Below, one piece after another: positions 1 to 64,000 of a stretch of 64,000 bases of DNA; positions within the stretch are counted from its first letter, which is position 1, and every line of letters begins with the position of its first letter. The stretch spans positions 1 through 64,000 of the forward strand of contig SHZZ01000009.1 in the NCBI GenBank assembly GCA_009692005.1, read 5' to 3'. The DNA comes from Gemmataceae bacterium. Its GTDB lineage: Bacteria > Planctomycetota > Planctomycetia > Gemmatales > Gemmataceae. The notes below the pieces were generated by a model. That model did not search any database, was not told where the DNA came from, and saw only the letters and a list, made by a program, of their open reading frames with translations. The position numbers were made by a program, and so were the translations under genes.

Positions 1-827
1 GTCATCTTCTCGCGAATTTCCTCGAGTACGGTGCGCACTACCGCTGCCGATGCCGGCCGGTGTTCCGGTTTCTTTTCCATCAAGTGAAGGATCAGGGTGT
101 CGAACCAAATAGGGATGTCGGTATTGACGCGGGAGGGCTTCTCGACCTTGGATTGCACATGGTGGAGGAAAAGTTCCATGGCGTTTTCACCACGGAAGGG
201 CCTTCGGCCGGTCATCATTTCAAAAAGCACCACTCCCAGGGAATACAGGTCGGATTTGAAAGAAATGTCGCGTTCGCCCTTGCATTGCTCGGGTGACATG
301 TAAGCCGCCGTGCCGATGGCGCAGTGCGCCGAGGTCAGCGCCGTGCCCTCGAGGTCCTTGGCAATGCCAAAATCGGTGAGCTTGACCACGCCGCTGGAAG
401 TCATCATGAGATTGGGCAGCTTTAAATCGCGGTGCACAATATTCTGATCATGAGCGGCTTGTAAGGCAGAACAAACCTGGATTCCTATTTCAATCGTTTC
501 TTCCCAAGAAAACTGGCCCTTGCGCTTTTTGATTTCTTCCAGGGTTTCGCCATCGATAAGTTCCATGGCGTAGTAGCGCATGCCCTTGAATCGGCCGACG
601 CCAAAAAGGCGGACGATGTTCCCGTGATTGAGGTTCTTTAATATTTCCGCTTCGCGCTCAAAGCGGGCATGGAGGGAACTGTTGGCATTTGTGCCGGCGG
701 CAAAGTTCATGACCTTGATGGCGACCCGCTGGCTGTTTTTCAAATAGCGGGCCTTGTAGACAGCGCCCATGGCGCCGCTACCCAGCTCTTTTTCAATGAA
801 AAACGGACCAAACTCCGTGCCAACCAT
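1..827 (-). CDS. Hanks-type serine/threonine protein kinase (3' part outside window)
   Basis: Cytoplasmic protein kinase domain read leftwards from the ATG at 827; the C-terminus lies beyond base 1. The translation shows the glycine loop GSGAMGAV, the ATP-binding lysine in VAIK, the catalytic HRDLKLPN loop, DFG, and SPEQ in place of APE, so all catalytic elements are present. The visible 275 residues are nearly all kinase domain. In planctomycetes such kinases often carry C-terminal membrane, WD40 or TPR segments, but these cannot be seen here. It lies 23 bases downstream of hemB on the same strand and may be co-transcribed. Substrate unknown. Confidence 0.93.
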   Translation of the reverse strand, partial: MVGTEFGPFFIEKELGSGAMGAVYKARYLKNSQRVAIKVMNFAAGTNANSSLHARFEREAEILKNLNHGNIVRLFGVGRFKGMRYYAMELIDGETLEEIKKRKGQFSWEETIEIGIQVCSALQAAHDQNIVHRDLKLPNLMMTSSGVVKLTDFGIAKDLEGTALTSAHCAIGTAAYMSPEQCKGERDISFKSDLYSLGVVLFEMMTGRRPFRGENAMELFLHHVQSKVEKPSRVNTDIPIWFDTLILHLMEKKPEHRPASAAVVRTVLEEIREKM

Positions 828-850
828 GGGTCATTCCTGAACCAGCGGCA

Positions 851-1855
851 TCAGCCGGACAGCCATGTCGCAGCTTGCACCGCGTGATAAGTGATAATCA
901 CCGAAGCCCCGGCGCGCTTGATCGCCGTCAGCGTCTCCAGAGCGACTTTCCTCTCGTCGATCCAGCCAGCCTTGGCGGCAGCGCGAATCATGGCGTATTC
1001 CCCGCTAACGCTGTAGGCCGCAATGGGAACCTCAAAGCGATCGCGCACCTGCCGAATGATGTCCAGGTAGGCCAGCGCTGGTTTTACCATAACAAGATCC
1101 GCGCCTTGCGCAATATCCAGGGCCGCTTCCTTGAGCGCCTCGCGGGCGTTGCCCCCATCCATCTGATAGCTTTGTCGGTCGCCAAACTGGGGAGGCGACT
1201 CGGCCGCCTCGCGAAAAGGCCCGTAGAACCCCGAGGCGAACTTCACAGCGTAACTCATGATGGGCAGGTGATTGAACCCCGCTTCATCCAGCCCCAGACG
1301 GATCGCCCCCACCATGCCGTCGAGCATGCCGCTGGGCGCCACCAGGTCGGCGCCGGCCCGAGCGTGTTCAACACATTGCCTGGCCAGCAAGGGCAGGGTG
1401 GCATCCCCATCCAGGTCCAAACGGCCGGTTTTTTCCGACAAAATGCCGCAATGGCCATGATCCGTGTATTCGCAAAAACACTCATCGGTGATCAGCAGGC
1501 AATTGTCGTGAAACTCTTTTTTCAACGCCCTTAAAGACTGGCAGACAATTCCTTCCGGGTCGAGGGCGGAAGAACCGGTGGCATCTTTGCTGGCGGGGAT
1601 GCCAAAAAGCAGGAATGCCTTTACCCCCGCGGCTATGGCCTTGCCCGCCTCTTCCACTGCCGTGTCAGGGCTCAATTGAAAGACCCCTGGCATGGAAGAA
1701 ACTTCTTTGCGGATTCCCTTTCCCTGGCGAATAAACAAGGGCAACACGAAATCGGCCGGGTCGAGACGGGTTTCCTTCAGCAGGCGGCGCATCAGCGGAT
1801 GATGCCTCAGCCTTCGCGGGCGGGAAAGGGGAAATCCCGGGTAATCCATGGCCAT
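851..1855 (-). CDS. hemB: delta-aminolevulinic acid dehydratase (porphobilinogen synthase)
   Basis: Condenses two 5-aminolevulinate molecules to porphobilinogen in cytoplasmic tetrapyrrole synthesis. At 334 residues it has the normal family length. The two active-site lysines are K205 (in SYAVKFASGFYGPFR) and K258 (in DLVMVKPA). The metal site is the cysteine type: C126, C128 and C136 in ECFCEYTDHGHC, which points to a zinc enzyme rather than the Asp-rich magnesium type. The start could be the ATG at 1855 or the one at 1849 two codons later. The class V aminotransferase gene ends 10 bases upstream, so the two are probably on one transcript. Confidence 0.97.
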   Translation of the reverse strand: MAMDYPGFPLSRPRRLRHHPLMRRLLKETRLDPADFVLPLFIRQGKGIRKEVSSMPGVFQLSPDTAVEEAGKAIAAGVKAFLLFGIPASKDATGSSALDPEGIVCQSLRALKKEFHDNCLLITDECFCEYTDHGHCGILSEKTGRLDLDGDATLPLLARQCVEHARAGADLVAPSGMLDGMVGAIRLGLDEAGFNHLPIMSYAVKFASGFYGPFREAAESPPQFGDRQSYQMDGGNAREALKEAALDIAQGADLVMVKPALAYLDIIRQVRDRFEVPIAAYSVSGEYAMIRAAAKAGWIDERKVALETLTAIKRAGASVIITYHAVQAATWLSG

Positions 1856-1865
1856 GCCTCCAGGA

Positions 1866-3047
1866 TTAAGATTGAGAATAGACGGCGTTGGCCGCCCCGA
1901 CCGCGCCGCCGGGAGTCAGTTTCACTCCCTGCTTGGTAAGGGCTTGCTCCAGCGCCGCCAGCGCCAGCAGCACCACGGACGGACGGCTGTTCTGCCCCAT
2001 CAGGCCAAGGCGCCAGACTTTGCCCTTGAAGTCTCCCAGGCCGCCGCCGATCTCGATGCCAAATTTCTCCAACAAATATTTCCTCCCTGCCAGGTCGTCT
2101 ACTCCGGCCGGGACGCGAACCGCGTTCAATTGCGGAAGCTGGCAGGAACGGTCGGCAGTGAATTCCAGGCCCATGCATTCCAGGCCGGCGCGCAAGGCCC
2201 GGTGATTGAGTTCGTGCCGGGCCCAGCGGTTTTCCAATCCCTCTTCCAGCACCAAGCGCAGACCTTCATGGATGCCATACACCATCGAGATTGGCCCCGT
2301 GTGGTGGTAGGCCCGATCCTGGCCCCAGTAACTCATGACCGTGGTCATATCAAAGTACCAGCTTTGCACCTTGGTTTTTCTCGTCTTGATAACCTCCACT
2401 GCCCGTGGGCTGAAAGATACTGGCGACAAACCAGGCGAACAACCAAGCCCCTTTTGCGAGCAACTGTAAACAGCGTCGATGCCCCAGGCATCCACTTCCA
2501 GGCGGACGCAAGCGAGGGAAGTGACAGCATCGACTAAAAGCAAAGCGCCGGCATCCCGGCAAAGGGCGCCGATTTCCTTCATGTTCCCTTGCAGCACCCC
2601 GGTGGAAGTTTCCGCGTGAACCAGCGCCACCACTTTCGGCCGCACCTTTTTTATTGCCTCGCCAATTTGCTCTAATGAAAACTCTTTGCCCCAGGGCCCT
2701 TCCACCACGGTGACTTGCGCCCCAGTGCGACCCGCCACTTCCACCATCCGGTTGCCAAAGAACCCCAGGGTGAACACCACCACCCGGTCGCCAGGCTCCA
2801 GCAGGTTGACTATGCAGCATTCCATCCCGGCCATTCCGGTGGCGCTTACGGGAAAGGTGACGGGGTTGCTGGTGCGAAAGGCCTCGCGCAGCATGGCCTG
2901 CACCCGGGCCATGATTTGCATGAACTCGGGGTCCAGATGACCCAAGAGCGGGCTGGACATGGCCCGAAGCACCTGCGGGCTGGCATCGCTGGGGCCGGGG
3001 CCCAGCAGCAATCGGCCGTTGGTTTGTAATGGCGTAGGTATTTCCAT
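1866..3047 (-). CDS. class V aminotransferase, alanine-glyoxylate / serine-pyruvate type
   Basis: PLP-dependent aminotransferase of fold type I, 393 residues. The N-terminal LLLGPGPS motif, SATGMAGME near residue 70, the PLP-stacking/pyridine Asp in LLVDAVTS and the Schiff-base lysine K199 in SCSQKGLGC match the alanine-glyoxylate/serine-pyruvate branch (AGXT-like). Likely transfers the amino group of alanine or serine to glyoxylate or pyruvate; exact substrates are inferred from the family. It sits between hemB and an isochorismatase-like gene, all on the minus strand with short gaps, but no pathway link among these is obvious. Confidence 0.92.
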   Translation of the reverse strand: MEIPTPLQTNGRLLLGPGPSDASPQVLRAMSSPLLGHLDPEFMQIMARVQAMLREAFRTSNPVTFPVSATGMAGMECCIVNLLEPGDRVVVFTLGFFGNRMVEVAGRTGAQVTVVEGPWGKEFSLEQIGEAIKKVRPKVVALVHAETSTGVLQGNMKEIGALCRDAGALLLVDAVTSLACVRLEVDAWGIDAVYSCSQKGLGCSPGLSPVSFSPRAVEVIKTRKTKVQSWYFDMTTVMSYWGQDRAYHHTGPISMVYGIHEGLRLVLEEGLENRWARHELNHRALRAGLECMGLEFTADRSCQLPQLNAVRVPAGVDDLAGRKYLLEKFGIEIGGGLGDFKGKVWRLGLMGQNSRPSVVLLALAALEQALTKQGVKLTPGGAVGAANAVYSQS

Positions 3048-3062
3048 GATGCTTCTGTTCCC

Positions 3063-3656
3063 TTATTTTTGTCTCGGGTGGACCCGGAGTTCCACTTGTT
3101 TCATCCGTTCTTGGACCAACACGCTGACCGTTTTAAAACTCGGATGGTCCGCCCCGTGAAGCAGTTCAAAGGCCACCGTTTCCACCGTGGCGGCCACACA
3201 ACCGGCCTTTTCCATCCGCCGGATCGCCGTCTCGTAATCAATAACATACCGGCTGGAAATGGCATCGACCGCCAAAAAGACCTGGAAACCTCGGTTCAAC
3301 AGATCCAGGGCGGTTTGCATCACGCATACATGGGCCTCGATCCCGGCCAGAACGACTTTCACCCGCGCCTCGGCCTTCAGGAAATCTCCCAGGTTGCCCT
3401 GGCCCAGGCAGGAAAAAGATTTCTTCTCCAGGCAGGCGGGAAGGAAAGGCCGCAGCGCCTCCACGGTCGGCCCCAAGCCTTTGGGGTATTGCTCGGTGGC
3501 GAAAATGGGAACGGAAAGCGCCTGGGCGGCCTTCAGAAGGAAGAGGGTGTTTTCAACCAATTCTTCAGCCCGGTGGATCTTCCCAATCAGTTTTTCCTGG
3601 ATATCCACGATGAGAAGCGCGGTATCCTCGGGGTTCAATCTCGGCACATGGAGCAT
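3063..3656 (-). CDS. isochorismatase-family hydrolase
   Basis: Cysteine hydrolase of the isochorismatase/nicotinamidase superfamily, 197 residues, cytoplasmic. The catalytic triad is visible: D18 in LIVDIQ, a lysine at 78-79 in EKKSFS, and C111 in EAHVCVMQ, with the cis-peptide region just before the Cys. The short length and the EAHVCVMQTALDL motif resemble the YcaC/ISOC1-like subgroup whose substrates are mostly unknown. No function is assigned beyond amide or ester hydrolysis. The downstream aminotransferase starts 15 bases after its stop, so co-transcription is likely. Confidence 0.9.
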   Translation of the reverse strand: MLHVPRLNPEDTALLIVDIQEKLIGKIHRAEELVENTLFLLKAAQALSVPIFATEQYPKGLGPTVEALRPFLPACLEKKSFSCLGQGNLGDFLKAEARVKVVLAGIEAHVCVMQTALDLLNRGFQVFLAVDAISSRYVIDYETAIRRMEKAGCVAATVETVAFELLHGADHPSFKTVSVLVQERMKQVELRVHPRQK

Positions 3657-3691
3657 GGAAAGCGTCCCCTCAACAGCGTTGCCTAACTATT

Positions 3692-4522
3692 TTATACTAC
3701 CCGATCAGGTTGCTCATACCACCGCAAGAACAGGTATTCAGCCAGCCAAGTGAGCAAAGCGAGGCATTGATCACGGTTATCCCGGGCTGGATCAAACTCA
3801 CTGAGGGAAACACCCTTGATGCGCTGCGCGGGGATCGCTTCCAGAAGGGAGAAAAGGAATTGCGGGGAGATGCCCATTGGCACGGGCCGCCCGGTAGCAG
3901 GAAAGTCAACCGGATCGAAAACATCACAGTCGATGTCGATCCAAATGTCTCGGGCCTTGGTCAGGGCAAACACCCGGTCCGCCGCCTGCCTGCTATCCCG
4001 GGCAATCTCCAGCGCTGAGACTGTTCCCTGGTAATATCGGTTAATTCTATCTTGCTCAATCAACAGGTCCCTGTGCCCGACATTGACAATCTCAACCAAG
4101 GGTTGCTTGGCGTGCAGCAGGAAATTCCCGTGCGAGGGAGTGTCGATGGAATCCTGAAAATCGTGGATGTCGAGGTGTGCGTCAAACTGTAGCACCTGGA
4201 CGCCGGTTCCCGACAGGCAGTCATAGATGGGCAGGCACGCAAGGTGGTTGCCTCCCAGCCACAGAATTTTATCCTGCGTCAGGAGCAAAGAGCTGGCTTG
4301 TTTCTCACCTTGTGAGCGCCAGCCAGCAACCGCGGCCAGGTTGTCAAAAGGCAACTCACGCAGGCGGATTTGGCCAGCCCAGGCCCTGGCTCGCGTGGCA
4401 ACGGTTTCGCTTTTGGCGTCGCGAATCATTTCGCGTATTTCATCCGCAAGAAGCCGGGCTCCCTCGCCCGCCGCCGATCCGCCAAACAGGTCGAAGGGAA
4501 AGACAACCACCCGGGTGGACAT
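3692..4522 (-). CDS. arginase/agmatinase-family ureohydrolase
   Basis: Binuclear-manganese hydrolase fold, 276 residues from the ATG at 4522. That start is preferred over an upstream in-frame ATG at 4579 because AGGAG lies 9 bases before it and homology begins there. Metal ligands are recognisable: H93 in GGNH, D114/H116/D118 in DAHLD, and D198/D200 in DCDVFDP. The substrate could be arginine, agmatine, a guanidino acid or formiminoglutamate; the specificity loop does not settle which. First gene of the minus-strand run towards hemB. Confidence 0.88.
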   Translation of the reverse strand: MSTRVVVFPFDLFGGSAAGEGARLLADEIREMIRDAKSETVATRARAWAGQIRLRELPFDNLAAVAGWRSQGEKQASSLLLTQDKILWLGGNHLACLPIYDCLSGTGVQVLQFDAHLDIHDFQDSIDTPSHGNFLLHAKQPLVEIVNVGHRDLLIEQDRINRYYQGTVSALEIARDSRQAADRVFALTKARDIWIDIDCDVFDPVDFPATGRPVPMGISPQFLFSLLEAIPAQRIKGVSLSEFDPARDNRDQCLALLTWLAEYLFLRWYEQPDRVV

Positions 4523-4946
4523 ATGCAAGGGCTCCTGAAATTGCCGTTCTGTTGTTGTATCGGAGTTGCCTGCGGGCAAAACAAGAAACTTAATTAAGCG
4601 GCGCGGCCTCCATCATTTCCCCCCTCCTCCAGCCCGTAGATCAGGCCATCGGCCGGACATTCCTTGGATCGTTGCGTCTTGTCGTTAACCAATCTGGCCG
4701 TGGCTGTTCCCTGGCTATCCGGCTTGAGGGTTCCCGTTTATCCCCTGGGTTGCTAGGGTTTCCTCGTTTGTCAGCGGGTGGATAAAGCTGGGGGAATAGG
4801 TATTTTTTCGGTTGAAAAAACTCGCCAAACCGGTCTTGAGATTTATTTTTGCCTCTTGCTATAGTCCCGCCCCCACGGGGCAAAAAGTCCCGGGATTACT
4901 AAGTCAAAAGCGCCTCAGAGAGAGGCGCCATCAAGGAGAGAGCTTC
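4523..4946. other. 424-base divergent intergenic region
   Basis: Lies between the minus-strand ureohydrolase and the plus-strand amidotransferase homologue. The only element I can support is the sigma-70-like promoter at 4836-4865 and the ribosome binding site AAGGAGAGAG just before 4947. Short open frames on both strands have no ribosome binding site or recognisable protein. Confidence 0.6.
4836..4865 (+). promoter_or_regulatory. sigma-70-like promoter
   Basis: TTGAGA at 4836-4841, an 18-base spacer and TATAGT at 4860-4865 form a good vegetative promoter. Transcription would start near 4872, giving a leader of about 75 bases before the ATG at 4947. This also argues against the longer in-frame start at 4812. 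Confidence 0.6.
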
Positions 4947-5705
4947 ATGACCCAGGAAAACCGGCCGTTTATTGGAATCAATCTGGATTTACTGGCCGGA
5001 GGAAAAAACCGCCAAGGGTCTTACCGCCTGGCCGCCGGGTACTGCGACGCCATTTTATCCGCCGGGGGCCTCCCCGTGCCTGTGCCAGCTTGCTCCCGTG
5101 AATCCGACCTCGACACCTATCTCGACATGCTCTCAGGATTTGTTCTCACGGGTGGAGCGGACATGGACCCCCGGCGCAACGGCCAGTGCATGCACCCGTC
5201 CGTTCGTTTGCTGGCGTCGCAGCGGGAAGAAAGCGACCGCAAGCTGGTGAAGAAGTTGCTTGCCAGGAAAATGCCCGTGCTGGGAATCGGGCTGGGCATG
5301 CAACAGATTAATGTTGCCCTGGGCGGCAGTCTCTACCTTCACTTGCCGGAAGAGATGCCAAAGTCGATGCCTCATCTGGACAATTCCGACGATTTCCACC
5401 GCCACCTGGCCTTGATCAAGCCTGGCACGCTCCTGGAGGAGATTTACGGAGGAGAGGAGTTGCTGGTGAACAGCAGCCATCACCAGGGGGTGAAAACACT
5501 GGGGAACAACCTGCGCGTTTGCGCCACCGCCCCGGACGGGGTCATTGAAGCAATTGAAACGGTGGAGGTGGGTTGGTACTTCGTCGGGGTGCAATGGCAT
5601 CCGGAAGCGGACAGCGCCACGGCGCTGGACAAACAATTATTCGAGAATTTTCTACAAGCCTCGGCAGCGCTAAGCTTGAGCCCGCCGTTGGAAATCGCCG
5701 TCTGA
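4947..5705 (+). CDS. class I glutamine amidotransferase-like protein (peptidase C26/PuuD type) lacking the nucleophile Cys
   Basis: The 252-residue protein follows the gamma-glutamyl-gamma-aminobutyrate hydrolase fold throughout: FVLTGGADMDP, then the nucleophile elbow, LNVALGG-like INVALGG, SSHHQGV and the GVQWHPEAD His/Glu segment. The elbow that normally reads GICRGMQ reads GIGLGMQ, so the catalytic Cys is Gly at residue 115, while His and Glu are kept. Hydrolysis by the usual mechanism is therefore unlikely; a binding or regulatory role is possible. Start at 4947 is set by AAGGAGAGAG upstream. An AnmK-like gene follows 19 bases after the stop. Confidence 0.85.
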   Translation: MTQENRPFIGINLDLLAGGKNRQGSYRLAAGYCDAILSAGGLPVPVPACSRESDLDTYLDMLSGFVLTGGADMDPRRNGQCMHPSVRLLASQREESDRKLVKKLLARKMPVLGIGLGMQQINVALGGSLYLHLPEEMPKSMPHLDNSDDFHRHLALIKPGTLLEEIYGGEELLVNSSHHQGVKTLGNNLRVCATAPDGVIEAIETVEVGWYFVGVQWHPEADSATALDKQLFENFLQASAALSLSPPLEIAV

Positions 5706-5724
5706 GACGGGCAAAGGAGTCCCC

Positions 5725-6888
5725 ATGAAACGCTTGTTGCTGGGATTGCATGCTGGCTGTTCCGAGGCCGGGGTTCATGGGGCGCTGGTGGAAATGGGGG
5801 TGGAAGACCAGGCACACCGGGCCCGATTTCACCTGGGAATGTTCCAGCCTTTCACGGTGGAGCTGCAAAATTGGCTTTCGCGATCAGGGGACAAGCCGCC
5901 CCGTGAGACGCGATTTTTCCCCACTGCCTGTGCAATTATTGAAGAAGAATTCAGTAAAGCGACACAGGCTGTGATGCGCGAGAGTAAACTGGGACCGGGA
6001 GGAGCGGCGGCGGCGGCCTGCGATGAATATTTCGCCGGGGCAGAGCAATCGCTGAAATTCCAGGCCTTTCAAGATTGGGGGCCGGGGTTTTCCCTGGCCA
6101 GGCAAACCGGCCTGACCGTGGCGGCCCTGCACCCTTCCAAAAATAATCAGAAAAATTCCTGCCACGATCTGCGAGACTTCCATGCTCTCCGCGCTGCAAG
6201 CCCACACGATTTCCCCTTCCTCATTTTGAACTTGGGCGGCAGCATTCGTCTGACGGCATATGTCCCGGGTCGGGAAGCGATCACCCTTCCCGAAGCCCCG
6301 TGCGGTTCGTTCCTGGAACTCTTTTCCTCGCCAGGCGGGCTGCCCTCGCCAGGGGTCGATCCGTTGGCGAAGAAAGCGGTCCAGGGAAAGTGCAAAGAGG
6401 ATCTGCTGACCCGCTGGCGGAACTTGGGCCAGGCGTGGCTGCAAGCGCCGGGAAAAAACCCGGCGGAATACCTGGCTTCCCTTTTGGGAACCGCCCCGGC
6501 CTTGGAAGCGCCTGATCTATTATGCACCGCGCATTATTTCGTGGTCGACACGATCCTGGCCATGCTGGGAAAATTGCCTAAAGAATTTTTGGAAGGGCGT
6601 TGGTTCTTGACTGGTCCCCACGGCCGCAACGGCTTGTTTCGCCAATTGCTGGCCATGGTTTTTAGCGGCAGAAAACTGGAATTGTCCGACACTTTGGGCA
6701 TACCCGCTCCTTCCTGGGATGCCTTCACTCGGGGTGTACTCGGCGGCCTGGCGCTTGGCGCCCTTGCCCCCTTGCCGGGGTATTTTCCCAGGTCCAACTC
6801 GCCCTTGGCGGCTTTCCATCCCGGCGGTCCGGTTTCCTGGTCGCGTTGCCTGGACTGGATGAATCAGGGGCTGGCCGCTTCCGCCTGA
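5725..6888 (+). CDS. degenerate AnmK-like protein (anhydro-N-acetylmuramic acid kinase homologue)
   Basis: 387 residues that can be aligned end to end with the ASKHA-fold sugar kinase AnmK. GCSEAGVHGALVEM matches the GTSLDGVDAALV start, LNLGGSIRLT matches NIGGIANIT, WFLTGPHGRNGLFRQL matches the CGGGAHNPTLM segment, and SDTLGIPAPSWDAFTRGVL matches the TDELGIPPDAKEALAFAVL segment. Residues needed for catalysis are missing: the Asp of GTSLDG, the DFR catalytic Asp, the AAGGQGAP loop and DTGPGN. It is probably a pseudoenzyme or has a changed function. It likely shares a transcript with the upstream amidotransferase homologue, which has also lost its catalytic residue. Confidence 0.7.
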   Translation: MKRLLLGLHAGCSEAGVHGALVEMGVEDQAHRARFHLGMFQPFTVELQNWLSRSGDKPPRETRFFPTACAIIEEEFSKATQAVMRESKLGPGGAAAAACDEYFAGAEQSLKFQAFQDWGPGFSLARQTGLTVAALHPSKNNQKNSCHDLRDFHALRAASPHDFPFLILNLGGSIRLTAYVPGREAITLPEAPCGSFLELFSSPGGLPSPGVDPLAKKAVQGKCKEDLLTRWRNLGQAWLQAPGKNPAEYLASLLGTAPALEAPDLLCTAHYFVVDTILAMLGKLPKEFLEGRWFLTGPHGRNGLFRQLLAMVFSGRKLELSDTLGIPAPSWDAFTRGVLGGLALGALAPLPGYFPRSNSPLAAFHPGGPVSWSRCLDWMNQGLAASA

Positions 6889-7027
6889 ACTTTTTTCCCT
6901 TCTTGCACAGGCCATTCTCCCGGGGTGAATTTTATCCCTACGCCCATGTTTCCCCGCTATTATGGGTCAACCTCACTGGGGGTTTAAGAATTTCCCACGG
7001 CCCTTTCTAGCGAACTGCATTTCAGGC

Positions 7028-7909
7028 ATGAGTGAAGTGAAACGATTGCGAATTACCGCCACAGCGGACCTGCATTGGGGCATCGCCAAAGGCATGGCGG
7101 CCAACGGCAAATTGTGCCAGGCCATCCGGGAAACCCCCCCGGATATCCTGCTTTTGGCCGGAGACATCGGTCACGGAGAGTATTTCGAGAAATGCCTTGA
7201 GGAATTTTCCTCGCTCACTTGCGTAAAAGCCCTGGTGCCGGGCAACCATGATATCTGGGTGACCCGCGATGACTCTCGCGGGGATTCCTGGGCCGTTTAC
7301 AATCAAGCGCTTCCCAAGGCGGCGGCCCGACACGGCTTCCATTACCTCGACCAGCAACCCCTGCACTTGCCTGAGCAGAAAATTTCCCTGGTGGGAAGCA
7401 TGAACTGGTACGACTATTCCTGGTCGGAGGAGGAACTGCGGCGGGTCTTTCCCGGGGAAACCGAGCGCCTGGCAACAAAGAAATTCACCCGCGGCCAGCA
7501 CAACGATTTCCACTATATCCGCTGGGAACTTGGCGACAGGGAATTCACTTCCCGCCTGGTATCCCGGCTCAAGGAGCAGGTGTTGGAAGCATTAAATCTG
7601 GGGCACAAAGTGGTGCTGGCGACACATCACCCAGCATGCCGGGCCCTGAGTTTCCCACGCCTGGAGGAAACCCCCCATTTGGACCGGTTACTCTGGGAAG
7701 GTTTCAGCGGCAACCAGGCGTTGGAAGAAGCTCTGACCGGCTGGAAAGAGTCGCTTCTCTTTTTGCTCAGCGGTCACATTCATTTTTTTCGGCAGGAAAA
7801 ATGGCAAGGAATCCCCTGCGTGAACATCGGCGGCGACTATCATTTCAAAAGGGCCGTCCGGTTGGAATTTCCGGGGCCCACCGTGGAGTTTGACGAATTT
7901 CATTCCTGA
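7028..7909 (+). CDS. calcineurin-like metallophosphoesterase
   Basis: Dinuclear metal phosphoesterase, 293 residues from the ATG at 7028. Family motifs occur in order: ADLHWG (D-x-H), LLAGDIG (GD), VPGNHDIW (GNHD), THHPAC and LSGHIHFF (GHxH). The substrate is unknown and could be a phosphoester, nucleic acid or phosphoprotein. No signal peptide is evident, so it is probably cytoplasmic. An alternative in-frame ATG at 6962 would add 22 residues with no similarity to the family. The ABC-2/CPBP gene begins 36 bases after the stop, so the two may be co-transcribed. Confidence 0.88.
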   Translation: MSEVKRLRITATADLHWGIAKGMAANGKLCQAIRETPPDILLLAGDIGHGEYFEKCLEEFSSLTCVKALVPGNHDIWVTRDDSRGDSWAVYNQALPKAAARHGFHYLDQQPLHLPEQKISLVGSMNWYDYSWSEEELRRVFPGETERLATKKFTRGQHNDFHYIRWELGDREFTSRLVSRLKEQVLEALNLGHKVVLATHHPACRALSFPRLEETPHLDRLLWEGFSGNQALEEALTGWKESLLFLLSGHIHFFRQEKWQGIPCVNIGGDYHFKRAVRLEFPGPTVEFDEFHS

Positions 7910-7944
7910 TATAAAGGGCGGTCCAGGCGAGAGGAATCCGTGGC

Positions 7945-10227
7945 ATGATCAACTGGAATAAAATCCGCATCCTCTTTTCTTACAACCTCCTCGATCTCCT
8001 GCGGGATCGCAGGACCTTGTTCATGGTGGTCCTATTGCCGGTGATTCTTTACCCCTTGCTTGGGGTCATGATGGTGCAATTGCTCGCCAGCAAACTGGTC
8101 AAGCCGATGCGTGTCGGCGTGATCGGCTGGCAACAAACCGGAGTCAGCGGCCCTGGGGAAACCCTGGGGGTTGCTCTCCCTTTTTTTGCTCCCGCGGCGC
8201 TGTTGCCCGGCGGTTTTTGCCCGGGCCCAGTTCAAGCTTTGGAACTCCTTGGGCCCCATTTGACCATATCCCTAACCCCCCCCCCGTTATTCACCGTGGC
8301 TTCCGGTCAACTAAAACCGACTAACGCTTACGCTCCACGCGATGCTTCCTTTTTGCTTTCCATATGGAAGAGTGTGGACCCGGCAAAAATCACTTTTGTT
8401 CAAGGGGGACAACTATCAAAGGAATCGATCGATGCCCTATTGCTGGAAGATTTTGACTGCCTCATTGAGTTCCCGGTAAACCTGTGGGATTCCTACCTGG
8501 CGGGGGGCGCCCCCAAGGTGCGGGTTTTCACCAGCCAAAAAGAAACCATGCGCAGGGTCGTCTCGCGAAACCTCCGCGATATGCTCTTGTCCTGGCAAGA
8601 TCAGATGCGCCTGGCGCGCTTTCTCCAGCGAAGTATTCCAGGCGATTTTCATCGCGCCTTGCAAATCGAATTGGATGAAGATCGCACATCGGCGGCGGAA
8701 AACATCCAGGACCGAATGCGCGAACCGATCAAGGATCTGATTCCCTTTCTGGTGGTGATCTGGGCCCTGGTCGGGGCGCTTTATCCCAGCATCGACCTGT
8801 GCGCCGGGGAGAAAGAGCGCGGCACCATGGAGACCCTGTTAATCAGCGCCGCCACACGGTTGGAAATCGTCCTGGGAAAATTCCTGGCCATCTGGTTGTA
8901 TTCCATTACCGCCGCCGTCATCAACCTGGTCTGTATTGGTTTGACCGTTGGCTTGCTCTCCCATTGGTATCTGAACCTGATCCCTTTCCAACCCAGCGTG
9001 GCGATTTGGGGATTCGCACTGCTTCTTCCCACTAGCGCCCTTTTCAGCGCCCTGGGGTTGGCCATCGGCATCTACGCCCGCAGCACCAGAGAAGGCCAAT
9101 ACTTCCTGACACCCCTGGTCATGGTGGTCATGCCCTTAATTCTTTTGTCTTTTGGTGATATCAAGCTGGGCTTCACTTCGGATTTCATTCCCATTACCGG
9201 CCTGGTTGTGCTTTTGCAAAATTTCATGACAGCCAAATCCCACAGCGGTTGGCTGGTTGTCCACCTGGCCGTGGTCATGACCATCACAAGTTGGTATGCC
9301 TGGCTGGCGCTGCGCTACGCGGTAAGACAGTTTCAACGGGAGGAAGTGCTTTTTCGCGAGGCAGAATTGATTCATTGGCCCACGCTCATGCGCTCCTTTT
9401 GGCCCCAAGGAAACCTGGCCGCTTCCCCGGGGATAGGCATCATGGGATTCCTCCTCCTGGGGCTGGGGATGCATCTCCTGACCAGGACTTCCTTGCGTCT
9501 TGGCATTGACCCGGTAGTCCTCGCCACGATTCCCGTCTTGATTATATCCTGGTTCTGGATGCAAGAGGGACGGGGGATTTTGGGGTGGAAGCCGGGCGCG
9601 GCTTGGGGCTGGCCGTTGGCCATGGCCATGGGCCTGTTGCTAATCCCCATCACAGGGAAATTGTTAAGCGCCTCGGCGGAGCTGCAAGGGTTCAAGGAAA
9701 TTCTCGGGCGTTTGAGCAAGGAGCAATTTGGCCATTCAGGATTGCCCGGCGGGTGGTCGTTCCTCCTTGGCTCGGCCCTGCTCCCTGTGCTGTGCAAGGA
9801 AATGGCCTTCCGAGGATTTTTGCTCAACAATTTGAAAACCGCCCTGGGGCCGTTGCAAGCGGTGTTTCTTTCTGCCCTGCTCTACGCCGCCGCGCCTTTG
9901 CAAGCCTCCCGCTTTCTTCCCGATTTGGTATTGGGGTTGGCCCTGGGTCTTCTCGCTGTTCGCGCCGGAAGTGTTTGGCCCGGCATGCTGGCTCACCTGG
10001 CCCTGGTCTTGCCCGGTTCCCTGGCCTTTGCCTTCCCGACTTGGGCCCAGGGTTTAAACCTGAACTTGGAACACTTGCAAGAAGCAGAAGGAACCTGGCG
10101 GCTTCTCGTGGGATTCTCCTCTGGGTTTTTGGCAATTGTCTGCCTGGCTCTCGCCTGGCCCAACTGGTTTTCTCAACCCTGGCAAAAACTCAAAACGGAA
10201 ATTCAATCCAGTTCGCAGGGCGATTAA
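7945..10227 (+). CDS. ABC-2 type permease fused to a CPBP (CAAX-protease-like) domain
   Basis: 760-residue membrane protein. The N-terminal half is an ABC-2/NatB-like permease: a first membrane helix at residues 20-45, a long extracytoplasmic insert to about residue 260, then a helix bundle with the cytoplasmic CAGEKERGTMETLL loop typical of the family. The C-terminal third (about 590-730) resembles the CPBP/Abi intramembrane family. Its first motif reads CKEMAFRG instead of EExxxR, and the second motif (LLYAAAP) lacks the usual His, while MLAHLAL keeps one His, so protease activity is doubtful. No ATPase partner gene lies in the window. Confidence 0.85.
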   Translation: MINWNKIRILFSYNLLDLLRDRRTLFMVVLLPVILYPLLGVMMVQLLASKLVKPMRVGVIGWQQTGVSGPGETLGVALPFFAPAALLPGGFCPGPVQALELLGPHLTISLTPPPLFTVASGQLKPTNAYAPRDASFLLSIWKSVDPAKITFVQGGQLSKESIDALLLEDFDCLIEFPVNLWDSYLAGGAPKVRVFTSQKETMRRVVSRNLRDMLLSWQDQMRLARFLQRSIPGDFHRALQIELDEDRTSAAENIQDRMREPIKDLIPFLVVIWALVGALYPSIDLCAGEKERGTMETLLISAATRLEIVLGKFLAIWLYSITAAVINLVCIGLTVGLLSHWYLNLIPFQPSVAIWGFALLLPTSALFSALGLAIGIYARSTREGQYFLTPLVMVVMPLILLSFGDIKLGFTSDFIPITGLVVLLQNFMTAKSHSGWLVVHLAVVMTITSWYAWLALRYAVRQFQREEVLFREAELIHWPTLMRSFWPQGNLAASPGIGIMGFLLLGLGMHLLTRTSLRLGIDPVVLATIPVLIISWFWMQEGRGILGWKPGAAWGWPLAMAMGLLLIPITGKLLSASAELQGFKEILGRLSKEQFGHSGLPGGWSFLLGSALLPVLCKEMAFRGFLLNNLKTALGPLQAVFLSALLYAAAPLQASRFLPDLVLGLALGLLAVRAGSVWPGMLAHLALVLPGSLAFAFPTWAQGLNLNLEHLQEAEGTWRLLVGFSSGFLAIVCLALAWPNWFSQPWQKLKTEIQSSSQGD

Positions 10228-10434
10228 GCGGCGCTCATGCTTGGCCCCTTAGGGCCTGGCCCGCGCAAAATTACTCTTTTTTTACCTTGAATCTTTTCTT
10301 GCCTTTTTTCACCAATTGCCTGCCGGAGCTGGTACGATCTAATCGCTGGCCATTCTTGGCCTTTTCGGGCCCACGGCCCGGCTAGGCCGCCGCGACAACC
10401 CTGTTTTATCTTCGCACATTACAGGAGGCGCCAC

Positions 10435-10941
10435 ATAACTGTTCAAGCTTGGATTGAAGACCTTTTATCCGAGAAAGGCGTGACCTATCAAAAATGCCTG
10501 CACAAGGATTCCTACACCGCACAATCCATGGCCCAAAGAGAACACTTCAGCGGCCACCGGGTGGCCAAAGTCGTGGTGGTGAATGCCGATGGAAACCTCT
10601 ACGAACTGGTCCTGCCCGCGTGCAAACGAGTGGACCTTTATCGCCTGCAATGGCTTCTGGGGGTAGACCGAGTCCGGCTGGCCAACGAAGTGGAGATTAC
10701 CCGGGCTTTTTCCGATTGCGAAATTGGCGCCATCCCTCCGTTGAAGCACTGGGAAGGGGTGGAAGTAATCATGGATGCCAGCATGAAGGTGGAAGGCGAC
10801 ATTTTGTTCCAGGGCGGAACTCACCGTGATGGAATCATCATGGATTTTGATGACTGGTTTTCGCTGGTTAAGCCCCGGGTGGAAAATTTCACTCAATGGG
10901 GCGCAGGATACGATCCCCTTTATGAAGGCTGGGATGGCTGA
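10435..10941 (+). CDS. YbaK/aminoacyl-tRNA deacylase-like protein with apparent ATA start
   Basis: YbaK/ProX-type domain: HKDSYTAQSMAQREHFSGHRVAKVVVV is the family's His, TA-box and Lys segment. Members hydrolyse mischarged tRNAs, and some are regulators. The first ordinary start is the GTG at 10480, but it lacks a ribosome binding site and cuts off the first helix. In-frame coding runs back to an ATA at 10435 placed 6 bases after a perfect AGGAGG (10423-10428), giving 168 residues beginning ITVQAWIEDLLSEKGV. I therefore place the start at 10435, as either a true ATA start or an ATG changed by mutation or consensus error. Preceded by about 200 bases of intergenic DNA, it stands alone. Confidence 0.75.
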   Translation: MTVQAWIEDLLSEKGVTYQKCLHKDSYTAQSMAQREHFSGHRVAKVVVVNADGNLYELVLPACKRVDLYRLQWLLGVDRVRLANEVEITRAFSDCEIGAIPPLKHWEGVEVIMDASMKVEGDILFQGGTHRDGIIMDFDDWFSLVKPRVENFTQWGAGYDPLYEGWDG

Positions 10942-10970
10942 TTCTCGGCCATTTCCCTTTAAATAACGAG

Positions 10971-11016
10971 CAACCCCTGGGGTCCTTTAAAGGGGCGCCG
11001 GGGGTTTTCCTTTTCT
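10971..11016 (+). terminator. probable intrinsic terminator after the YbaK-like gene
   Basis: AACCCC (10972-10977) pairs with GGGGTT (11001-11006), with an inner CCTTTAAAGG palindrome, and is followed by a T-rich run TTTTCCTTTTC. Confidence 0.6.
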
Positions 11017-11096
11017 CCCAGGTTGACAGGGCAATTCCGCCATGGGAGACTTAGTTTCCCACCCTGGACCATGCTTCCCGCAATTGGAGAAGAATC

Positions 11097-14000
11097 ATGC
11101 AAATAAGGCGAGAGCGAACCATTAGAATTGCCATTTTTCCCAGACGGATGGCCCAGCGATGGATTCCACTGCTGCTTTTAATGCTCACCGCGCTGTCGTG
11201 GTGTGACGGGCAAGGGCTGCCGGCGCCGGCCGTGGTCTTCAAGGGACATACGGAAACCATTTATTCTTTGGTGACGGGGCCCAACGGAAAGCAAATCGTT
11301 TCGGGAAGTTTCGACAAAACAATCCGGGTCTGGGAGGCTGCCACGGGGAAGGAACTGCGCGTTTATGCCGGGCCGCAAGCGCATCAGCAAATGGTACTCA
11401 GCGTTGGAATCAATCCAGACGGTTCGTTGATCGCCTCTGGCAGTTCAGACAACACGGCTCGGGTGTGGGATTTCCCCATGAGCGAGCCGATGGTCAAGCT
11501 GGCCGCCGGGGATGGAATTTTTTCTCTGGCGGTCACCCCAGATGGCAAAGCCGCAGCCGCGGGGCTGAAAGACGGGACCATCCGCTTGTGGAAAGTCAAC
11601 GATCCCTTGAAGGAATCCTTCAAAGACGCGGTGGCGCTCAAGGGTCACCAGGGGCCGGTGCTGGCCCTGGCTTTCGCCAACAATGGCCTGCAGCTTATCT
11701 CGGGCGGCGTGGATGGCACCCTGCGGTCTTGGAATACCGCCGATGGAAAAGCTCTCAATGTTTTGGGCGCGCACACCGGTTCCCTGACCGCACTTTTGGC
11801 CACCGGCACTCAGGCCTATTCCTCCGGCGAGGATGGCACGATCAAGGGATGGAACCTGTTGGCAAAAGGACCGTCGAAAGGGGAGAAAAACCACGCCAGC
11901 CCAGTTCAAGCGTTCGCGGTTTCCAGCGATGGCACACTGGCTGCCAGCGCTGCCAAGGAACCGCTCATCCGGGTTCATTCCGGCGAAGGGTTTAAAACCA
12001 CCAAAGACTACGACACCCAGGATGGGCAGGTGGTTCAACTGGGGCTCAGCCAGGACAAGAAGTGGCTGATCGCGGGGCACGATACAGGAATCGTTCAAGC
12101 CTGGAATCTTCAGAATGGGAAGCAAGTGATGAAGCGGCTGGCGCACCCGGGCGGGGTGGCCTCGATCCTGTTTACCCCCTCGGGTACTCAGTATTTGACG
12201 GTTGGCATGTCGGGCGGGATCAAGGTTTGGCCCTTGCCGGCAAACCCGGAACCGGCCAAACAGACTCCCCTTCAGGAGCCGGCCTTGATTTCCTTGCCTG
12301 CCGCGGATGGCAAGGGGCTCTTTTGGGCCGGGGCTGGAAAGCAATTCCGCCTGGCCTTCCCAGGGGGCGCACCGGCGCCCGAGAACATCGGTTTGGCGCT
12401 GAAAGATCTGCCACTCTGTCTGGCGCAAAAGGAAAATCTGAAAGCGCTGTACGCTGGGTTCGCGGATGGATATCTCCGTCCGGTGGGCGGGGATAAAAAG
12501 GATGCGCAGATTTGGGGTCACCAGGGGAAAGTGACCGGGCTGGCCACGATGGGGGGCAACCTTTTGTCGGCGGGGGAAGATGGTTACTTGCGTTCGTTCA
12601 AGACGGCCTTTCCTGAAAACAAGCTCTTGCCTCTTGAAGGGTTGCCGACTCGGGCCCAATATGACGCCCCTAGCCAGCGCTTCACTGTGGTGTTGAACGA
12701 TGGGCGCATCCGCATTGGAAAAGCCCCCGGAACAGAGGCGGCCAAAGTGCTGCCCAAATTCACCAACGCTGCTCAAATTTGGAGCCTTACCGCAGACGGC
12801 AACTTTTTGGCCTGGGCCGCGGGCGACACAGTCAATGTGGAAAACCTGGCGCAAAAGAAAGCCACGCGGCTGCCCTTGAAACTGCCCGCCGCCGTGAAGA
12901 CCCTGGCCCTGCGCGCGGATGGCAAGCAAGGCTTCGCCGGGCTGGCAGACGGCAAAATCGCCGTTTTGGAATCCGAAGGCAAAGCCGATGCCAAGCTCTA
13001 TCCCGCCCACATCGGCGAAGTACAGTCGATCCTGCAAACGGGATCGTTCCTTCTGACCACCGGGGCGGATAAGTCGGTCAAGCTGCTGAAGGCGGCCGAT
13101 TTTTCCCCCGCGGCATCTGCCACGCTTGATTCTCCCATCGTGGAAGCTCAAGTCAGTCCCTCGGGGAAAAAACTGCTGCTCGTCTGCGCGGATAAGTCGA
13201 TCCGCTTGCATGACTTGCCGGACTTGAAAGCCCAGGGAAAAATTCAAACTGCGGGCAATGTCCGCTCAGCGGCATTCGATCAGGAAGAGAAGCGGGTTCT
13301 GGCGGGTGTGGAAGGCGCTGGCCTGGTCTTATTTTCCCTCGATGGTTCTCCCTTGGAGTATTTTCCCACGCCCGACTTTGTGCTATCGGTGGGCTGGTCG
13401 CAGGATAACACCAAGGCCTGGGCCATGGCCCGCGACAAGGGGATTCAAAGCTGGTCGCCATCGGCCAATTGGGCGGTGAAACTTGCTTCGCCCCAGCGCG
13501 ACCTGACCGTGGTTCCGGGAAAAGACCTGGTTGTCTTGGCCGGGGAAGATGGCAAGGGGCGCTTTTTCAAAGCATCGGATGGCAAGGCCGCGGGCGAGTT
13601 TGCCCTGGGCGGGTTGGCCAAAAAGCTCGTCACTTCCCGGGATGGCTCGGTCTTGGGCTGCTGGCAGCCAACCGGGCAAGTCACCACTTGGAACTTAAAC
13701 GATCTTCAGACAGGTAAATCAACCCAGCTTGGCAGTTTCAACCTTGGCCCTGCACTTAACCTGGCGCTCGCCCCCGATGGCAAACAGGCCGCAGTCTCCT
13801 TGGAAAAGGAAAAAGGCGAATCCTGGCGCCTGCTTGACCTGCCCACCGGCGAAGAGATTTTCCGGGAAAAAGGCGTCTCCCCCGCCAGAGCCCTGCTTTT
13901 CACCGACAGTCGTTCGCTCGGCGTGTTTCTCGACAACACGGTTTACCCGGTTGACACCAGCCTTGGAAAATTAATGCCGCGCGGCATGACCGGAGTCCGA

Positions 14001-15704
14001 CCGGGCGCTTTTGGCGCCAACGAAACCCAGCTTTGGCTGATCAATTCCGATAAGTCGGTGTCGCGCTGGGACCTGGCCTTGGGGAAGGAAACCTTGAAGA
14101 AGGGCCCCTTTACTGAGGATCTGACCGCGGTGTCAGTGTCGGCGGATGGGCAAATCGGGGCCGTGGCCGCAGGGAAGAACGCCCGCGTGTGGAATACCAC
14201 CGACGGCAAGGATTTGCTGGTGCTTTCGCATCCGCAAGCCGTGACGGGCGTGCGCTTTTCTCCTGACAAAACCCGTTTGGCAACCACTTGCGCTGATGGC
14301 CTGATCCGCTCTTGGGACCTGGTGCAAGGGCGGGAGCAGCAAGCTTTTTTGGGCGCCTTTGCCCCCTCGCCGTTTTTCCATCCGCAAGGCGCGCATCTGC
14401 TGGCGGCGGGCAACGACGGCGCGATGCATATTCTTCCTTTTGCCAATACCCGCTTGCTTTCGGGCGCAACTCCAGTTCGAGCAATGGCCTATGGGCCGGG
14501 CCAGCAAACTATCTGGGGCGCGGGCGACGACAAAACGCTGCAATCGTGGAACCTGGGAAATGGCGTCAAAGATAAAACTTTAGAAGCGAGTGGCAACGCG
14601 CTGCGCGCAGTGGCTTTTTCCCCCAACAACCAACTCCTGGCCACCGGCGGGTTGGAACCCGAGGTGCGGATTTTCAATGCAGGCGATTTGAAACAAGTGG
14701 GCGCCATTCGCTTGCCAGGCGCCGTGCGCACCCTCCTTTTCCTCAAGGATCAGGTCCTCTGCGCCGTTTCCGAGGATGGCTCGGTGCAACTTCTGAATGT
14801 GGCCTACACTGCCGGGCAGCCCACCCCACCAGAGTTTGGCAAACCGGTTCAGGGCTTCTCCGTAGGCAACCTCCCCACCGGAGCTAACCTTTCTCAGGAC
14901 GGGAAAAAACTCTACACCGCCGACGCTTCCGGCGCCTTCCTCGAGTGGAAAATCGCCTCGGACATTCCCATCCGCGTGTTGAATCACCCCAACTTCGTCG
15001 ATGCCGTCGCCTTCAAACCCAATGGGCCGCAACTGGCCACGGGCTGTCATGATGGCAAGATCCGCCTGTTCGACCTTGAAAAGGGAAATCAGATCCGGGA
15101 AATCGACGCACATACCAAGCCAGCCCCGGTGCCGGTTTATGCCATCGCCTGGACCAAGGACGGCAATAGGCTGATCTCTTGCGCCATGGATGGCGCCATC
15201 CGCGCCTGGGACAGCGCCAACGGGCAGCAGGCGTATGAAATCAAAAGTTACCGGGAGAAAGAAGCCGTCAACGGACACAAAGACGGCGTCTTCACTTTGG
15301 CCATCAGCCCGGATCAGTCGCTGCTGGCAACAGCGGGCAGCGACCGCATTATCAAGTTGTGGAATCTGCGGGATGGCTCGTTCGTTCGCGACCTGGTGCA
15401 CAAAGGTCTGCCTAACGCCGATAAGGAAAAGCGTTCGCACCCGGGTTGGATTTATTCCGTCCGCTTCACGCCGGATGGTAAGCAGGTGGTGGCGGTGGGA
15501 GGCGCGCCTCGTGGGAAGGGCTATTGGTCGCAATGGCGCGTGGCCGATGGCACTCTTGTAAATGCCACGGAAGTGGTGCAAGGAGTGCTTTACACCATGG
15601 CGCTATCGCCAGATGCCACGGCGGTCACTGTGGCATCCGGGAATGGCCAACCTGGAACCGAATCGAACCAGGGATTCCTGCTCAAGGTGCCGGGGTTGAA
15701 ATAG
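11097..15704 (+). CDS. giant secreted WD40-repeat protein
   Basis: 1535 residues. A basic N-terminus and hydrophobic helix (about residues 22-36, WIPLLLLMLTALSW) form a signal peptide or anchor, so the body is exported. The rest is WD40-type blades: clear repeats such as GSFDKTIRVWEAATGKEL, SSDNTARVWDF and DGTIRLWKV near the N-terminus, diverged blades in the middle, and well-conserved blades again after about residue 1280 (HDGKIRLFDLEKG, GSDRIIKLWNLRDG). This suggests several stacked propellers. No enzymatic domain is seen; such proteins act as interaction scaffolds. Start chosen for GGAG 8 bases before the ATG. It stands alone, flanked by a terminator and a convergent gene. Confidence 0.92.
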   Translation: MQIRRERTIRIAIFPRRMAQRWIPLLLLMLTALSWCDGQGLPAPAVVFKGHTETIYSLVTGPNGKQIVSGSFDKTIRVWEAATGKELRVYAGPQAHQQMVLSVGINPDGSLIASGSSDNTARVWDFPMSEPMVKLAAGDGIFSLAVTPDGKAAAAGLKDGTIRLWKVNDPLKESFKDAVALKGHQGPVLALAFANNGLQLISGGVDGTLRSWNTADGKALNVLGAHTGSLTALLATGTQAYSSGEDGTIKGWNLLAKGPSKGEKNHASPVQAFAVSSDGTLAASAAKEPLIRVHSGEGFKTTKDYDTQDGQVVQLGLSQDKKWLIAGHDTGIVQAWNLQNGKQVMKRLAHPGGVASILFTPSGTQYLTVGMSGGIKVWPLPANPEPAKQTPLQEPALISLPAADGKGLFWAGAGKQFRLAFPGGAPAPENIGLALKDLPLCLAQKENLKALYAGFADGYLRPVGGDKKDAQIWGHQGKVTGLATMGGNLLSAGEDGYLRSFKTAFPENKLLPLEGLPTRAQYDAPSQRFTVVLNDGRIRIGKAPGTEAAKVLPKFTNAAQIWSLTADGNFLAWAAGDTVNVENLAQKKATRLPLKLPAAVKTLALRADGKQGFAGLADGKIAVLESEGKADAKLYPAHIGEVQSILQTGSFLLTTGADKSVKLLKAADFSPAASATLDSPIVEAQVSPSGKKLLLVCADKSIRLHDLPDLKAQGKIQTAGNVRSAAFDQEEKRVLAGVEGAGLVLFSLDGSPLEYFPTPDFVLSVGWSQDNTKAWAMARDKGIQSWSPSANWAVKLASPQRDLTVVPGKDLVVLAGEDGKGRFFKASDGKAAGEFALGGLAKKLVTSRDGSVLGCWQPTGQVTTWNLNDLQTGKSTQLGSFNLGPALNLALAPDGKQAAVSLEKEKGESWRLLDLPTGEEIFREKGVSPARALLFTDSRSLGVFLDNTVYPVDTSLGKLMPRGMTGVRPGAFGANETQLWLINSDKSVSRWDLALGKETLKKGPFTEDLTAVSVSADGQIGAVAAGKNARVWNTTDGKDLLVLSHPQAVTGVRFSPDKTRLATTCADGLIRSWDLVQGREQQAFLGAFAPSPFFHPQGAHLLAAGNDGAMHILPFANTRLLSGATPVRAMAYGPGQQTIWGAGDDKTLQSWNLGNGVKDKTLEASGNALRAVAFSPNNQLLATGGLEPEVRIFNAGDLKQVGAIRLPGAVRTLLFLKDQVLCAVSEDGSVQLLNVAYTAGQPTPPEFGKPVQGFSVGNLPTGANLSQDGKKLYTADASGAFLEWKIASDIPIRVLNHPNFVDAVAFKPNGPQLATGCHDGKIRLFDLEKGNQIREIDAHTKPAPVPVYAIAWTKDGNRLISCAMDGAIRAWDSANGQQAYEIKSYREKEAVNGHKDGVFTLAISPDQSLLATAGSDRIIKLWNLRDGSFVRDLVHKGLPNADKEKRSHPGWIYSVRFTPDGKQVVAVGGAPRGKGYWSQWRVADGTLVNATEVVQGVLYTMALSPDATAVTVASGNGQPGTESNQGFLLKVPGLK

Positions 15705-15740
15705 GGATAGCTCCGCGAGCGGCGGTCGGATTCAAGCGAA

Positions 15741-17234
15741 TCAATCGGGAATCAGGCCGGCGGAGATTTTCACCAGGGCTTTGAATTCTTTTTCTGGCCA
15801 GGCCCGGTCGATTTCGCGCCAGCGGGCCGCGGCTTGGCTCAATGCTTTTTGTGCTACGCCGGTTTTCCCAGTGAGAAAATCGCGGATTTCAACCGCCAGG
15901 GCTTCCCGGCGTTTGGCATTCCCAGGCAGACGCGAGGCCATGGCCGGGTTTTTTATTTCCGGATGAATCAGATCCTGACGCAGGGCATTCCGCAGGGTTT
16001 CCGTCTTGCCTGCGTCCAGTTCAAAAGAGTCCAGGCGCATTCGGCTCAACTGGGTAAAGCGAAGAAAACCGCCGCTGCCGGGTTCCATCGCCAGCCGTTC
16101 GGAAATTTTGGGCGAAGCCAGTTCCGCCAGCAAATGAAAAGCCAAAGCCCTATTCTTGGATTTGGAACTCACGCAGCCGAGGTAGCCGTTTTGTCCAAGG
16201 TAGGGAATGCGGTTGCCCCCAGATACCCGGCGAAACTCATTCTTTTTCCCGGTAGGAATTTCCTGCGCGCCCGGGACTGGGCAGAAGTTGTATTTGTCCC
16301 TTAGGGCGGGGGTTTGCTGAGCCAAGCCGGCCAGGGAGGAATCCCCCAGGGCCAGGACCGGTAGAGAGCTTAGCTCATGCGAATCGTTTTGACCCTTCCC
16401 AACCGGGGCCGTCTTTCGCAATCCTTGCATCTCACGCAGCAAGTTCAATCCTTTGACAAAGCCCGGGCCATCAATCACCGGTTGAGCAGTGTTGGCATCG
16501 TAAAGGAAAGAGAAGATGGATTCTTCCACCCCGGCTGTCACAGGTTCATCAGGCGCTACAGGCCTGCGGCAAAAGCCGGCGCTGAGTGTAAGGAATTCCC
16601 TCACCAGATCCTGGTTCGATTCGGTAAGCGGGGGAAGAGTCTTGCCCCCGTCAATTTCCGACATGGAGAAAAACCGGGCGATTTTCAGGAAATCGCTCCA
16701 CGATTGCGGCGGCTTCAACTCTTCATTAAATTGCTTCTTGAATTCAGCCTGCCGGGTTGGGTTGGAAAACAAATCCTCCCTGAAGAAACAGACCTGCGAT
16801 TCCCCCAGCAAGGGCAAGGCGTGCAGGCGCCGGTTCCAGATCAGGGTTTTTTCCCGGTAGAGGGGAAAGAAATCTTCCCAGGAAATGGGGTTGCCTGGCT
16901 CCTTCAATTCATCCGGCGCCGGAGTCAGCAGGTTGCGATGGGCAAATTCCCCCAACTCGTCCGGGCGAATGATCCAAATATCGGTGGCGTTTTCATTTGC
17001 TTCGGGAAAGCTGCCTTCCGCCCTTGAGGTAACTTCAACCGTAAGATTGAGCCTTTTCCCTGCTAGCACGCCCTGGCTCTTCATGGCCTGCATAGCCCGG
17101 CCTTGGGGGGAGGCGACACGGATTAAGACGGCCTGGGGTAACGGTTTCTCCGCCGCGGGCCCCGGTTTTTCGCATCCGCCAAGGGCGATGGTGAACAGAA
17201 GCCCCAGGCAGAGTGCGGCCGTTTTCCTTTGCAT
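15741..17234 (-). CDS. extracellular solute-binding lipoprotein (ABC family 1-like)
   Basis: 497 residues from the ATG at 17234. MQRKTAALCLGLLFTIALGGC is a lipoprotein signal with lipobox ALGGC, so the mature protein is anchored by its Cys outside the inner membrane. The body resembles family 1 periplasmic binding proteins (SWSDFLKIARFF, KNRALAFHLLAELASPKISERLA are typical). Ligand unknown; sugars or oligosaccharides are usual for this family. No permease or ATPase is adjacent, so it may work with a distant transporter. It converges with the WD40 gene and diverges from the FHA gene. Confidence 0.82.
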   Translation of the reverse strand: MQRKTAALCLGLLFTIALGGCEKPGPAAEKPLPQAVLIRVASPQGRAMQAMKSQGVLAGKRLNLTVEVTSRAEGSFPEANENATDIWIIRPDELGEFAHRNLLTPAPDELKEPGNPISWEDFFPLYREKTLIWNRRLHALPLLGESQVCFFREDLFSNPTRQAEFKKQFNEELKPPQSWSDFLKIARFFSMSEIDGGKTLPPLTESNQDLVREFLTLSAGFCRRPVAPDEPVTAGVEESIFSFLYDANTAQPVIDGPGFVKGLNLLREMQGLRKTAPVGKGQNDSHELSSLPVLALGDSSLAGLAQQTPALRDKYNFCPVPGAQEIPTGKKNEFRRVSGGNRIPYLGQNGYLGCVSSKSKNRALAFHLLAELASPKISERLAMEPGSGGFLRFTQLSRMRLDSFELDAGKTETLRNALRQDLIHPEIKNPAMASRLPGNAKRREALAVEIRDFLTGKTGVAQKALSQAAARWREIDRAWPEKEFKALVKISAGLIPD

Positions 17235-17344
17235 AAAATGCCCTTCACTTCCTAAAATCACTCTCTCACTCCTGGGCAAACCCTCTAGGAATTAAGGTTT
17301 GCATTGGGATAATATACACGGCGGCAGCCCTGGGAGGGAAAACG

Positions 17345-17944
17345 ATGAAATTCAACCTGGTGGTTTTGAACACGGGGAAAAATCTAAGTAAAGAAATTCC
17401 CATAGGGAACAATGAGTTTCGCATCGGCAAAGACCCTGCTTGCCAGTTGAAACCTGCCGCGCCAGGCATTGCCGATAAGCACTGTTCCCTGGTCTTGCGC
17501 CAAGGCAAGGCAATCCTCAAGGATTTTGGTTCTCCCGAGGGGACCCTATTGAATGAAAAAAAGGTTCAAGGGGAAGTGGAACTGAAAAACGGAGACAAAA
17601 TAAAAGTAGGCCCGCTGCTCTTTGGCGTAAAACTGGAAATGCCGGTGGAAAAACCAAAGGAAACGCCCAAGCCCGCTGAGGCCAAAACCGCTCCTCCTGA
17701 TGCAAGTTCTTCCAGCGGCGAAGAAGACATGGACGATCTGCTTTTTGGCGATGAAGAAAAATCGACCGAAACGGGCTCCTGGCGCACCGGTGGCGGAGGA
17801 TCCTCTGGCAGCGAAGGCAAAAACCAGGAGCAGGGAGGATCGGGGAATGGGGAAAACAAACCAGCCGAGGCGGCAAAGCCCTTGGGCAATACTTCAGATG
17901 CCGCCGCTGACTTGCTGAAAAAACACGCCCGCCCGAAAAAATAA
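17345..17944 (+). CDS. FHA-domain protein with acidic/Gly-rich tail
   Basis: 199 residues. The first 95 form a forkhead-associated domain: FRIGKDPACQL, DKHCSLVL and GTLLNEKKV correspond to the phosphothreonine-binding loops (normally xGRxxxC, SRxHC, GTxxNG). The GR arginine is replaced by Gly-Lys, and the SRxH motif reads ADKHC, so phosphopeptide binding may be weakened. Residues 100-199 are low complexity, with an acidic stretch EEDMDDLLFGDEE and a Gly/Ser linker. GGAGG before the ATG supports the start. No kinase is adjacent in this part of the window. Confidence 0.85.
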   Translation: MKFNLVVLNTGKNLSKEIPIGNNEFRIGKDPACQLKPAAPGIADKHCSLVLRQGKAILKDFGSPEGTLLNEKKVQGEVELKNGDKIKVGPLLFGVKLEMPVEKPKETPKPAEAKTAPPDASSSSGEEDMDDLLFGDEEKSTETGSWRTGGGGSSGSEGKNQEQGGSGNGENKPAEAAKPLGNTSDAAADLLKKHARPKK

Positions 17945-18005
17945 ACACCTCAAGGGGCTGGCCATTTCCTCGTGCAAGAAACTTTCAGGGCATTGGACAG
18001 CCCTG

Positions 18006-19049
18006 GTGCTTTGGTTTTCCAATAACCAGCGCCAACTCCCCTGGAGGGAAAACCGCGACCCCTACCGCATCTGGATTAGCGAGGTCATGCTGCAACAGAC
18101 CCAGGTGGAAACGGTAATTCCCTATTTCAAAAAATTCCTCCGAGCCTTCCCAACCATGAAGCATCTGGCACAAGCCAGCGAGGACGAGGTTTTTAGACTG
18201 TGGCAGGGGCTGGGGTATTACCGCCGGGCCAGCGCCTTGCACCGAGCCGCCAAAATAATTTGGCAAAGGCATGGACCGGTCTTCCCTTCCATGCCAGCGG
18301 ACCTGCAAGGAATTCCCGGTTTGGGACGCTACACGCGCAATGCAATCCTTTCACAGGCCTTTGATCTTCCGCTCCCCATTGTGGAGGCCAATAGCAAACG
18401 GGTGCTGGCCAGGTTTTTTGCCTGGAAAGCTCCCCTGGATTCCACTCAAAGCGGCAAATTTTTATGGGACGCAGCTGAAAAAGTTCTTCCACGGGAAAAC
18501 CCCGGACAGTTCAACCAGGCCCTGATGGAACTGGGCGCACTGGTTTGCACCAAAAATCCCGATTGCGGGAGCTGCCCCTTGGCAGGACAATGCCTGGCCA
18601 GAATTCGCGGGTTGCAAAACCAAATCCCCGCCGTAAAGAAGAAACCCAAGCCTTTGGCGGTGAGGGAAGCCGCCATCGTTCTGGTATCCCGGGGCAAAGT
18701 CCTGATTGGTCGACGGCCCGATGGCGGCCGCTGGGAGCGGATGTGGGAAATTCCCCATGGAGAATTAGGCGAGAAGGAAAACGCGTCATCGGCGGCGGAA
18801 AGAATTGCCCGCGATCTTACTGGGATCCGGCCTGGAAAGCCCGAGGCCATAGGCAAACATCGGCACGCCGTCACCCGTTACCGCATTGATGTGGAGCTTT
18901 TTCAAGCCGCGGCGAAGGGTAAATCACGCCTGGGTTTTTATCAGGAATTCGCCTGGGTTCACTATGAAGAACTCCAGGCCTACGCCATGGGTTCTGCGCA
19001 AAGACGGCTTTTATCCATGTGGCATCAACGCCATAATGGAATGGAATAA
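18006..19049 (+). CDS. mutY: A/G-specific adenine glycosylase
   Basis: Base-excision repair glycosylase removing adenine opposite 8-oxoguanine, 347 residues from a GTG. Helix-hairpin-helix GIPGLGRYTRNAIL, catalytic E26 in SEVMLQQTQ, a C-terminal [4Fe-4S] cluster region and a NUDIX-like domain from about residue 220 are present. Two departures: the catalytic Asp position (normally in DGNVKRV) is E127 in VEANSKRV, and the cluster spacing is C181-x5-C187-x2-C190-x5-C196 instead of x6-x2-x5. Similarity seems to run about 12 residues upstream of GTG 18006 (ALVLWFSNNQRQLPWR), where no ATG exists, so the true start may be a rare codon further left. The TlpA-like gene follows 16 bases later. Confidence 0.9.
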   Translation: MLWFSNNQRQLPWRENRDPYRIWISEVMLQQTQVETVIPYFKKFLRAFPTMKHLAQASEDEVFRLWQGLGYYRRASALHRAAKIIWQRHGPVFPSMPADLQGIPGLGRYTRNAILSQAFDLPLPIVEANSKRVLARFFAWKAPLDSTQSGKFLWDAAEKVLPRENPGQFNQALMELGALVCTKNPDCGSCPLAGQCLARIRGLQNQIPAVKKKPKPLAVREAAIVLVSRGKVLIGRRPDGGRWERMWEIPHGELGEKENASSAAERIARDLTGIRPGKPEAIGKHRHAVTRYRIDVELFQAAAKGKSRLGFYQEFAWVHYEELQAYAMGSAQRRLLSMWHQRHNGME

Positions 19050-19065
19050 TGAGGTACCCTGTAAC

Positions 19066-19602
19066 ATGTGGCGCTTAATTCTCCTTCTGGTTTTTCTTGC
19101 TGCAGGATGCGAACTGGCCAAGGGGCCGGCTATGCCTGGGATTGACGAGGGAAATATCGCCCTGCCCGTGGAGGGATTCGATTCCTCGGGGAAAAAGATC
19201 AGTCTGGAACAGTTGCGCGGAAAGGTGGTTTTGCTCAGTTTCTGGGCCTCTTGGTGCAAACCGTGCATAGCCTTGATCCCTCACGAGGCCGCTTTGGCCA
19301 AAAAACTTGAAGGCCAACCGTTTACCATCTTGGGTGTGAACGGCGACCGCAACCCCGATGCGCAATCTCGCGCCGAGGAGAAACTCCGCATGACCTGGCC
19401 TTCCATTTCCGATGCCAGCGGGTTCCTTTCCTCCAAATGGGAAATCGATTCCATTCCCGTTATGTATGTGGTGGACCAAAAAGGGATCATTCGCTTTTCG
19501 TCGAAGAAGGTAATTGACCGGATTCAATCCTTTGAAGAACTGAGCCGCCGCGTGGAGAAAGAAGTGGAAACGCTTCTGAAGGAAGGAAAAAAACCTGGTT
19601 AA
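19066..19602 (+). CDS. TlpA/ResA-like thioredoxin-fold lipoprotein
   Basis: 178 residues from the ATG at 19066. MWRLILLLVFLAAGC is a lipoprotein signal with lipid-attachment Cys at residue 15. The body is a redoxin domain with ASWCKPC (C64, C67), a WCxxC thiol-disulfide active site, and the cis-Pro region IPVMYVVDQKG. Likely an exported, membrane-tethered disulfide reductase. A longer in-frame version from 18886 is rejected because it overlaps the last 160 bases of mutY and hides the signal peptide. It lies 16 bases after mutY and probably shares its transcript. Confidence 0.9.
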   Translation: MWRLILLLVFLAAGCELAKGPAMPGIDEGNIALPVEGFDSSGKKISLEQLRGKVVLLSFWASWCKPCIALIPHEAALAKKLEGQPFTILGVNGDRNPDAQSRAEEKLRMTWPSISDASGFLSSKWEIDSIPVMYVVDQKGIIRFSSKKVIDRIQSFEELSRRVEKEVETLLKEGKKPG

Positions 19603-19734
19603 CTTAACCTGCAGTGTCAGTGCGGAGCGTTAGCGACGAGTTTTTCTTTTAGTCCCCCAACCCCACCCTTTCCCTCACTGCTTCGCAGCGTGTAGAGGGA
19701 GAAACGAAGGGGGCTTCGGACTTTATCCGTTGGC

Positions 19735-19776
19735 AAAATAAAAAGGCGGGGCGGCCCTTTCGGACCAGACCCCGCC
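19735..19776 (-). terminator. intrinsic terminator of the BON-like gene
   Basis: Read on the minus strand: GGCGGGG (complement of 19770-19776) pairs with CCCCGCC (complement of 19745-19751), followed by TTTTTATTTT (19735-19744). It sits 24 bases beyond the stop at 19800. Confidence 0.75.
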
Positions 19777-19799
19777 CACGGGAATGAACTCGCACTAGT

Positions 19800-21860
19800 C
19801 TATTTGGTTTGAATATCCAGGGAGACTTTGGGACTGGCAATTTCCGGCAATGCCAGCAGCTTTTCCGAAACCTTCGGCTGCATCGAGGGATCCGAGATTT
19901 GCACTTCAACAAGAATCGTTCCATCGGGGCGGCAGGTGGTTTCCACCTTTCGGGCCAGGCGCCCGCAAGCCTGCTCGACGATTTTCTTCAACTCACTGGC
20001 CTTGGCGGCTCCCTGGGCGGTGGAATCCTCGGGAGAGTCCTCAAAGGTAATTGTGCCGGTGGCGATTCGCGGCTTATCGGATTCGCCCTTAATGCCTTTC
20101 ACCAGGCGGTTGAAAGCGCCGGTAACGGAATTCCCAGGGGCGGGGTTAACCGCAGTTGTGGCAACTACGGGCTTGGCCACCACCGGGGTTTTCGCCTGAA
20201 CCGGCGCAGGGGATTTCCCTGTGGTCGAGCCGCCGATTTTATCCAGTAAAGTTGTGCTGGTTTTTCCTGGGTTTGGAACCACCGCAGGGGACTTGTTTAC
20301 CGTGGCAGTCCCTGCATTTTCCTTCTTTTCAACAGGGGGCTTCACCGGGGTTTTCGCTTCTAATATGGGTTTTTCAATCCGGTTGGCGCTACCAGACTTG
20401 TCGCCAAAGAGGCGCGCTAACAGGACCGAGTTCCACTGGGCTTTATCCTTTTGGGAGTTGCCGTCCGAGGTTTGCGAAATCGACAAATAGGGCCTGACAT
20501 AGCTTGGGTTTGTATCGGAAGCCGCCACGGGGTTCTGTCCACCTGTCACAGGGTTTTTCACTTTGGCGGTTGAAGCATTCCAAGCCCCAGTGGGAAAACC
20601 GATGGCATCCGGGCGGACATGAATGCTGCCCCGGGAATCATGCGCGCCAGCCCAATCCTTTTTGGTCGGCGCAGCGGCTGGCTTGGTTTCTTTCTTGGCC
20701 GCCAGCGGGAGAGAAGGCGTTGTCTCTTTTTTGGCTGCCGAAGGCTGTACGGGCAAAGGCTCTTTTTTAACAGAAGTCACAGGCAGCGGAGTAGTTTTCT
20801 CCTGGGTAGATACCAGTGGAACCGCGTGCGCTTCTATTTTGGATAAAGCAGGGGGAACTATGAAAATGGGTTCGCCTGCCCTAGTTTGGGCCGAGGTCGC
20901 TGTTGCCTTTTTCTCAAGGAGCAAATCCCCAGAAAGCACGGAAGGCTTGGAACCACCAAGTTCCGCCGTTTTCGCCTTCACGGGAGTGTTGGTTTTTTCC
21001 ACTGCCTTGGGCTGGGAAACCGTTTGTGCCTGCAGGGAAGTCGGCGAGGGAGATTTGCCTTTCCAGGCATCTGGCACTTGTGGGGGTGTGAGTACATCCA
21101 CCCGGGCCACTTTATCTTCCCTGGGTTTTTCTATCGGTTGGCTCACCACCTGAGCCATAGGCGCGTTTGGGGCCGCCGTCTTTATTACCAGGTCTTGGGT
21201 GATTTCCCGCCCGGGAACCCAATAATCCCCGTCATTCGTCACCAGCGTGACGACGGTGCCGTCCAGCTTCATGGGTTGCACTGCCATGCGGTTCCACACT
21301 AAATGGCAGCCATGCAATTTTCGCAATTTCTTGCTGACTTCGAGTTTGTCTTCAAGAGACACTACCGGGCCGGAAACCGCCAGGCTGCCATCGGCACCGG
21401 CTTCTACCTTGATGCCCGGGTAGGCCACGGTCAGTTCACTGGCAATGAAGGCATTGGCATTCTTTTGCAGAGTTTCCTTGGACAGCCTCGGGGGAATTGA
21501 AGGTGCCAGAAGAAAAAGCCGGATCTCGTCACGAACTTTCAAATGGGTAATCTGCTTGGCCACCAGCATCGCCCGTTCCTGGGTGGCCCAATTCGGCGTT
21601 TTTCCTTTCAAGACAATTTGCCCGTCCTTGTAAACAACCGCGAGATCGCACCCAGAGAGGACCGGGTCGGCCAAAAAGGCCACTTGCACGCGAATGGCTT
21701 CCACCCGCCCGCTGCTTTCCGCCCTGTGGCCCTGGATTTTCTCCAAGGCAGGCGTTTGCGGTTTTTTTGGCGCTTCCCATCCTGGGGAATTGCTGGCAAG
21801 GAGGCCAAACACCGCAGAAATCAGCAATTGCCTGGCCGTCTTCTTCCATCCCTTGCGCAT
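19800..21860 (-). CDS. secreted protein with BON-like domains and a long Lys/Thr/Pro-rich linker
   Basis: 686 residues from the ATG at 21860, which has GGGAG 8 bases upstream. A signal peptide (KKTARQLLISAVFGLLASNSPGW) is followed by two BON-like modules: CDLAVVYKDGQIVLKGKTPNW with downstream KVRDEIRLFLL, and a second with PGIKVEAGADGSLAVSGPV. Residues about 240-600 are low complexity, rich in Lys, Thr, Pro and Val, and probably disordered. A third BON-like module ends the protein (CRPDGTILVEVQISDPSMQPKVSEKLLALP). BON domains bind membranes or small ligands. It lies downstream of a lipoprotein gene in a two-gene unit. Precise role unknown. Confidence 0.7.
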   Translation of the reverse strand: MRKGWKKTARQLLISAVFGLLASNSPGWEAPKKPQTPALEKIQGHRAESSGRVEAIRVQVAFLADPVLSGCDLAVVYKDGQIVLKGKTPNWATQERAMLVAKQITHLKVRDEIRLFLLAPSIPPRLSKETLQKNANAFIASELTVAYPGIKVEAGADGSLAVSGPVVSLEDKLEVSKKLRKLHGCHLVWNRMAVQPMKLDGTVVTLVTNDGDYWVPGREITQDLVIKTAAPNAPMAQVVSQPIEKPREDKVARVDVLTPPQVPDAWKGKSPSPTSLQAQTVSQPKAVEKTNTPVKAKTAELGGSKPSVLSGDLLLEKKATATSAQTRAGEPIFIVPPALSKIEAHAVPLVSTQEKTTPLPVTSVKKEPLPVQPSAAKKETTPSLPLAAKKETKPAAAPTKKDWAGAHDSRGSIHVRPDAIGFPTGAWNASTAKVKNPVTGGQNPVAASDTNPSYVRPYLSISQTSDGNSQKDKAQWNSVLLARLFGDKSGSANRIEKPILEAKTPVKPPVEKKENAGTATVNKSPAVVPNPGKTSTTLLDKIGGSTTGKSPAPVQAKTPVVAKPVVATTAVNPAPGNSVTGAFNRLVKGIKGESDKPRIATGTITFEDSPEDSTAQGAAKASELKKIVEQACGRLARKVETTCRPDGTILVEVQISDPSMQPKVSEKLLALPEIASPKVSLDIQTK

Positions 21861-21913
21861 GACTACTTCTCCCTTATTCGTACTTGCTGTCTCAGGGGTA
21901 TCCAAAAGTTTGA

Positions 21914-22477
21914 CTAGTTGCCGGTGGCGTCTTTCATGAAGGACTTCTGCAATTCCGGCGAGGGCGCGTAAAGGTGAAGGTGGTCTTTATCAATGTAAAC
22001 CACCTGCACGCTGGGGCGCTCAATCTTCACTGGGAACGGGTAACCCGACTCAATTACTTCGTTGTAATAAATCGTGCATTTCCAATGGCAGTGGTGCAGT
22101 TGAGCCGGCCCGATCAAAGGATAAAAGCGCGGCGGATCGATTTTATCAACCAGCCGTTCGGTGGAAATGATTATGTCCTCGCGGTGTTCCTCGTAGACAT
22201 AAGGAATGCCACGGGCCACGCGGGGCATTGCCCGCAAGATCTGGGCTTCATCCGGGGCGTCCTCGCACAGCGGCGCCTGGGTCCCTTCCCGAATGGGCGG
22301 CATGATTGGCGTGCGGTGATCGTTCTTGTGGGTGTATTTGTCTTCCATCCGGTCGGTGACCCAGGGGGGCACCAGAATGGGGGTGGCCAGGCCCATAGAA
22401 AAGGGCATGCAACCCGAAGCCGTAAAGGAAAAGGCCGCCATGATTCCGCCGAGAATCCATTCTCGTTTTTTGATCAT
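21914..22477 (-). CDS. lipoprotein of unknown function
   Basis: 187 residues from the ATG at 22477, placed 7 bases after AAAGG; ATG 22483 and GTG 22486 are alternatives. MIKKREWILGGIMAAFSFTASGC is a lipoprotein signal with lipobox TASGC. The mature part is rich in Pro, His and Tyr, with a conserved-looking core around GIPYVYEEHREDIIISTERLVDKIDPPRF and HHCHWKCTIYYNEVIESGYP. I do not recognise the family. It lies 53 bases upstream of the BON-like protein on the same strand, suggesting a joint envelope role. Confidence 0.75.
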   Translation of the reverse strand: MIKKREWILGGIMAAFSFTASGCMPFSMGLATPILVPPWVTDRMEDKYTHKNDHRTPIMPPIREGTQAPLCEDAPDEAQILRAMPRVARGIPYVYEEHREDIIISTERLVDKIDPPRFYPLIGPAQLHHCHWKCTIYYNEVIESGYPFPVKIERPSVQVVYIDKDHLHLYAPSPELQKSFMKDATGN

Positions 22478-22536
22478 TTCCATCACCTTTCATGAAACAA
22501 AGATCCTGCGGGCTCCCGTGTAAACCCGGCCATGCC

Positions 22537-22565
22537 TTGGAATTCTCTTGGTCAAAAGGCATAAT
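22537..22565 (+). promoter_or_regulatory. sigma-70-like promoter upstream of the selenoprotein candidate
   Basis: TTGGAA at 22537-22542, a 17-base spacer and CATAAT at 22560-22565. The start of transcription would be near 22572, giving a leader of about 125 bases to the ATG at 22697. Confidence 0.5.
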
Positions 22566-22696
22566 GGATCCTGCTGAAAAGTATCGTCGTGAGGAAAGTG
22601 ACAACTTTAACGATTGCCCCAATTGTGAGTATTTCTCCATCCTTCTGGGTTGTGGCACGGTCTTAACCAGGAAAGATCCATAAACAGGGTAAGGAC

Positions 22697-23236
22697 ATGA
22701 ACCCTTTAAACATGAAGCTTTTCGATAGAGAAGGAACCCAGGTGGATCTCCACGGTTTGGGGAAGCCGCCTTATTTGCTAATTTTGACCAGGCATTTAGG
22801 ATGAATACCTTGCCTGGCGCACCTCGTGGAGGTGCAAAAAGTCTGGGCGAAGTTTCAGGAACTGCCTGGCACGGTGGCGGGAATATCTTTTGCCCAACCT
22901 GCCATCGCCTGGGAAACCGCCAAGAAAATGCAACTTTCCTTTCCCCTGCTCTCCGACCCTGAAAAATCTTTCTACAGGTATTTCAACTTGGCTTCGGCCA
23001 ACTGGGGGAATTTTCTCCGCCCGGAGGTTTTGCTGGGCTATTTATCCCGGATTGTCCAAGGGTGGATGCCTTTGAAACCTCGCCAGGGGGATGACATATT
23101 TCAATTGGGGGGAGATTTTATTTTGAATGGCGCTGGGGAAACCGTATTTGCCTTCCGCAGTGAAACGCCGGTTCACCGGCCAAACAACCGCGTCTTGCTA
23201 AAGGAGTTCGCGACCGCCGTGAATAAAGAGAAATAA
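22697..23236 (+). CDS. PRXL2/SelU-like peroxiredoxin, probable selenoprotein (UGA = Sec36)
   Basis: AhpC/TSA_2-type thioredoxin-fold protein, 179 residues if the in-frame TGA at 22802-22804 is read as selenocysteine. Coding similarity is continuous across it: upstream PPYLLILTRHLG, then U36-I-P-C39, then LAHLVEVQKVW, followed by SFPLLSDPEKSFYRYFNL and DIFQLGGDFILNGAGETVFAFRS, all typical of the family. Homologues have CxxC or, in vertebrate SelU, UxxC at this spot. A perfect 7-bp hairpin lies 14 bases downstream of the TGA. ATG 22697 has AAGG upstream. If not recoded, this is a nonsense-interrupted pseudogene; the exact match with the catalytic position favours Sec. No selA/selB/selC gene is in the window. 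Confidence 0.75.
22819..22835 (+). promoter_or_regulatory. bacterial SECIS-like hairpin
   Basis: GCACCTC (22819-22825) pairs perfectly with GAGGTGC (22829-22835) around a GTG loop. The loop starts 21 bases after the TGA and its first base is G, which fits the usual bacterial SECIS rule of an apical loop with an early G about 16-37 bases downstream. Confidence 0.6.
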
Positions 23237-23360
23237 TGGGGTCCCGTCTCAAGGCCGAGCCACCTGTTTAGACCCCAGATCACTTTTTTGTAATTGTTCT
23301 TTTTTGTGGAATGCGCTCTTTCCGCCGCGGATACTGCCGGTTCGGAAAGAAGAAAGGGGG

Positions 23361-23546
23361 TTATTCTTCGTCGTCTTCGTCAATGATCTCGATGCCCCGG
23401 CTTTCCAGCATTTCCATGACTTTGTCCAGCCGCTGGGGGTCGGCCTGGTTTTCCTTCAACACCAAATAGACATCGTTGAAGGTGACAAAACCCTTTTTTT
23501 TCCCCAAAGTAACCAGGGTTTCAACCGCATCCTGCACGCCTAACAT
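23361..23546 (-). CDS. stand-alone sigma-70 region 1.1 domain protein
   Basis: 61 residues from the ATG at 23546, preceded by GGAGAGAG. The sequence (VETLVTLGKKKGFVTFNDV, LVLKENQADPQRLDKVMEMLESRGIEIID) is a complete region 1.1 of housekeeping sigma factors, the autoinhibitory domain that blocks the DNA channel, ending in the acidic tail DEDDEE. No other sigma region follows; the frame ends in a stop. A free region 1.1 could compete for the RNA polymerase channel or modulate a sigma factor. It is transcribed away from the ECF sigma gene that starts 126 bases to the right. Longer starts (to 23636) have no support. Confidence 0.75.
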   Translation of the reverse strand: MLGVQDAVETLVTLGKKKGFVTFNDVYLVLKENQADPQRLDKVMEMLESRGIEIIDEDDEE

Positions 23547-23672
23547 GGCACTCTCTCCGGGGCCGCCGACAATAACGCCGGTTTTTTGTATTATACCCAA
23601 CCCAAGGGCAAGAACCAAACTTTTCCAGGCTGGCACTTCCTTCTTGTGAAGCGCCCGACCGGGCGGTAGGTT

Positions 23673-24326
23673 ATGGCTGCCGGGGAAAAACCGCCCGCAA
23701 AACCTGTCAAACTTTATCCCCAGTCAATCGTCTTGGAAGCGGCAAACATGAAGAAAGGATTTTCCAAGGCCGGGGCTAATCATCAACCGGAGCCGTTGGG
23801 GGGAAATACTGCCTCCGCGCCCGGCGACAGCTTAGTCTCCGCCTTCACGGAATTCCGCGATGAGCTGGTCAGCACCCTTCTTTACCTCTTGGGCAACCGC
23901 GAAGACGCACAAGAGATGGCCCAGGAAGCGTTTTTACGCTGCTGGAAAAAAAAGGATGATATCGGCCAGATCATCAACATCAAGGCCTGGGTCTTCCGCA
24001 TTGCGCTCAACGCTTCCAAGGATCTTAAGCGCAGCGCCTGGAAGAGAAAGTCCCGCGCCTTTCCCGAGGAGGAGATCATGAAGGAATACCGCACCGCCAG
24101 CCCCCTCGACCAGGTGGAAGACAAGGAGTCCCTCGACCTGATCCGCAAGGCCATGATGGACCTGCGGCCGGAAGAGAAGGAAGTCTTCCTCCTGAGGGAG
24201 AACGGCGAAATGACCTATGAACAAATCGCAGAGCATTCCCACCGGCCGGTGGGAACGGTGAAAACGCAGATGCGGTCGGCGTTGCAGAAATTGCGGGAAG
24301 CATTAATCCCAGCGGGCCAGAGTTAA
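23673..24326 (+). CDS. ECF-type RNA polymerase sigma factor
   Basis: 217 residues. Region 2 is DELVSTLLYLLGNREDAQEMAQEAFLRCWKK and region 4 is DLRPEEKEVFLLRENGEMTYEQIAEHSHRPVGTVKTQMRSALQKLR, with its helix-turn-helix. The first 50 or so residues are a poorly conserved extension; an alternative ATG at 23748 would shorten it by 25. It ends 24 bases before a gene whose N-terminus is a zinc anti-sigma domain, so the pair is very probably a sigma/anti-sigma unit in one transcript. Directs RNA polymerase to an unknown regulon. Confidence 0.92.
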   Translation: MAAGEKPPAKPVKLYPQSIVLEAANMKKGFSKAGANHQPEPLGGNTASAPGDSLVSAFTEFRDELVSTLLYLLGNREDAQEMAQEAFLRCWKKKDDIGQIINIKAWVFRIALNASKDLKRSAWKRKSRAFPEEEIMKEYRTASPLDQVEDKESLDLIRKAMMDLRPEEKEVFLLRENGEMTYEQIAEHSHRPVGTVKTQMRSALQKLREALIPAGQS

Positions 24327-24350
24327 ATCGCTCCAAGCAAGAGGTGTGTC

Positions 24351-27300
24351 ATGTGGAATTGCGAAACGACAAAAACGCGGATTTTGGAATCGCTTTACAG
24401 CTTGCTGGAACCGCGCGAGGTGGAAGAATTCGAGGCGCATTGCCTCGCCTGCCCTTCCTGCCAATCCCTGAGGGAAGCCAGCAAGGGGCAAAAGGAAATG
24501 CTGGCCGCCGCTGCGCGCATTCAGTTCCCCAATATTCGCTTCACCCCTCCGATTGAAACCCTCCCCATGGCGAGTTCCCCACGGCAGTTTTCCAAACTGG
24601 CCCGCAGAGTTTTTGCCTTGGCCGCCATGCTGATCCTGGCCCTGGGGGTGGGCACTTTCCTGCAGTTCCGCTCCTTGGGAAATGACCATAAAACCGTCAA
24701 AGATTTTGACTTGTTGATCGCCTCCGCTCAGGATCAGGTCAATCGCGAACGATCCGCTCTTAACTTCCTGCGCAGCGAAGGCATTAACAAAGTCCGTGAA
24801 GCCCAAGAGGAAATCCGCAAGAAACAATTGAAGGTGATTGTCACCGGGCCAGCCACTTTGCAACCGGGAGCCCACAATCATTTCCAGATTTTGACCAACG
24901 ACAACCAGAACCGCCCGGTGGAATCGCGCGTCGATGCCTATGTGGAAGACAAGGCCAACCCGGGAATTCGCTTTCCCGTGGCTTCAAAAATGGCCTCGCG
25001 TGGCAACCTGCAATTGACCCTTCCACCAGATCTGCCTCTTAAGCCCAATAGCAGGCCAGTCCTCATCGTATCGGCCAAGCGCGATTCGGGCGCTTCGGTT
25101 GAAATCAAGGAAGGGCTCTCGCTTGCCACTGCTGTCCATGTGGCCCACCTCGCCACCGATAAACCCATGTACCTACCGGGAGAAACCGTACACTTCCGCG
25201 GCTTGGTCCTTGACCGCTTCAGCCTACGCCCGCCAGAAGAGGCTTTCTCTTTGGTTTTTGTCCTGACTACACCCACACAGGAACAACGCGTGGTGGGCCA
25301 GGGCAACGGCACAGTTTCCCGAGGCGCCCCGACTCCGGCGCTTATCAACGGGCCCGATGGCAAACCGATTCGAGGCATGGGCGCCGGTTCCTTACTTATC
25401 GAACCGAATGCCCCCGGCGGGGAATACACCCTCGCCATTCGCGATCAGTACAACCGCTTCCCCGAACAAACCCGGAAGTTTATCGTCAACCGCTATCAAA
25501 AGCCCCGCATCAACAAGGAACTCGACTTCAACAGAAGAACTTACGGCCCAGGCGACGAGGTCGTGGCCAACTGCAAGGCCACTTCCGCTGATGCCAAGCC
25601 CCTGGCCAACCGGCCGGTGCTGGCCACACTTACGGTCGATGGCCAGGCCATCGGCGCCGATGGCAAGCCTTCCCCCCAACCGCTTCGTTTGCAAACCGAT
25701 AACAACGGCCGAGTGGCCGTCCGCATGAAACTGCCCGCTTCCATCAACAAGGGCCAAGCCTCTCTGGCGGTGAACTTCGACGACGGCGGCAATGTCGAAA
25801 CTCTTTCCAAGCCGGTTCCAATTGTCATCAACAAGCTCGACATTGAATTTTTCCCGGAAGGTGGCGACCTTGTTGCCGGTTTGAACAACCGCGTCTATTT
25901 CCAGGCCCGCACTCCTCTGGGTAAAGCCGCCGACATGGAAGGCCGTCTCCTTGTGGATGGCCAACCCGCCGGCATCTCTTTAAAAACCCTCACGGACGAC
26001 ATCGAGCCCGGCATCAACCAGGGCATGGGAAACTTTTCCTTCACTGCCAAGCCGGACAGCCAATATGAAGTCGAGGTGACCAGCCCCGCTTCCATCCAGG
26101 GCAAATTCAAGCTTCCCCAGGTGAAAAAATCCGGCACCGTTCTCACCATCCAAGACGAGGTGATTCGGCCAGGCAAAACCGTGCGGGGTGAAGTACAAAC
26201 CACCACGAAATCCCGCTTGCTGGTCGGCCTTTATTGCCGCGGCAGACTTCTCGATTCCACCACACTGGAAGAAGGGCGAAAGGATTTTGAGCTGAAACCC
26301 GTCGACCCGATTGGCGGCATTTGCCGCATCACTGTCTTCGAAGAAAAGGTGACCGACCCCAACACCCGCGACCTGGTTCCCTGCGCTGAAAGGCTCTGCT
26401 ACCGCGTTCCGCTGGAAGCCCTGCGCTTGCGCATGACCGCCGACAAAACCGCCTATGTCCCCGGACAAAAGACCAAGGTCATCATTGAAACCCTGGATGA
26501 AAAAAGCACGCTAACGCCGGCGGTATTGCTGATCGGCGTGGTGGATCGAACCGTGGTGACCATGGCGGATGAGAAAACCGCGCGCACCATGCCCACCCAT
26601 TTTCTTCTCACCACGGAAGTTCGCAAGGCTCAAGACTTGGAATTTGCCGATGTTCTCCTGGGTGATCATCCCAAGGCTGGCCAGGCCTTGGATTTGCTCT
26701 TGGGCACGCAAGGCTGGCGCCGCTTCGCCGAGCAGAACCCCGTCAAATTCCGCCAGCTTCATAAAGAGGAGGCGGATAATTTATTAGTGACCATTGGCCA
26801 GGTGTCGGCTCAGCCGACTGACATTTCCATGGAACCCGTGGAAACCTTGCTCAAGAAGTACGACCCGTTGCTTTCACAAGCCGAAGAGAAGGTGGTCAAG
26901 GCCAAGGAGGCTTTTTCCGTGCTGGCCAGTCCCCCCGCGGTGGAGACAGCCCGCGCCCGGCTAGCCTGGTGGAACGACGCTTTCGATGATTTCTCCCGGC
27001 TGCTTCCTGCCCTGGCCGTGATTGGCATCCTGTTGATTGCCGTTTTCTTTTCCATTCGCGCCGTGATTAACCCCAAACTAGGCAGGCTGGTGCTTGGCAC
27101 CATCGCGGGACTGTGTGGAATATTGATCCTCTTCACCATTCCTTTCATGGGTGATCCCCGTCCTTTCATGGGTGATCCCCGTGTGGAAGGGAGGCCCAAA
27201 ACGGCCGTGAAATCGGACATGTTCAAGGACCAATTGATGGATCAAGGCGGGGCCCAAATGGAAAAAGGCATGGCCAAAGAAGGTGATCAAGCTCGCTTTG

Positions 27301-29912
27301 CCATGGTGCAAGCCGAGGCCAAGCGTGGCATGGAACCCAATGAAATGGTTCTGCCACGCGCCATGAAAAAAGAAATGAAGGCGGTTGGCGGTCTCCCTCC
27401 AGGCGCCGCCCGATTGAATCTACCTGGCGGACCGCGGCCTTTGAATGAAGTCAATAAAAACCAGGGAGCGGGTCGCGGCGCTGGCAAGCCCCTCGACGGC
27501 ATTGCCAACCGGCCCGCCGCTGTCATGGCGGATCAAATGCCTGAGTTGGAGCTATTTGCCCGCAACAAGGCCCAAAATCTTTTTATTCAGGAGCAACCCA
27601 GGGAGGATGCTCGGCAAATGATCGGCGGCAAGTTTGCTGAGCAAAACGCCCAGCAAATGCGCCGCATTTTCAACCGCGGTGAAGGCATGGCCGACCGCGA
27701 ACGCATGGATGCCGCTTACCACGCACCCATGGTCTACAGGCAATACGCCCACGAACGCACCGGCGGGGAACGACCCGAACTGCGCTCCGACTTCACCGAA
27801 ACGCTCTACTGGAACCCAGTCTTTATCACGCAGGACGGCAAGGGCGAATTCTCCTTTGATCTCAGCGACAATGTCACCTCCTTCGTCGCCACCGCTTTCG
27901 GCCACACGCTCGACGGCCGCCTCGGCGCCGCCAAGATCTCCTTCGATTCCCGCTTGCCCCTGGTGCTGCAGCCCAAGATTCCTTTGGAACTCACCAGCGG
28001 CGATGAAGCCGCCATTCCCCTGGCCATTACTAACAACTCCGCTGATCCCAGGCAGACGGTCATTCAAATCGATCGCTACGACGGCCTTTCCCTGACCAAA
28101 GGCAATGTTTCCGAAAGTGTCGCCTTGAAACCCGGTGAGACGCAACGCCGCCTGTATACTTTCAAGCCACTGGATGGTGAAGGCGAGGCTGTTCTTTCGT
28201 TCAAGGGCAAAGCCGAGGGTTTTGCCGCTGATGCTATTCGCGAGACCATTCGTGTTTCATCCGCCGGGTTCCCCATCGCCAACGCCGTTTCCGACACCAT
28301 GGAAGGCGTCTTCGCCTCCAAGGTGCGCTTGCCGGATACTTGGATCCCAGGCACCCTTTCCCTCAAAGCCCGCGTTTTCCCATCCGTCCTGGCCGATTTG
28401 CAAAAGGGCCTCGAAGGGATGCTGCGCGAGCCCAATGGCTGCTTCGAACAGACCTCCACCAGCAACTATCCCAACTTGCTCATCCTCGATTACATCAGGG
28501 AAAGCAATCAGCAAAACCCCGAGGCGGAAAAACGCGCCCTGGAACTCCTCGACAAGGGCTACAAGAAACTCGTCTCTTTTGAATGCACCGACACCAAGGC
28601 CAACGCCAAGAAGGGCTACGAGTGGTTTGGCGGCACCTCCCCAGCCCACGAGGCGCTCACCGCCTACGGACTCCTGCAATTTCGCGATATGTCCCGCGTA
28701 ATGGCCGTCGATGACGCCATGCTCAAGCGCACACGCGATTACCTCATGAATCAGCGCGATGGCAACGGCGGCTTCAAGCGCAATTCCCGCGCCCTCGATT
28801 CCTTCGGCCACGCACCCGACAACATCACCAACGCTTACATTGTCTGGTCGATCACCGAGAGCGGCAAAGACGACGATGTCGCCAAGGAAGTCGCGGCTTT
28901 GAAATCCCAGGCTCAATCCTCCAAGGACCCGTATTTCCTGGCCCTGGTGGGAAACACCCTGCTTACCCGCAACGACCGCGAAGCCGGCGAGGAACTGCTG
29001 CGCAAAATTATCAAGGAACAAAAGGAAGACGGCCACCTCGATGCCGAGAAAACCAGCATCACCGGTTCCGGCGGACGCGATCTGCAAATCGAAACCACCG
29101 CCCTGGCCATTCTCGGCTGGCTGAAGGCCAACCGCGCCGAGTTCAATCTCCCGTCGCGAAAGGCCATCGAGTGGGTTGGCAAACAGCGGGGCGGGCACGG
29201 CGCCTTTGGCTCCACCCAATCCACCATCCTGGCTCTCAAGGCGCTCATCGCCTTTACCAAGGCCAACAAGAAAACGGCCGAGGCCGGGGAATTGAAACTC
29301 TTTTTAAACGACAAGCAGATGGCCCTAGTCAGCTTCCCCGCAGGCGCGACCGAAGCCATGGAATTGACCCTTCCCGAGCCAGGAAAAAACCTCAAACCGG
29401 GAGACAACTCCATTCGCCTCGAGGTGAGCGGGAAAAACATCTTCCCCGCCACTCTGGCCTGGAGCTACCACACCTTGCAGCCGCCAAGCGCCGACAACCT
29501 GCCCGTGAAAATGACCTCGGCCCTTTCCCTCACCGAGGCCAAGGAAGGCGACCCGTTGCAGTTGAAGTTGCATGTGGAAAACACGCAAGACAAGGGCCAA
29601 GGCATGGCGGTGGCGATCCTTGGCTTGCCTGCTGGGTTGGCTCTGCCAGACGACCTCAGGCAGTTGCGCGACTTGATTCGCTCGCCCGAAGACGGGTCGA
29701 GGCCGGCGCTGAGCGCGTTTGAAACTCGTGGTCGGGAACTGGTTCTCTACTGGCGCGATCTGGCGCCGATGCAGAAGATCGACCTCAACCTCGACCTGAT
29801 ATGCCGGGTGCCGGGGTCCTATACCGGCCAGGCCAGCCGCGCCTACCTCTACTACAACGCCGACAACAAGCACTGGACCACGCCGCTGCAAATAAAAATC
29901 GCACCCAGGTAG
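24351..29912 (+). CDS. zinc anti-sigma domain fused to alpha-2-macroglobulin
   Basis: 1853 residues. Residues 1-50 form a cytoplasmic ZAS domain with H30-x3-C34-x2-C37. A membrane helix spans about 86-106. Then come macroglobulin-like domains, a second hydrophobic pair at about 884-935, a Met/Arg/Lys-rich bait-like stretch (about 945-1130), the A2M domain (SDFTETLYWNPVFITQDGKGEF) and the thioester C1364-F-E-Q1367, followed by the alpha-alpha toroid and receptor-like domain. The architecture suggests protease trapping outside the cytoplasm coupled to release of the upstream ECF sigma factor; this coupling is inference. The extra helix pair in the middle is unusual. Start supported by the adjacent sigma gene. 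Confidence 0.9.
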   Translation: MWNCETTKTRILESLYSLLEPREVEEFEAHCLACPSCQSLREASKGQKEMLAAAARIQFPNIRFTPPIETLPMASSPRQFSKLARRVFALAAMLILALGVGTFLQFRSLGNDHKTVKDFDLLIASAQDQVNRERSALNFLRSEGINKVREAQEEIRKKQLKVIVTGPATLQPGAHNHFQILTNDNQNRPVESRVDAYVEDKANPGIRFPVASKMASRGNLQLTLPPDLPLKPNSRPVLIVSAKRDSGASVEIKEGLSLATAVHVAHLATDKPMYLPGETVHFRGLVLDRFSLRPPEEAFSLVFVLTTPTQEQRVVGQGNGTVSRGAPTPALINGPDGKPIRGMGAGSLLIEPNAPGGEYTLAIRDQYNRFPEQTRKFIVNRYQKPRINKELDFNRRTYGPGDEVVANCKATSADAKPLANRPVLATLTVDGQAIGADGKPSPQPLRLQTDNNGRVAVRMKLPASINKGQASLAVNFDDGGNVETLSKPVPIVINKLDIEFFPEGGDLVAGLNNRVYFQARTPLGKAADMEGRLLVDGQPAGISLKTLTDDIEPGINQGMGNFSFTAKPDSQYEVEVTSPASIQGKFKLPQVKKSGTVLTIQDEVIRPGKTVRGEVQTTTKSRLLVGLYCRGRLLDSTTLEEGRKDFELKPVDPIGGICRITVFEEKVTDPNTRDLVPCAERLCYRVPLEALRLRMTADKTAYVPGQKTKVIIETLDEKSTLTPAVLLIGVVDRTVVTMADEKTARTMPTHFLLTTEVRKAQDLEFADVLLGDHPKAGQALDLLLGTQGWRRFAEQNPVKFRQLHKEEADNLLVTIGQVSAQPTDISMEPVETLLKKYDPLLSQAEEKVVKAKEAFSVLASPPAVETARARLAWWNDAFDDFSRLLPALAVIGILLIAVFFSIRAVINPKLGRLVLGTIAGLCGILILFTIPFMGDPRPFMGDPRVEGRPKTAVKSDMFKDQLMDQGGAQMEKGMAKEGDQARFAMVQAEAKRGMEPNEMVLPRAMKKEMKAVGGLPPGAARLNLPGGPRPLNEVNKNQGAGRGAGKPLDGIANRPAAVMADQMPELELFARNKAQNLFIQEQPREDARQMIGGKFAEQNAQQMRRIFNRGEGMADRERMDAAYHAPMVYRQYAHERTGGERPELRSDFTETLYWNPVFITQDGKGEFSFDLSDNVTSFVATAFGHTLDGRLGAAKISFDSRLPLVLQPKIPLELTSGDEAAIPLAITNNSADPRQTVIQIDRYDGLSLTKGNVSESVALKPGETQRRLYTFKPLDGEGEAVLSFKGKAEGFAADAIRETIRVSSAGFPIANAVSDTMEGVFASKVRLPDTWIPGTLSLKARVFPSVLADLQKGLEGMLREPNGCFEQTSTSNYPNLLILDYIRESNQQNPEAEKRALELLDKGYKKLVSFECTDTKANAKKGYEWFGGTSPAHEALTAYGLLQFRDMSRVMAVDDAMLKRTRDYLMNQRDGNGGFKRNSRALDSFGHAPDNITNAYIVWSITESGKDDDVAKEVAALKSQAQSSKDPYFLALVGNTLLTRNDREAGEELLRKIIKEQKEDGHLDAEKTSITGSGGRDLQIETTALAILGWLKANRAEFNLPSRKAIEWVGKQRGGHGAFGSTQSTILALKALIAFTKANKKTAEAGELKLFLNDKQMALVSFPAGATEAMELTLPEPGKNLKPGDNSIRLEVSGKNIFPATLAWSYHTLQPPSADNLPVKMTSALSLTEAKEGDPLQLKLHVENTQDKGQGMAVAILGLPAGLALPDDLRQLRDLIRSPEDGSRPALSAFETRGRELVLYWRDLAPMQKIDLNLDLICRVPGSYTGQASRAYLYYNADNKHWTTPLQIKIAPR
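27141..27182 (+). repeat. 21-bp tandem duplication inside the macroglobulin gene
   Basis: Two exact 21-bp copies (27141-27161, 27162-27182) encode PFMGDPR twice, right after the second hydrophobic segment. In-frame duplication, so the protein is only lengthened by seven residues. Confidence 0.9.
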
Positions 29913-30018
29913 TGGATTCAACCGCACTTGGAACTCCGCGCGGGACTTTTGGTTCCAGCCTGCGTTTTCCTTTCTTTTGACTAAAACCCGGATAATCCAT
30001 AAATAATTCCTGCAGGCT

Positions 30019-30050
30019 GCCCCGGAGTTTACTCCGCGGGCGGGTTTTTT
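30019..30050 (+). terminator. intrinsic terminator after the macroglobulin gene
   Basis: GGAGT (30024-30028) pairs with ACTCC (30031-30035), extended by GCCC with GGGC after a two-base bulge, then TTTTTT. It separates the sigma/macroglobulin unit from ppdK. Confidence 0.65.
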
Positions 30051-30086
30051 CTTTCGTGCGGAACTGAATATTTCAAGGGAACGGCC

Positions 30087-32840
<2,754 letters not shown>

Positions 32841-32892
32841 TCGGTTCTTGTAGGTTAGGCCCCAAAGTCTAGCCCGGGAAATTGTGCTTTAC

Positions 32893-32938
32893 CACCCTCG
32901 GCTAGGCTGGCCTAAAACCGGCCGCCTCGCCGAGGGTG
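32893..32938. repeat. strong imperfect hairpin after ppdK
   Basis: A 10-bp arm pair (32893-32902 with 32929-32938), one mismatch, 4 bp (32904-32907 with 32924-32927), a one-base bulge, 4 bp (32909-32912 with 32920-32923) and a 7-base loop. No T tract follows, so it may be a structured RNA end, a factor-dependent terminator or a REP-like element. The rest of 32841-33053 shows nothing I can name. Confidence 0.6.
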
Positions 32939-33053
32939 AGGGCATGAAATAAGCTGATTTCTGGCAATTATTATGAATTTTTCACTTCCTTTTATTACGC
33001 TCTTGGATTTATGATGAAATTGTCTTCCCATCTTCATCATTCTGGAGGTTCCC

Positions 33054-33974
33054 ATGTCTGTTCACTTTACCAGGAACAAAGCCCGGCTGGCTTTCACCCT
33101 GATTGAACTTCTTGTCGTAATTGCCATCATCGCCATTCTCATTGGCCTATTGCTTCCCGCAGTGCAAAAAGTGCGCGAGGCGGCAGCTCGTTCCCAATGC
33201 GTGAACAACTTAAAACAAATGGGCTTGGCCGCTCACAACCATCACGACACCTTGAAAAATCTCCCGTCAGGAGGAATTGGCTGGACTGACGCGGTCCCTT
33301 CTTTTAGCGGAACAGGCAATCCGATTGCGGGGGATGGGCAGCGGGCCGGTTGGGGCTTTCAGATCCTTCCCTACATAGAACAGGATGCGGTATGGAAAGG
33401 CGGCGGCGGCGCCACGGTCGCTGATTGCCAGCGCAAGGCCATTGGGGCTGTGCTTAAAGTTTATTTCTGCCCTTCCAGACGGGCGCCGCAGGCTTTGCCC
33501 GCGGTTGCCGATTGGTACGGAGCGGCGGGGCCCGGCGGAACCTACCCGCACGGCCCCATCGATTACGCTTCCTCGCACAACACCGTTTCCGCCAGAGATG
33601 GACGCCATGGCGCCATCGCCTATGGCTACCGCGGGATCCCCCTGACTGAAATCAAGGATGGCACCAGCAACACCATAATGATTGGTGAAAAGCGCATGAA
33701 CATCCGCTTCATTGGGACTTACCAGAGCGATGACAACGAGGGCTACACCTCCGGATGGGACCACGATGTTTCCCGCTCCATCAACAACCCGCCCAAGGCC
33801 GACTGGACCGACCCAAACATTAATCATGGGGAAAACCTGTTCGGGTCATCGCATTCTGGCGGTGTAAATTTCGTGATGGCCGACGGCAGCGTGCGCTTCC
33901 TCACCTTGTCCATCACCCAGGCGAATTTTTTCGCCATGGGGACAGTCGCTTTCGGCGAAGTGATTAGCGATTAA
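33054..33974 (+). CDS. DUF1559 prepilin-like protein
   Basis: 306 residues. The N-terminus is a type IV prepilin/pseudopilin signal: ARLAFTLIELLVVIAIIAILIGLLLPAVQKVREAA, with cleavage expected before FTLIE and methylation of the new Phe. The C-terminal part is the DUF1559 domain, ending in the planctomycete hallmark HSGGVNFVMADGSVRFLT. Such proteins are highly amplified in planctomycetes and are thought to be exported pilin-like surface proteins; their exact function is unknown. CTGGAGG precedes the ATG. A small lipoprotein gene follows 20 bases downstream, a pairing common in this phylum. Confidence 0.95.
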   Translation: MSVHFTRNKARLAFTLIELLVVIAIIAILIGLLLPAVQKVREAAARSQCVNNLKQMGLAAHNHHDTLKNLPSGGIGWTDAVPSFSGTGNPIAGDGQRAGWGFQILPYIEQDAVWKGGGGATVADCQRKAIGAVLKVYFCPSRRAPQALPAVADWYGAAGPGGTYPHGPIDYASSHNTVSARDGRHGAIAYGYRGIPLTEIKDGTSNTIMIGEKRMNIRFIGTYQSDDNEGYTSGWDHDVSRSINNPPKADWTDPNINHGENLFGSSHSGGVNFVMADGSVRFLTLSITQANFFAMGTVAFGEVISD

Positions 33975-33994
33975 TTCCAACGGGAGGTTGAATC

Positions 33995-34378
33995 ATGCGG
34001 ATGACCGGCAGGTTGATGGCTATTGCTTTGGCCTGGGGGATTGTCCTGCTGACGGGGGGTTGCGGCGGGATGCCCACTGAACCCCTGTTTAAAGTGAGCG
34101 GCAAAATCCTGTCCAAGGGAAACCCCATCACCGGCCTTCCCCCAGGTGAAAAGGCCCAGGTGAAGTTTATTTCTCCTGCCACCAAGGAGGAGAAATACGC
34201 CGGCGTGCAGGACGATGGCAGCTTCACTTTGGAACTGAAGAAGGGTAGTTACACGGTCATTGGCAGCGCCGGGTTTACCGCGGACACCGACAAACAAAAA
34301 GGGCCGGGCAAAGTTACCAAAGAGGTGAAGGTAGACGGGCCCGTCAACGACTTGCTCCTCGATATCGGCAAGAAATGA
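33995..34378 (+). CDS. small lipoprotein with transthyretin-like fold, DUF1559 partner
   Basis: 127 residues. The signal MRMTGRLMAIALAWGIVLLTGGC ends in lipobox LTGGC. The mature part is a beta-rich carboxypeptidase-regulatory/transthyretin-like domain (FKVSGKILSKGNPITG, GVQDDGSFTLELKKGSYTVIGSAG). CGGGAGG lies before the ATG. It follows the prepilin-like gene closely and is presumably co-transcribed. Envelope role; no enzymatic residues seen. Confidence 0.85.
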   Translation: MRMTGRLMAIALAWGIVLLTGGCGGMPTEPLFKVSGKILSKGNPITGLPPGEKAQVKFISPATKEEKYAGVQDDGSFTLELKKGSYTVIGSAGFTADTDKQKGPGKVTKEVKVDGPVNDLLLDIGKK

Positions 34379-34492
34379 TTGAACTTGGGCGAGTGAAAAC
34401 CAGCGCGTAATCAGCCATGGCGCGGGCAGACCAATGCCATGGGCAATTCCTGGCCCGAGGCAATGGCCGGTTAATCAAAGAATGAATTTATT

Positions 34493-34708
34493 TTATTGCG
34501 GAGCTTTTTCCGCTGCCTGGAAGCCGCAGGTGTTGTGGCTGCCGTCGCAAAACGGCTTGTTCTTGGAATGGCTGCAGCGACACAGGGCCACCACTTCCTT
34601 CCCCGCAGGGATGGGAAACACCGCCCCGGCATGATCCACCACCTGGATCGCTCCCTTGATGACAAAGGGACCGTTATCCCTGCAGCGAATGACAATTGGT
34701 TCGGACAT
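34493..34708 (-). CDS. CDGSH-type iron-sulfur protein
   Basis: 71 residues. The signature C43-R-C45-S-H-S-K-N-K-P-F-C54-D-G-S-H58 is a full CDGSH [2Fe-2S] site with three Cys and one His ligand. No membrane helix, so it is a soluble redox or cluster-transfer protein. The N-terminal half (IRCRDNGPFVIKGAIQVVD) is the small beta-rich part found in bacterial members. It stands downstream of a lipoprotein gene on the same strand with a gap of about 40 bases. Confidence 0.92.
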   Translation of the reverse strand: MSEPIVIRCRDNGPFVIKGAIQVVDHAGAVFPIPAGKEVVALCRCSHSKNKPFCDGSHNTCGFQAAEKAPQ

Positions 34709-34750
34709 AGTTCAAATCCTTGAAGTTAAAACCCAGGTGCACAGGGCAAA

Positions 34751-35437
34751 TTAATCGGCGTAAAAGTCGTCGCGTGTGGGCCGGGCGCTGAATTTCCACG
34801 ACAATCTCTTGCCTACATAATCCAGGAAGGCCTGGCGGAATTCCATGGGAGATTGGTCGGTGGAGGTGATTTGCATCCGGGCTTCACGCGGATAGGCGCA
34901 AGTGAAGTTGCGCGTGGGCAGCGATTCATCGGGATTGTTGACATCGATGAGAGTGAGGTTTAGGTCAGCGCGGCCACGGTAAAGGGTGCCGCCGCTACCT
35001 TGCTCATAAAGCCCTAGAGAATTAATTTCCAGGTAAATCACATAGTCGGCCTTGAAGTGTTTGCCGATCTCGCCAAGGTCGCGGTCTTGCCAATCTGGAT
35101 GGCTGGACTTGTACTCCTCCACCTTGCGGGAGGAAATGACCGTGACCTTTTCACTGTTAGAGGAGGTCAGCGATTTCAACTGCTTTTCCAAATTGTAGGC
35201 GATTTCCTTGTCGGAATGGAGGAACTCGGAGCGCAAGTCGAGCCGACCGTAGGTCAGGATGACGACTTTTTTCTCCTCCTTTTTGTTATCGGAGGCGATT
35301 TTCTTCATCTCCGGATCGTGTTTCGGATCAGGCATGAGGAAAAGAAAGTAAGGGATGCTGAGCATATTGCAGCCGGGGGCAGCCAGACAGATGGCCATGG
35401 CCCACAGTAGCCACGGGGATTTCATTTTCTTAATCAT
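34751..35437 (-). CDS. lipoprotein of unknown function
   Basis: 228 residues from the ATG at 35437, which has AAGGAGG 7 bases upstream; a longer frame to 35749 overlaps the next gene antisense-like and is rejected. MIKKMKSPWLLWAMAICLAAPGC is a lipoprotein signal (lipobox AAPGC). The mature part has an alpha/beta look with DKEIAYNLEKQLKSL, VTVISSRKVEEYKSSHPDW and HFKADYVIYLEINSLGLYEQGSGGTLYRGRADLNLTLID. This resembles proteins that assemble amyloid-like or outer-membrane secretion subunits, but I cannot assign a family. It lies 17 bases downstream of the DUF2752 gene. Confidence 0.8.
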   Translation of the reverse strand: MIKKMKSPWLLWAMAICLAAPGCNMLSIPYFLFLMPDPKHDPEMKKIASDNKKEEKKVVILTYGRLDLRSEFLHSDKEIAYNLEKQLKSLTSSNSEKVTVISSRKVEEYKSSHPDWQDRDLGEIGKHFKADYVIYLEINSLGLYEQGSGGTLYRGRADLNLTLIDVNNPDESLPTRNFTCAYPREARMQITSTDQSPMEFRQAFLDYVGKRLSWKFSARPTRDDFYAD

Positions 35438-35454
35438 CACCGCCTCCTTGCGTT

Positions 35455-35952
35455 TCACCATTTCCAAAAGTGTGGCGCCACTATCCAGGCCCAGCGAACC
35501 AGCGCCAGGGTGATAAACACCCCCAGAACAAGGCCCATGGCAATTTCCACCCGCCGAACCAGGAGAAACCTGCCCTTCATCAGGCAGGCAATGCTCCAGG
35601 GAATCAGGGCTAGCAGAAACCCAGCCAGAAGGGTTCCCACCGGGTTGGCCTTGAGCGAATTCCACAAATCGCCTCGAACTAACAAGGCAAAGCTGGTGGT
35701 CATCCCGCACGAGGGACAAGGCATCCCGGTCAGGACCAGGAAATTGCACTTGGGAAACCCCATTTGCTCGTGCGATCCCATGAGCAGCGGCTTGCCATCA
35801 TGGGCGTAAGGCCTTAGCCACAGGGCAATGGCAAAAACCAAAGTAATACCGCCCACCATTCCCGCCAGACACCAGCGCACAGGGCTGGTAAATTCCCGCT
35901 GAGCCCGTCGGGGCGGCAGGTTAATCAAGTCCGGCTTCGGGGTTGTGTCCAT
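35455..35952 (-). CDS. DUF2752 membrane protein
   Basis: 165 residues with three predicted membrane helices: about 27-47, 101-121 and 132-152. The diagnostic DUF2752 motif CPSCGMTTSFALLVRGD lies between the first and second. Function of the family is unknown. The four Cys-containing loop (KCNFLVLTGMPCPSCG) could bind metal or form disulfides. It is followed by a lipoprotein gene 17 bases downstream and preceded by the acyltransferase gene at 36 bases; likely one transcript. Confidence 0.85.
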   Translation of the reverse strand: MDTTPKPDLINLPPRRAQREFTSPVRWCLAGMVGGITLVFAIALWLRPYAHDGKPLLMGSHEQMGFPKCNFLVLTGMPCPSCGMTTSFALLVRGDLWNSLKANPVGTLLAGFLLALIPWSIACLMKGRFLLVRRVEIAMGLVLGVFITLALVRWAWIVAPHFWKW

Positions 35953-35988
35953 AGCGGTAGTTTGGAAAGGCGCAAGACCGGAATGCTA

Positions 35989-36666
35989 TCAGGCCGCTTG
36001 ACGACCTTGCGCCAACATGTGACCTTTCGCCAGTTGCTCTGCTCTATCCAGTTCGGCCTGGAGCAAAAGACGGTACTCATTCAATTGGGATCTACTGGTA
36101 ATTTCAGGAACATGGAAAGCGGGGGTGGTGGTCATGATGACATCGCTAAATGGGGCAGGCAGGGCAAAGCGATCCCAGCTTTTCGCCCGCCGAAGCGAAC
36201 TGTAGGCCAATCCCAGGCAAACAACGGGCAGGCCGGTCTTGGCAGCAAGATAAACCAAGCCCGGCTGCACTTCCCGCCTAGGCCCGCGAGGGCCGTCCGG
36301 AGTGATGACCAGATGGTCGGTTTTTCCCAACGCCACCATTTTCTTCAGCGCTTCAATTCCGCCCCGGGTGCTTGAACCACGCACCACACTGAACCCCAAA
36401 TTCTGGCTGGCCTCGGCGATCATTTCGCCATCGGCGTGCTGGCTGATCAATACATGAATGTTGCGCTGGCCATACTGGTATGCCGGTATCAGCAGGTTTT
36501 CATGCCAAAAAGTGTAGAGGAAGGGGCCTTTCAACTTGGTGGTAATCGGCGTATGGTCGGTGCCTTCCGGTTTGTATTGATAGTGGATGGTGCCAATCCA
36601 TGAGCGAACGAGAAGGGAGATGCCCAGGCCTGCGGTTTTCAAAAGAAAAGGGTTGCGAATTTTCAT
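35989..36666 (-). CDS. DUF374 lysophospholipid acyltransferase-like protein
   Basis: 225 residues from the ATG at 36666. An N-terminal hydrophobic helix (NPFLLKTAGLGISLLVRSWIG) is followed by FLYTFWHENLLIPAY, which carries the acyltransferase His, and VITPDGPRGPRREVQPGLVYLAAKTGLPVV, the TPDGPRGP motif of DUF374. These proteins resemble lipid A or phospholipid acyltransferases. A longer in-frame start at 36744 would overlap dapF and lacks similarity. It starts 22 bases after dapF ends, so it is probably in the guaA-dapF unit. Confidence 0.85.
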   Translation of the reverse strand: MKIRNPFLLKTAGLGISLLVRSWIGTIHYQYKPEGTDHTPITTKLKGPFLYTFWHENLLIPAYQYGQRNIHVLISQHADGEMIAEASQNLGFSVVRGSSTRGGIEALKKMVALGKTDHLVITPDGPRGPRREVQPGLVYLAAKTGLPVVCLGLAYSSLRRAKSWDRFALPAPFSDVIMTTTPAFHVPEITSRSQLNEYRLLLQAELDRAEQLAKGHMLAQGRQAA

Positions 36667-36688
36667 GCGCTGCCAAAAAAAAGAAGAG

Positions 36689-37525
36689 TCAACCCGGCCA
36701 TTCTCCCTGAAATACTTCCGCGGCCGACCCCGCCATGAAAACATGATTGGTCGATTCTTGCCAGTCCAAGTGAAGATTTCCCCCCCGCAGTTTAACTAAC
36801 AGGGACCGGTTTGTTCTACCAGTCAGGGCGCTGGCCACAGCAGCAGCGCAAGCCCCCGTGCCGCAGGCCAGGGTCTCTCCTGAACCGCGCTCCCACACCC
36901 GCATCGTGATTTCACCCAGGTTGTTTACTTGGACAAACTCCACATTCGTCTTGCGGGGAAAGGCCGGATGAACCTCGATCTTTGGGCCAATCCCCAGAAC
37001 GAGTTCATCAGTAATGTGATCGACGAAGATGACGCAGTGGGGGTTGCCCATGGAAATGCAAGTAACCAGAAAAGTTTTCCCAGCTACTTGGAGCTGGGTT
37101 TCTTTCGGAGGCGCGCCGACCAGCGTGGTGGGAATTAAACCGGGATCGAAAATCGGTTCGCCCATGTCGATGCGGGCGGCGGTGGCTTTGCCATTTTCCA
37201 CTGTCAGAGAAACCTGAAGCACGCCTCGGCCAGTTTCAATGGCCATTTCCTGTTTGCGTGCGATGCCCTGGTCGAAAACGAATTTGGCCAAGCAGCGGAG
37301 CCCGTTGCCACACATCTCCGACTCGCTGCCATCGGCGTTGAACATGCGCATGCGAGCGTCGGCTTTTTGGGAAGGGCAAATAAGAATCAAGCCATCGCCG
37401 CCCACGCCAAAGTGCCGATCGCTGATCTTTCTGGCCAGCTCCACCGGGTCGGCTGGAAGAGGATTGTTCACGCAATCGACATAAATATAGTCGTTGCCAA
37501 TCCCTTGCATCTTCACGAAACGCAT
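36689..37525 (-). CDS. dapF: diaminopimelate epimerase
   Basis: Converts LL- to meso-diaminopimelate for lysine and peptidoglycan synthesis, cytoplasmic. 278 residues from the ATG at 37525; the 37573 extension lacks similarity and would overlap guaA. Both catalytic cysteines are present: C72 in SEMCGNGLRC and the second in LACGTGACAAAVAS. MQGIGNDYIYVD at the N-terminus is typical. It begins 4 bases after the guaA stop, so translation is likely coupled. Presence of dapF fits the view that planctomycetes make peptidoglycan. Confidence 0.96.
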   Translation of the reverse strand: MRFVKMQGIGNDYIYVDCVNNPLPADPVELARKISDRHFGVGGDGLILICPSQKADARMRMFNADGSESEMCGNGLRCLAKFVFDQGIARKQEMAIETGRGVLQVSLTVENGKATAARIDMGEPIFDPGLIPTTLVGAPPKETQLQVAGKTFLVTCISMGNPHCVIFVDHITDELVLGIGPKIEVHPAFPRKTNVEFVQVNNLGEITMRVWERGSGETLACGTGACAAAVASALTGRTNRSLLVKLRGGNLHLDWQESTNHVFMAGSAAEVFQGEWPG

Positions 37526-37529
37526 GATG

Positions 37530-39083
37530 TTATTCCCATTCAATCGTGGCCGGGGGCTTGCTGCTAATATCATAGACCACGCGATTGACTCCCTTGACCT
37601 CGTTGATGATCCGGGTGGAGATGGTGGCGAGAAGTTCGTAAGGCAAGCGGGACCAGTCAGCGGTCATGAAGTCGTCGGTCTGGACGGCGCGAATGGCCGC
37701 CACATTTTCATAAGTCCGGCCATCGCCCATGACACCCACCGATTGGACCGGCAAAAGGACGGCAAAGGCTTGAGAGGTTTTTTTGTACCAGCCGTTCTTC
37801 TTCAGTTCCTCAAGTAAAATCATGTCGGCCTTGCGCAGAACTTCCAGCCTGGGGCGGGTTATTTCTCCCAGGCAGCGCACGGCCAGCCCGGGGCCGGGGA
37901 ACGGGTGCCGCCAGATCGTATTTTCAGGCAATCCCAGCTCCGCCCCCAGCCGTCGCACTTCATCCTTGAACAACTCTTTCAAGGGTTCCACCAGTTGAAA
38001 GCCAAGCTCCGCGGGTAGTCCGCCGACATTGTGGTGTGTTTTAATCGTAACCGCCGGGCCGTCAGGCGAACCGCCGCTTTCAATCACATCCGGGTACAAA
38101 GTCCCTTGCGCCAGAAATTTAGCATCGGCAATGTGCCTGGATTCATCCTTGAACACATCGATAAAGACATGGCCAATGATCTTGCGTTTTTCCTGAGGGT
38201 CGGTAACGCCGGCCAGGGCAGTAAGGAAACGGTCCGCTGCGTCCACGAAATGCAGATCGGCGTGAAAGTTGTCGCGGAAAGTCTTGCGCACCATATCCGC
38301 CTCGCCCTGCCGGAGCAGGCCGTTGTCAACGAAAATGCAGGCCACCTGTTTCCCCACAGCGCGAAGTAGCAAAGCGGCGGCAACCGAGGAATCAACACCC
38401 CCGGACAAGCCGCAAATCACCCGATTGCTGCCAATCTGCTGGCGCAAACCCTGGACCGTTTCCTCAAGAAAACTGCCGATCTCCCACAAACCCTGGCAGC
38501 CGCACACGGATAAAAGAAAATTCCTGAGTATGGAAGTCCCCTGCGGCGTGTGGCTGACTTCCGGGTGGAATTGCAAACCGTAAACGGGCTTTGTCTTGTG
38601 CTTGACCGCGGCCATGGGGCAGGAGTGGGTCGAAGCGAGCGGAATAAAATCCCCGGTCCCGGCTTGCACCTGGTCGCCGTGACTCATCCACACGGTGATT
38701 TCATTGGGCACTCCGGCAAAGAGGCCGCTGGCATCGTTGACCTGGCAGACGGCTCGGCCAAACTCGCGCGCCGACGCTTGTTTCACCTGCGCCCCCAGGA
38801 TCTGGCTGGTTAGTTGCATACCGTAGCAAATCCCCAGCACAGGGATGCCCAGGTCTAAGATCCCGGGATCACAGCGTGGCGCGGTGGGTTCATAAACACT
38901 GGCCGGGCCCCCGCTCAGAATCAGACCCTTGGGGTTCAACTCCTTGATCCGAGCCGCCGAAAGATCGTGCCTGACCACCTGGCAAAAAACATTCAACTCC
39001 CGGACCCTCCGGGCGATCAATTGCCCGTACTGCGATCCGAAATCGAGTATCAATACCAGTTCGCGGGTCTTGTTGGCAGCCAT
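37530..39083 (-). CDS. guaA: GMP synthase (glutamine-hydrolysing)
   Basis: Converts XMP to GMP with glutamine as amino donor. 517 residues. The N-terminal class I amidotransferase domain has C86 in GICYGMQ and the His/Glu pair in QFHPEVSHT; the ATP pyrophosphatase domain has the P-loop [16 protein letters not shown]; the C-terminal dimerisation domain ends with KPPATIEWE as usual. All catalytic residues are present. proC lies 87 bases upstream and dapF 4 bases downstream on the same strand. Confidence 0.98.
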
Positions 39084-39170
39084 GCAATATATTTCCAGTG
39101 AAAGAAGGTTATTCTATGAATTTGCCTTTTTCAGAAAGGCCATTTCAAAGGGGTGTTTGTTTCGCGGAAT

Positions 39171-39968
39171 CTAACCGCCGAGTTCCTTGGCACGCTGGGT
39201 GGCGGCCAGGACGGCGTCGATGAGGGCGCCCCGGAAGCCGGCTTTTTCCAAAGCATGCAAGCCGGCGATGGTCGTGCCCCCGGGGCTGGCCACCATGTCT
39301 TTCAATTGCCCGGGATGCTCGCCAGTTTCCAACACCATTTTCGCCGACCCCAGCACGGTTTGCGCCGCCAGGGAGGTGGCCAGGTCGCGGGGCAAACCTG
39401 CCCGCACACCGCCATCGGCCAGCGCTTCAATCAGGACATAAATAAACGCCGGCCCGCTGCCGCTCAGGCCGGTGACGGCGTTCAAATAACTCTCCGGCAC
39501 GGCAAAGGCCTTTCCCACCGCGCCAAACAATCGCCCGGCCAAATCGTCATCTTCTGGCTTCACTCCGTGCCCAGCGGAATACGCCGTCGCAGATTCCCCG
39601 ACCAGGCAGGGGGTGTTCGGCATGACGCGAATGACCCGATGAGTTCCCAGTCCTTGCGACAGGGTTTCTAATTTGATGCCGGCAACAATGGAGATGAAGA
39701 GGTGCTCCGGCTTGACCCGCGGAAGGATTTCCTCCAGCAAACCGGGAATCACTTGCGGCTTGACCGCCACGATAATGGTTTTGCAATGGGCCAGAACTTC
39801 TTTATTGGTGTAAGCGGTGGAGAAACCGGTGGCGGCAGTGAACAGTTGCCGGGCCGAGTCGGAAACATCGCTGGCCAGACAAGAAGCGGCATCGGCCAAG
39901 CCAGCGGCTTTCCAACCTGAAGCCAGGGCCGTAGCCATTTTGCCCGCGCCAAGAAATCCCAGCCCCAT
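39171..39968 (-). CDS. proC: pyrroline-5-carboxylate reductase
   Basis: Last step of proline synthesis, NAD(P)H-dependent reduction of pyrroline-5-carboxylate. 265 residues from the ATG at 39968, supported by GGGAG upstream; ORF extension to 39986 adds six residues. Rossmann motif MGLGFLGAGKMATAL, then VIRVMPNTPCLVGES and the C-terminal signature VTGLSGSGPAFIYVLIEALADGGVRAGLPRDLA with SPGGTTIAGLHALE. First gene of the minus-strand housekeeping block. Confidence 0.96.
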   Translation of the reverse strand: MGLGFLGAGKMATALASGWKAAGLADAASCLASDVSDSARQLFTAATGFSTAYTNKEVLAHCKTIIVAVKPQVIPGLLEEILPRVKPEHLFISIVAGIKLETLSQGLGTHRVIRVMPNTPCLVGESATAYSAGHGVKPEDDDLAGRLFGAVGKAFAVPESYLNAVTGLSGSGPAFIYVLIEALADGGVRAGLPRDLATSLAAQTVLGSAKMVLETGEHPGQLKDMVASPGGTTIAGLHALEKAGFRGALIDAVLAATQRAKELGG

Positions 39969-40353
39969 GGTTGCTCCCCTATTCACAGACTGATTTCCAA
40001 ACAGGCCTCTATTCTATTTCAAGGAAACCTATTCCGCAATGAACCGGTGGGAATAATGCTCACCTGACCGCAAAGAAAAGGCCTTAATCCTCCCTACCAC
40101 TGCAAAACCCTTGTTTTTTGCCCCTATGAGTGCAAAAATTCTAGAGAAATGGTTTGATGTGGATTATGGAAAAGACCTGGTTGCCACTGGTGGCGCAGAC
40201 TTGCCAAAAAAGAAAATTTGTGGAATTCGCATGAGAGAACCTTTGCTATTGAAGGTTGAATTTGAAACCGAGGATCCTATGTCTTCGCAAGACCACCGAG
40301 AGTTGCCTGCCATTAGGGAAGGCCGGAAACTTTAATGTTCAAGGAGGTTTACC
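39969..40353. other. 385-base divergent intergenic region, AT-richer
   Basis: Between proC (minus) and the interrupted cupredoxin-like gene (plus). It holds only a doubtful short frame at 40126-40335 and the ribosome binding site AAGGAGG before 40354. I see no convincing promoter or repeat. Confidence 0.5.
40126..40335 (+). CDS. doubtful small ORF
   Basis: 69 codons from ATG 40126, with no ribosome binding site and base composition richer in A/T than neighbouring genes. The product (MSAKILEKWFDVDYGKDL and onward) matches nothing I recognise. It ends 18 bases before a gene with a strong ribosome binding site. Could be a leader or lineage-specific gene, but may be chance. Confidence 0.25.
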   Translation: MSAKILEKWFDVDYGKDLVATGGADLPKKKICGIRMREPLLLKVEFETEDPMSSQDHRELPAIREGRKL

Positions 40354-41196
40354 ATGTTCTTTTCTTCCTTTGATTATTCGATTCCGTTGTTAACCACCAG
40401 CAATCTGACCAAGGAGGGAAAATGCAGGTCATGCGGCTTTGTCCTAACCGGTTTCTTGGCCCTTTTCTCATTTACTGGCTCGCTGATGGCCCAGGAAGCG
40501 GGTTTCACCCATTTAACCGGAAGAATTATTTTTCAAGGGGATCCGCTTCCTCAACGAAAACCGTTCGAGGTCAACCGTGATAAAGAATGCTGCTTGCGCG
40601 GAGGGGAAATCCTGACAGACAATTGAGTGGTGAATCCGAAAAACCGAGGCGTGGGGTGGGTCATGGTCTGGCTGGAACCCGACCCGGCCAGCGACATAAA
40701 ATTGTTGCCGGTTTTTCCCGGGATGGCCAAACTCAGGGAGGAAACGGTTTTCCTCGAAATTCAAATCTGTAGGTTTCAGCCACACATGATGGCTCTGAGA
40801 GAAGGTCAGCTTCTCAAGGTTCGCAATCACGATCCTGTGCCGCACGCGGTACAGTGGGACGCCAATTTAGTGGTGAACCATCCAGGGGCAATGCTGGTCC
40901 CCGCAGGTGAAGTGATTAAAATATCACTCAAATCTCAGCCGTTGCCCGTGATAATGAAATGCCCTATTCACCCCTGGATGCGAAGCTGGGTGTGGGTGTT
41001 TTCGCATCCTTATTTTGCCATCACCGGCCCCGATGGCCGGTTCGAGATTCCTCATGCGCCGGTGGGGATCTGGCGCCTGCGAGTTTGGCACGAAGAGACC
41101 GGTTGGCGCGGGGGCAAAGCAGGGAAGTACGGCCAGGCAATTCATCTTCTTCCAGGAAAACCAACCGACCTGGGCGACTTGGTTCTCAACCCCTAA
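40354..41196 (+). pseudogene. cupredoxin/carboxypeptidase-regulatory-like exported protein interrupted by in-frame TGA
   Basis: A single frame of 281 codons from ATG 40354 (AAGGAGG upstream) to the stop at 41194-41196, broken by TGA at 40624-40626. The first half has a signal-like stretch (FVLTGFLALFSFTGSLMAQE) and GRIIFQGDPLPQRKPFEVNRDKECC; the second half has VVNPKNRGVGWVMVWLEPDP, NHDPVPHAVQWDAN, MKCPIHPWMRSWVWVFSHPYFAITGPDGRFEIP and PVGIWRLRVWHE. This is a planctomycete exported family with a cupredoxin-like copper-site look and a CarboxypepD_reg-like end. The TGA falls just before VVNPKN, where relatives, as I recall, have Trp, so TGG to TGA is likely. No SECIS-like hairpin follows. Confidence 0.7.
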
Positions 41197-41334
41197 GGGT
41201 TTTTCAGAGGCAAGGAACGCGGCTGATAAACAATTCCTTGGGAATCAATTCTACATGCAACTGGAATTGCGCTGGGTTTCCGCTTATAAAATCGGAATGC
41301 CCTCCGTGCCAGGTTTCCTTTCCGGAGTTTTTTA

Positions 41335-42789
41335 ATGAGCCAATCCGACCAATCCCCACGCACTGGCTGGGCCAGCCTGAAGGATTTGACCTCTTACCAT
41401 TGGTTCGTGTTCATCGTTTGCTGCCTGGCCTGGGACCTGGATTGCATGGATCAGCAACTCTTTGTCATCTCCCGTGGCGCCGCCGTGGAAGAACTGGTGC
41501 GCTCCTCGCCCGATTTCAAATCGAGCCCCGCCAACGACAAAGAAGTGGAAACAAAAATCAAGGCAACCGCCACCAAATACGCCACCTGGGCCACTTCCAT
41601 TTTCCTGATTGGCTGGGCCATCGGCGGGCTCGGCTTTGGTGTCATGGGCGACCGGTATGGACGCGTTAAAACTATGATGACAACCATCCTAATTTATTCG
41701 GTCTTCACCGGGTTGAACTCGCTGTCGGTGTCGGTTTGGGATTTCATGGTCCTTCGCGGACTAACGGGGATGGGGGTGGGAGGCGTGTTCGGCGTGGCCG
41801 TCTCGCTGGTGGCGGAAACAGTGCCGCCCAATTCGCGCCCCTATATCTTGGGCCTTCTTCAAGCTTCAAGCGTGTTTGGCAACTGCGCCGCGGCGTTGAT
41901 CTCCATGGGCCTGGGAACCCTGCAACGGTCCGGCGCCTTTCAAGGAATGGAATTTCTCGGCTACGCCATTACCCCATGGCGAATCATGTTTTTCATCGGT
42001 GTGGTCCCAGCAGTCCTTACGGTGCTGATCCAGGGACGGCTGCGGGAACCGGAAAAATGGCTGGAGGCCCGTGCTAAAGGTGTGAAGGCAGGTTCCTTCG
42101 GCGACCTGTTTGGCCAGGCGCCGTGGGGTAGACACGCCTTTTTCGGATTGCTGCTGGCCTTTGCCGGGGTGGTGGGATTGTGGGGAATCGGCTTTTTCGC
42201 AGTCGATTTGCAGCGCTATGTTTTCACCAGCCAATTTGATAAAGAGGCAGTTGAACAAGGCCTGGATGCCGCGGCCAAGACGGGTTATGTTCAGGGAAAA
42301 TCGGCCTATTGGGGCGGCATCACATCTTTGGTTCAAAACATGGGCGCCTTTTTTGGCATTTACGGCTTCACACTGCTGACCCCGTATTTTGGCCGCAAGT
42401 ACACCTTTGCCTTCTTTTTCATCACCGCTGCCGCCAGCACTGCCATGGTTTTCATGTACCTGAGAACCCTGGAGCAGATTTTTTGGATGATCCCCATGAT
42501 GGGCTTTTTCCAACTGGCGCTTTTTGGCGGCTACGCCATTTATTTCCCCGAACTGTTTCCCACCCGGATACGCAGCACCGGGATTTCCTTCTGCTATAAC
42601 TTCGGCCGGCTAGTTGCGGCATCCGGGCCGATCGTGCTTGGCTTGCTCACCACCCAGGTTTTCACCAAGGAGGCCGGCTACCAAGAACCCTTCCGCTTCG
42701 CCGGCATGGCCATGTGCGCGGTTTTCTTTCTGGGCCTCGTCGCCCTGGTGTTTTTGCCTGAGACCAAAGGTAAACCCCTGCCCGAATAG
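41335..42789 (+). CDS. MFS transporter
   Basis: 484 residues with about 12 membrane helices. Major facilitator motifs are present: GFGVMGDRYGRVK (loop 2-3), LRGLTGMGVGGVFGVAVSLVAE (helix 4), and the second-half counterpart PYFGRKYTFAFFF. The loop after helix 1 has a roughly 45-residue polar insert (SSPDFKSSPANDKEVETKIKATATK). Closest in look to the metabolite:H+ symporter/sugar porter branch; substrate unknown. It starts 138 bases after the interrupted cupredoxin-like gene and is followed by a small gene. Confidence 0.9.
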   Translation: MSQSDQSPRTGWASLKDLTSYHWFVFIVCCLAWDLDCMDQQLFVISRGAAVEELVRSSPDFKSSPANDKEVETKIKATATKYATWATSIFLIGWAIGGLGFGVMGDRYGRVKTMMTTILIYSVFTGLNSLSVSVWDFMVLRGLTGMGVGGVFGVAVSLVAETVPPNSRPYILGLLQASSVFGNCAAALISMGLGTLQRSGAFQGMEFLGYAITPWRIMFFIGVVPAVLTVLIQGRLREPEKWLEARAKGVKAGSFGDLFGQAPWGRHAFFGLLLAFAGVVGLWGIGFFAVDLQRYVFTSQFDKEAVEQGLDAAAKTGYVQGKSAYWGGITSLVQNMGAFFGIYGFTLLTPYFGRKYTFAFFFITAAASTAMVFMYLRTLEQIFWMIPMMGFFQLALFGGYAIYFPELFPTRIRSTGISFCYNFGRLVAASGPIVLGLLTTQVFTKEAGYQEPFRFAGMAMCAVFFLGLVALVFLPETKGKPLPE

Positions 42790-42814
42790 GCCTGGTTTTT
42801 AAGTGGAGTTTTTT

Positions 42815-43072
42815 ATGGGAATAACCACACCCGATTGGCTTTCTAAAAGGAACGCGAAACTGGAAGCCAGCAAGGATGGCCAATCCTGGCTGGTCTTTTT
42901 TGGCAGCGAACTTGCGTATGTGGTGGCGCTGGCGCCCGCCAAGGGCAAGTTCACCACCAAGGTAATGGAGACAATCAACGGCAAGCAAATCCCCCAAGCG
43001 GAAGTTTTTGAAAACGCGGAAGACGCCGTCCGCGCCGGGCTTGAAAAACTCCGAGGCGCCCTTGGGTGGTAA
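42815..43072 (+). CDS. small conserved-looking hypothetical protein
   Basis: 85 residues from the ATG at 42815, with GGAG 6 bases upstream; an in-frame GTG at 42803 is less likely. Sequence MGITTPDWLSKRNAKLEASKD and LAPAKGKFTTKVMETINGK suggests a small alpha/beta cytoplasmic protein with no signal or membrane segment. I do not recognise a family. It follows the MFS gene by 25 bases and may be co-transcribed. Confidence 0.65.
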   Translation: MGITTPDWLSKRNAKLEASKDGQSWLVFFGSELAYVVALAPAKGKFTTKVMETINGKQIPQAEVFENAEDAVRAGLEKLRGALGW

Positions 43073-43094
43073 GTTTGCGGGGCTGGCCTTTTTC

Positions 43095-43781
43095 TTATTT
43101 CAAGTCAAGCCAGTCGCCAGGGTTGAGAACCAAGGCTTCAACACCGGTTTCCTTTTTCACACGCGCCGCCCAGCCCTTGGCATCCTGGTTGATCAAGGCG
43201 AAAGTGTTGTAGTGAATCGGCATGACCTTTTTGGGTTTGAGTAATTTGACAGCGCGAATAGCATCGTCAGGACCCATGGTGTAGTTGTCGCCTATGGGCA
43301 GAGCTGCCAGATCGATCCCTTCTTCCCCGATCAGAGCCATGTCGCCAAAGAGACCGGTGTCGGCGGCATCGTAAAAAGTAAAACCCTCATTGAGGCAAAG
43401 TAAAAAGCCGCACGGGTTCCCGCCGTTGGAACCATCAGGCAGCATCGATCCATGGAAAGCCAGTGTTAACTTGACCTTGCCAAAGGGGAATTGAAAGGCC
43501 CCGCCATGCTGCATCCCATGCGCCTTGACACCTTTTGCCTCCATCCAGGCGCTGATTTCATAATTGCAGATGACGGTGGCGTTGCAACGCTGGGCAATGT
43601 CGATGGCATCGCCGACATGATCGCCATGGCCGTGCGAAACGAGGATAAAATCAGCGGAGAGTTCGGATGCCTTGCAAGGAGCCACGGGGTTCCCGGTAAG
43701 GAAGGGGTCGATAAGAATCCTGCTTCCCGAAGATTCCAGGTAAAAGCATGAATGGCCGAGCCAGCGCAAGCGCGAGGACAT
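43095..43781 (-). CDS. metal-dependent hydrolase, MBL fold (UPF0173-like)
   Basis: 228 residues from the ATG at 43781, which has GGAGG 5 bases upstream; the frame continues to 43928 without similarity. The metallo-beta-lactamase motif H50-G-H52-G-D54-H55 and the downstream ADTGLFGDM, PIGDNYTMGPDDAI and PIHYNTF motifs identify the UPF0173/YtkL type. Cytoplasmic, substrate unknown. Convergent with the small gene at 42815 and divergent from the AsmA-like gene. Confidence 0.92.
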   Translation of the reverse strand: MSSRLRWLGHSCFYLESSGSRILIDPFLTGNPVAPCKASELSADFILVSHGHGDHVGDAIDIAQRCNATVICNYEISAWMEAKGVKAHGMQHGGAFQFPFGKVKLTLAFHGSMLPDGSNGGNPCGFLLCLNEGFTFYDAADTGLFGDMALIGEEGIDLAALPIGDNYTMGPDDAIRAVKLLKPKKVMPIHYNTFALINQDAKGWAARVKKETGVEALVLNPGDWLDLK

Positions 43782-43919
43782 GGGAACCTCCGGTAAGAGG
43801 GGGGAGAAAAAGCCGCCCTGGTCTCCCTGTTTGCCTCTTTTAGCGTTTTCATTCCGCCTTCGCAAGAAAAGAATCGCTGGGTAGAATCCCCCCATGATCA
43901 AGTCATGGAGGCAACAGGG

Positions 43920-46900
43920 ATGAAGCAATTCCCCGAACCTGGGGTAGCAACCCTCAGGGAAACTATTTGGACACGCTTAAGGAAAATGCTGCGCCGTTTC
44001 TCGCGCCTGGCCGGCGCTTGCCTTCTCCTCCTGGTTATTGCCACGGTCGTTTTAAAAATGACCGTCGCCATTGGCGGCCTCTCGCGGAAAATCGAGAATT
44101 CCATTTCTGAACGAGTGCATCTGGCGGTGCGCCTGCAAAATTGCGACCTGGGGCTGCTGGAATCTTCCTCCATCCAAGGAGTCGAGGTCTTTGAAAGCGG
44201 GAGTGGGACCGATTCCAAACCCTGGCTGCATCTTGGCCTGGTCAACGCTAATATCACCCTGCTTTCCTACCTGTGTGGCAACGATACTCCGAAGGAACTC
44301 GTAGTCAGCAATTCCACCATTATTTTGCGCTTTGATGAAAAGGGGGAACTGCTCACCAAGCTCCCCAGGCTGGAAACCAAGGATGAGAAACCCTTGCCAA
44401 AGGTGAAATTCACCTCGACAGAGTTTCATCTGGAGCAGCAAGGCAAGCCCCCCCTGATCGTGAAAAACCTCCAGGGAGAAATTTACGAGGATGAGAAAAA
44501 GGTCATCCACTTAAAAGGAAACACCATCGACCCTGCCTGGGGCGCCTGGAAAGTTCAAGCCCGGCTTCTCCCGGGCGAGACCGGCTCGGATATCGTTCTT
44601 GAAACCAAGGAAGTTTCCCTGTCGAAGGAAACCATGGTGGGGCTCCCTTTTGTCCCGGCTTTGGTTTGGGATCAAGTGAAACTCAGCGGCAAGGCGGCAG
44701 CCGTCATTCGCGTGGTTTTGCAAGAACGGGGCCAGGGTGTCAAGTACCGATTGGACCTGGATGCTCACTCGGCTCAGGTGCGGATCGAACCTCTTTTTTT
44801 TGACGCGGTCAATACCCGGGGCAAAGTCGTCATCGAGGACTCCTTGGTGGAAATCCAGCAAGCGGAGGGGCAGGCCGCCGGCGGAATCATTCAACTTGAC
44901 CGGGCGGCGCTCGACTTCCGCGACCAGCTTTTCCGCATGGATTACGCCCTGCGGGTCAACGGCATCCAGATTGAGAATCTGCCCCACCAGTGGGGATTGA
45001 AGGAGAAAGAAGGAAAGAGTTTCCTGGAAGGGATTTTGGCTGGCTGGGCCAAGCTGCAAGTTTTTCAGGATAAACTGGGGGCCATTGTCACGGGGGGGAC
45101 GGGAAAAGGTTTGATCAACAAGGCCCGGTTCCTCGGCTTTCCCGCCAAGCCGATCACAGTGGAGTTAAAACCAGAGGGCGACCGCTTCAAAATCCAACCG
45201 GGAGTTGGCCCGGCGGGTTTATTGCCCCCGCCGCAAAACATCCATTCGCGCAAAACCATTCCCACCCATCAAGACCGCTCCTGGTTCGAGGGGACTCTGG
45301 AAATGGATTATGTTCACGCCCACGAAGTGGTGGAAAAGTTGGGGTTGCGGCTGCCTGCCAAGCTGGAAGGCAGTTTGGGATTCAACCTGCGCTTCACCGC
45401 GCCCTTGGAGGGGATCACGCACAAAGGGGAGCAGACGGCTCAAGGAAAGCTGGTGCTGCGTGAAGCCACTTTTGCAGATCTTGATTTTCCTGAATTCACC
45501 GCCTCGTTCTCCCTGGAAAACCAGGAAATCGTGTTGCAGGAGGCGCGGGCAAAAGTTCGCGGGCCGGCGCACAACGGGAAACGGGAAATTGGCGACCTGG
45601 TTTTCGCCGGGCGGTGGAACATGGAAGAACAAGGACAAGCGCGTTTCCGCCTGCAAGCCGCCGGGCTGCCACTGGCTTTGTTCTCCCCCTTTTTGCCGGA
45701 AAACGCCCGCCCATCCCAGGGGGCAATTTCCGCTGGCGCCGATTTCAAATTTGTTGTCGCCTCAATGAACAAGCCTGAAACCTGGATTGGGGTCCTGGGC
45801 TTCCGCATCGATCAATTGCACTGGCATCAGATCTATTTTCCCACCCTTGGGGGAAATGCCGCCTTGGAAGCCGGCAGAATGGAAATCACCGCTCTTGATG
45901 GCCCCTGCCAAATTGGCCGGGTTTCAGGCAGCGGGCAGGTGCAACTTGTCAAGGGAATGCCTTTTCATGTGCAACTCAAAGCCGCGGGGCTCGACCTGGC
46001 TGCCTTGCAATCTCTGATGGAAAAAGACGCCATCCCCTTTCCAATCGAGGGGGGCGGGCAGGCAACTTTAAACATTCACGGTCAAGCCGACCCGCCTAAA
46101 TATCAAATGGAAGGCGATCTCGACCTTCCCCTGGCCAAACTCGGCCAGGTGCGCCTGGAAAACAGTCTGATTCATTGGCGCTGGGACGAGGGCAAACTGG
46201 CTCTGGAAAACGGACGGGGAAAGATTTTTAACGGTAAGTGGGAAGGCGCCGCCACCTTGCCCCTGGCCGATGATAAGGATGGAAAAATCGAATTGCGCCT
46301 CAAAGACCTCGAGGCCAACAGCCTGATGAAATCCTTCCTTGATAAGGCTCTGCCCGTGACGGGGAAACTGGGCGGGACCTTTGCCTTCTCTTTATCCAAG
46401 CGCAACCAGCAAAAAGAACGCGACTTCAATCTCCTGGCTGACCTAGATTCCTCGGGTTACGAAATTTGGGGAATCCCCTTCGGCAGAACTAAGCTGGCTT
46501 TCGACTGGAAAGCCAAAACCCTCACGGGAAAATTAGAGACGCGGATGGCCGATGGGCAGGGCAGGCTCGACCTTTTCGTGCCGCCGCTCGGAGGGGCGGG
46601 AAAGATCAAAGCCAAAGGGAATTTCCGCCTGGAGAACGCGCAACTGAAGCATGCATTGCAAGCTGCGGAAACCGGCGAACCATTCAAAAGCCTGAACGCA
46701 GTCTGCCACATTGACCTTCCTTTTGAAATCGATCTCGACACCTTGATCTTTTCGGGATCGGGAAAGATCTCTTTTTGGAACCTGCGCCATGGCACGCACA
46801 TTTTTGGCGACCAGTTCCATGGCAACCTGGCCCTTGGCCGCGATTCCATTGAAATTCGCGACATTCTTGGCAACCTTGCCGACGGGCAATTACGCTCTTT

Positions 46901-47861
46901 CCTCCATCTCAACTTCGATAATTTCGACAAGAGTTATTTCCGCGCTTCTTTGCAAAAAGCCGATATTAGCAAACTCACCGCCCCCTGGCTGGCAGCCTGG
47001 AAACCCGCAGGTCGGACAGATGTCCGCTTGCAGGGAAAGATCGGCAGGGAATATTCCGCCACCGGCGAAGCTGTCACTTTCAATTCCCGTCTGCAAGGGT
47101 TCGACATAGGCGATTGGCGCTTCCCAATCGATCTCATGGTCGCCCCTGCACGGGGCGTTGGCACTTTTCAAATGCGAGATATTACAGGGCTCGTGGCCCA
47201 GGGAAAAGTCACCGGCACAACCACTTATAAATGGGGGGTGGGAAATTCCTTGGCAGGCGACTTCCGATTTTTCGGAGTGGAACTGCGGCCACTGCTCGTT
47301 CAACTTGGCGACAGCTCTCCAAAAGCCTCCGGCACGCTGCATGGAAAAGTTCATTTCACCGGTATAGATGTCAATTCCCTCGTCGACCTGGCCGGAAACA
47401 TCGAGGCCGGTTTGGTGCAGTCCCGGGCCCAGGGAATTCCCGTGATCCGCGACCTGGCCCCCCTCCTGCCCGTTGCCACGCTTGCCAGTTCCTTCGATAA
47501 AGGCGAGTTAAAAGCCCGCCTTGACCGCGGCATCGTCCGGGTGCAGCGCCTGGCGCTTTCCAATTCTCTGGTCATGCTTTTAGTGGAAGGAAAAATGACC
47601 TTGCAGGGAAAACTCGATCTGGAAGCTACGGCACGCACGGGGAACATTGCTTCCGTGCAGGAAAACCTGCGAGCCTCGGGGATGAAGTTTCAAGCTGTCG
47701 GCGCCATCCCATTGGAAATCATTACCCAGGTTACCAACCTCCTGGCCACCGGCCTTTTCCATTTCCGCATCACCGGCACCTGGCGCAATCCCGTGATCCG
47801 CAGTGTGTCCCTCACCATCCTGACTGAAGAAGCCACCCGGTTTTTCCTCGGCAGACCGTAA
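43920..47861 (+). CDS. AsmA/TamB-like large envelope protein
   Basis: 1313 residues from the ATG at 43920 (GGAGG about 8 bases upstream). A membrane helix at about residues 29-50 anchors the N-terminus; the remainder is a long beta-rich body with repeated short LxxLxGxG-like strands, typical of AsmA-like/DUF3971 proteins of the repeating beta-groove (RBG) bridge type. The C-terminal segment (PVIRDLAPLLPVATLASSFDKGELKARLDRGIVRV, LEGKMTLQGKLDLEATARTGN-like VEGKMTLQGKLDLEATART) is the AsmA-like C-terminal domain. A lipid-transport or envelope assembly role is inferred. A Wza-like gene follows after 107 bases. Confidence 0.75.
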   Translation: MKQFPEPGVATLRETIWTRLRKMLRRFSRLAGACLLLLVIATVVLKMTVAIGGLSRKIENSISERVHLAVRLQNCDLGLLESSSIQGVEVFESGSGTDSKPWLHLGLVNANITLLSYLCGNDTPKELVVSNSTIILRFDEKGELLTKLPRLETKDEKPLPKVKFTSTEFHLEQQGKPPLIVKNLQGEIYEDEKKVIHLKGNTIDPAWGAWKVQARLLPGETGSDIVLETKEVSLSKETMVGLPFVPALVWDQVKLSGKAAAVIRVVLQERGQGVKYRLDLDAHSAQVRIEPLFFDAVNTRGKVVIEDSLVEIQQAEGQAAGGIIQLDRAALDFRDQLFRMDYALRVNGIQIENLPHQWGLKEKEGKSFLEGILAGWAKLQVFQDKLGAIVTGGTGKGLINKARFLGFPAKPITVELKPEGDRFKIQPGVGPAGLLPPPQNIHSRKTIPTHQDRSWFEGTLEMDYVHAHEVVEKLGLRLPAKLEGSLGFNLRFTAPLEGITHKGEQTAQGKLVLREATFADLDFPEFTASFSLENQEIVLQEARAKVRGPAHNGKREIGDLVFAGRWNMEEQGQARFRLQAAGLPLALFSPFLPENARPSQGAISAGADFKFVVASMNKPETWIGVLGFRIDQLHWHQIYFPTLGGNAALEAGRMEITALDGPCQIGRVSGSGQVQLVKGMPFHVQLKAAGLDLAALQSLMEKDAIPFPIEGGGQATLNIHGQADPPKYQMEGDLDLPLAKLGQVRLENSLIHWRWDEGKLALENGRGKIFNGKWEGAATLPLADDKDGKIELRLKDLEANSLMKSFLDKALPVTGKLGGTFAFSLSKRNQQKERDFNLLADLDSSGYEIWGIPFGRTKLAFDWKAKTLTGKLETRMADGQGRLDLFVPPLGGAGKIKAKGNFRLENAQLKHALQAAETGEPFKSLNAVCHIDLPFEIDLDTLIFSGSGKISFWNLRHGTHIFGDQFHGNLALGRDSIEIRDILGNLADGQLRSFLHLNFDNFDKSYFRASLQKADISKLTAPWLAAWKPAGRTDVRLQGKIGREYSATGEAVTFNSRLQGFDIGDWRFPIDLMVAPARGVGTFQMRDITGLVAQGKVTGTTTYKWGVGNSLAGDFRFFGVELRPLLVQLGDSSPKASGTLHGKVHFTGIDVNSLVDLAGNIEAGLVQSRAQGIPVIRDLAPLLPVATLASSFDKGELKARLDRGIVRVQRLALSNSLVMLLVEGKMTLQGKLDLEATARTGNIASVQENLRASGMKFQAVGAIPLEIITQVTNLLATGLFHFRITGTWRNPVIRSVSLTILTEEATRFFLGRP

Positions 47862-47968
47862 ACCAAACTTCCGATATTTCTCCTCTTGATCTGCAACGGG
47901 GAAGCCGCTATCAGGGCCCTGGTTTTGAGGCTTTTTGCGTAAAAATAGGCAACTGGCGCAAAGTAAAT

Positions 47969-48796
47969 ATGAATCCATTCGCCCACAACAAGGGAAAAAA
48001 GTCCCTGGCGATTCTCCTGATCTCACTCCAGCTTACTGGTTGTGCGGGGGGCCCTTCGCTTTCAGGCATTTGCCCTGATGGAAATACCCTTCTAGATTCC
48101 ACCAGAGCCTTGCGCCATCGGGTCGCCGAACTTCCAGCCATGCCCAGGGAGTTGGATAAAGGTCTAACTTCTTCCATTACTGTGGAGCCGGGCGATGTCA
48201 TACTGGTGCAACCGGCCGAACTCGATTCGCCCATCCGTTTGCCAGGCGATCAGCAGGTTCTTCCCGATGGCACCATCACCTTGGGAAAATACGGCCGCGT
48301 ACCGGTGGCCGGCAGAACCCTCGAAGAGATCGAGGCGCTTGTCAAACCGCAGATTGATTCCATCACCCGCGACGCAGGGCCGATTGTTGTCCGCCTCATC
48401 AACCGCCAAAGCAAGGTTTACTATGTGATCGGGGAAGTCAATGCCCCTGGCGCCTACCCGCTTACCGGCCGGGAAACGGTTCTTGATGCCCTGCTACAAG
48501 CAGGGGGTTTGAATGACAAAGCCTCGAAAAGGAACATCCTTTTGGCCCGGCCTACTCCTCCCGGAAGCTGCAAGATTGTTTTGCCCGTTTGCTACAACGA
48601 AATAGTGCAACTGGCGGATACTTCCACCAACTATCAGATCGCGCCGGGTGACCGTATTTTTGTTCCTTCCCGCGATTTTTGGAAAGACAAAGGAGGCAAG
48701 GATAGCGCGCTCTGCTGTCCGGACCCTGCCTTATGCGATCTCAGCGGTAAGAAGGGTCCACAGCCGCAAAAACCCGAACCACCGCCATCCAAATAA
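47969..48796 (+). CDS. polysaccharide export lipoprotein, Wza-like with SLBB domain
   Basis: 275 residues. The signal GKKSLAILLISLQLTGC ends in a lipobox (QLTGC). The Poly_export domain is ITVEPGDVILVQPAELDSP and onwards (LPDGTITLGKYGRVPVAGRTLEEIE), followed by an SLBB-like domain (VYYVIGEVNAPGAYPLTGRETVLDALLQAGGL). The C-terminal tail is Cys-, Lys- and Pro-rich (CCPDPALC). Members form outer-membrane export channels with a polymerase/kinase partner, absent here. Convergent with the epimerase gene. Confidence 0.88.
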   Translation: MNPFAHNKGKKSLAILLISLQLTGCAGGPSLSGICPDGNTLLDSTRALRHRVAELPAMPRELDKGLTSSITVEPGDVILVQPAELDSPIRLPGDQQVLPDGTITLGKYGRVPVAGRTLEEIEALVKPQIDSITRDAGPIVVRLINRQSKVYYVIGEVNAPGAYPLTGRETVLDALLQAGGLNDKASKRNILLARPTPPGSCKIVLPVCYNEIVQLADTSTNYQIAPGDRIFVPSRDFWKDKGGKDSALCCPDPALCDLSGKKGPQPQKPEPPPSK

Positions 48797-48839
48797 TCTC
48801 TCATTGGCCTCTCAGTCACAATGCTTCAGCGTCCGGTTT

Positions 48840-49721
48840 TTACCCCCGCGAAAGGCACTCCTCCCCCGAGGCCAATCCTTCCTGAAAGGTGGGGAATAGC
48901 AAATTGTCCAAGATTTCTTTTTTCATCTTGGCATTGGAAATGCGCCGGTTGTTGCTTTCCCGCGCCGCCAGAGCGCTCCCTTCTGGAGGCAGCTCAAACC
49001 TTGGTTCTGGCGTCTTTAATACCCGGGCTAGATGGGTGTAAAACTCCCCGCGCAATACCGGCAGGTCGTCGCAAATAGTGTAAATCGGCCCCGGGGCGCC
49101 TTTTACAAAACACTCAATCACGGCCCGCGCGCCATCGGTCACATGAATTAAATTCAACCACCGGTCCGGGTTGCAAACCAGCGCTTCCCCTTGCTGAAGG
49201 GTCTTGGCGCGGATCAGCCGGCCGGGACCGTAGATCCCAGCGAACCGCAGCACTACCGCGGAGGGAATAATCTCCCGCAACCGTTCTTCAGCTTCCAGCG
49301 TGATTTGGCCCGCCTCCGTTTGCGGCTGCGCCGGCGAGTTCTCGTCCACCCAGTTTCCATCCTCCTGGCAATAGACGCTGGTGCTGCTGACCAGGACAAA
49401 CCTGCCTTGGAAACCTCGGCTGGCCTGCGAATGGGCCACCGCCAGTAGGCCATCAAGATGAATATCCCGGAAGGAGTTTGCCCCTTTGGCATCGCTGGCG
49501 GCGCAGTAAACAACCCAATCAGCGGCGGGCAAGGTGGCCAGGGTAGCGGGCCGAGTGAAATCGCAAACGACCGGCTCGGCGCCCAAAGCCCGGATGGCGT
49601 CGGTACGGCGGCGGGTTGTGGCAAAGACCCGTATGCCAAGGCGGGCCAGCCCAGTTGCCAACTGGGAACCCAAATAGCCACACCCCGCCACCAGCGCTGT
49701 TTTTTCCTTTTTTCCCAACAT
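48840..49721 (-). CDS. NAD-dependent epimerase/dehydratase-like (extended SDR, YeeZ type)
   Basis: 293 residues. The N-terminal dinucleotide motif is GCGYLGSQLATGLARLG, typical for the YeeZ-like atypical extended SDR branch, followed by LVSSTSVY, where the usual YxxxK catalytic pair is altered (YCQEDG). RFAGIYGPGR and LNLIHVTDGARAVIECFV are conserved substrate-side motifs. Nucleotide-sugar or another cofactor-bound role uncertain. AAGGAGG precedes the ATG. Convergent with the Wza-like gene. Confidence 0.85.
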   Translation of the reverse strand: MLGKKEKTALVAGCGYLGSQLATGLARLGIRVFATTRRRTDAIRALGAEPVVCDFTRPATLATLPAADWVVYCAASDAKGANSFRDIHLDGLLAVAHSQASRGFQGRFVLVSSTSVYCQEDGNWVDENSPAQPQTEAGQITLEAEERLREIIPSAVVLRFAGIYGPGRLIRAKTLQQGEALVCNPDRWLNLIHVTDGARAVIECFVKGAPGPIYTICDDLPVLRGEFYTHLARVLKTPEPRFELPPEGSALAARESNNRRISNAKMKKEILDNLLFPTFQEGLASGEECLSRG

Positions 49722-49854
49722 TGACCCTCCTTACAGACAAAAACCGGCCTATTGACCTAGTGTAAATGCGTCAGATTCAGGATCATCCTCCTAAAATAAT
49801 AAGAGAGGCCATTCGGGTTCCAAGGAAGGATATTAACTCACTTCTGGAGAAGAC

Positions 49855-51159
49855 ATGAATAAGATTGGAAATTTCCGCGAAGGAAACGAAGATCGTTTAC
49901 CCGTGCCGGTCTATGGCAACTCGCCCACTTACCAGATGGCCTTAAAGCAATTGGAATCGGTCGCCGAATGCGCCGGCGTCGATGCCGGCATCATTAATCG
50001 ACTGGCCATCCCCAAACGGGCCATAGTCGTTAGCATTCCCATCCGCATGGATGACGGGTCGCTTCAGGTTTTTTCCGGCTACCGCGTGCAGCACAGTTTG
50101 ACCAGCGGGCCCTCCAAGGGGGGATTGCGCTACCATCCGTCGGTAGATCTTGGCGAAGTGGCGGCGCTTTCCATGTGGATGTCGTGGAAGTGCGGCATTA
50201 TGAATTTGCCATTCGGCGGTGGCAAGGGCGGCATCGCGTGTGATCCGGAATTGCTATCCCTCGGGGAGAAAGAGCGCCTTACCCGCAGGTTCACCGAGGA
50301 AATCCTTTGCGTCATCGGCCCGCGCATGGATGTCATGGCGCCCGACCTGGGCACGGATGAACAAACCATGGCCTGGATCATGGATACCTACAGCATGAAG
50401 GTCGGCTATGCCTGTCCTGAGATTGTCACGGGCAAACCGGTGGAAATCGGCGGCTGCCTGGGTCGGAGGGAAGCCACTGGCCGCGGCGTGACCTTCTGCA
50501 TTCTCGAAGCGCTAAAAGAATTGGCGATCGCGCCCCAGGATTCCACCGCCATTGTCCAGGGATTCGGCAATGTCGGCTCGGTCACCTGTTTGGAACTGGT
50601 CAAAAAAGGAATGCGGGTAGTTGGGGTGGGCGACCGCCATGGTTCACTTTACAACCCCCAGGGGATTGATGTGGTTGCCTTGCAGCAGCACATTGCGGGT
50701 GGAAAACCCCTGGTCTCTTTTCCGGGGGGGAAACCCATTGACAATAGCGAACTCCTCACCATGCCTTGCACCGTATTGGTGCCTGCGGCGCTGGAGCGGG
50801 TAATCACGGCAAAGAACGCCACCGAATTAAAGTGCAAAATCCTGGCGGAAGCGGCCAATGGACCCACCACCCCGGAAGCCGACCCCATTCTCTTGGCCAA
50901 AAACATATTTATCATTCCGGATATCTTGTGCAATGCCGGTGGCGTCACCGTTTCCTATTTTGAATGGGTGCAGGATATTCAGCAGTTTTTGTGGAGCGAG
51001 GAACAGGTGAACCAAAAGCTCCAGGAATTGATGTTGAAAGCATATGCCCGCGTCCGGGAAACCGCACGCGAGAAAAAGATCACCATGCGCATGGCGGCGC
51101 TAACTCTGGGAGTCCAAAAAGTCGCACGAGAAAAAATTCACCGCGGCTTATACCCTTAA
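49855..51159 (+). CDS. Glu/Leu/Phe/Val dehydrogenase (glutamate dehydrogenase-like)
   Basis: 434 residues, within the usual length of NAD(P)-dependent glutamate dehydrogenases. Substrate-side lysines occur in SKGGLRYHPSV and FGGGKGGIACDP; the catalytic Asp is in VMAPDLGTDEQTMAWIMD. The Rossmann segment is TAIVQGFGNVGSVTCLELVKKGMRVVGVGD. Converts glutamate to 2-oxoglutarate and ammonia, or the reverse; leucine or another amino acid remains possible. GGAG lies 5 bases before the ATG. The rhodanese gene begins 10 bases after the stop, suggesting one transcript. Confidence 0.93.
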   Translation: MNKIGNFREGNEDRLPVPVYGNSPTYQMALKQLESVAECAGVDAGIINRLAIPKRAIVVSIPIRMDDGSLQVFSGYRVQHSLTSGPSKGGLRYHPSVDLGEVAALSMWMSWKCGIMNLPFGGGKGGIACDPELLSLGEKERLTRRFTEEILCVIGPRMDVMAPDLGTDEQTMAWIMDTYSMKVGYACPEIVTGKPVEIGGCLGRREATGRGVTFCILEALKELAIAPQDSTAIVQGFGNVGSVTCLELVKKGMRVVGVGDRHGSLYNPQGIDVVALQQHIAGGKPLVSFPGGKPIDNSELLTMPCTVLVPAALERVITAKNATELKCKILAEAANGPTTPEADPILLAKNIFIIPDILCNAGGVTVSYFEWVQDIQQFLWSEEQVNQKLQELMLKAYARVRETAREKKITMRMAALTLGVQKVAREKIHRGLYP

Positions 51160-51169
51160 TGATTGAACC

Positions 51170-51499
51170 ATGCCTTTAACCATCCAGCCCAAGCTTTTGA
51201 AAGAATGGATCGACCAAGGAAAACCCGTTTTCCTCATCGATGTGCGCCAACCCTGGGAGCATGATTTGGTCAGCTTGCCTGGGAGCCAATTGTTTCCCCT
51301 TGGGGAATTACAGTCGGCCCTGGGAGAGATCCAGCCGGGGCCCGGCGCCATGCTGGTGGTATACTGCCATCATGGAATCCGCAGTTTGTCTGGCGCGGCA
51401 ATCCTGGAACAAGGGGGCCTGTCACCCGCCTATTCCCTGTCGGGGGGAATCGACGCCTGGTCGCGGGAAGTCGACCCGGCCATTCCGCGATATCGTTGA
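51170..51499 (+). CDS. rhodanese-like sulfurtransferase
   Basis: 109 residues, a single rhodanese domain. The active-site Cys is C66 in VVYCHHGIRS, with the CH2-type segment LIDVRQPWEHDLVSLPGS near the N-terminus and LSGGIDAWSREVDP at the end. Probably a cytoplasmic sulfur carrier or thiosulfate sulfurtransferase. It starts 10 bases after the dehydrogenase and its end is 17 bases before moaC, so it could feed sulfur to molybdopterin or other cofactors; this link is inference. Confidence 0.92.
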   Translation: MPLTIQPKLLKEWIDQGKPVFLIDVRQPWEHDLVSLPGSQLFPLGELQSALGEIQPGPGAMLVVYCHHGIRSLSGAAILEQGGLSPAYSLSGGIDAWSREVDPAIPRYR

Positions 51500-51516
51500 G
51501 GGATCAGGAGCAAGCA

Positions 51517-52005
51517 ATGAGTTCGTTAAGCCATTTCGATGAGGAAGGCGCCAGCCGCATGGTCGACACTTCCAGCAAGGAAGAAACTTCCCGTGAGGCG
51601 CGGGCCTCCGGTCAGGTGGAAATGTCGCCCGCCACTTTAAAATTGATCCGCGACAGAGGCGTTTCCAAGGGAGATGTGCTGGGGGTGGCGCGTCTGGCAG
51701 GGATCCAGGCGGCGAAAAAAACCTGGGATTTGATTCCCCTTTGCCACCCCTTGCCAATAACAGCGGTGCAGATTGATTTTGCCTTTCTCAATGAAAACAC
51801 CCTGGAAATCCAGGCTTTGGTCCGCTTGATTGGCCGCACTGGCGTGGAAATGGAAGCCCTAACCGCCGTTGCCGTCGCAGCACTGACTGTTTACGACATG
51901 TGTAAATCCGTAGATAAAGTTATGCGTGTTCGGGAAATTCGGTTAGAAGAGAAGCGTGGCGGCCGAAGTGGGCATTTCCACAGGTCACCGGACCCGGCCC
52001 TTTAG
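51517..52005 (+). CDS. moaC: cyclic pyranopterin monophosphate synthase
   Basis: Second step of molybdenum-cofactor synthesis with MoaA. 162 residues from the ATG at 51517 (CAGGAG 6 bases upstream). Motifs MVDTSSKEETSREARASG, DLIPLCHPLPITAV, GVEMEALTAVAVAALTVYDMCKSVDKVM and the C-terminal KRGG are all present, with catalytic Lys and His in place. moaA is not in the window. Lies downstream of the rhodanese gene and 23 bases ahead of the polyprenyl synthase. Confidence 0.96.
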   Translation: MSSLSHFDEEGASRMVDTSSKEETSREARASGQVEMSPATLKLIRDRGVSKGDVLGVARLAGIQAAKKTWDLIPLCHPLPITAVQIDFAFLNENTLEIQALVRLIGRTGVEMEALTAVAVAALTVYDMCKSVDKVMRVREIRLEEKRGGRSGHFHRSPDPAL

Positions 52006-52028
52006 CCCCACTCTTCCGGGAAAAAGGA

Positions 52029-53033
52029 ATGAATGTTTCGCTGGCCACACCCGCCTTCACCACGGCCCCGCTGACCGACTCGTGGATTTCCATCCGAGCC
52101 GAACTCGACGAGGTGGAAAGGATTCTGGAAAGGGCGCTGCGGCCCAATCGGCCGGAGTTCGCCAGTTTGCTGCACCATGTGGGTAAATTCCGCGGCAAGC
52201 GCCTGCGCCCCGCTTTGCTCTTGGCGTCGGCCAAGGCCTGCGGAGAAATCACCGCCAATCACTTTACCCTCGCTGCTGCTGTCGAGCTGATCCATACTGC
52301 CACCCTGGTTCATGATGATGTTCTCGACGGCGCCAAGGTGCGCAGGCATCTCAGCGCGGTCCATATCCTCTGGGGCGTGAAACCGGCCGTCCTTTTGGGC
52401 GACTGCCTCTTCACCCAGGGATTCACCATGGCCACCGAGATGGACGACCTGCGCGCTTGCCAGGTCCTCGGCAGGGCGGCCAACCAGGTCTGCGCCGGGG
52501 AACTTCTTCAGGAACTCAAAAGCGGCGACTTGAATCTGGATGAGGAAACTTACTTTGAAATCATTGAGGGGAAAACTGCCGAGATCCTCGCTGTCAGTTG
52601 CGAGATCGGCTCCACTTATGCCGGCGCTTGCAAGGAATGGGTGAAGGCCCTGCGGCAGTATGGCAAATATTGCGGCCTGGCCTTCCAAATCGCCGACGAC
52701 ATCCTCGACATCACCGGCTTGGAAAACCATACCGGAAAATCCCTGGGCACCGACCTCAGACAGCTCAAGCTCACTTTGCCAATAATCTGGTTGTTGCGGG
52801 AAGGGCCCCAAAAAGAAGCGGCGCGAATGCGAGAAATGCTGCAAAATCCCGGGGAAAACAAGGGGGAAATGGCCCGGGATTGCTTGCAAGCCGCCGGCGC
52901 CTTCGATTACGCAAAAAACCGGGCCGAGGAATTGATCCAGGCCGCCAGGCGCGAATTGCACTGCCTGCCACCATCGCCTTACAAAACCCTATTGCTCGAC
53001 ACTGCAACACAGACCTTGAACCGGTCTTCTTAA
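52029..53033 (+). CDS. polyprenyl diphosphate synthase (long-chain type)
   Basis: 334 residues of the trans-isoprenyl diphosphate synthase fold. The first aspartate-rich motif is D96-D97-V-L-D100 in TLVHDDVLDGAKVRR, the second is DDILD in QIADDILDITG, and GKRLRPALLLASAKA holds the IPP-binding residues. Without bulky residues just before the first motif it is likely a long-chain (octaprenyl- or heptaprenyl-type) enzyme for quinone side chains. Ends overlap the convergent gene at 53030 by 4 bases. Confidence 0.93.
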   Translation: MNVSLATPAFTTAPLTDSWISIRAELDEVERILERALRPNRPEFASLLHHVGKFRGKRLRPALLLASAKACGEITANHFTLAAAVELIHTATLVHDDVLDGAKVRRHLSAVHILWGVKPAVLLGDCLFTQGFTMATEMDDLRACQVLGRAANQVCAGELLQELKSGDLNLDEETYFEIIEGKTAEILAVSCEIGSTYAGACKEWVKALRQYGKYCGLAFQIADDILDITGLENHTGKSLGTDLRQLKLTLPIIWLLREGPQKEAARMREMLQNPGENKGEMARDCLQAAGAFDYAKNRAEELIQAARRELHCLPPSPYKTLLLDTATQTLNRSS

Positions 53034-53587
53034 TCGATCGAGGCAAATCTCCAGATCGGCACAGCAGGCGGATAGATCCCGTTATAGTAAGCCTCTGGGC
53101 CGATCGATTCGAGCACCTTTTTTAGCGAGTGCCTGCGCACGGTTACATAGTAGTACTCGCAGCGGGCATCGCGTATCAGATCCCAAACCTGGTGGAGCTG
53201 GTCAGTTTCCTTGATTGCGGCGTGAAGATCCTCCCAAAAGGCCGGCTCCATGGTTTTCTTCGCGTCCAGGTAGTGCCGGTAGGCGCGATTGAAATTCAGC
53301 ATTTCCTGAATGACTGTCCGGTCAGGGAACCGGAGAGAATCATGAAGGGGAGGCGCTTCCGCCAATTCGTGGTAGCGTTTGCGCAACAACCGCAGGTCGG
53401 TGGAAAAGTCCTCCGGCCGCGACAAGACATAACGGGTTTCACGCGAGTCGAGAATTTCGAAATGAAAAGATAAGGATTGCAGGGCAGGACCGAGACACGC
53501 GTGGATATCGGCATCAGGGCTGTCGGGGAAATTCTCTGGTGGCGCCATGAGAAGCAGTGCCGCCAGCATAAAATCAATAGGGGCCAT
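53030..53587 (-). CDS. hypothetical protein, exported or membrane-anchored
   Basis: 185 residues. MAPIDFMLAALLLMAPPENF looks like a short signal or anchor sequence; the rest is helical and polar (LRLLRKRYHELAEAPPL, FNRAYRHYLDAKKTMEP, CEYYYVTVRRHSLKKVLESIG). No known domain recognised. GGAGG lies 6 bases before the ATG. It overlaps the polyprenyl synthase stop tail to tail by 4 bases, and a long intergenic region lies upstream. Confidence 0.75.
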   Translation of the reverse strand: MAPIDFMLAALLLMAPPENFPDSPDADIHACLGPALQSLSFHFEILDSRETRYVLSRPEDFSTDLRLLRKRYHELAEAPPLHDSLRFPDRTVIQEMLNFNRAYRHYLDAKKTMEPAFWEDLHAAIKETDQLHQVWDLIRDARCEYYYVTVRRHSLKKVLESIGPEAYYNGIYPPAVPIWRFASID

Positions 53588-53841
53588 GAGCTACCTCCTT
53601 TCCCGGGGTAGATGCCGGGTAAACCGGCAACTAAAAGATAATCATTCAACTCTCCAAAAATCCTGGGTGCTAAACCATGCCACATGGCAGGAAAGCCCTT
53701 TTCCGACTAGACCAATCTGAGTTAAGGACAGCCTGAAAAGGGGAATCTTCCCTCCCTATCGAGATCCTATGGTGCAAACTTCAGGCCAATTGGGAAAATA
53801 GGTAATAAAAGTAAGTTTTTTTGAAAGTAGGATGCACTTAA

Positions 53842-53861
53842 CCCCTTATTTCCCCTTATTT
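53842..53861. repeat. 10-bp tandem direct repeat
   Basis: CCCCTTATTT occurs twice in a row (53842-53851 and 53852-53861), about 220 bases upstream of the sigma-54-type promoter. Possible regulator binding site, or chance. Confidence 0.5.
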
Positions 53862-54068
53862 AGCATTGCAATTCATGAAAAAAGTAAAACCTTGATTCCT
53901 CAATTCAACCCTGTTTTACCTGGACATTTGTTTGCCCACTAATTACGCTTTCACTGCTTACAAACTGCGCAGACCAGGTTTACCCATCCCAGGGTCAATT
54001 AAAAAATAATTCCATAAAGCATTACGCAATAATTACTTATGTAGTTTATTGCCGAATTATTCTTCAAC

Positions 54069-54084
54069 TGGCACAACGATTGCC
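54069..54084 (+). promoter_or_regulatory. sigma-54-type promoter of the ammonium transporter operon
   Basis: TGGCAC (54069-54074), five bases, then TTGC (54080-54083) matches the -24/-12 consensus, with GG and GC dinucleotides properly spaced. Transcription from about 54096 gives a 46-base leader to the ATG at 54142. A sigma-54 promoter suits nitrogen-controlled ammonium uptake. Confidence 0.8.
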
Positions 54085-54141
54085 TTTAAACAGGCAGTGT
54101 TTTTTGTATTCCCGCTCTCACTTGAACCCGGGGGATTTACG

Positions 54142-55998
54142 ATGAAGTGGTTGTGTTGGTTATTTGCTGGCATGATTGCGGCCGGATCGGCCAATTTGGC
54201 CTTGGCCCAGGAAAAAGACAAAGAGCCGCCGCCCACGCTGGCTTCCTTAAAAGAAGAAATAAAAGCGAACAAAGAAGTCGCCGACGCTGGCATTGCCGAT
54301 GCCAAGCACAAAGGCGACACCGCCTGGATGCTGACCTCTTCCGGCCTGGTCATGTTGATGGTGCCCGGTCTGGCGCTGTTTTATGGCGGCATGGTGCAAA
54401 GGAAAAATGTTCTGGCCACCATGATGGAAAGCATGGCCGCCTTGGCCATCGTCGGTCTCTTTTGGATTGCCGTCGGCTATGGCCTAGCCTTTGGACCCTC
54501 CGTCAATGGCTGGGGTTTTGTCGGCTGGGACTGGAAATTCTTCTTTCTGCAAGGTGTGGAAGCTTCCGACCTGCTTCCCGCCACCAACATCAGCGTTTAC
54601 ACCCATGTCATGTTCCAGGGAATGTTTGCGATCATTACCCCGGCGCTGATAAGCGGCGCCATCGCGGAACGCGTCCGCTTCTGGCCCTTCTGCATTTTCA
54701 TGCTGGTATGGGTGGCGTTTGTTTACTGCCCCCTGGCCCACATGGTTTGGGCTTTCGATTGGTTTTACGACAAGCCGCTGGATGAAGGGCTTGGCCTGGG
54801 CGGCACGGCAATCGGCATGCTGGGAAAATGGGGCGCGCTGGACTTCGCGGGCGGCACCGTGGTTCACATCGCCGCCGGTATGGGTGGCCTGGCTTGCGCT
54901 TTGGTTTTGCGCAAGCGAACCGGTTACCCCGAACAGCCGATTCAACCGAATAGCATGGTGCTGACTTTGACCGGCGCCGGGCTCCTGTGGTTTGGCTGGT
55001 TCGGTTTCAACGGTGGAAGCGCGGTCGCTTCCGGCACTCTGGCTGCCTCGGCATTTTCTGCCACGCAAGCGGCGGCAGCCGCCGCGGGCCTGAGCTGGAT
55101 GCTCGTCGAATGGCTGCACAAGGGCAAGCCGACCGCCCTCGGCCTGGCCAGTGGAATTGTCGCTGGGCTTGTCGCGGTTACTCCCGCGTCTGGCTATGTC
55201 TACATCTGGGGCGGATTGATCATCGGCCTGTTGGCCGGGGTTGTTTGCTATTTCGCCGTCCAGTTGAAATCCGTTTTCCACTACGACGACTCTTTGGATG
55301 CCTTCGGCGTCCACGGGGTAGGCGGATTCCTCGGAGCGGTTCTCACCGGCGTCTTCTGTTACTATTCCATCAACAGCCTGGGCAACGACGGCATGCTAAC
55401 TTCGCAAGAAGTGCGTAGCAAGCAGGTTGCCGAGTTGGAAAAGAAAACCGAAAAGTCGGCTGGTGACAAAGCCAACCTGGAAAAGCTGAAAGGCTGGTCC
55501 TCGACCGGGCAATTGTTTATCCAGATTAAGGCGGCATCCTTCGCAGTGATTTACGCTTTCGTCCTCAGCCTGATCTTGGCCGGGGCCGTGCAAGCTGTCA
55601 CCGGGATGAATTTCTCCACCAGTCCGACTGAGGAAGTGGAAGGTTTGGATGAGGCAGAACACGGGGAAACCGGATTCGATTTCGGTACAACCCTGGCATC
55701 TGCCCGGGTCGGGTCGGCGCCACGCGCCGCTTCTACTCCTCCCAATGGAGCCAAGCGGTTCGCGGTGACCGTTGATGGCCCTGCGCAAGCCGACCTCCTC
55801 AAAGCCTGGTCAGAAATGTGCCAGGCCGGGTCGATGCCTCCTTCGGCGGAATTCAAGGCGGTATATCCGCACCTCACCACGATCAGCGGCAACAAATTCC
55901 GCTTCGCTGGCGGGGATCCCAACACCGTCAAGGAGTCGCTTTCCAAGCTCTTTTCCAAGCGCTTGAACACCCAGGTTAAAGCGACCGTGGAAGTGTAA
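54142..55998 (+). CDS. amtB: ammonium transporter (Amt family) with C-terminal extension
   Basis: 618 residues from the ATG at 54142; a longer TTG start at 54049 would place the sigma-54 promoter inside the gene. Signal peptide to about residue 23, then 11 transmembrane helices of the Amt fold: GLALFYGGMVQRKNV, NISVYTHVMFQGMFAIITPALISGAIAERVRF, DFAGGTVVHIAAGMGGLACALVLRKR and FGVHGVGGFLGAVLTG, carrying the twin-His pore. Unusual: a charged 45-residue insert between helices 10 and 11 (SQEVRSKQVAELEKKTEKS), and a roughly 100-residue soluble tail (KRFAVTVDGPAQADLLKAW to NTQVKATVEV) unlike known Amt tails. A PII gene follows 91 bases downstream. Confidence 0.94.
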   Translation: MKWLCWLFAGMIAAGSANLALAQEKDKEPPPTLASLKEEIKANKEVADAGIADAKHKGDTAWMLTSSGLVMLMVPGLALFYGGMVQRKNVLATMMESMAALAIVGLFWIAVGYGLAFGPSVNGWGFVGWDWKFFFLQGVEASDLLPATNISVYTHVMFQGMFAIITPALISGAIAERVRFWPFCIFMLVWVAFVYCPLAHMVWAFDWFYDKPLDEGLGLGGTAIGMLGKWGALDFAGGTVVHIAAGMGGLACALVLRKRTGYPEQPIQPNSMVLTLTGAGLLWFGWFGFNGGSAVASGTLAASAFSATQAAAAAAGLSWMLVEWLHKGKPTALGLASGIVAGLVAVTPASGYVYIWGGLIIGLLAGVVCYFAVQLKSVFHYDDSLDAFGVHGVGGFLGAVLTGVFCYYSINSLGNDGMLTSQEVRSKQVAELEKKTEKSAGDKANLEKLKGWSSTGQLFIQIKAASFAVIYAFVLSLILAGAVQAVTGMNFSTSPTEEVEGLDEAEHGETGFDFGTTLASARVGSAPRAASTPPNGAKRFAVTVDGPAQADLLKAWSEMCQAGSMPPSAEFKAVYPHLTTISGNKFRFAGGDPNTVKESLSKLFSKRLNTQVKATVEV

Positions 55999-56089
55999 AC
56001 CCTCATGGGCAATCCAGCCGGAGAAAATCCTCTGGCTGGATGGCCTTCCTCTTCACACAACATTCCTAATTGGAAAGCGAGTTTGAGTC

Positions 56090-56443
56090 ATGAAAATGAT
56101 AGTGGCGATTATCCGGCCGGAAAGGCTGGAAGCGGTGCAAGCCGCTTTGAATGAGCGTGATGTTTATTTGATGACCGTAACCGAGGTTCGCGGTTGCGGA
56201 CGGCAAAAAGGCTACACCGAGGTTTACCGCGGCACGGAAATCCAGATCAAGCTGCTGCCCAAGCTGAAGCTGGAAATCGCTGTCAACGATGCCTTCGTGG
56301 AAGCCACCATCGAGGCCATTGTCCCGGCGGCGCGCACCCCGGAAACTGGCAAGATCGGCGACGGCAAAATCTTCGTCTTGCCTCTGGAGGATTGCGTCCG
56401 CATCCGCACCGGCGAACGGGGCAGCCCAGCCATCGGACCGTGA
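56090..56443 (+). CDS. PII nitrogen-regulatory protein (GlnB/GlnK family)
   Basis: 117 residues, normal PII length. The PROSITE-like patterns YRGTE and the C-terminal [22 protein letters not shown] (ATP/2-oxoglutarate-binding B and C loops) are present. In the T-loop [23 protein letters not shown] the residue at position 51, where GlnB/GlnK have the uridylylated Tyr, is Ile, so that modification cannot take place there. It presumably binds the AmtB channel directly, gated by nucleotides and 2-oxoglutarate. Followed by a terminator; same transcript as amtB. Confidence 0.95.
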
Positions 56444-56467
56444 TCGTTTTTGAATTTCCCCATCGCG

Positions 56468-56501
56468 GGGCGGGTTGCTCATTGAGCGCCCGCCCTTTTT
56501 T
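56468..56501 (+). terminator. intrinsic terminator of the amtB-PII operon
   Basis: GGGCGGG (56468-56474) pairs with CCCGCCC (56489-56495), with an inner GCTC/GAGC stem, followed by six T. Begins about 24 bases after the PII stop. Confidence 0.9.
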
Positions 56502-56636
56502 ATTCTCCGCTACTTCAGCACATTTGGCAGCAATTTACCAAATCCTGTACTTCCACGAGAGCGCCGATGTCTCGCCCACAAGCGCTTATAAAAAGCGCGC
56601 GATTCGCCACCTGAATGAACTATTTTGCTTCAATTC

Positions 56637-57596
56637 TTAACGCCCGGGAGTTGCACCGCGAGTTTCCCACCAGGCGGTCCACTGCCGAATTGCCTCTTGA
56701 ACCTCTGCCGGGGATGCATTCTCCTTCGGGCCGAAGTTTTTCTCACTGAGCAGAGCCAGAGCCTTTTTCGCGGCCAACCCCACTGGGGCGTAATCATCCG
56801 CCAAAAGCGGGATCAACTGGGGAGCCAAGCTCAGATGTTTTTTATGCCCAACCGCCTCCGCTGCCATTTGCCTTAAAACCTCATTTTCATCCTTCAAGTA
56901 TTTTCCCAACTCCTTGGCATCGGCAGCATTCAGACTCTTCTTCAATAACTCTTTCGATGGGTCGCGCACCTTGGGGTAAAAACTCACGGCGAACAGCCCC
57001 AGTCCCCCCAGCGCTTCTGGAGTGTTCCTGCGCGCCAATTCTTTGGCCATGAGCAGGTGCTTGCCCTGGTTTTCCTCGTTCTTCAAGGATTGAACCATCT
57101 GTTCAACGGATAAGTCTAAAAGCCACCTGGGTACCGGGGGCAACAGGGCGGCAACCGCGTTCCTGCGGATGTTCACTCTATTCCTCAGGTCGCGAAGGAT
57201 GACGCCATGGGGCGAACCTTCCATGGCCGAGGCGATCTCGTCCTTGGTGAAGTCGAGCAGTTCCGGATCTTTGCAGTTGGCCAGGATTTTCTTGAGCTTG
57301 GTGGCAATAAGGGTCACCGGGCAACTGTGCTCCAGCTTCGAGGCAGTTTGCAAACCCCTGAGCAGGGCTGGCGTGGCTTCGTACCCCAGGATTCTGAAAT
57401 CCTCAAAGGCCTGGATCCCTTCGGGGCCGGGCAGGCGGCCGATGTCGAATTGAATAAATCGGTTGATGATTTTGTCGAGGCGGGCTTCCTGCGCCTCGGT
57501 CAGGTTGGGCAGGCTAGGCGCGATTGGGTTGGGTTCTGCTTTGCCTGGACTTTGTCCCAGCAGCATCCAAAAGGTTAAAAAACCCAGCTTCCACAT
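56637..57596 (-). CDS. exported HEAT-repeat-like protein
   Basis: 319 residues from the ATG at 57596, supported by AGGAG 5 bases upstream; an extension to 57674 is unsupported. Signal peptide MWKLGFLTFWMLLGQSPGKA. The body is alpha-helical with HEAT-like pairs, clearest at the C-terminus (LGKYLKDENEVLRQMAAEAVGHKKHL, LIPLLADDYAPVGLAAKKALALL), resembling the HEAT-repeat exported proteins common in planctomycetes. No enzymatic motifs. Divergent from the ATPase gene and convergent with the PII operon. Confidence 0.75.
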   Translation of the reverse strand: MWKLGFLTFWMLLGQSPGKAEPNPIAPSLPNLTEAQEARLDKIINRFIQFDIGRLPGPEGIQAFEDFRILGYEATPALLRGLQTASKLEHSCPVTLIATKLKKILANCKDPELLDFTKDEIASAMEGSPHGVILRDLRNRVNIRRNAVAALLPPVPRWLLDLSVEQMVQSLKNEENQGKHLLMAKELARRNTPEALGGLGLFAVSFYPKVRDPSKELLKKSLNAADAKELGKYLKDENEVLRQMAAEAVGHKKHLSLAPQLIPLLADDYAPVGLAAKKALALLSEKNFGPKENASPAEVQEAIRQWTAWWETRGATPGR

Positions 57597-57832
57597 GGCT
57601 TCTCCTGATTTCTCGACAGGTGTAATATCTCTTGTCCGGAACCTTCTGCCAAGGGGAAAGCAAGAGATTGGCAAGCCACGGCCCGCAGTTACTCGGCCTC
57701 CCTTCCGGGTAATCGCACATGAGCATTCTTGACTCCCACGGGGTTACACCCATAAACTGGCTTTATCGCAGCCGCGTCAAGGAAGCTCGGTCGCGTGGAG
57801 AAACCTTCACCCCTTAGCCGATTTGCTTCCCA

Positions 57833-60800
57833 ATGCATCGAGAAATATCGCAAACTGACCGGGCCCTGGGCCACGAAAGCAGGCTTTCCCTCTACCTGCT
57901 GACTGCTCTATTGGGCTCCCTGATTGCTTTGGACATTTGGCCCTGGGTTGCGGGACGGTTGGAAACCTGGATGGGAATCCCCCTGCCCAGCCCCTGGCCC
58001 AACGAACTGGGCGGGTTCCGCTTGGCCCTGGTGGCCGCCATCCTTGGCGGCGCACGAGCCCTTTACGGTTCACTCGATTCCCTTTTGCAAGGCAAGCTGG
58101 GCGCCGACCTGGCTCTGGCCATCGCGTGCATCGCTGCCATCCTCATCAAGGAAGAACTCGTCGCCGCGGAAATCGTCTTCATTGGCCTGGTGGGGGAATG
58201 CCTGGAGGGCCTCACCTTCGACCGCACCCAGCGTGCGCTCAAAGGCATGCTGGAGCTTTTTCCCCGACGCTGCTGGCGGGTCAATGAAAAAGGCGAGGAA
58301 GAACGAGTCGAGGTCGAGCAACTTCATGCCGGTGATACGGTTCGGGTGCGGCCGGGCGGGCGAATTCCCGCCGATGGCGCCGTTATTGAAGGCCGGTCGG
58401 AGGTGAACACTGCGGCGTTGACTGGGGAAAGCCTTCCGCGTCTGGTTGAACCCGGGGACAAAATTCTCGCCGGCTGCGTCAACCTGGCCGGGGCGCTGAC
58501 GCTGAAGGTGGAAAAAGTCGGGCAGGAAACTGCCGCCGGGAAAATCCTCGCACTTACTCTCAAGGCGCTGCAGCAAAAAAACCAGGTGGAAAGAACGGCC
58601 GACCGCCTGGCTCGATGGTTTCTCCCCACGGTGCTTGGCCTGGCCCTGGTGACTTTTCTTGGATCCCTGGTAATTTCCCAGGCCGGGTGGTTTCGCTCCG
58701 CTGACATTCCCGCCCCGGGGTTTTACGCCTCGTTGCGGGCCGCAGTTTACCCGGCGCTTTCCATTCTGGTGGTGGCTTGTCCTTGCGCTCTGATCCTGGC
58801 CACGCCTGCCGCCGTCATTGCCGCCATGGGCCGCCTGGCGGGCACTGGCATCCTCATCAAGGGGGGCGCCGCGCTTGAACGCCTGGCCCTGGTGGATGCC
58901 TTCGCCTTTGACAAGACCGGCACGCTGACCGAAGGCCAACTGGAACTCGGCTCGACCTGGGCTGCCTCGGACAATCCTGAGGAAATTCTCCGTCTGGCCG
59001 CCAGCGCCGAGCTGCGCAGTGAACACGCCCTGGGCTCGCTGCTGGTCAGGCAGGCGAAGGAAAAGAAGCTGGCCCTGGAGGAACCGGGGCGCTTCCAGGC
59101 GCTTCCCGGGCTCGGTGTCGAGGCGGTTGTCGGTGGGAAACAAATTCTGGTGGGGACAGCTCGGTTGTTTCACGAACGCGGAATCGCCTTCTCCGCGGAT
59201 GTTTCAAAGGGCCTGCAGGAAATGGAAGCGACGGGGCAAACAGTCATGCTGGCGTCGGTGGATGGTGAGATAGCCGGCATGTTTGGCGCCCGCGACCGGG
59301 TCCGTCCCGAGGCCGCGGGAGTTCTGGCCAGCCTGCGCCAGCTTGGCATCGCCCAGATCAGCATTCTCACGGGCGACCGGGAAGCGGTGGCCCGTCAAGT
59401 GGGTGACTACCTGGGGGTGTCGGAGGTTCACGCCGGGCTCCTTCCCGCCGACAAGGAACAACAGATAGGTAAATTATCTGAAAAAAGTCTGGTGGCCATG
59501 GTGGGCGATGGCATCAACGACGCCCCGGCGCTGGCCCGGGCCCATGTGGGCCTGGCCATTGGCGGGCCAGGGGGAATCGAAGCCGCCGCCGAGGCGGGCG
59601 ATGTCATCCTCCTCGGCGAACCGCTCCGCTCACTCCCTTTGCTTTTAGGTTTGGCCAGGGAAACTCTCGCCGTCATCCGCCAAAACATTTTCATCTTCGC
59701 CTTTGGCGTCAACCTGGTGGGCATTCTTTTCACTTCCTGGCTGTGGCCGCTGATCACTCCGCCGGAATGGCTGAGGCAATCGCCGCTCGCCGCCGTCATC
59801 TACCACCAGATCGGTTCCCTTCTCGTTTTGGCCAATTCCATGCGCCTGCTGGCCTACCAGCGCCCTGCCACCAGCGCCTGGAAAACCTCCCTGTCGGGCT
59901 TCTTCGACCGCGTCGGCAGTTTCCTCGACAAGGCCTTCAACCTCGATGAGCACTTCCACACGCTGGCGGATTACTGGAAGACGGCGCTGGCATCCTTGAT
60001 TGCCTTGCTGGCTGTCGGCTGGATGGCCACAGGTTTGCTCCAAGTGGAGGCCAGCGAAATCGCCCTGGTCCGCCGCTTTGGCGCCCTGCAAGATGGCGAG
60101 CTAAGCCCCGGCCTGCACTGGCGCTTTCCCTGGCCCGTTGACGAAATCACCAGGGTGCAGCCCAAACGCATCCGCGTGGTGGAAGTCGGCTTCCGCTTCA
60201 TCCCCGGGGTAAAAGGTGAGGCCAGCAGGTCCTGGTCCAGCCGTCATGAAGGCGACGGGCTGCTGCGGGTGCCCGATGAATCCGTGGTGATCACCGGTGA
60301 CGGCAACTTGCTGGAAATTCAGGGCAGCATCCGCTACCGCTTGACCGACCCGCGCAAGTTCCTCTTTCATTCCGCCGATGTCGAAGCGCTGCTGCGCGGC
60401 CAGGCGGAATCGGTCCTGAGGGAACTGGCCGGCGCCCTTCCCTTCGACTCACTACTGACCTCAAGGCGAAATGAATTCCAGGCCCTGGCGCTGGACAAAC
60501 TGGATAGGCGCTTGAAGCTTTACGACGGTTTGGGCATCGCGCTTGAAGGCGTCTCTCTGCACGACCTGCACCCGCCGCAGGAAGTCGTGCGCTCCTATTA
60601 TTCCGTGACGCAAGCGATGGAGTTCCGCGACCGCAAGGTGAATGAGGCAGCCGGCGCCACCTTGCAAAAAGAAGCGGACGAAGCCGGCCGCGCCCTACAG
60701 CGGGTGCGCATGGCAGAAGTGCAAGCAGATGAGACCGTGTTAAAGGCTAAAGTGGGCGCCGACACTTTTTTGGAGCTTCACCGCATGCTGCGGGGCCCAA

Positions 60801-61132
60801 GCCACTGGGACGATTACCACCTGGTGGCCGAGGGGTTGTGGAATAGTCTGCAGGGGGGCGATGCGGCGCAAGAGGCCAGACAATGCTTGTATCAATTGCA
60901 AAACCGCAGGAGTTCCTGGAAGTCGGTGGCGGAGTTTCGCCGGTTTTGGAATAGCTTGACTGGCGCGCTAGCCGGCCGCGAGAAAACCTTGATCGATTCC
61001 ACCCACCCGGGCGCCACCACCCGCCTGTGGTTTTTCCCCCCGGAACTGCTGCGCTTTGGCGCTGTCGCCCCCAGCGCTCAGCCCGCTCAAGACCGCCCCC
61101 GCACCACGCCGCCCAACCGAGACAACCCTTGA
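57833..61132 (+). CDS. P1B-type metal ATPase fused to an HflK-like SPFH domain
   Basis: 1099 residues. Residues 1 to about 690 form a full P-type ATPase: actuator TGES at 197-200, the metal-site CPC at 316-318, DKTGT beginning at D360, and GDGIND at 558-563. It has no N-terminal HMA domain, and the N-domain motif normally SEHPL reads SEHAL. Then a membrane helix at about 720-740 (LIALLAVGWMATGLLQ) and an SPFH/HflK domain (ALVRRFGALQDGELSPGLHWRFPWPVDEI, GDGNLLEIQGSIRYRL, coiled coil to about 980). The transported metal cannot be told from TM7/TM8. No Shine-Dalgarno is visible before ATG 57833. The next two genes encode SPFH proteins. Confidence 0.92.
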   Translation: MHREISQTDRALGHESRLSLYLLTALLGSLIALDIWPWVAGRLETWMGIPLPSPWPNELGGFRLALVAAILGGARALYGSLDSLLQGKLGADLALAIACIAAILIKEELVAAEIVFIGLVGECLEGLTFDRTQRALKGMLELFPRRCWRVNEKGEEERVEVEQLHAGDTVRVRPGGRIPADGAVIEGRSEVNTAALTGESLPRLVEPGDKILAGCVNLAGALTLKVEKVGQETAAGKILALTLKALQQKNQVERTADRLARWFLPTVLGLALVTFLGSLVISQAGWFRSADIPAPGFYASLRAAVYPALSILVVACPCALILATPAAVIAAMGRLAGTGILIKGGAALERLALVDAFAFDKTGTLTEGQLELGSTWAASDNPEEILRLAASAELRSEHALGSLLVRQAKEKKLALEEPGRFQALPGLGVEAVVGGKQILVGTARLFHERGIAFSADVSKGLQEMEATGQTVMLASVDGEIAGMFGARDRVRPEAAGVLASLRQLGIAQISILTGDREAVARQVGDYLGVSEVHAGLLPADKEQQIGKLSEKSLVAMVGDGINDAPALARAHVGLAIGGPGGIEAAAEAGDVILLGEPLRSLPLLLGLARETLAVIRQNIFIFAFGVNLVGILFTSWLWPLITPPEWLRQSPLAAVIYHQIGSLLVLANSMRLLAYQRPATSAWKTSLSGFFDRVGSFLDKAFNLDEHFHTLADYWKTALASLIALLAVGWMATGLLQVEASEIALVRRFGALQDGELSPGLHWRFPWPVDEITRVQPKRIRVVEVGFRFIPGVKGEASRSWSSRHEGDGLLRVPDESVVITGDGNLLEIQGSIRYRLTDPRKFLFHSADVEALLRGQAESVLRELAGALPFDSLLTSRRNEFQALALDKLDRRLKLYDGLGIALEGVSLHDLHPPQEVVRSYYSVTQAMEFRDRKVNEAAGATLQKEADEAGRALQRVRMAEVQADETVLKAKVGADTFLELHRMLRGPSHWDDYHLVAEGLWNSLQGGDAAQEARQCLYQLQNRRSSWKSVAEFRRFWNSLTGALAGREKTLIDSTHPGATTRLWFFPPELLRFGAVAPSAQPAQDRPRTTPPNRDNP

Positions 61133-61152
61133 TGCCCTGATTGCGAGGACTC

Positions 61153-62115
61153 ATGAAAACTTTTGCCCTGATTCTGGCCATTCCGATCGGCCTGTGGTTT
61201 TTTTCCCAGGCGCTTTTTACCGTCGACCGCGCAGAGTTTGCCTACCTCACGCGGTTCGGCGCCCATGTCGCCACTTTCGACGGCGCCGACCCCAGCCAGG
61301 CCGGACTTCACTTCAAACTCCCCTGGCCCATTCAAGCCGTGCGAAAACTCGACAGCCGACTGCAGTTCTTCGACCTGCCTAGCGTTGAACTCTTGACTCG
61401 CGATCCACAGCGAAACACCATCGACAAAACCCTCACCCTGGATGCCTTCATCTGCTGGCAAATCAGCGATGCCAAGGGCGTCGATACTTTTTTAAGAACC
61501 GTTGGCAGCATGGAGGGCGCCCGGGCCATCCTTTCGCAACGCGTGAACTCGGAACTTGGCGCCATCGTCGGCACCATGGAACTTGACGACCTCGTTAGCG
61601 TTGAGGAAGGGAAAGTCGAAAGAAAGCGCGTGGAGTTGCGCAACCGCCTCCTCGGCGCTGGGCCAGAGGGGAAATCCTTCCAGGCCACAACGCTGGCGGA
61701 GTATGGCATCCGCGTTGTTGACATCCGCTTGCGCAGGGCCAATCATCCCCCCGCCGTTCGCCAGGCCATTTTCGACCGAATCATCAGCGAACGCGACCGC
61801 AAGGCCGCCGAGTATCAGGCCGAAGGGGAGAAGAAGGCCGCCGACATTCGCAGCGCCAGCGAAAGCAAGGTGGCTCGGCTGCGCTCGCAATCGGAAGCTA
61901 CCGCAGCGCAATTGAAGGGCCTGGCAGAGGCCGAAGCCGACCGCATCCGCTCGCTGGCACAGGCACGCGACCCCGCCTTCTATTCCTTTTTGAAAAAACT
62001 GGAAGAGTACCAGCGCATCCTCGGCGACAACAAAACCACCCTCTTTTTGGGAACCCAGGGTGAACTGTTCGACCTGCTCTTCCGCCCGCCGGGCGCCCCG
62101 GGGAAAAACCCATGA
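61153..62115 (+). CDS. HflC-like SPFH/band-7 membrane protein
   Basis: 320 residues from the ATG at 61153 (GAGG upstream). One N-terminal helix (FALILAIPIGLWFFSQALF) then the SPFH domain: VDRAEFAYLTRFGAHVATFDG, AGLHFKLPWPIQAVRKLDSRLQFFDLP, and VDIRLRRANHPPAVRQAIFDRIISERDRKAAEYQAEGEKKAADI, the HflC-type coiled coil. In other bacteria HflC with HflK forms a large membrane complex around FtsH; FtsH is not encoded here. It starts 21 bases after the ATPase-HflK fusion, and its stop overlaps the next start (ATGA at 62112), so the genes are translationally coupled. Confidence 0.9.
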   Translation: MKTFALILAIPIGLWFFSQALFTVDRAEFAYLTRFGAHVATFDGADPSQAGLHFKLPWPIQAVRKLDSRLQFFDLPSVELLTRDPQRNTIDKTLTLDAFICWQISDAKGVDTFLRTVGSMEGARAILSQRVNSELGAIVGTMELDDLVSVEEGKVERKRVELRNRLLGAGPEGKSFQATTLAEYGIRVVDIRLRRANHPPAVRQAIFDRIISERDRKAAEYQAEGEKKAADIRSASESKVARLRSQSEATAAQLKGLAEAEADRIRSLAQARDPAFYSFLKKLEEYQRILGDNKTTLFLGTQGELFDLLFRPPGAPGKNP

Positions 62116-63044
62116 AGAAAGCGCTACTGATTTTCCTGAGCATCGGACTGGGCGGGTTCTTGCTCACCGGCTTGACCCAAATTCTGCCCGGCGAGCGGGC
62201 TGTCGTCCGCCGCTTTGGCCATCTCCTTCCCGATCAGCCAGGGCCTGGATTGCGCGTGGGCTTCCCCTGGGGCATCGACCGCGTTGACCGCGTTGCCGTT
62301 GATCGCGTCAACCAGATGCATGTTGGCTACATCGAAGACGACGGCGGCGTGCCCCTGCCCACGGGTCAAATGTTGACCGGCGACAACAACCTGGTCAACG
62401 CCGGCCTCAGCGTCCATTACAAAGTCGACGCGGCCAGGCTGGTGGAGTACGCCATGCAGAAGGAAACCGCGCTGGAGCTGCTCACCCGCGCCGTCGAGTC
62501 GGCCGCCGCGGAGTGGATCGCTTCCCGCGGAGTGGATGAAGTTCTTCTCGAGGGGAAGCTGGAACTCGGCCGCTTTGCCGCCCGGGCTGCTCAGGAACTC
62601 GTGCGCGAACTGGGGTTGGGGCTGGAGATTCTCGATGTCCGCGTCGGGTTGCTGGCGCCCCCGGACGAAGTCAAGCCGGCTTTCGACGCCGTCGCCCGCG
62701 CCCAGACTGGCGTGCGCACCCTGGTCAACAAGGCCGAACAAGAAGCGGCTTTGCGCGTTTCCCAGGGCGAGGCCGATCGCTTCCGCATTCAACAAGAAAC
62801 CCGTGCCTGGGTGGACAATTTACACCTGCAGGCGCGCACAGAGGCGAAACGCTTTCTCACCCGCTTGCGCAATTACCAAACAGGGGTCAGGATCAACCCC
62901 ACCTATTTAAGACAAATCTGGGAGGAAGAACGGGGAAAGGTCTTTGCCAAATTAAAGGAGCAAGGAGCCATTGGACTGATCGATTCCACCCTGGGAAAAA
63001 ACGGCCTCGATTTACAGATCATTCCCCTGGCCCCGAAAAAATAA
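62112..63044 (+). CDS. HflK-like SPFH/band-7 membrane protein
   Basis: 310 residues. N-terminal helix (LLIFLSIGLGGFLLTGLTQILPG) followed by an SPFH domain with HflK-like features: ERAVVRRFGHLLPDQPGPGLRVGFPWGIDRVDRV, MLTGDNNLVNAGLSVHYKV, and a C-terminal helix that carries VGLLAPPDEVKPAFDAVARAQ. It is the third SPFH domain in this operon. Translation is coupled to the upstream gene by ATGA. Followed by a stem-loop region, then a convergent rhomboid gene. Confidence 0.9.
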   Translation: MKKALLIFLSIGLGGFLLTGLTQILPGERAVVRRFGHLLPDQPGPGLRVGFPWGIDRVDRVAVDRVNQMHVGYIEDDGGVPLPTGQMLTGDNNLVNAGLSVHYKVDAARLVEYAMQKETALELLTRAVESAAAEWIASRGVDEVLLEGKLELGRFAARAAQELVRELGLGLEILDVRVGLLAPPDEVKPAFDAVARAQTGVRTLVNKAEQEAALRVSQGEADRFRIQQETRAWVDNLHLQARTEAKRFLTRLRNYQTGVRINPTYLRQIWEEERGKVFAKLKEQGAIGLIDSTLGKNGLDLQIIPLAPKK

Positions 63045-63075
63045 ACCCCGTGCAAAGAGCGCAGCTTCTTCACTT

Positions 63076-63093
63076 GCCAGGCTGGAGCCTGGC
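63076..63093. repeat. 7-bp inverted repeat in the convergent gap
   Basis: GCCAGGC (63076-63082) and GCCTGGC (63087-63093) around a TGGA loop, between the SPFH operon and the rhomboid gene. No T tract follows; it could be a REP-like element or factor-dependent terminator. Confidence 0.5.
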
Positions 63094-63166
63094 GTTCCCG
63101 GGGATAACAATAAAACCATCGCGGCCTTAGGGCCCCCAAGTCACTCCGAAGGAACCTCAACTTTTC

Positions 63167-64000
63167 CTAACGGTCCTTCTCCTTGATATCTCGGTTGATT
63201 TTCTCCACCAGGCGGCTGGCTTCCTCAGCTCGGGCGTTGGACCGTTTCATCAGTAAAAAGTCATTCCCCCGTAACGCCTGAATAAGCAGTTCCATCGCTT
63301 CCTGGCGCAATTGCAAATATTTCTGAAAGTCCGCGAACCAGGGTTGAAAATGGGTGGGCACCTTAGGCGGGTCGGCAAACCAGTCATGGAATTCCCTCCA
63401 CCTGGGAAGAATCTCGACTTCCACCTTCATGGCCAATTCCCCCCGAGCAATTTCTCCCCTGTTTTGCGCTTGAGAATACTGGTTCAGTTTCTCCAAAAGG
63501 GGAAACTCCTCTTTCTGAAATTGTTCAAAGCGGAGCACCAGAGCGGAATCGCGAACTACCTTGGCCTGCAAGGGGACCCAGCACGACCAGAGAAAGAAAC
63601 CGCCAACCGCCGCCAAGGAACAATTCCTCAGGTAGCGTGAAAACCTGGGATGGGTTCCATAGGGCATGCCGAGGAAAACGCCGCAGGCAATGCCGGCCAG
63701 GGCCCCGCCTGCGTGCGCCGCCTGGTCGATTCCCTCCAAAAAGGCCATGAAGAGGAAGTTGAATAACAGCAAGGTAATGGCCATGGAGCGGAACTGGCGC
63801 AAAATCTCCTGGGGAATAGACCGCGGGCGGCCGAGAAGGTAGCCGAGCAGGCAGCCGATCATGCCGAACAAAGCCCCGGATGCCCCGGCGCTGACCCTCA
63901 TTTCATTCCAGTAGAGGCTGGCCTCGCTGCCTGCCAAGCCTGTGAGAAACCAGGTAATAGCAAAAGGAACGCTGCCCAGCATGCGTTCCAAAAGTGGGCC
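63167..64000 (-). CDS. rhomboid-family intramembrane serine protease (5' end outside window)
   Basis: Reading frame is open to the right edge, so the N-terminus is cut off; the visible 277 residues start in the second half of the membrane domain with GPLLERMLGS. The active-site Ser is in GASGALFG and the catalytic His in DQAAHAGGALAG, both intact. The C-terminal 150 residues are cytoplasmic or extracytoplasmic, charged and helical (VLRFEQFQKEEFPLLEKLNQYSQAQ), an unusual tail for a rhomboid. Converges with the SPFH operon. Confidence 0.85.
   Translation of the reverse strand, partial: GPLLERMLGSVPFAITWFLTGLAGSEASLYWNEMRVSAGASGALFGMIGCLLGYLLGRPRSIPQEILRQFRSMAITLLLFNFLFMAFLEGIDQAAHAGGALAGIACGVFLGMPYGTHPRFSRYLRNCSLAAVGGFFLWSCWVPLQAKVVRDSALVLRFEQFQKEEFPLLEKLNQYSQAQNRGEIARGELAMKVEVEILPRWREFHDWFADPPKVPTHFQPWFADFQKYLQLRQEAMELLIQALRGNDFLLMKRSNARAEEASRLVEKINRDIKEKDR

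Follow-up and report, generated by a model that had tools for sequence, protein, structure and literature searches.

The window analysed here is a 64,000-nucleotide stretch of the genome of a Gemmataceae bacterium. On its forward strand, a frame of 179 codons extends from an ATG at 22697 to a TAA ending at 23236, and translation showed that it is interrupted only once, by a TGA at codon 36 (22802-22804) in the context TRHLG-U-IPC, without other damage to the frame. This agrees with the preliminary description of the locus, which had reported a single frame broken by one TGA and had placed this TGA at the first position of a CxxC-type motif. The same description matched the sequence before and after the TGA to one fold without a gap; that the two sides form a single protein is borne out by a match to NF040769 ('SelL-related redox protein') which covers residues 5-170 in a single stretch (144 bits versus a cut-off of 120). 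The features of the locus are collected in Table 1.

Table 1. Features of the locus, with positions in the window
Feature	Position	Strand	Basis or remarks
CDS, proposed Sec-containing SelL-related / AhpC-TSA_2 redox protein	22697..23236	+	179 aa with Sec36, stop TAA; frame, domain matches, synteny with L072/L073/L075
In-frame TGA, read as Sec36, first residue of UxxC	22802..22804	+	frame and column conservation
TGC, Cys39, likely resolving partner of Sec36	22811..22813	+	invariant in 29 sequences; TGA in three Chloroflexi relatives
Putative apical hairpin of a bacterial SECIS, GCACCTC-GTG-GAGGTGC	22819..22835	+	7 bp, GUG loop; fold, pairing, synonymous shuffles
Extended predicted SECIS stem-loop, including lower stem	22802..22857	+	lower stem predicted for own sequence only
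Lipoprotein-like ORF, syntenic neighbour, not part of the mechanism	21914..22486	-	common to nearest relatives
ECF-type sigma factor, syntenic neighbour, not part of the mechanism	23673..24326	+	Sigma70_r2, r4_2

The ATG at 22697 is the probable start codon; an ATG is found at an equal distance in the nearest relatives of the gene, and no strong Shine-Dalgarno sequence was found before it. Because no signal peptide was apparent by eye, the 179-aa protein is probably cytosolic. The gene lies in the order MutY/NUDIX-type gene, TlpA-like thioredoxin gene, large minus-strand ORF (with a BON domain in the window), lipoprotein-like ORF, TGA-containing gene and ECF sigma factor gene. This order is common to the loci L072, L073 and L075, which are thus orthologues in place. 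Beside the sigma factor gene, the minus strand of the window (23361-23636) encodes a free-standing 91-aa protein with only a sigma-70 region 1.1 domain (56 bits). Two other TGA-joined frames in the window were searched for homology across the TGA, and none was found: in the frame at 4812-5906 the domain match ends before the TGA, and the frames of 90 and 189 codons at 40354-41196 (+), joined by one TGA, gave no Pfam match and are probably two adjacent ORFs.

Besides NF040769, the protein matched PF13911 (AhpC-TSA_2; residues 76-156, 42.8 bits versus a cut-off of 27) and PF00578 (residues 5-107), and its scores of 13-16 bits against the curated NCBIfam models of PrxQ/Bcp were far below their cut-offs of 140-261. 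The Sec, Cys and UxxU relatives that were tested also pass the NF040769 cut-off, except L051 (116 bits), and nothing was found that sets the protein studied here apart from this family. A search of the PDB by sequence returned nothing significant. The AlphaFold model (pLDDT 96.4, pTM 0.91, from an alignment only 29 rows deep) predicts with confidence a peroxiredoxin/thioredoxin fold in which residue 36 directly precedes a helix (37-48). The closest solved structure to the model is human prostamide/PGF synthase (PRXL2B, 9usa; Z 19.7 over 157 residues, identity 14%), followed by Bcp/PrxQ proteins (Z 17-18), and ResA was also among the structural matches. Going by residue numbers and the range of the alignment, C44 and C47 of the human protein would correspond to residues 36 and 39 here. 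The invariant positions in the alignment are R32, H33, 36, C39, H42, L43, D87, L98, G139, R161 and P162.

Homologues were detected in 59 of the 99 related genomes searched, and nearly all good ones of the same family carry one TGA. Column 36 is TGA in 29 of the 30 best sequences, which comprise the gene itself and its 29 next-best relatives (28 with TGA); the exception, L034, has TGC. A scan of named genome contigs added 80 loci, from Gemmataceae, other Planctomycetota, Deltaproteobacteria/Myxococcota, Chloroflexota, Acidimicrobiia and a few others; no homologue was found on plasmids. In the 97 non-redundant relatives that have the site, column 36 is TGA in 80 and Cys in 17 (L034, L051, L117 and L052-L065), proportions that are not an unbiased census, because the motif used for the contig scan was drawn from a Sec-rich alignment; L126, in which the site codon is not alignable, was left out of the counts. 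The alignment thus shows Sec or Cys at the column of residue 36, that is, an in-frame UGA within a conserved frame and Cys homologues in the same column, as expected of a selenoprotein. A nonsense mutation, whether real, in a pseudogene, or introduced by a sequencing error, could also place a TGA here, given that the window belongs to an assembly of 99 contigs and that a single substitution separates TGA from TGC, TGT and TGG. However, the codon is shared by relatives from several phyla and by the three syntenic orthologues, and the frame is otherwise undamaged; its conservation in effect refutes this explanation, which we regard as highly improbable.

The genome (4.19 Mb in 99 contigs, 100% complete) encodes all four components of the selenocysteine pathway for which it was searched. 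The selA and selB genes adjoin each other on contig C84, a tRNA-Sec with the anticodon TCA scored 65 bits, over the gathering score, and selD is located on contig C47 (7588-8517, minus strand; L019). The selenophosphate synthetase gene is itself a selenoprotein gene, with an in-frame TGA at the usual Sec site (CAGUAGK), an independent sign that TGA is decoded as Sec in this genome. Furthermore, selB scored above the cut-off in 28 of the 34 TGA-form genomes versus 1 of the 15 that have only the Cys form (Fisher p 7e-7, a significance inflated by the relatedness of the genomes), and in 26 of 28 versus 1 of 13 when only genomes at least 90% complete were considered. Of the six TGA-form genomes without selB above the cut-off, four carry selA, and the remaining two have a completeness of 79-88%. 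These observations bear on whether TGA could be read as Trp, Cys or Arg, through suppression or an altered code, rather than as Sec. Any sense decoding would keep the frame open; however, Cys is the only alternative that relatives show at the redox site, tRNA-Sec, selA, selB and selD are all present, and the TGA form tracks with selB, so that we give this possibility next to no weight.

The preliminary description had also noted a perfect 7-bp hairpin with a GTG loop downstream of the TGA, and the hairpin was recovered at exactly these positions (22819-22835). Its loop (22826-22828) starts 21 nt after the TGA, in accordance with the bacterial SECIS pattern of an early loop G at about 16-37 nt from the UGA. 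For the 59 nt from the TGA onwards, the folding energy is -23 kcal/mol (z -2.75 versus dinucleotide shuffles). Over 30 sequences, 90.5% of the cells for the seven pairs remain paired, as opposed to 34-54% for slid controls, and cells changed on both sides number 19 versus a shuffled mean of 7.2 (0 of 500 shuffles). In L038, L039 and L050, a compensatory swap converts CTC..GAG into CTG..CAG, the closing C-G pair becoming G-C at the cost of a Glu to Gln replacement. When synonymous codons were redrawn from each gene with the protein kept fixed, the best apical stem with a loop G shortened from 6.46 to 4.85 bp in Sec genes, whereas in Cys genes it hardly differed (3.82 versus 3.75 bp). A stem of at least 5 bp with a loop G located 14-34 nt after the TGA is present in 94% of Sec genes versus 29% of Cys genes. 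The sequences behind these stem and pairing counts are related, and the events are therefore not independent. The distinction between Sec and Cys genes is weak by general MFE z-scores (p 0.024) and clearer by the apical-stem count.

Taken with its conservation and covariation, these comparisons indicate that the hairpin is under selection, although the protein accounts for part of the pairing, since the hairpin bases are also constrained by the encoded HLGEV/HLVEV. In the three nearest orthologues (L022-L024), the Sec TGA is present without this exact stem, of which they form 3 of 6 pairs; their insertion signal or hairpin must therefore differ. Rfam gave only chance-level matches at the hairpin, and a search with RF00031 (SECIS_1) yielded no match in the genome; the latter result is uninformative, because the controls were silent as well. 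The hairpin also bears on the possibility that the TGA is a true stop followed by a restart, so that a 136-aa protein would be made besides a short peptide from the upstream part. An ORF with a GTG start does exist at 22826-23236, but this GTG is the hairpin loop, the same domain has a beta strand and its conserved RH motif within the first 35 codons, and Cys relatives such as L034 read straight through the site. A restart thus appears very unlikely. Gene finders without Sec rules would cut the gene at residue 35 or begin it at GTG 22826, and a redox enzyme and its active site would therefore be missing from planctomycete annotations.

Thus, the machinery, the Sec/Cys column and the covarying hairpin support the insertion of Sec proposed earlier, and we consider it very probable, on sequence evidence, that Sec is inserted at TGA 22802 into a peroxiredoxin-like redox protein. 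By analogy with established bacterial Sec insertion, and consistent with the covariation, SelB carrying Sec-tRNA(Sec) would bind the hairpin at 22819-22835 and decode the TGA as Sec. The UxxC motif and the fold suggest a redox cycle in which the selenolate of Sec36, at the N-terminus of the long helix and beside the invariant Arg32 and His33, would attack a peroxide or a disulfide. Cys39 would then resolve the oxidised selenium as a selenenylsulfide, and a cellular thiol reductant, such as thioredoxin or a TlpA-like protein, would reduce the Sec36-Cys39 bond.

Selenoproteins of this kind are already known, and the gene described here adds a well-supported member to a family curated by NCBI as NF040769, published relatives including UxxC peroxiredoxin-like and AhpC-TSA_2 selenoproteins. 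SelL of fish and other aquatic organisms contains two Sec two residues apart, served by one SECIS (PMC3316567, PMC2398784). Like SelL, the present protein is peroxiredoxin-like and has Sec at the first motif position, but it has a UxxC motif rather than the UxxU of SelL proper, a single Sec and a bacterial hairpin within the coding region. The UxxU motif, with two in-frame TGA as in animal SelL, was observed only in three Chloroflexi MAGs (L119, L138 and L148). The likeness to PRXL2/SelU asserted in the preliminary description holds at the level of the Pfam domain (AhpC-TSA_2, above the cut-off), the fold and the C44/C47 motif of human prostamide/PGF synthase rather than at that of orthology, with an identity of only 14%; the closest curated family is NF040769. 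The 'AhpC/TSA family protein' selenoprotein (PF13911/cd02970; PMC9312934, PMC13188914) has the Pfam domain in common with it and likewise begins its motif with Sec, but this motif is UxxS. The peroxiredoxin-like thiol:disulfide oxidoreductase selenoprotein (PMC1794560, PMC9312934) has a similar fold and UxxC in common with our protein; it is listed under another Pfam domain, PF00578, and is likened here by description. Other planctomycetes are known to have selenoproteins (PMC4807772). Our literature search, with most subscription journals outside its coverage, found little on planctomycete selenoproteins and no paper on this gene or on planctomycete SelL-related proteins.

As to the chemistry, we lean moderately towards a peroxidase rather than a disulfide reductase, and peroxide defence is the likely role; in some Gemmataceae relatives, the gene adjoins one for a di-haem cytochrome c peroxidase. 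A plausible, if less favoured, possibility is that the Sec protein is a thiol-disulfide oxidoreductase or an endoperoxide-type reductase like prostamide/PGF synthase. The UxxC spacing is that of thioredoxin-like oxidoreductases, the closest fold is the human synthase, of which the double mutant is C44S/C47S, and the structural matches include ResA; on the other hand, the fold match to the PrxQ/Bcp peroxidases is nearly as good, and the di-haem peroxidase family gene adjoins the Sec gene in several relatives. Genes of this family were found in the flanks of 11 other loci, as judged by Pfam for the one on which it was run, L092, and they fit a peroxide-handling role without proving it. In several planctomycete relatives, the di-haem peroxidase gene is directly downstream (L092, at 4681-6165; L103; L107).

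A tree built after removal of the two motif columns places Cys beside Sec in the sister pairs L034/L035 and L049/L051, and most Cys forms fall within one distant clade. At least 4 changes are needed to account for the Cys label and at least 2 for UxxU. Close relatives usually have Sec, and Sec and Cys swap between sister Gemmataceae; for these shallow pairs only, the root of the tree not being known, a direction of change may be suggested from the sequences. The pairs L035/L034 and L049/L051 (Sec/Cys) offer a clean natural test of the contribution of selenium. It is conceivable, though we hold it rather doubtful, that Sec is ancestral in the SelL-related clade and usual across Planctomycetota, Myxococcota, Chloroflexota and Actinomycetota, with Cys arising mostly by loss of Sec and UxxU more than once. 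If so, the Sec proteins SelL and SelU of eukaryotes could have originated from this bacterial pool. In Anaerolineae (L127, L128, L129, L141, L142 and L145), genes for a tryptophan-halogenase-like flavoprotein and a CDP-alcohol phosphatidyltransferase precede the Sec gene on the same strand, and at some of these loci genes for a VTT-domain protein and a pyridine nucleotide-disulphide oxidoreductase are located nearby.

What the first reader, a model, noticed from the sequence alone, without database searches (positions are those of the whole stretch)
23673..29912. ECF sigma factor paired with an anti-sigma domain fused to alpha-2-macroglobulin
Seen: the ZAS motif H30-x3-C34-x2-C37, a membrane helix and a full A2M body with a C-F-E-Q thioester lie in one 1853-residue chain, 24 bases after an ECF sigma gene. 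Known: ZAS domains hold ECF sigma factors, and A2M traps proteases via bait cleavage. Inference: cleavage or trapping outside the membrane could be signalled inside and release the sigma factor, a protease-triggered response.
Basis: partly seen in the sequence, partly recalled or inferred. Interest (0 to 1): 0.75.

Follow-up and report, generated by a model that had tools for sequence, protein, structure and literature searches.

The report
Macroglobulin receptor wired to sigma factor
A planctomycete gene pair couples a protease-trapping, immune-type macroglobulin in the cell envelope to a transcription switch inside the cell, and related bacteria keep the two together, swap them together and lose them together.

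Summary
An ECF sigma gene (true start probably 23748, not 23673) sits 24 bases before a 1853-residue fusion: class I anti-sigma domain (C4, H30, C34, C37), TM1, macroglobulin body, GCFEQ thioester.

The pair is conserved: 53 of 60 Gemmataceae loci examined have a sigma gene next to the fusion, and it reaches other planctomycete families. Free A2Ms from several phyla have neither hairpin nor sigma. In one Gemmataceae clade the anti-sigma domain AND the sigma gene were replaced together by a different ECF family; nested copies lost both together at least three times. A shared promoter-like element (CAAWC-N16/17-CGTC) precedes most class-A sigma genes, as expected for autoregulation. Zinc ligands are not universal (38 of 68), as in known anti-sigma families.

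Best reading: a transmembrane macroglobulin receptor whose bait/thioester half controls sigma release. The sigma/anti-sigma pairing is well supported; protease cleavage as the trigger is inference. I found no description in print in the searches made. New variant of a known kind.

The parts
23708..23732 (+). Promoter-like element CAAAC-N16-CGTC, 15 nt before the ATG at 23748; likely autoregulatory ECF promoter
   Evidence: CAANY-N15..18-CGTC upstream of 37 of 43 Gemmataceae class-A sigma genes (43 of 69 over all; shuffled mean 4.2, max 8); gap to first ATG 14-17 nt in 29 of those 43 matches, 15 nt here
23748..24326 (+).
   Evidence: Sigma70_r2 and r4_2 over cut-off; orthologue (about 47-60% identity) beside the fusion in other class-A loci
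24351..29912 (+). Anti-sigma / alpha-2-macroglobulin transmembrane fusion, 1853 aa
24351..24518 (+). Residues 1-56: class I anti-sigma domain with C4, H30, C34, C37
   Evidence: Model pLDDT 96-98 for residues 1-50, helices 4-15, 21-33, 35-55; PDB profile hits RslA, RsrA, RsiW; VIA-align rows all anti-sigmas, Z 5.9-6.8, which is modest for small helical domains
24597..24665 (+). Residues 83-105: TM1
   Evidence: Hydropathy 2.19; helix 86-157 in the model is TM1 plus stalk
25140..26750 (+). Residues about 264-800: MG2 to the first half of MG6, ending in the QGWRRF motif
   Evidence: Pfam MG2; strand pattern of the model; structural matches CD109, C3, C5, TEP1, A2M. Domain limits approximate
26991..27140 (+). 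Residues 881-930: TM2-TM3 hairpin with a positively charged loop
   Evidence: Hydropathy 2.82 and 2.32; TM2-TM3 loop net charge never negative in 70 hairpins, mean +2.6
27141..27725 (+). Residues 931-1125: disordered hypervariable linker, the presumed bait
   Evidence: pLDDT under 50 over 931-1097; modal identity 0.22, length 109-351 in 34 aligned sequences
27801..28061 (+). Residues 1151-1237: A2M domain (PF00207)
28374..29252 (+). Residues 1342-1634: thioester domain, GCFEQ with C1364
   Evidence: TED_complement 108.3 bits; motif

Best explanation
A two-gene signalling unit. Shown by sequence and structure models: the fusion's N-terminus is a class I anti-sigma domain before TM1, the rest is a thioester macroglobulin, stitched back to the membrane by a TM2-TM3 hairpin just before the bait-like linker. 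Inferred with good support: the anti-sigma domain is cytoplasmic and holds the adjacent ECF sigma, the macroglobulin lies outside the membrane, and the sigma transcribes its own operon. Inferred, less certain: cutting of the linker by a protease (or another thioester-activating event) collapses the macroglobulin half, which catches the attacker covalently; the change passes through the stalk/TM1 and hairpin to the anti-sigma domain, probably by regulated proteolysis of TM1, and frees the sigma factor. The protein would be both trap and alarm, and each firing would replace the spent trap through autoregulation.
For: Anti-sigma identity: PDB profile hits RslA 2.7e-5, RsrA 8e-4, RsiW 0.026, DdvA 0.049; all four VIA-align entries shown are anti-sigmas; zf-HC2 over cut-off in 6 of 7 class-A N-termini tried. 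Adjacency: 53 of 60 Gemmataceae loci; over 116 deduplicated loci 63 have sigma plus hairpin, 31 neither. Joint replacement: class B copies form, with their ASD-less derivatives, a 100/99 clade inside class A (enclosing clade 100/100) yet carry a TIGR02989 sigma (144.8 bits, cut-off 124.55, one member tested; window sigma 66.5) and a different N-terminus. Joint loss at least three times. Third fusion type: L125 with another anti-sigma domain (NF052375, 3.7e-9, below that model's cut-off) and another sigma. Autoregulation. Bait-like linker. Thioester: 67 of 70. Site-2-type M50 proteases in the genome, as in all 14 control genomes, so weak.
Against: No experiment. The trigger is not testable here. 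L075, L079 and L087 lack the GCFEQ motif but keep sigma, so the thioester is not essential everywhere. ASD-less, sigma-less copies show the body can serve another purpose. Sigma/anti-sigma distance correlation beyond the thioester domain was no stronger than for the MG2 domain. No conserved regulon was established.
Confidence: 0.5

Rival explanations
1. The anti-sigma domain regulates the sigma, but the macroglobulin senses something other than a protease: a ligand bound by the MG domains, small nucleophiles attacking the thioester, or envelope tension through stalk and hairpin.
For: Three sigma-paired members lack the GCFEQ motif; the MG body is conserved away from linker and thioester domain too (modal identity 0.55-0.68 over residues 263-800); CD109, the best PDB sequence match, is a membrane-anchored macroglobulin better known for receptor modulation (recalled).
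Against: The linker stays disordered, hypervariable and cleavable-looking, and GCFEQ is kept in 67 of 70 hairpin proteins.
Confidence: 0.27
2. The fusion mainly links supply to demand: the A2M is a protease trap and the attached anti-sigma domain only tunes how much of it is made, without reporting to a wider regulon.
For: The clearest target is the pair's own promoter; the N17 site excess over an N14 control in the same reading phase is small (2010 against 1799 in 22 genomes); no third gene is conserved beside the pair.
Against: A small excess of sites remains (Wilcoxon p 0.005), and a secreted small-protein family has a promoter-like element in 6 of 14 loci.
Confidence: 0.17
3. The anti-sigma domain is a relic or membrane anchor and does not control the neighbouring sigma.
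For: Zinc ligands are lost in 30 of 68 sigma-paired fusions.
Against: The domain and the sigma gene are replaced together and lost together; a relic would not track the neighbour's identity. Non-zinc anti-sigma domains are common (PMC7406223, passages).
Confidence: 0.04
4. Assembly chimera or chance neighbours.
For: The window's genome is in 99 contigs.
Against: The same unit occurs in many genomes, among them single-contig ones (G071, G074: L059, L060) and the named Zavarzinella formosa and Limnoglobus roseus.
Confidence: 0.01

Closest known systems
ECF sigma / class I membrane anti-sigma pairs (RsiW-SigW, RslA-SigL, RseA, MucA-AlgU, RskA-SigK)
   Same: Adjacent sigma and anti-sigma genes, helical cytoplasmic domain often with HxxxCxxC, a TM helix after it, promoter-like element suggesting autoregulation.
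   Different: The outer part is a roughly 1750-residue thioester macroglobulin, with a second, hairpin membrane contact. RseA, MucA and RskA outer parts are small (recalled).
Bacterial A2Ms: ECAM/SaA2M (type I, with PBP1C) and MagD (type II, mag operon)
   Same: Envelope macroglobulins held at the inner membrane, with bait region; type I has CxEQ (PMC4498604 and PMC5764988, passages read).
   Different: Those are linked to PBP1C or to MagA-F, and no anti-sigma domain is described in the passages read. Best PDB sequence matches here are CD109, TEP1 and human A2M.
CD109 and other eukaryotic membrane-tethered or secreted thioester proteins
   Same: Closest PDB sequences: CD109 1e-31, TEP1 2e-23 to 4e-23, human A2M about 1e-22; structural matches CD109, C3, C5.
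   Different: CD109 has a GPI anchor (PMC5889571, abstract start in the search listing); here TM1 plus a hairpin and an intracellular anti-sigma domain.
Free A2Ms of the QGWRRF/GCFEQ lineage in Myxococcales, Bacteroidetes and Proteobacteria bins
   Same: Match the fusion from about residue 264 to the end; GCFEQ present in 39 of 39 proteins without hairpin in which it was sought.
   Different: About 1350-1600 aa, no hairpin, no sigma neighbour (31 loci with upstream seen).

Membership tests
ECF sigma factor | Regions 2 and 4, over family cut-off | tested here: met
   Pfam r2 and r4_2; TIGR02937 78.8 against 42.9 bits
Class I anti-sigma factor (ASDI/ZAS) | Helical anti-sigma domain on the cytoplasmic side | tested here: met
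   Model helices, PDB profile, VIA-align Z 5.9-6.8 to anti-sigmas (modest for helical bundles); side of membrane from N-terminal position and charge, inferred
Class I anti-sigma factor (ASDI/ZAS) | Zinc motif HxxxCxxC (optional in the class) | tested here: met
   Window: met. 38 of 68 sigma-paired fusions have it
Class I anti-sigma factor (ASDI/ZAS) | Encoded next to its cognate ECF sigma | tested here: met
   53 of 60 Gemmataceae loci
Class I anti-sigma factor (ASDI/ZAS) | Binds and inhibits that sigma | not testable with these tools
   Genetic evidence only: joint replacement and loss
Pfam zf-HC2 (PF13490) | Score over 22.2 bits | tested here: not met
   Window N-terminus 14.9 bits; six of seven orthologue N-termini tried pass
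Alpha-2-macroglobulin, thioester (type I) class | MG domains, A2M domain, TED with CxEQ | tested here: met
Alpha-2-macroglobulin, thioester (type I) class | Disordered bait region before the A2M domain | tested here: met
   Disordered variable linker at that place; cleavage not tested
Alpha-2-macroglobulin, thioester (type I) class | Traps proteases | not testable with these tools
   Needs bench work
ECAM/PBP1C operon type of bacterial A2M | PBP1C gene alongside | tested here: inconclusive
   No third gene recurs beside the pair except ORFs overlapping it and clusters of 8 or fewer of 27 loci; PBP1C itself was not searched for
ECF family TIGR02989 (gvs1) | Score over 124.55 bits | tested here: not met
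   Window sigma 66.5; class B sigma 144.8

The most novel reading that the evidence does not exclude
A bacterial complement-like receptor: a membrane-threaded thioester macroglobulin that captures an attacking or ingested protease covalently and, by the same bait cleavage next to its membrane hairpin, releases an ECF sigma factor, so that trapping and transcriptional alarm are one molecular event; planctomycetes built it at least twice, with exchangeable sigma outputs.
Probability: 0.38. Interest if true: 0.88.

Novelty: new variant of a known kind. Interest (0 to 1): 0.7.

Why it matters
Bacterial macroglobulins are discussed as passive traps; here one is wired to transcription and the wiring is conserved across a bacterial family and beyond. 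If right, it gives a bacterial parallel to complement-type sensing, makes the signal for a planctomycete ECF family testable, and offers a sensor in which proteolysis outside the membrane drives transcription. The sigma/anti-sigma module swap is a natural experiment suggesting that the macroglobulin body can drive different ECF outputs.

Tried and rejected
Sigma/anti-sigma distance co-variation: partial correlation given the thioester domain 0.41, but sigma against the MG2 domain gave 0.49, so it does not discriminate.

Regulon: CAATC-N17-CGTC gave 2010 sites against 1799 for N14 in 22 genomes, only a small excess; counts include repeat copies in G006. In the window's genome the pattern MAAACTT-N14/15-CGTC gave seven sites; one other than the sigma's own (G000:C70:76804) precedes a 67-aa secreted-looking protein whose relatives carry such an element in 6 of 14 loci inspected, against 7 of 700 shuffles (one search gave 17 matches, of which read 14; one search was a first pass that read one strand only). 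These may be targets of another ECF sigma, so it stays a lead. One search used a spacer one base off and is not evidence.

The first genome-contig scan with the single protein found nothing; the alignment query worked, keeping the best 80 of 570 confirmed candidates. E. coli ECAM does not appear among PDB matches at E 0.01; absence there is not evidence of unrelatedness. The gene-neighbour search found no third conserved partner. Foldseek E-values for the small anti-sigma domain were weak (1.5 to 8), so I rely on the profile search and on which chains were found. Searches were start/motif scripts that failed for most rows and were redone. Trees: FastTree with 91 rows, redone as a careful tree of 30 chosen rows; rows left out of the 91 were near-duplicates, short pieces and part of the distant free A2Ms. 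One search was a first pass with a bad motif rule, replaced. Rows without an MG2 anchor were dropped; of these L048, L052 and L085 were then read, the dropped pieces among L142-L221 were not. L199 counts as one TM, L125 as sigma without hairpin, L130 as doubtful sigma (39 bits). L158 (hairpin, no sigma) may be a cut or frame-shifted copy.
Full report
WHAT IS THERE. The window lies in a 4.19-Mb, 99-contig genome whose GTDB family also holds G094, a genome whose first contig has the length of the main scaffold of Zavarzinella formosa DSM 19928, so the organism is very probably a Gemmataceae planctomycete. Two adjacent genes run on the + strand. The first is an ECF sigma factor. The second, 24 nt on, encodes 1853 aa: an N-terminal domain with C4, H30, C34 and C37, TM1 at about 83-105, MG2, A2M and thioester domains over their Pfam cut-offs, and GCFEQ with C1364.

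START OF THE SIGMA GENE. A promoter-like element, CAAAC-N16-CGTC at 23708-23732, lies 15 nt before an in-frame ATG at 23748. The same geometry recurs upstream of orthologues. The called start at 23673 would lie upstream of this element, so I place the start at 23748 (192 aa). This is inference; there are no transcript data.

ANTI-SIGMA DOMAIN. A profile of 27 N-termini finds RslA (2.7e-5), RsrA (8e-4), RsiW (0.026) and DdvA (0.049) among PDB sequences. The model of residues 1-112 is confident (pLDDT 96-98 over residues 1-50) with helices 4-15, 21-33 and 35-55 before TM1. Foldseek's top eleven rows are sigma/anti-sigma complexes, with weak E-values (1.5 to 8.1); VIA-align gives Z 5.9-6.8 to RsiW, RslA, MucA and RskA, modest for helical domains. 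zf-HC2 passes its cut-off in six of seven class-A orthologue N-termini tried but not in the window protein.

MACROGLOBULIN BODY. Best PDB sequence matches are CD109 (1e-31), TEP1 (about 2e-23) and human A2M (about 1e-22); the model of residues 1-1200 matches CD109, C3 and C5 structurally. The model has one long helix 86-157 (TM1 and stalk), helices 825-859 and 862-906 (stalk and TM2), 908-929 (TM3), and disorder over 931-1097 before the A2M domain (overall pLDDT 72, so relative placement is not to be trusted). The stretch 931-1125 is the least conserved of the protein (modal identity 0.22 against 0.67 for the thioester domain) and varies from 109 to 351 residues in 34 aligned sequences: the properties of a bait region, which in A2Ms is largely disordered and whose cleavage triggers the conformational change (PMC4498604, passages read). 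The loop between TM2 and TM3 is net positive in 64 of 70 hairpins and never negative, fitting an N-in, hairpin-loop-in topology with the macroglobulin parts outside.

HOW WIDESPREAD. 90 of 95 genomes searched in the family have a relative of the fusion at E 1e-10. I read the window plus 59 loci from that family (chosen for good matches with room upstream, so not a random sample): 53 of 60 have a sigma gene just upstream, 7 do not. Of these seven, L041, L044, L063, L078, L085 and L086 have TM1 but no anti-sigma domain, and L052 has a broken frame. In a phylum sample 126 of 392 genomes match some part of the protein; of 20 stretches fetched from it (21 A2M genes), nine proteins have sigma plus hairpin and one (L125) sigma without hairpin. 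Named carriers include Zavarzinella formosa, Limnoglobus roseus and Planctomycetes bacterium K23_9. Over all 116 deduplicated loci: 63 sigma plus hairpin; 4 sigma with contig cut; 1 sigma with one TM; 1 sigma without hairpin (L125); 1 doubtful sigma without hairpin (L130); 31 neither; 6 hairpin without sigma; 1 one TM without sigma; 8 with upstream not seen. The free, hairpin-less proteins come from planctomycete, myxobacterial, Bacteroidetes, proteobacterial and other bins; bin names of metagenome contigs may be wrong.

EXCHANGE AND LOSS. In the body tree, copies with a different N-terminus and a different sigma (class B), together with their ASD-less derivatives, form a clade with 100/99 support inside class A, the enclosing clade having 100/100 (same in the larger quick tree). 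A class B sigma belongs to TIGR02989 (L043, 144.8 bits, cut-off 124.55); the window's does not (66.5); the nine class B sigmas group apart from class A in the sigma tree. Nearest rows L067, L069 and L081 keep the class A sigma but have lost the zinc ligands. Inside class B, copies without anti-sigma domain and without sigma require at least three changes by well-supported branches; G019 holds one copy of each kind (L043, L078). Among free-type A2Ms, L125 shows a separate fusion: a short zinc anti-sigma domain (NF052375, 3.7e-9, below the model's cut-off), another sigma, no hairpin. So the anti-sigma domain changes when the sigma changes and disappears when the sigma disappears. This is the strongest evidence that they work together. 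Whether class B arose by replacement or by rapid joint divergence is not settled; the TIGR02989 match favours replacement.

PROMOTER. An unbiased dyad count put CAATC-N17-CGTC first, exact in 24 of 58 upstream regions (maximum 5 in five shuffles). A relaxed form is present in 43 of 69 (shuffled mean 4.2, maximum 8 in 50 shuffles): 37 of 43 Gemmataceae class A, 1 of 9 class B, 5 of 17 others. The control is a simple block shuffle, and close relatives are not independent. Class B, with another sigma, lacks it, as expected if the class A sigma reads it. Genome-wide there is only a small excess over a same-phase spacer control (2010 against 1799, 16 of 22 genomes higher, p 0.005), pointing to a small regulon.

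MECHANISM. Shown: architecture, adjacency, joint replacement and loss. Inferred: sigma binding, autoregulation, topology, release. Most likely: the macroglobulin outside is the sensing part; cleavage of its linker beside the hairpin, with thioester capture, changes the outer structure and lets TM1 be processed. Site-2-type M50 proteases are in the genome, as in all 14 control genomes. Cleavage as the trigger rests on analogy with A2Ms and on the linker's features. The thioester motif is missing in three members (L075, L079, L087); thioester-less A2Ms such as MagD still trap proteases (PMC5764988, abstract and passages).

LITERATURE. No held paper has both 'anti-sigma factor' and 'alpha-2-macroglobulin' or all of 'anti-sigma', 'macroglobulin', 'planctomycet'. 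Three have 'anti-sigma' and 'macroglobulin': for PMC12839542 I read the passages (unrelated), for the other two only the listing. The main ECF reclassification paper, two Planctomycetes genome papers and the 2004 bacterial A2M survey were not held, so a mention in their text or tables is possible.

Noticed in passing
L055:4881-11108 (G000:C23, same genome): A second, free 2075-aa macroglobulin with a signal-peptide-like start and a GCTEQ thioester motif, without anti-sigma domain.
   Followed up: partly
L125, L127, L128 (other planctomycete families): Separate fusions of short anti-sigma-like domains (zinc motif in L125 and L127, not in L128) to hairpin-less macroglobulins; L125 has another ECF sigma upstream, the other two contigs start too early to tell.
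   Followed up: partly
G000:C70:76804-77072 (L260, L290): A 67-aa secreted-looking protein ending HVSGNFEDPRFT, with a promoter-like CAAACTT-N14-CGTC element; relatives in 13 of 25 genomes searched, the element in 6 of 14 loci read. Possible regulon member or target of another sigma.
   Followed up: partly
L075, L079, L087: Sigma-paired fusions without the thioester motif (no motif found, GPFEQ, GGLEQ), a natural type II-like variant.
   Followed up: no
window 30087-32840 +: A pyruvate phosphate dikinase-like gene follows the fusion; a similar gene lies within the flanks of L142, L144 and L175 (4 of 27 loci with the window). Name from sequence impression, no family search run.
   Followed up: no
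L052 (G001:C13): Fusion relative with an in-frame TGA and no sigma upstream: decaying copy or sequencing error.
   Followed up: no

Follow-up and report, generated by a model that had tools for sequence, protein, structure and literature searches.

A trio of same-strand genes in the order HflK1-HflC-HflK2 is strongly linked to metal exporters across the phylum of this Gemmataceae bacterium, and in the stretch of 64,000 nucleotides analysed here (the window) HflK1 is itself joined to a P1B-type ATPase in one polypeptide. The exporters to which the trio is fused or linked belong to at least three unrelated families, in this phylum and on a marine plasmid, which points, as judged from sequence, to an undescribed arrangement for metal export at the membrane. 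HflK and HflC are commonly regarded as FtsH modulators. On balance, we favour the reading that the operon would encode a dedicated HflK/HflC-type assembly on a metal exporter, a cage or ring around tethered pumps, and not a housekeeping FtsH modulator. We found no description of exporter-HflK fusions in the titles and abstracts of the openly licensed PMC literature that we searched, and the word ATPase is absent from an SPFH survey of 497 genomes (PMC2636767).

Operon and fusion protein

All three genes of the window operon lie on the plus strand. The first (57833..61132) is a single open frame of 1099 residues, in which Pfam and NCBIfam domains place a P1B-type ATPase ahead of an HflK-type SPFH protein (HflK1). 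It is followed by HflC (61141..62115), which scored 145.8 bits with TIGR01932, above the cut-off of 134.4, and starts at TTG 61141 or, more likely, at ATG 61153. The third gene (62112..63044) encodes a further HflK-like SPFH protein, HflK2, with a Band_7 match in Pfam (1.3e-16); the ATGA at 62112-62115 contains both the HflC stop and the HflK2 start, so that the two genes overlap by 4 bases. The initial annotation had described an ATPase and an SPFH domain in one 1099-residue chain, followed by two further SPFH genes of which the final pair was coupled by ATGA, in a window without ftsH. The uninterrupted reading frame and the domain matches bear out the first of these points, HflC and HflK2 are the two genes of the second, and our analysis likewise found no ftsH in the window.

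In the pump part, Pfam detected an E1-E2_ATPase domain at residues 142-336 (E 2.6e-50) and a HAD hydrolase domain at 354-571 (1.6e-27). The catalytic motifs of P1B pumps are all present and kept in the alignment: TGES of the actuator domain (residues 197-200, 58421..58432, plus strand; G198 and E199 invariant), the invariant phosphorylation site DKTGT (residues 360-364 with D360, 58910..58924, plus strand) and, as GDGxND, the hinge motif GDGIND (residues 558-563, 59504..59521, plus strand). The CPC metal-site motif in the core membrane helix (residues 316-318, 58778..58786, plus strand) was seen in 26/26 fused relatives, as was the pattern H-Q-x-[GAS]-S in the last pump helix, which reads HQIGS in the window (residues 658-662, 59804..59818, plus strand). 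This helix was overlooked by the hydropathy threshold and was placed from family knowledge. Its histidine is reminiscent of the HEGxT motif of P1B-4 pumps, whereas the corresponding motifs of E. coli ZntA and CopA are DTGAT and MALSS. At the nucleotide-domain His-Pro site the window pump reads SEHA (H398, A399), while most relatives have HP; despite the missing HP we still class the pump as P1B-type, because it scored 537.7 bits with the heavy-metal P-type ATPase model TIGR01525 of NCBIfam, whose cut-off is 346. The pump thus shares TGES, CPC, DKTGT, GDGxND and the expected helix layout with P1B ATPases such as CopA, ZntA and the P1B-4 type, but it differs from them in its C-terminal HflK fusion and at the N-terminus, where no HMA metal-binding domain was found. 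With CPC uniform among the fused pumps, it can fairly be inferred that the window pump carries metal.

An additional transmembrane helix (residues 718-736, 59984..60040, plus strand; hydropathy 2.06) precedes the SPFH/Band_7 domain of HflK1 (residues 737-939, 60041..60649, plus strand; Pfam E 1.7e-22). With the HflK model TIGR01933, HflK1 and HflK2 scored 118.1 and 108.6 bits, both under the cut-off of 159.4, and we therefore term them HflK-like; one relative fused to a CDF exporter clears this cut-off at 186.4 bits.

The initial annotation had named a fusion found only in this assembly as grounds for suspecting an artefact. A first one-sequence search of genome contigs for the fusion returned only three weak loci, one of them the Bradyrhizobium locus later recognised as a CDF::HflK trio. 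When the last pump helices plus the SPFH part were used as the query against 59 genomes, including that of the window, the fusion was found as a single frame of >1000 residues in 29/36 other members of the same family and, in interrupted form (split across contigs, broken frame or contig end), in three more of the 36. The sister family has it in 6/7 members, and two more families of the same class have it in one genome each. This recurrence in many relatives rules out an assembly artefact. In the pump tree the 26 fused pumps, all with CPC, form one clade with support 1.0. Ten fused loci have no adjacent HflC, including one whose contig is very short; four of these genomes carry an HflC-HflK2 pair elsewhere.

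The trio across the phylum and its relation to FtsH

The phylum was searched with the pump and with an HflC profile, and the regions around the matches were examined. We classified 101 HflC loci, the window's included, in a sample that was partly first found via pump matches and whose counts vary with the profile thresholds; every HflC match of at least about 254 bits was taken regardless of its neighbours, and those below about 254 bits were sampled only. A P1B-like ATPase of the window pump's family was present in the same locus in 53/101, located directly after HflK2 in about four fifths of these 53 and 1-4.5 kb before HflK1 in eleven. HflK1 was fused to the P1B pump in two of the 101 loci (the window and L129), to an SO_0444-type permease in ten and to a CDF exporter in two, so that 67/101 sampled HflC loci in total have either a P1B-like ATPase or a fused exporter. 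Trios in which no transporter was detected numbered eight of the 101. Three of the eight reached or approached a contig end, five lay well within contigs, and for four of these five a similar ATPase was found elsewhere in the genome.

Neither pump nor fusion was seen in any of the remaining 26 loci, which have only two SPFH genes. Not all of the 26 are ordinary HflK-HflC pairs: contig ends truncate L109 and L124, and in the HflC tree L133 and L087 were placed with the trio clade. Most ordinary pairs were separate from the trios in this tree, where the trio clade has low support (0.318) and a few loci group on the other side.

The association of SPFH proteins with a metal exporter, proposed in the initial annotation, proved to be real and conserved, extending across unrelated exporter families and standing apart from ordinary HflK-HflC pairs. 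A cage or microdomain controlling the activity, turnover or lipid surroundings of the pump, as envisaged in that annotation, would be a hypothesis that goes beyond this association. The scope had been drawn too narrowly, as the P1B fusion is just one form; an unfused trio with a separate P1B-like ATPase is the form seen in most of the phylum, and other lineages have a different exporter fused. The label of a metal pump is likewise safe for the fused clade but not for many unfused relatives. Among the non-fused pumps of these loci DKTGT and GDGxND are retained, and CPC is found in 34/55, the rest having CPS, CPG, CPT, CPV or TPC, with one gap. Because CPC is degenerate in so many of them, a metal cargo cannot be inferred for every relative, and some unfused relatives may, by their motifs, move something other than metal. 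We also observed an ABC-2-type ATPase gene just downstream on the same strand in most unfused pump loci (32/42 members of the flank cluster), together with recurring ABC-2-like permease genes in the flanks; no ABC-2-type genes were noticed flanking the window operon.

HflK and HflC are best known as partners of FtsH that enclose its hexamers (PMC12005517; PMC13220708), and one possible interpretation is that the trio would retain this role of modulating FtsH, its cage bringing FtsH to metal exporters and controlling their turnover. In line with this, a search for a distant ftsH and hflKC pair, as suggested by the initial annotation, found one FtsH in the source genome, on a separate contig (C2:11447-12010), and no second HflK-HflC pair; two more SPFH proteins are encoded elsewhere (C19, C50), with no canonical HflK-HflC pair between them. 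The window set could therefore also serve the FtsH of this genome. However, ftsH was found in none of the surveyed trio operons, and the single locus with an FtsH match has it 5.5 kb away on the opposite strand. Other bacteria, too, frequently have ftsH at a separate site, so the missing linkage carries little weight. A separate ordinary HflK-HflC pair is moreover retained in addition to the trio in four genomes, which also argues against FtsH modulation as the role of the trio, and we consider this explanation rather unlikely. The HflK residues that contact FtsH in E. coli (R141, E142 and R185; PMC13220708) occupy positions that are variable in ordinary relatives as well.

Other exporters joined to HflK1

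The transporter parts of the related fusions are recognised by curated family models, as are free-standing SO_0444-type Cu/Zn permeases and CDF exporters, from which the fusions differ in being joined to HflK and in preceding hflC and a second hflK. The permease parts of two SO_0444-type fusions scored 368.5 and 390.9 bits with the SO_0444 Cu/Zn efflux model (cut-off 300), and a ZIP gene lies immediately upstream in 5/10 of these fusion loci. Pfam confirmed the CDF part in L093 and L098 and, outside the phylum, in Bradyrhizobium sp. URHD0069 (L007) and Aquibium oceanicum (L214). At the positions of the FieF A-site (D45, D49, H153, D157), the residues are H, D, H, D in L098, L093 and L214, and L007 has a Cys at the third position, so that the metal site is full His/Asp in 3/4 fused CDFs. 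A ZntA-like ATPase was also seen near the L093 trio; it falls outside the SPFH-linked pump clades in the tree.

In Bradyrhizobium the CDF::HflK fusion again belongs to a trio. The Aquibium oceanicum B7 trio (CDF::HflK, HflC, HflK) is carried on the marine plasmid NZ_CP018172.1, typed as conjugative, and the record annotates the fusion as "FtsH protease activity modulator HflK". On this plasmid the trio stands amid genes for copper handling, with Nramp and a two-component system ahead of it and, after it, a peptidylprolyl isomerase, a heavy-metal P-type ATPase, PCu(A)C and SCO. Two putative insertion-sequence transposase ORFs, judged by eye, separate the sensor kinase from the fusion. In 398 Pseudomonadota genomes the Bradyrhizobium fusion, used as a query, matched over both parts solely in its own genome, so that the CDF fusion is rare in Pseudomonadota; three candidates, of which two had long frames, proved on inspection to contain no fusion. 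Plasmid searches with the P1B fusion returned separate hflK genes only, and those with the SO_0444 fusion returned nothing that covered both parts among the matches listed. On plasmids of Tistrella and Azospirillum, the neighbours of the ordinary hflK-hflC pairs are instead a DegQ protease and an Mrp/ApbC-type ATPase.

HflK1 of the unfused form has an N-terminal multi-helix domain without a Pfam match. When 63 such regions were compared by hhalign with CDF membrane domains, represented by a profile of four sequences only, two of them fused CDFs, the probability was 91.8% (P 7.2e-7, 198 columns); the controls ArsP, pump and ZIP gave < 0.5%. The CDF metal residues are lost in this domain. As a lead from sequence comparison, it may be a decayed CDF.

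A possible periplasmic assembly around metal exporters

In E. coli, HflK and HflC each have one N-terminal membrane helix and a periplasmic SPFH domain, and 12 heterodimers form a cage around FtsH (PMC12005517). The window proteins share with this FtsH-HflKC complex (PDB 7vhp, 7wi3, 9cz1, 9cz2) the arrangement of one membrane helix followed by a predicted periplasmic SPFH domain, and they include HflK-type and HflC-type subunits whose co-assembly is likely. They differ from it in the fusion of HflK1 to an exporter, in the extra HflK-like gene and in the missing linkage to ftsH, and genomes with both kinds keep the ordinary pair separate.

We propose, from hydropathy and family knowledge, that the pump would end in the cytoplasm, that helix 718-736 would span the membrane and that the SPFH domain would be periplasmic. 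An eight-helix P1B pump terminates in the cytoplasm, and one further helix would bring the SPFH domain to the periplasm, the usual orientation of HflK. The pump-bearing HflK1 may then fill HflK positions in a ring or cage with HflC and HflK2, as HflK and HflC do in E. coli. Such a ring would group several pumps, with the metal outlet within or beside a periplasmic compartment, and might serve the clustering or gating of export.

A looser arrangement is also conceivable, in which the SPFH trio would shape the lipid environment of the exporters into a microdomain with no closed cage, as flotillin scaffolds supposedly do. The description of SPFH proteins as microdomain scaffolds is widespread, and a flotillin co-transcribed with a rhodopsin (PMC10308929) is a precedent for an SPFH protein paired with a transporter: there, too, a conserved SPFH gene adjoins a transporter-like membrane protein. 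That SPFH protein, however, is of the flotillin type and unfused, and its partner is a rhodopsin and not a metal exporter. The proteins described here are of the HflK/HflC type, whose E. coli members build a closed cage, and the microdomain explanation thus appears improbable. Mere proximity, by which adjacent transporter and SPFH genes fused by chance and without function, is very hard to credit: neighbouring genes do fuse and unfused neighbours exist here, but unrelated exporters are joined to the same HflK1 end with the K1-C-K2 order kept, and the P1B fusion is retained at about 33-50% identity across the family and its sister family.

Several observations count against a dedicated assembly, namely the sub-cut-off scores of HflK1 and HflK2, the low support of the trio clade, the five transporterless trios, the degenerate CPC motifs and the ten fused loci without adjacent HflC. 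Even so, a dedicated cage or ring around tethered exporters is the reading that we prefer. Whether it extends to a general class of caged exporters, in which members of unrelated families would be enclosed or clustered by HflK/HflC-type periplasmic assemblies independently of FtsH, is a more tentative proposal, to which we give somewhat less than even chances. If the recurrent fusions do reflect such an assembly, the HflK/HflC family would gain a second role, in forming compartments for metal export. This would bear on the purpose of SPFH cages, with the cargo named in the genome by covalent fusion.

Fused pumps in the window and its relatives

The pump encoded at 57833-61132 of the window carries His-Ala at residues 398-399, in place of the His-Pro that is usual in the P1B nucleotide domain. 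In one relative, a 576-aa gene of unknown family separates the fusion from HflC (L049:6007-7737, a genome region). One genome (G213; regions L129 and L130) that does not belong to the window's class also has a P1B::HflK fusion and additionally holds an unfused trio with a pump.

Other genes in the window and its genome

A rhomboid-family gene covers the window from position 63167 on (entire gene L040:7167-8780); it lies on the opposite strand and is convergent with the operon. At 54049-56443, the gene for an ammonium transporter that is extended at its C-terminus by ~100 residues precedes a P-II gene. On another contig of the same genome, C19, an SPFH gene and a neutral/alkaline ceramidase-domain gene overlap by ~20 bases (L042:11161-13297).

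Surroundings of unfused and plasmid-borne trios

Genes for an ABC-2-type ATPase and permease recurred beside the HflK1-HflC-HflK2-pump operon, as did a gene for a large protein without a match to any Pfam model (L113, L079, L073, L074 and ~30 similar loci). On the Aquibium oceanicum plasmid NZ_CP018172.1, classed as conjugative, copper-handling genes surround a CDF::HflK-HflC-HflK trio (L214:5299-19479), in which the fusion of the CDF metal exporter to HflK is annotated in the record as HflK only.
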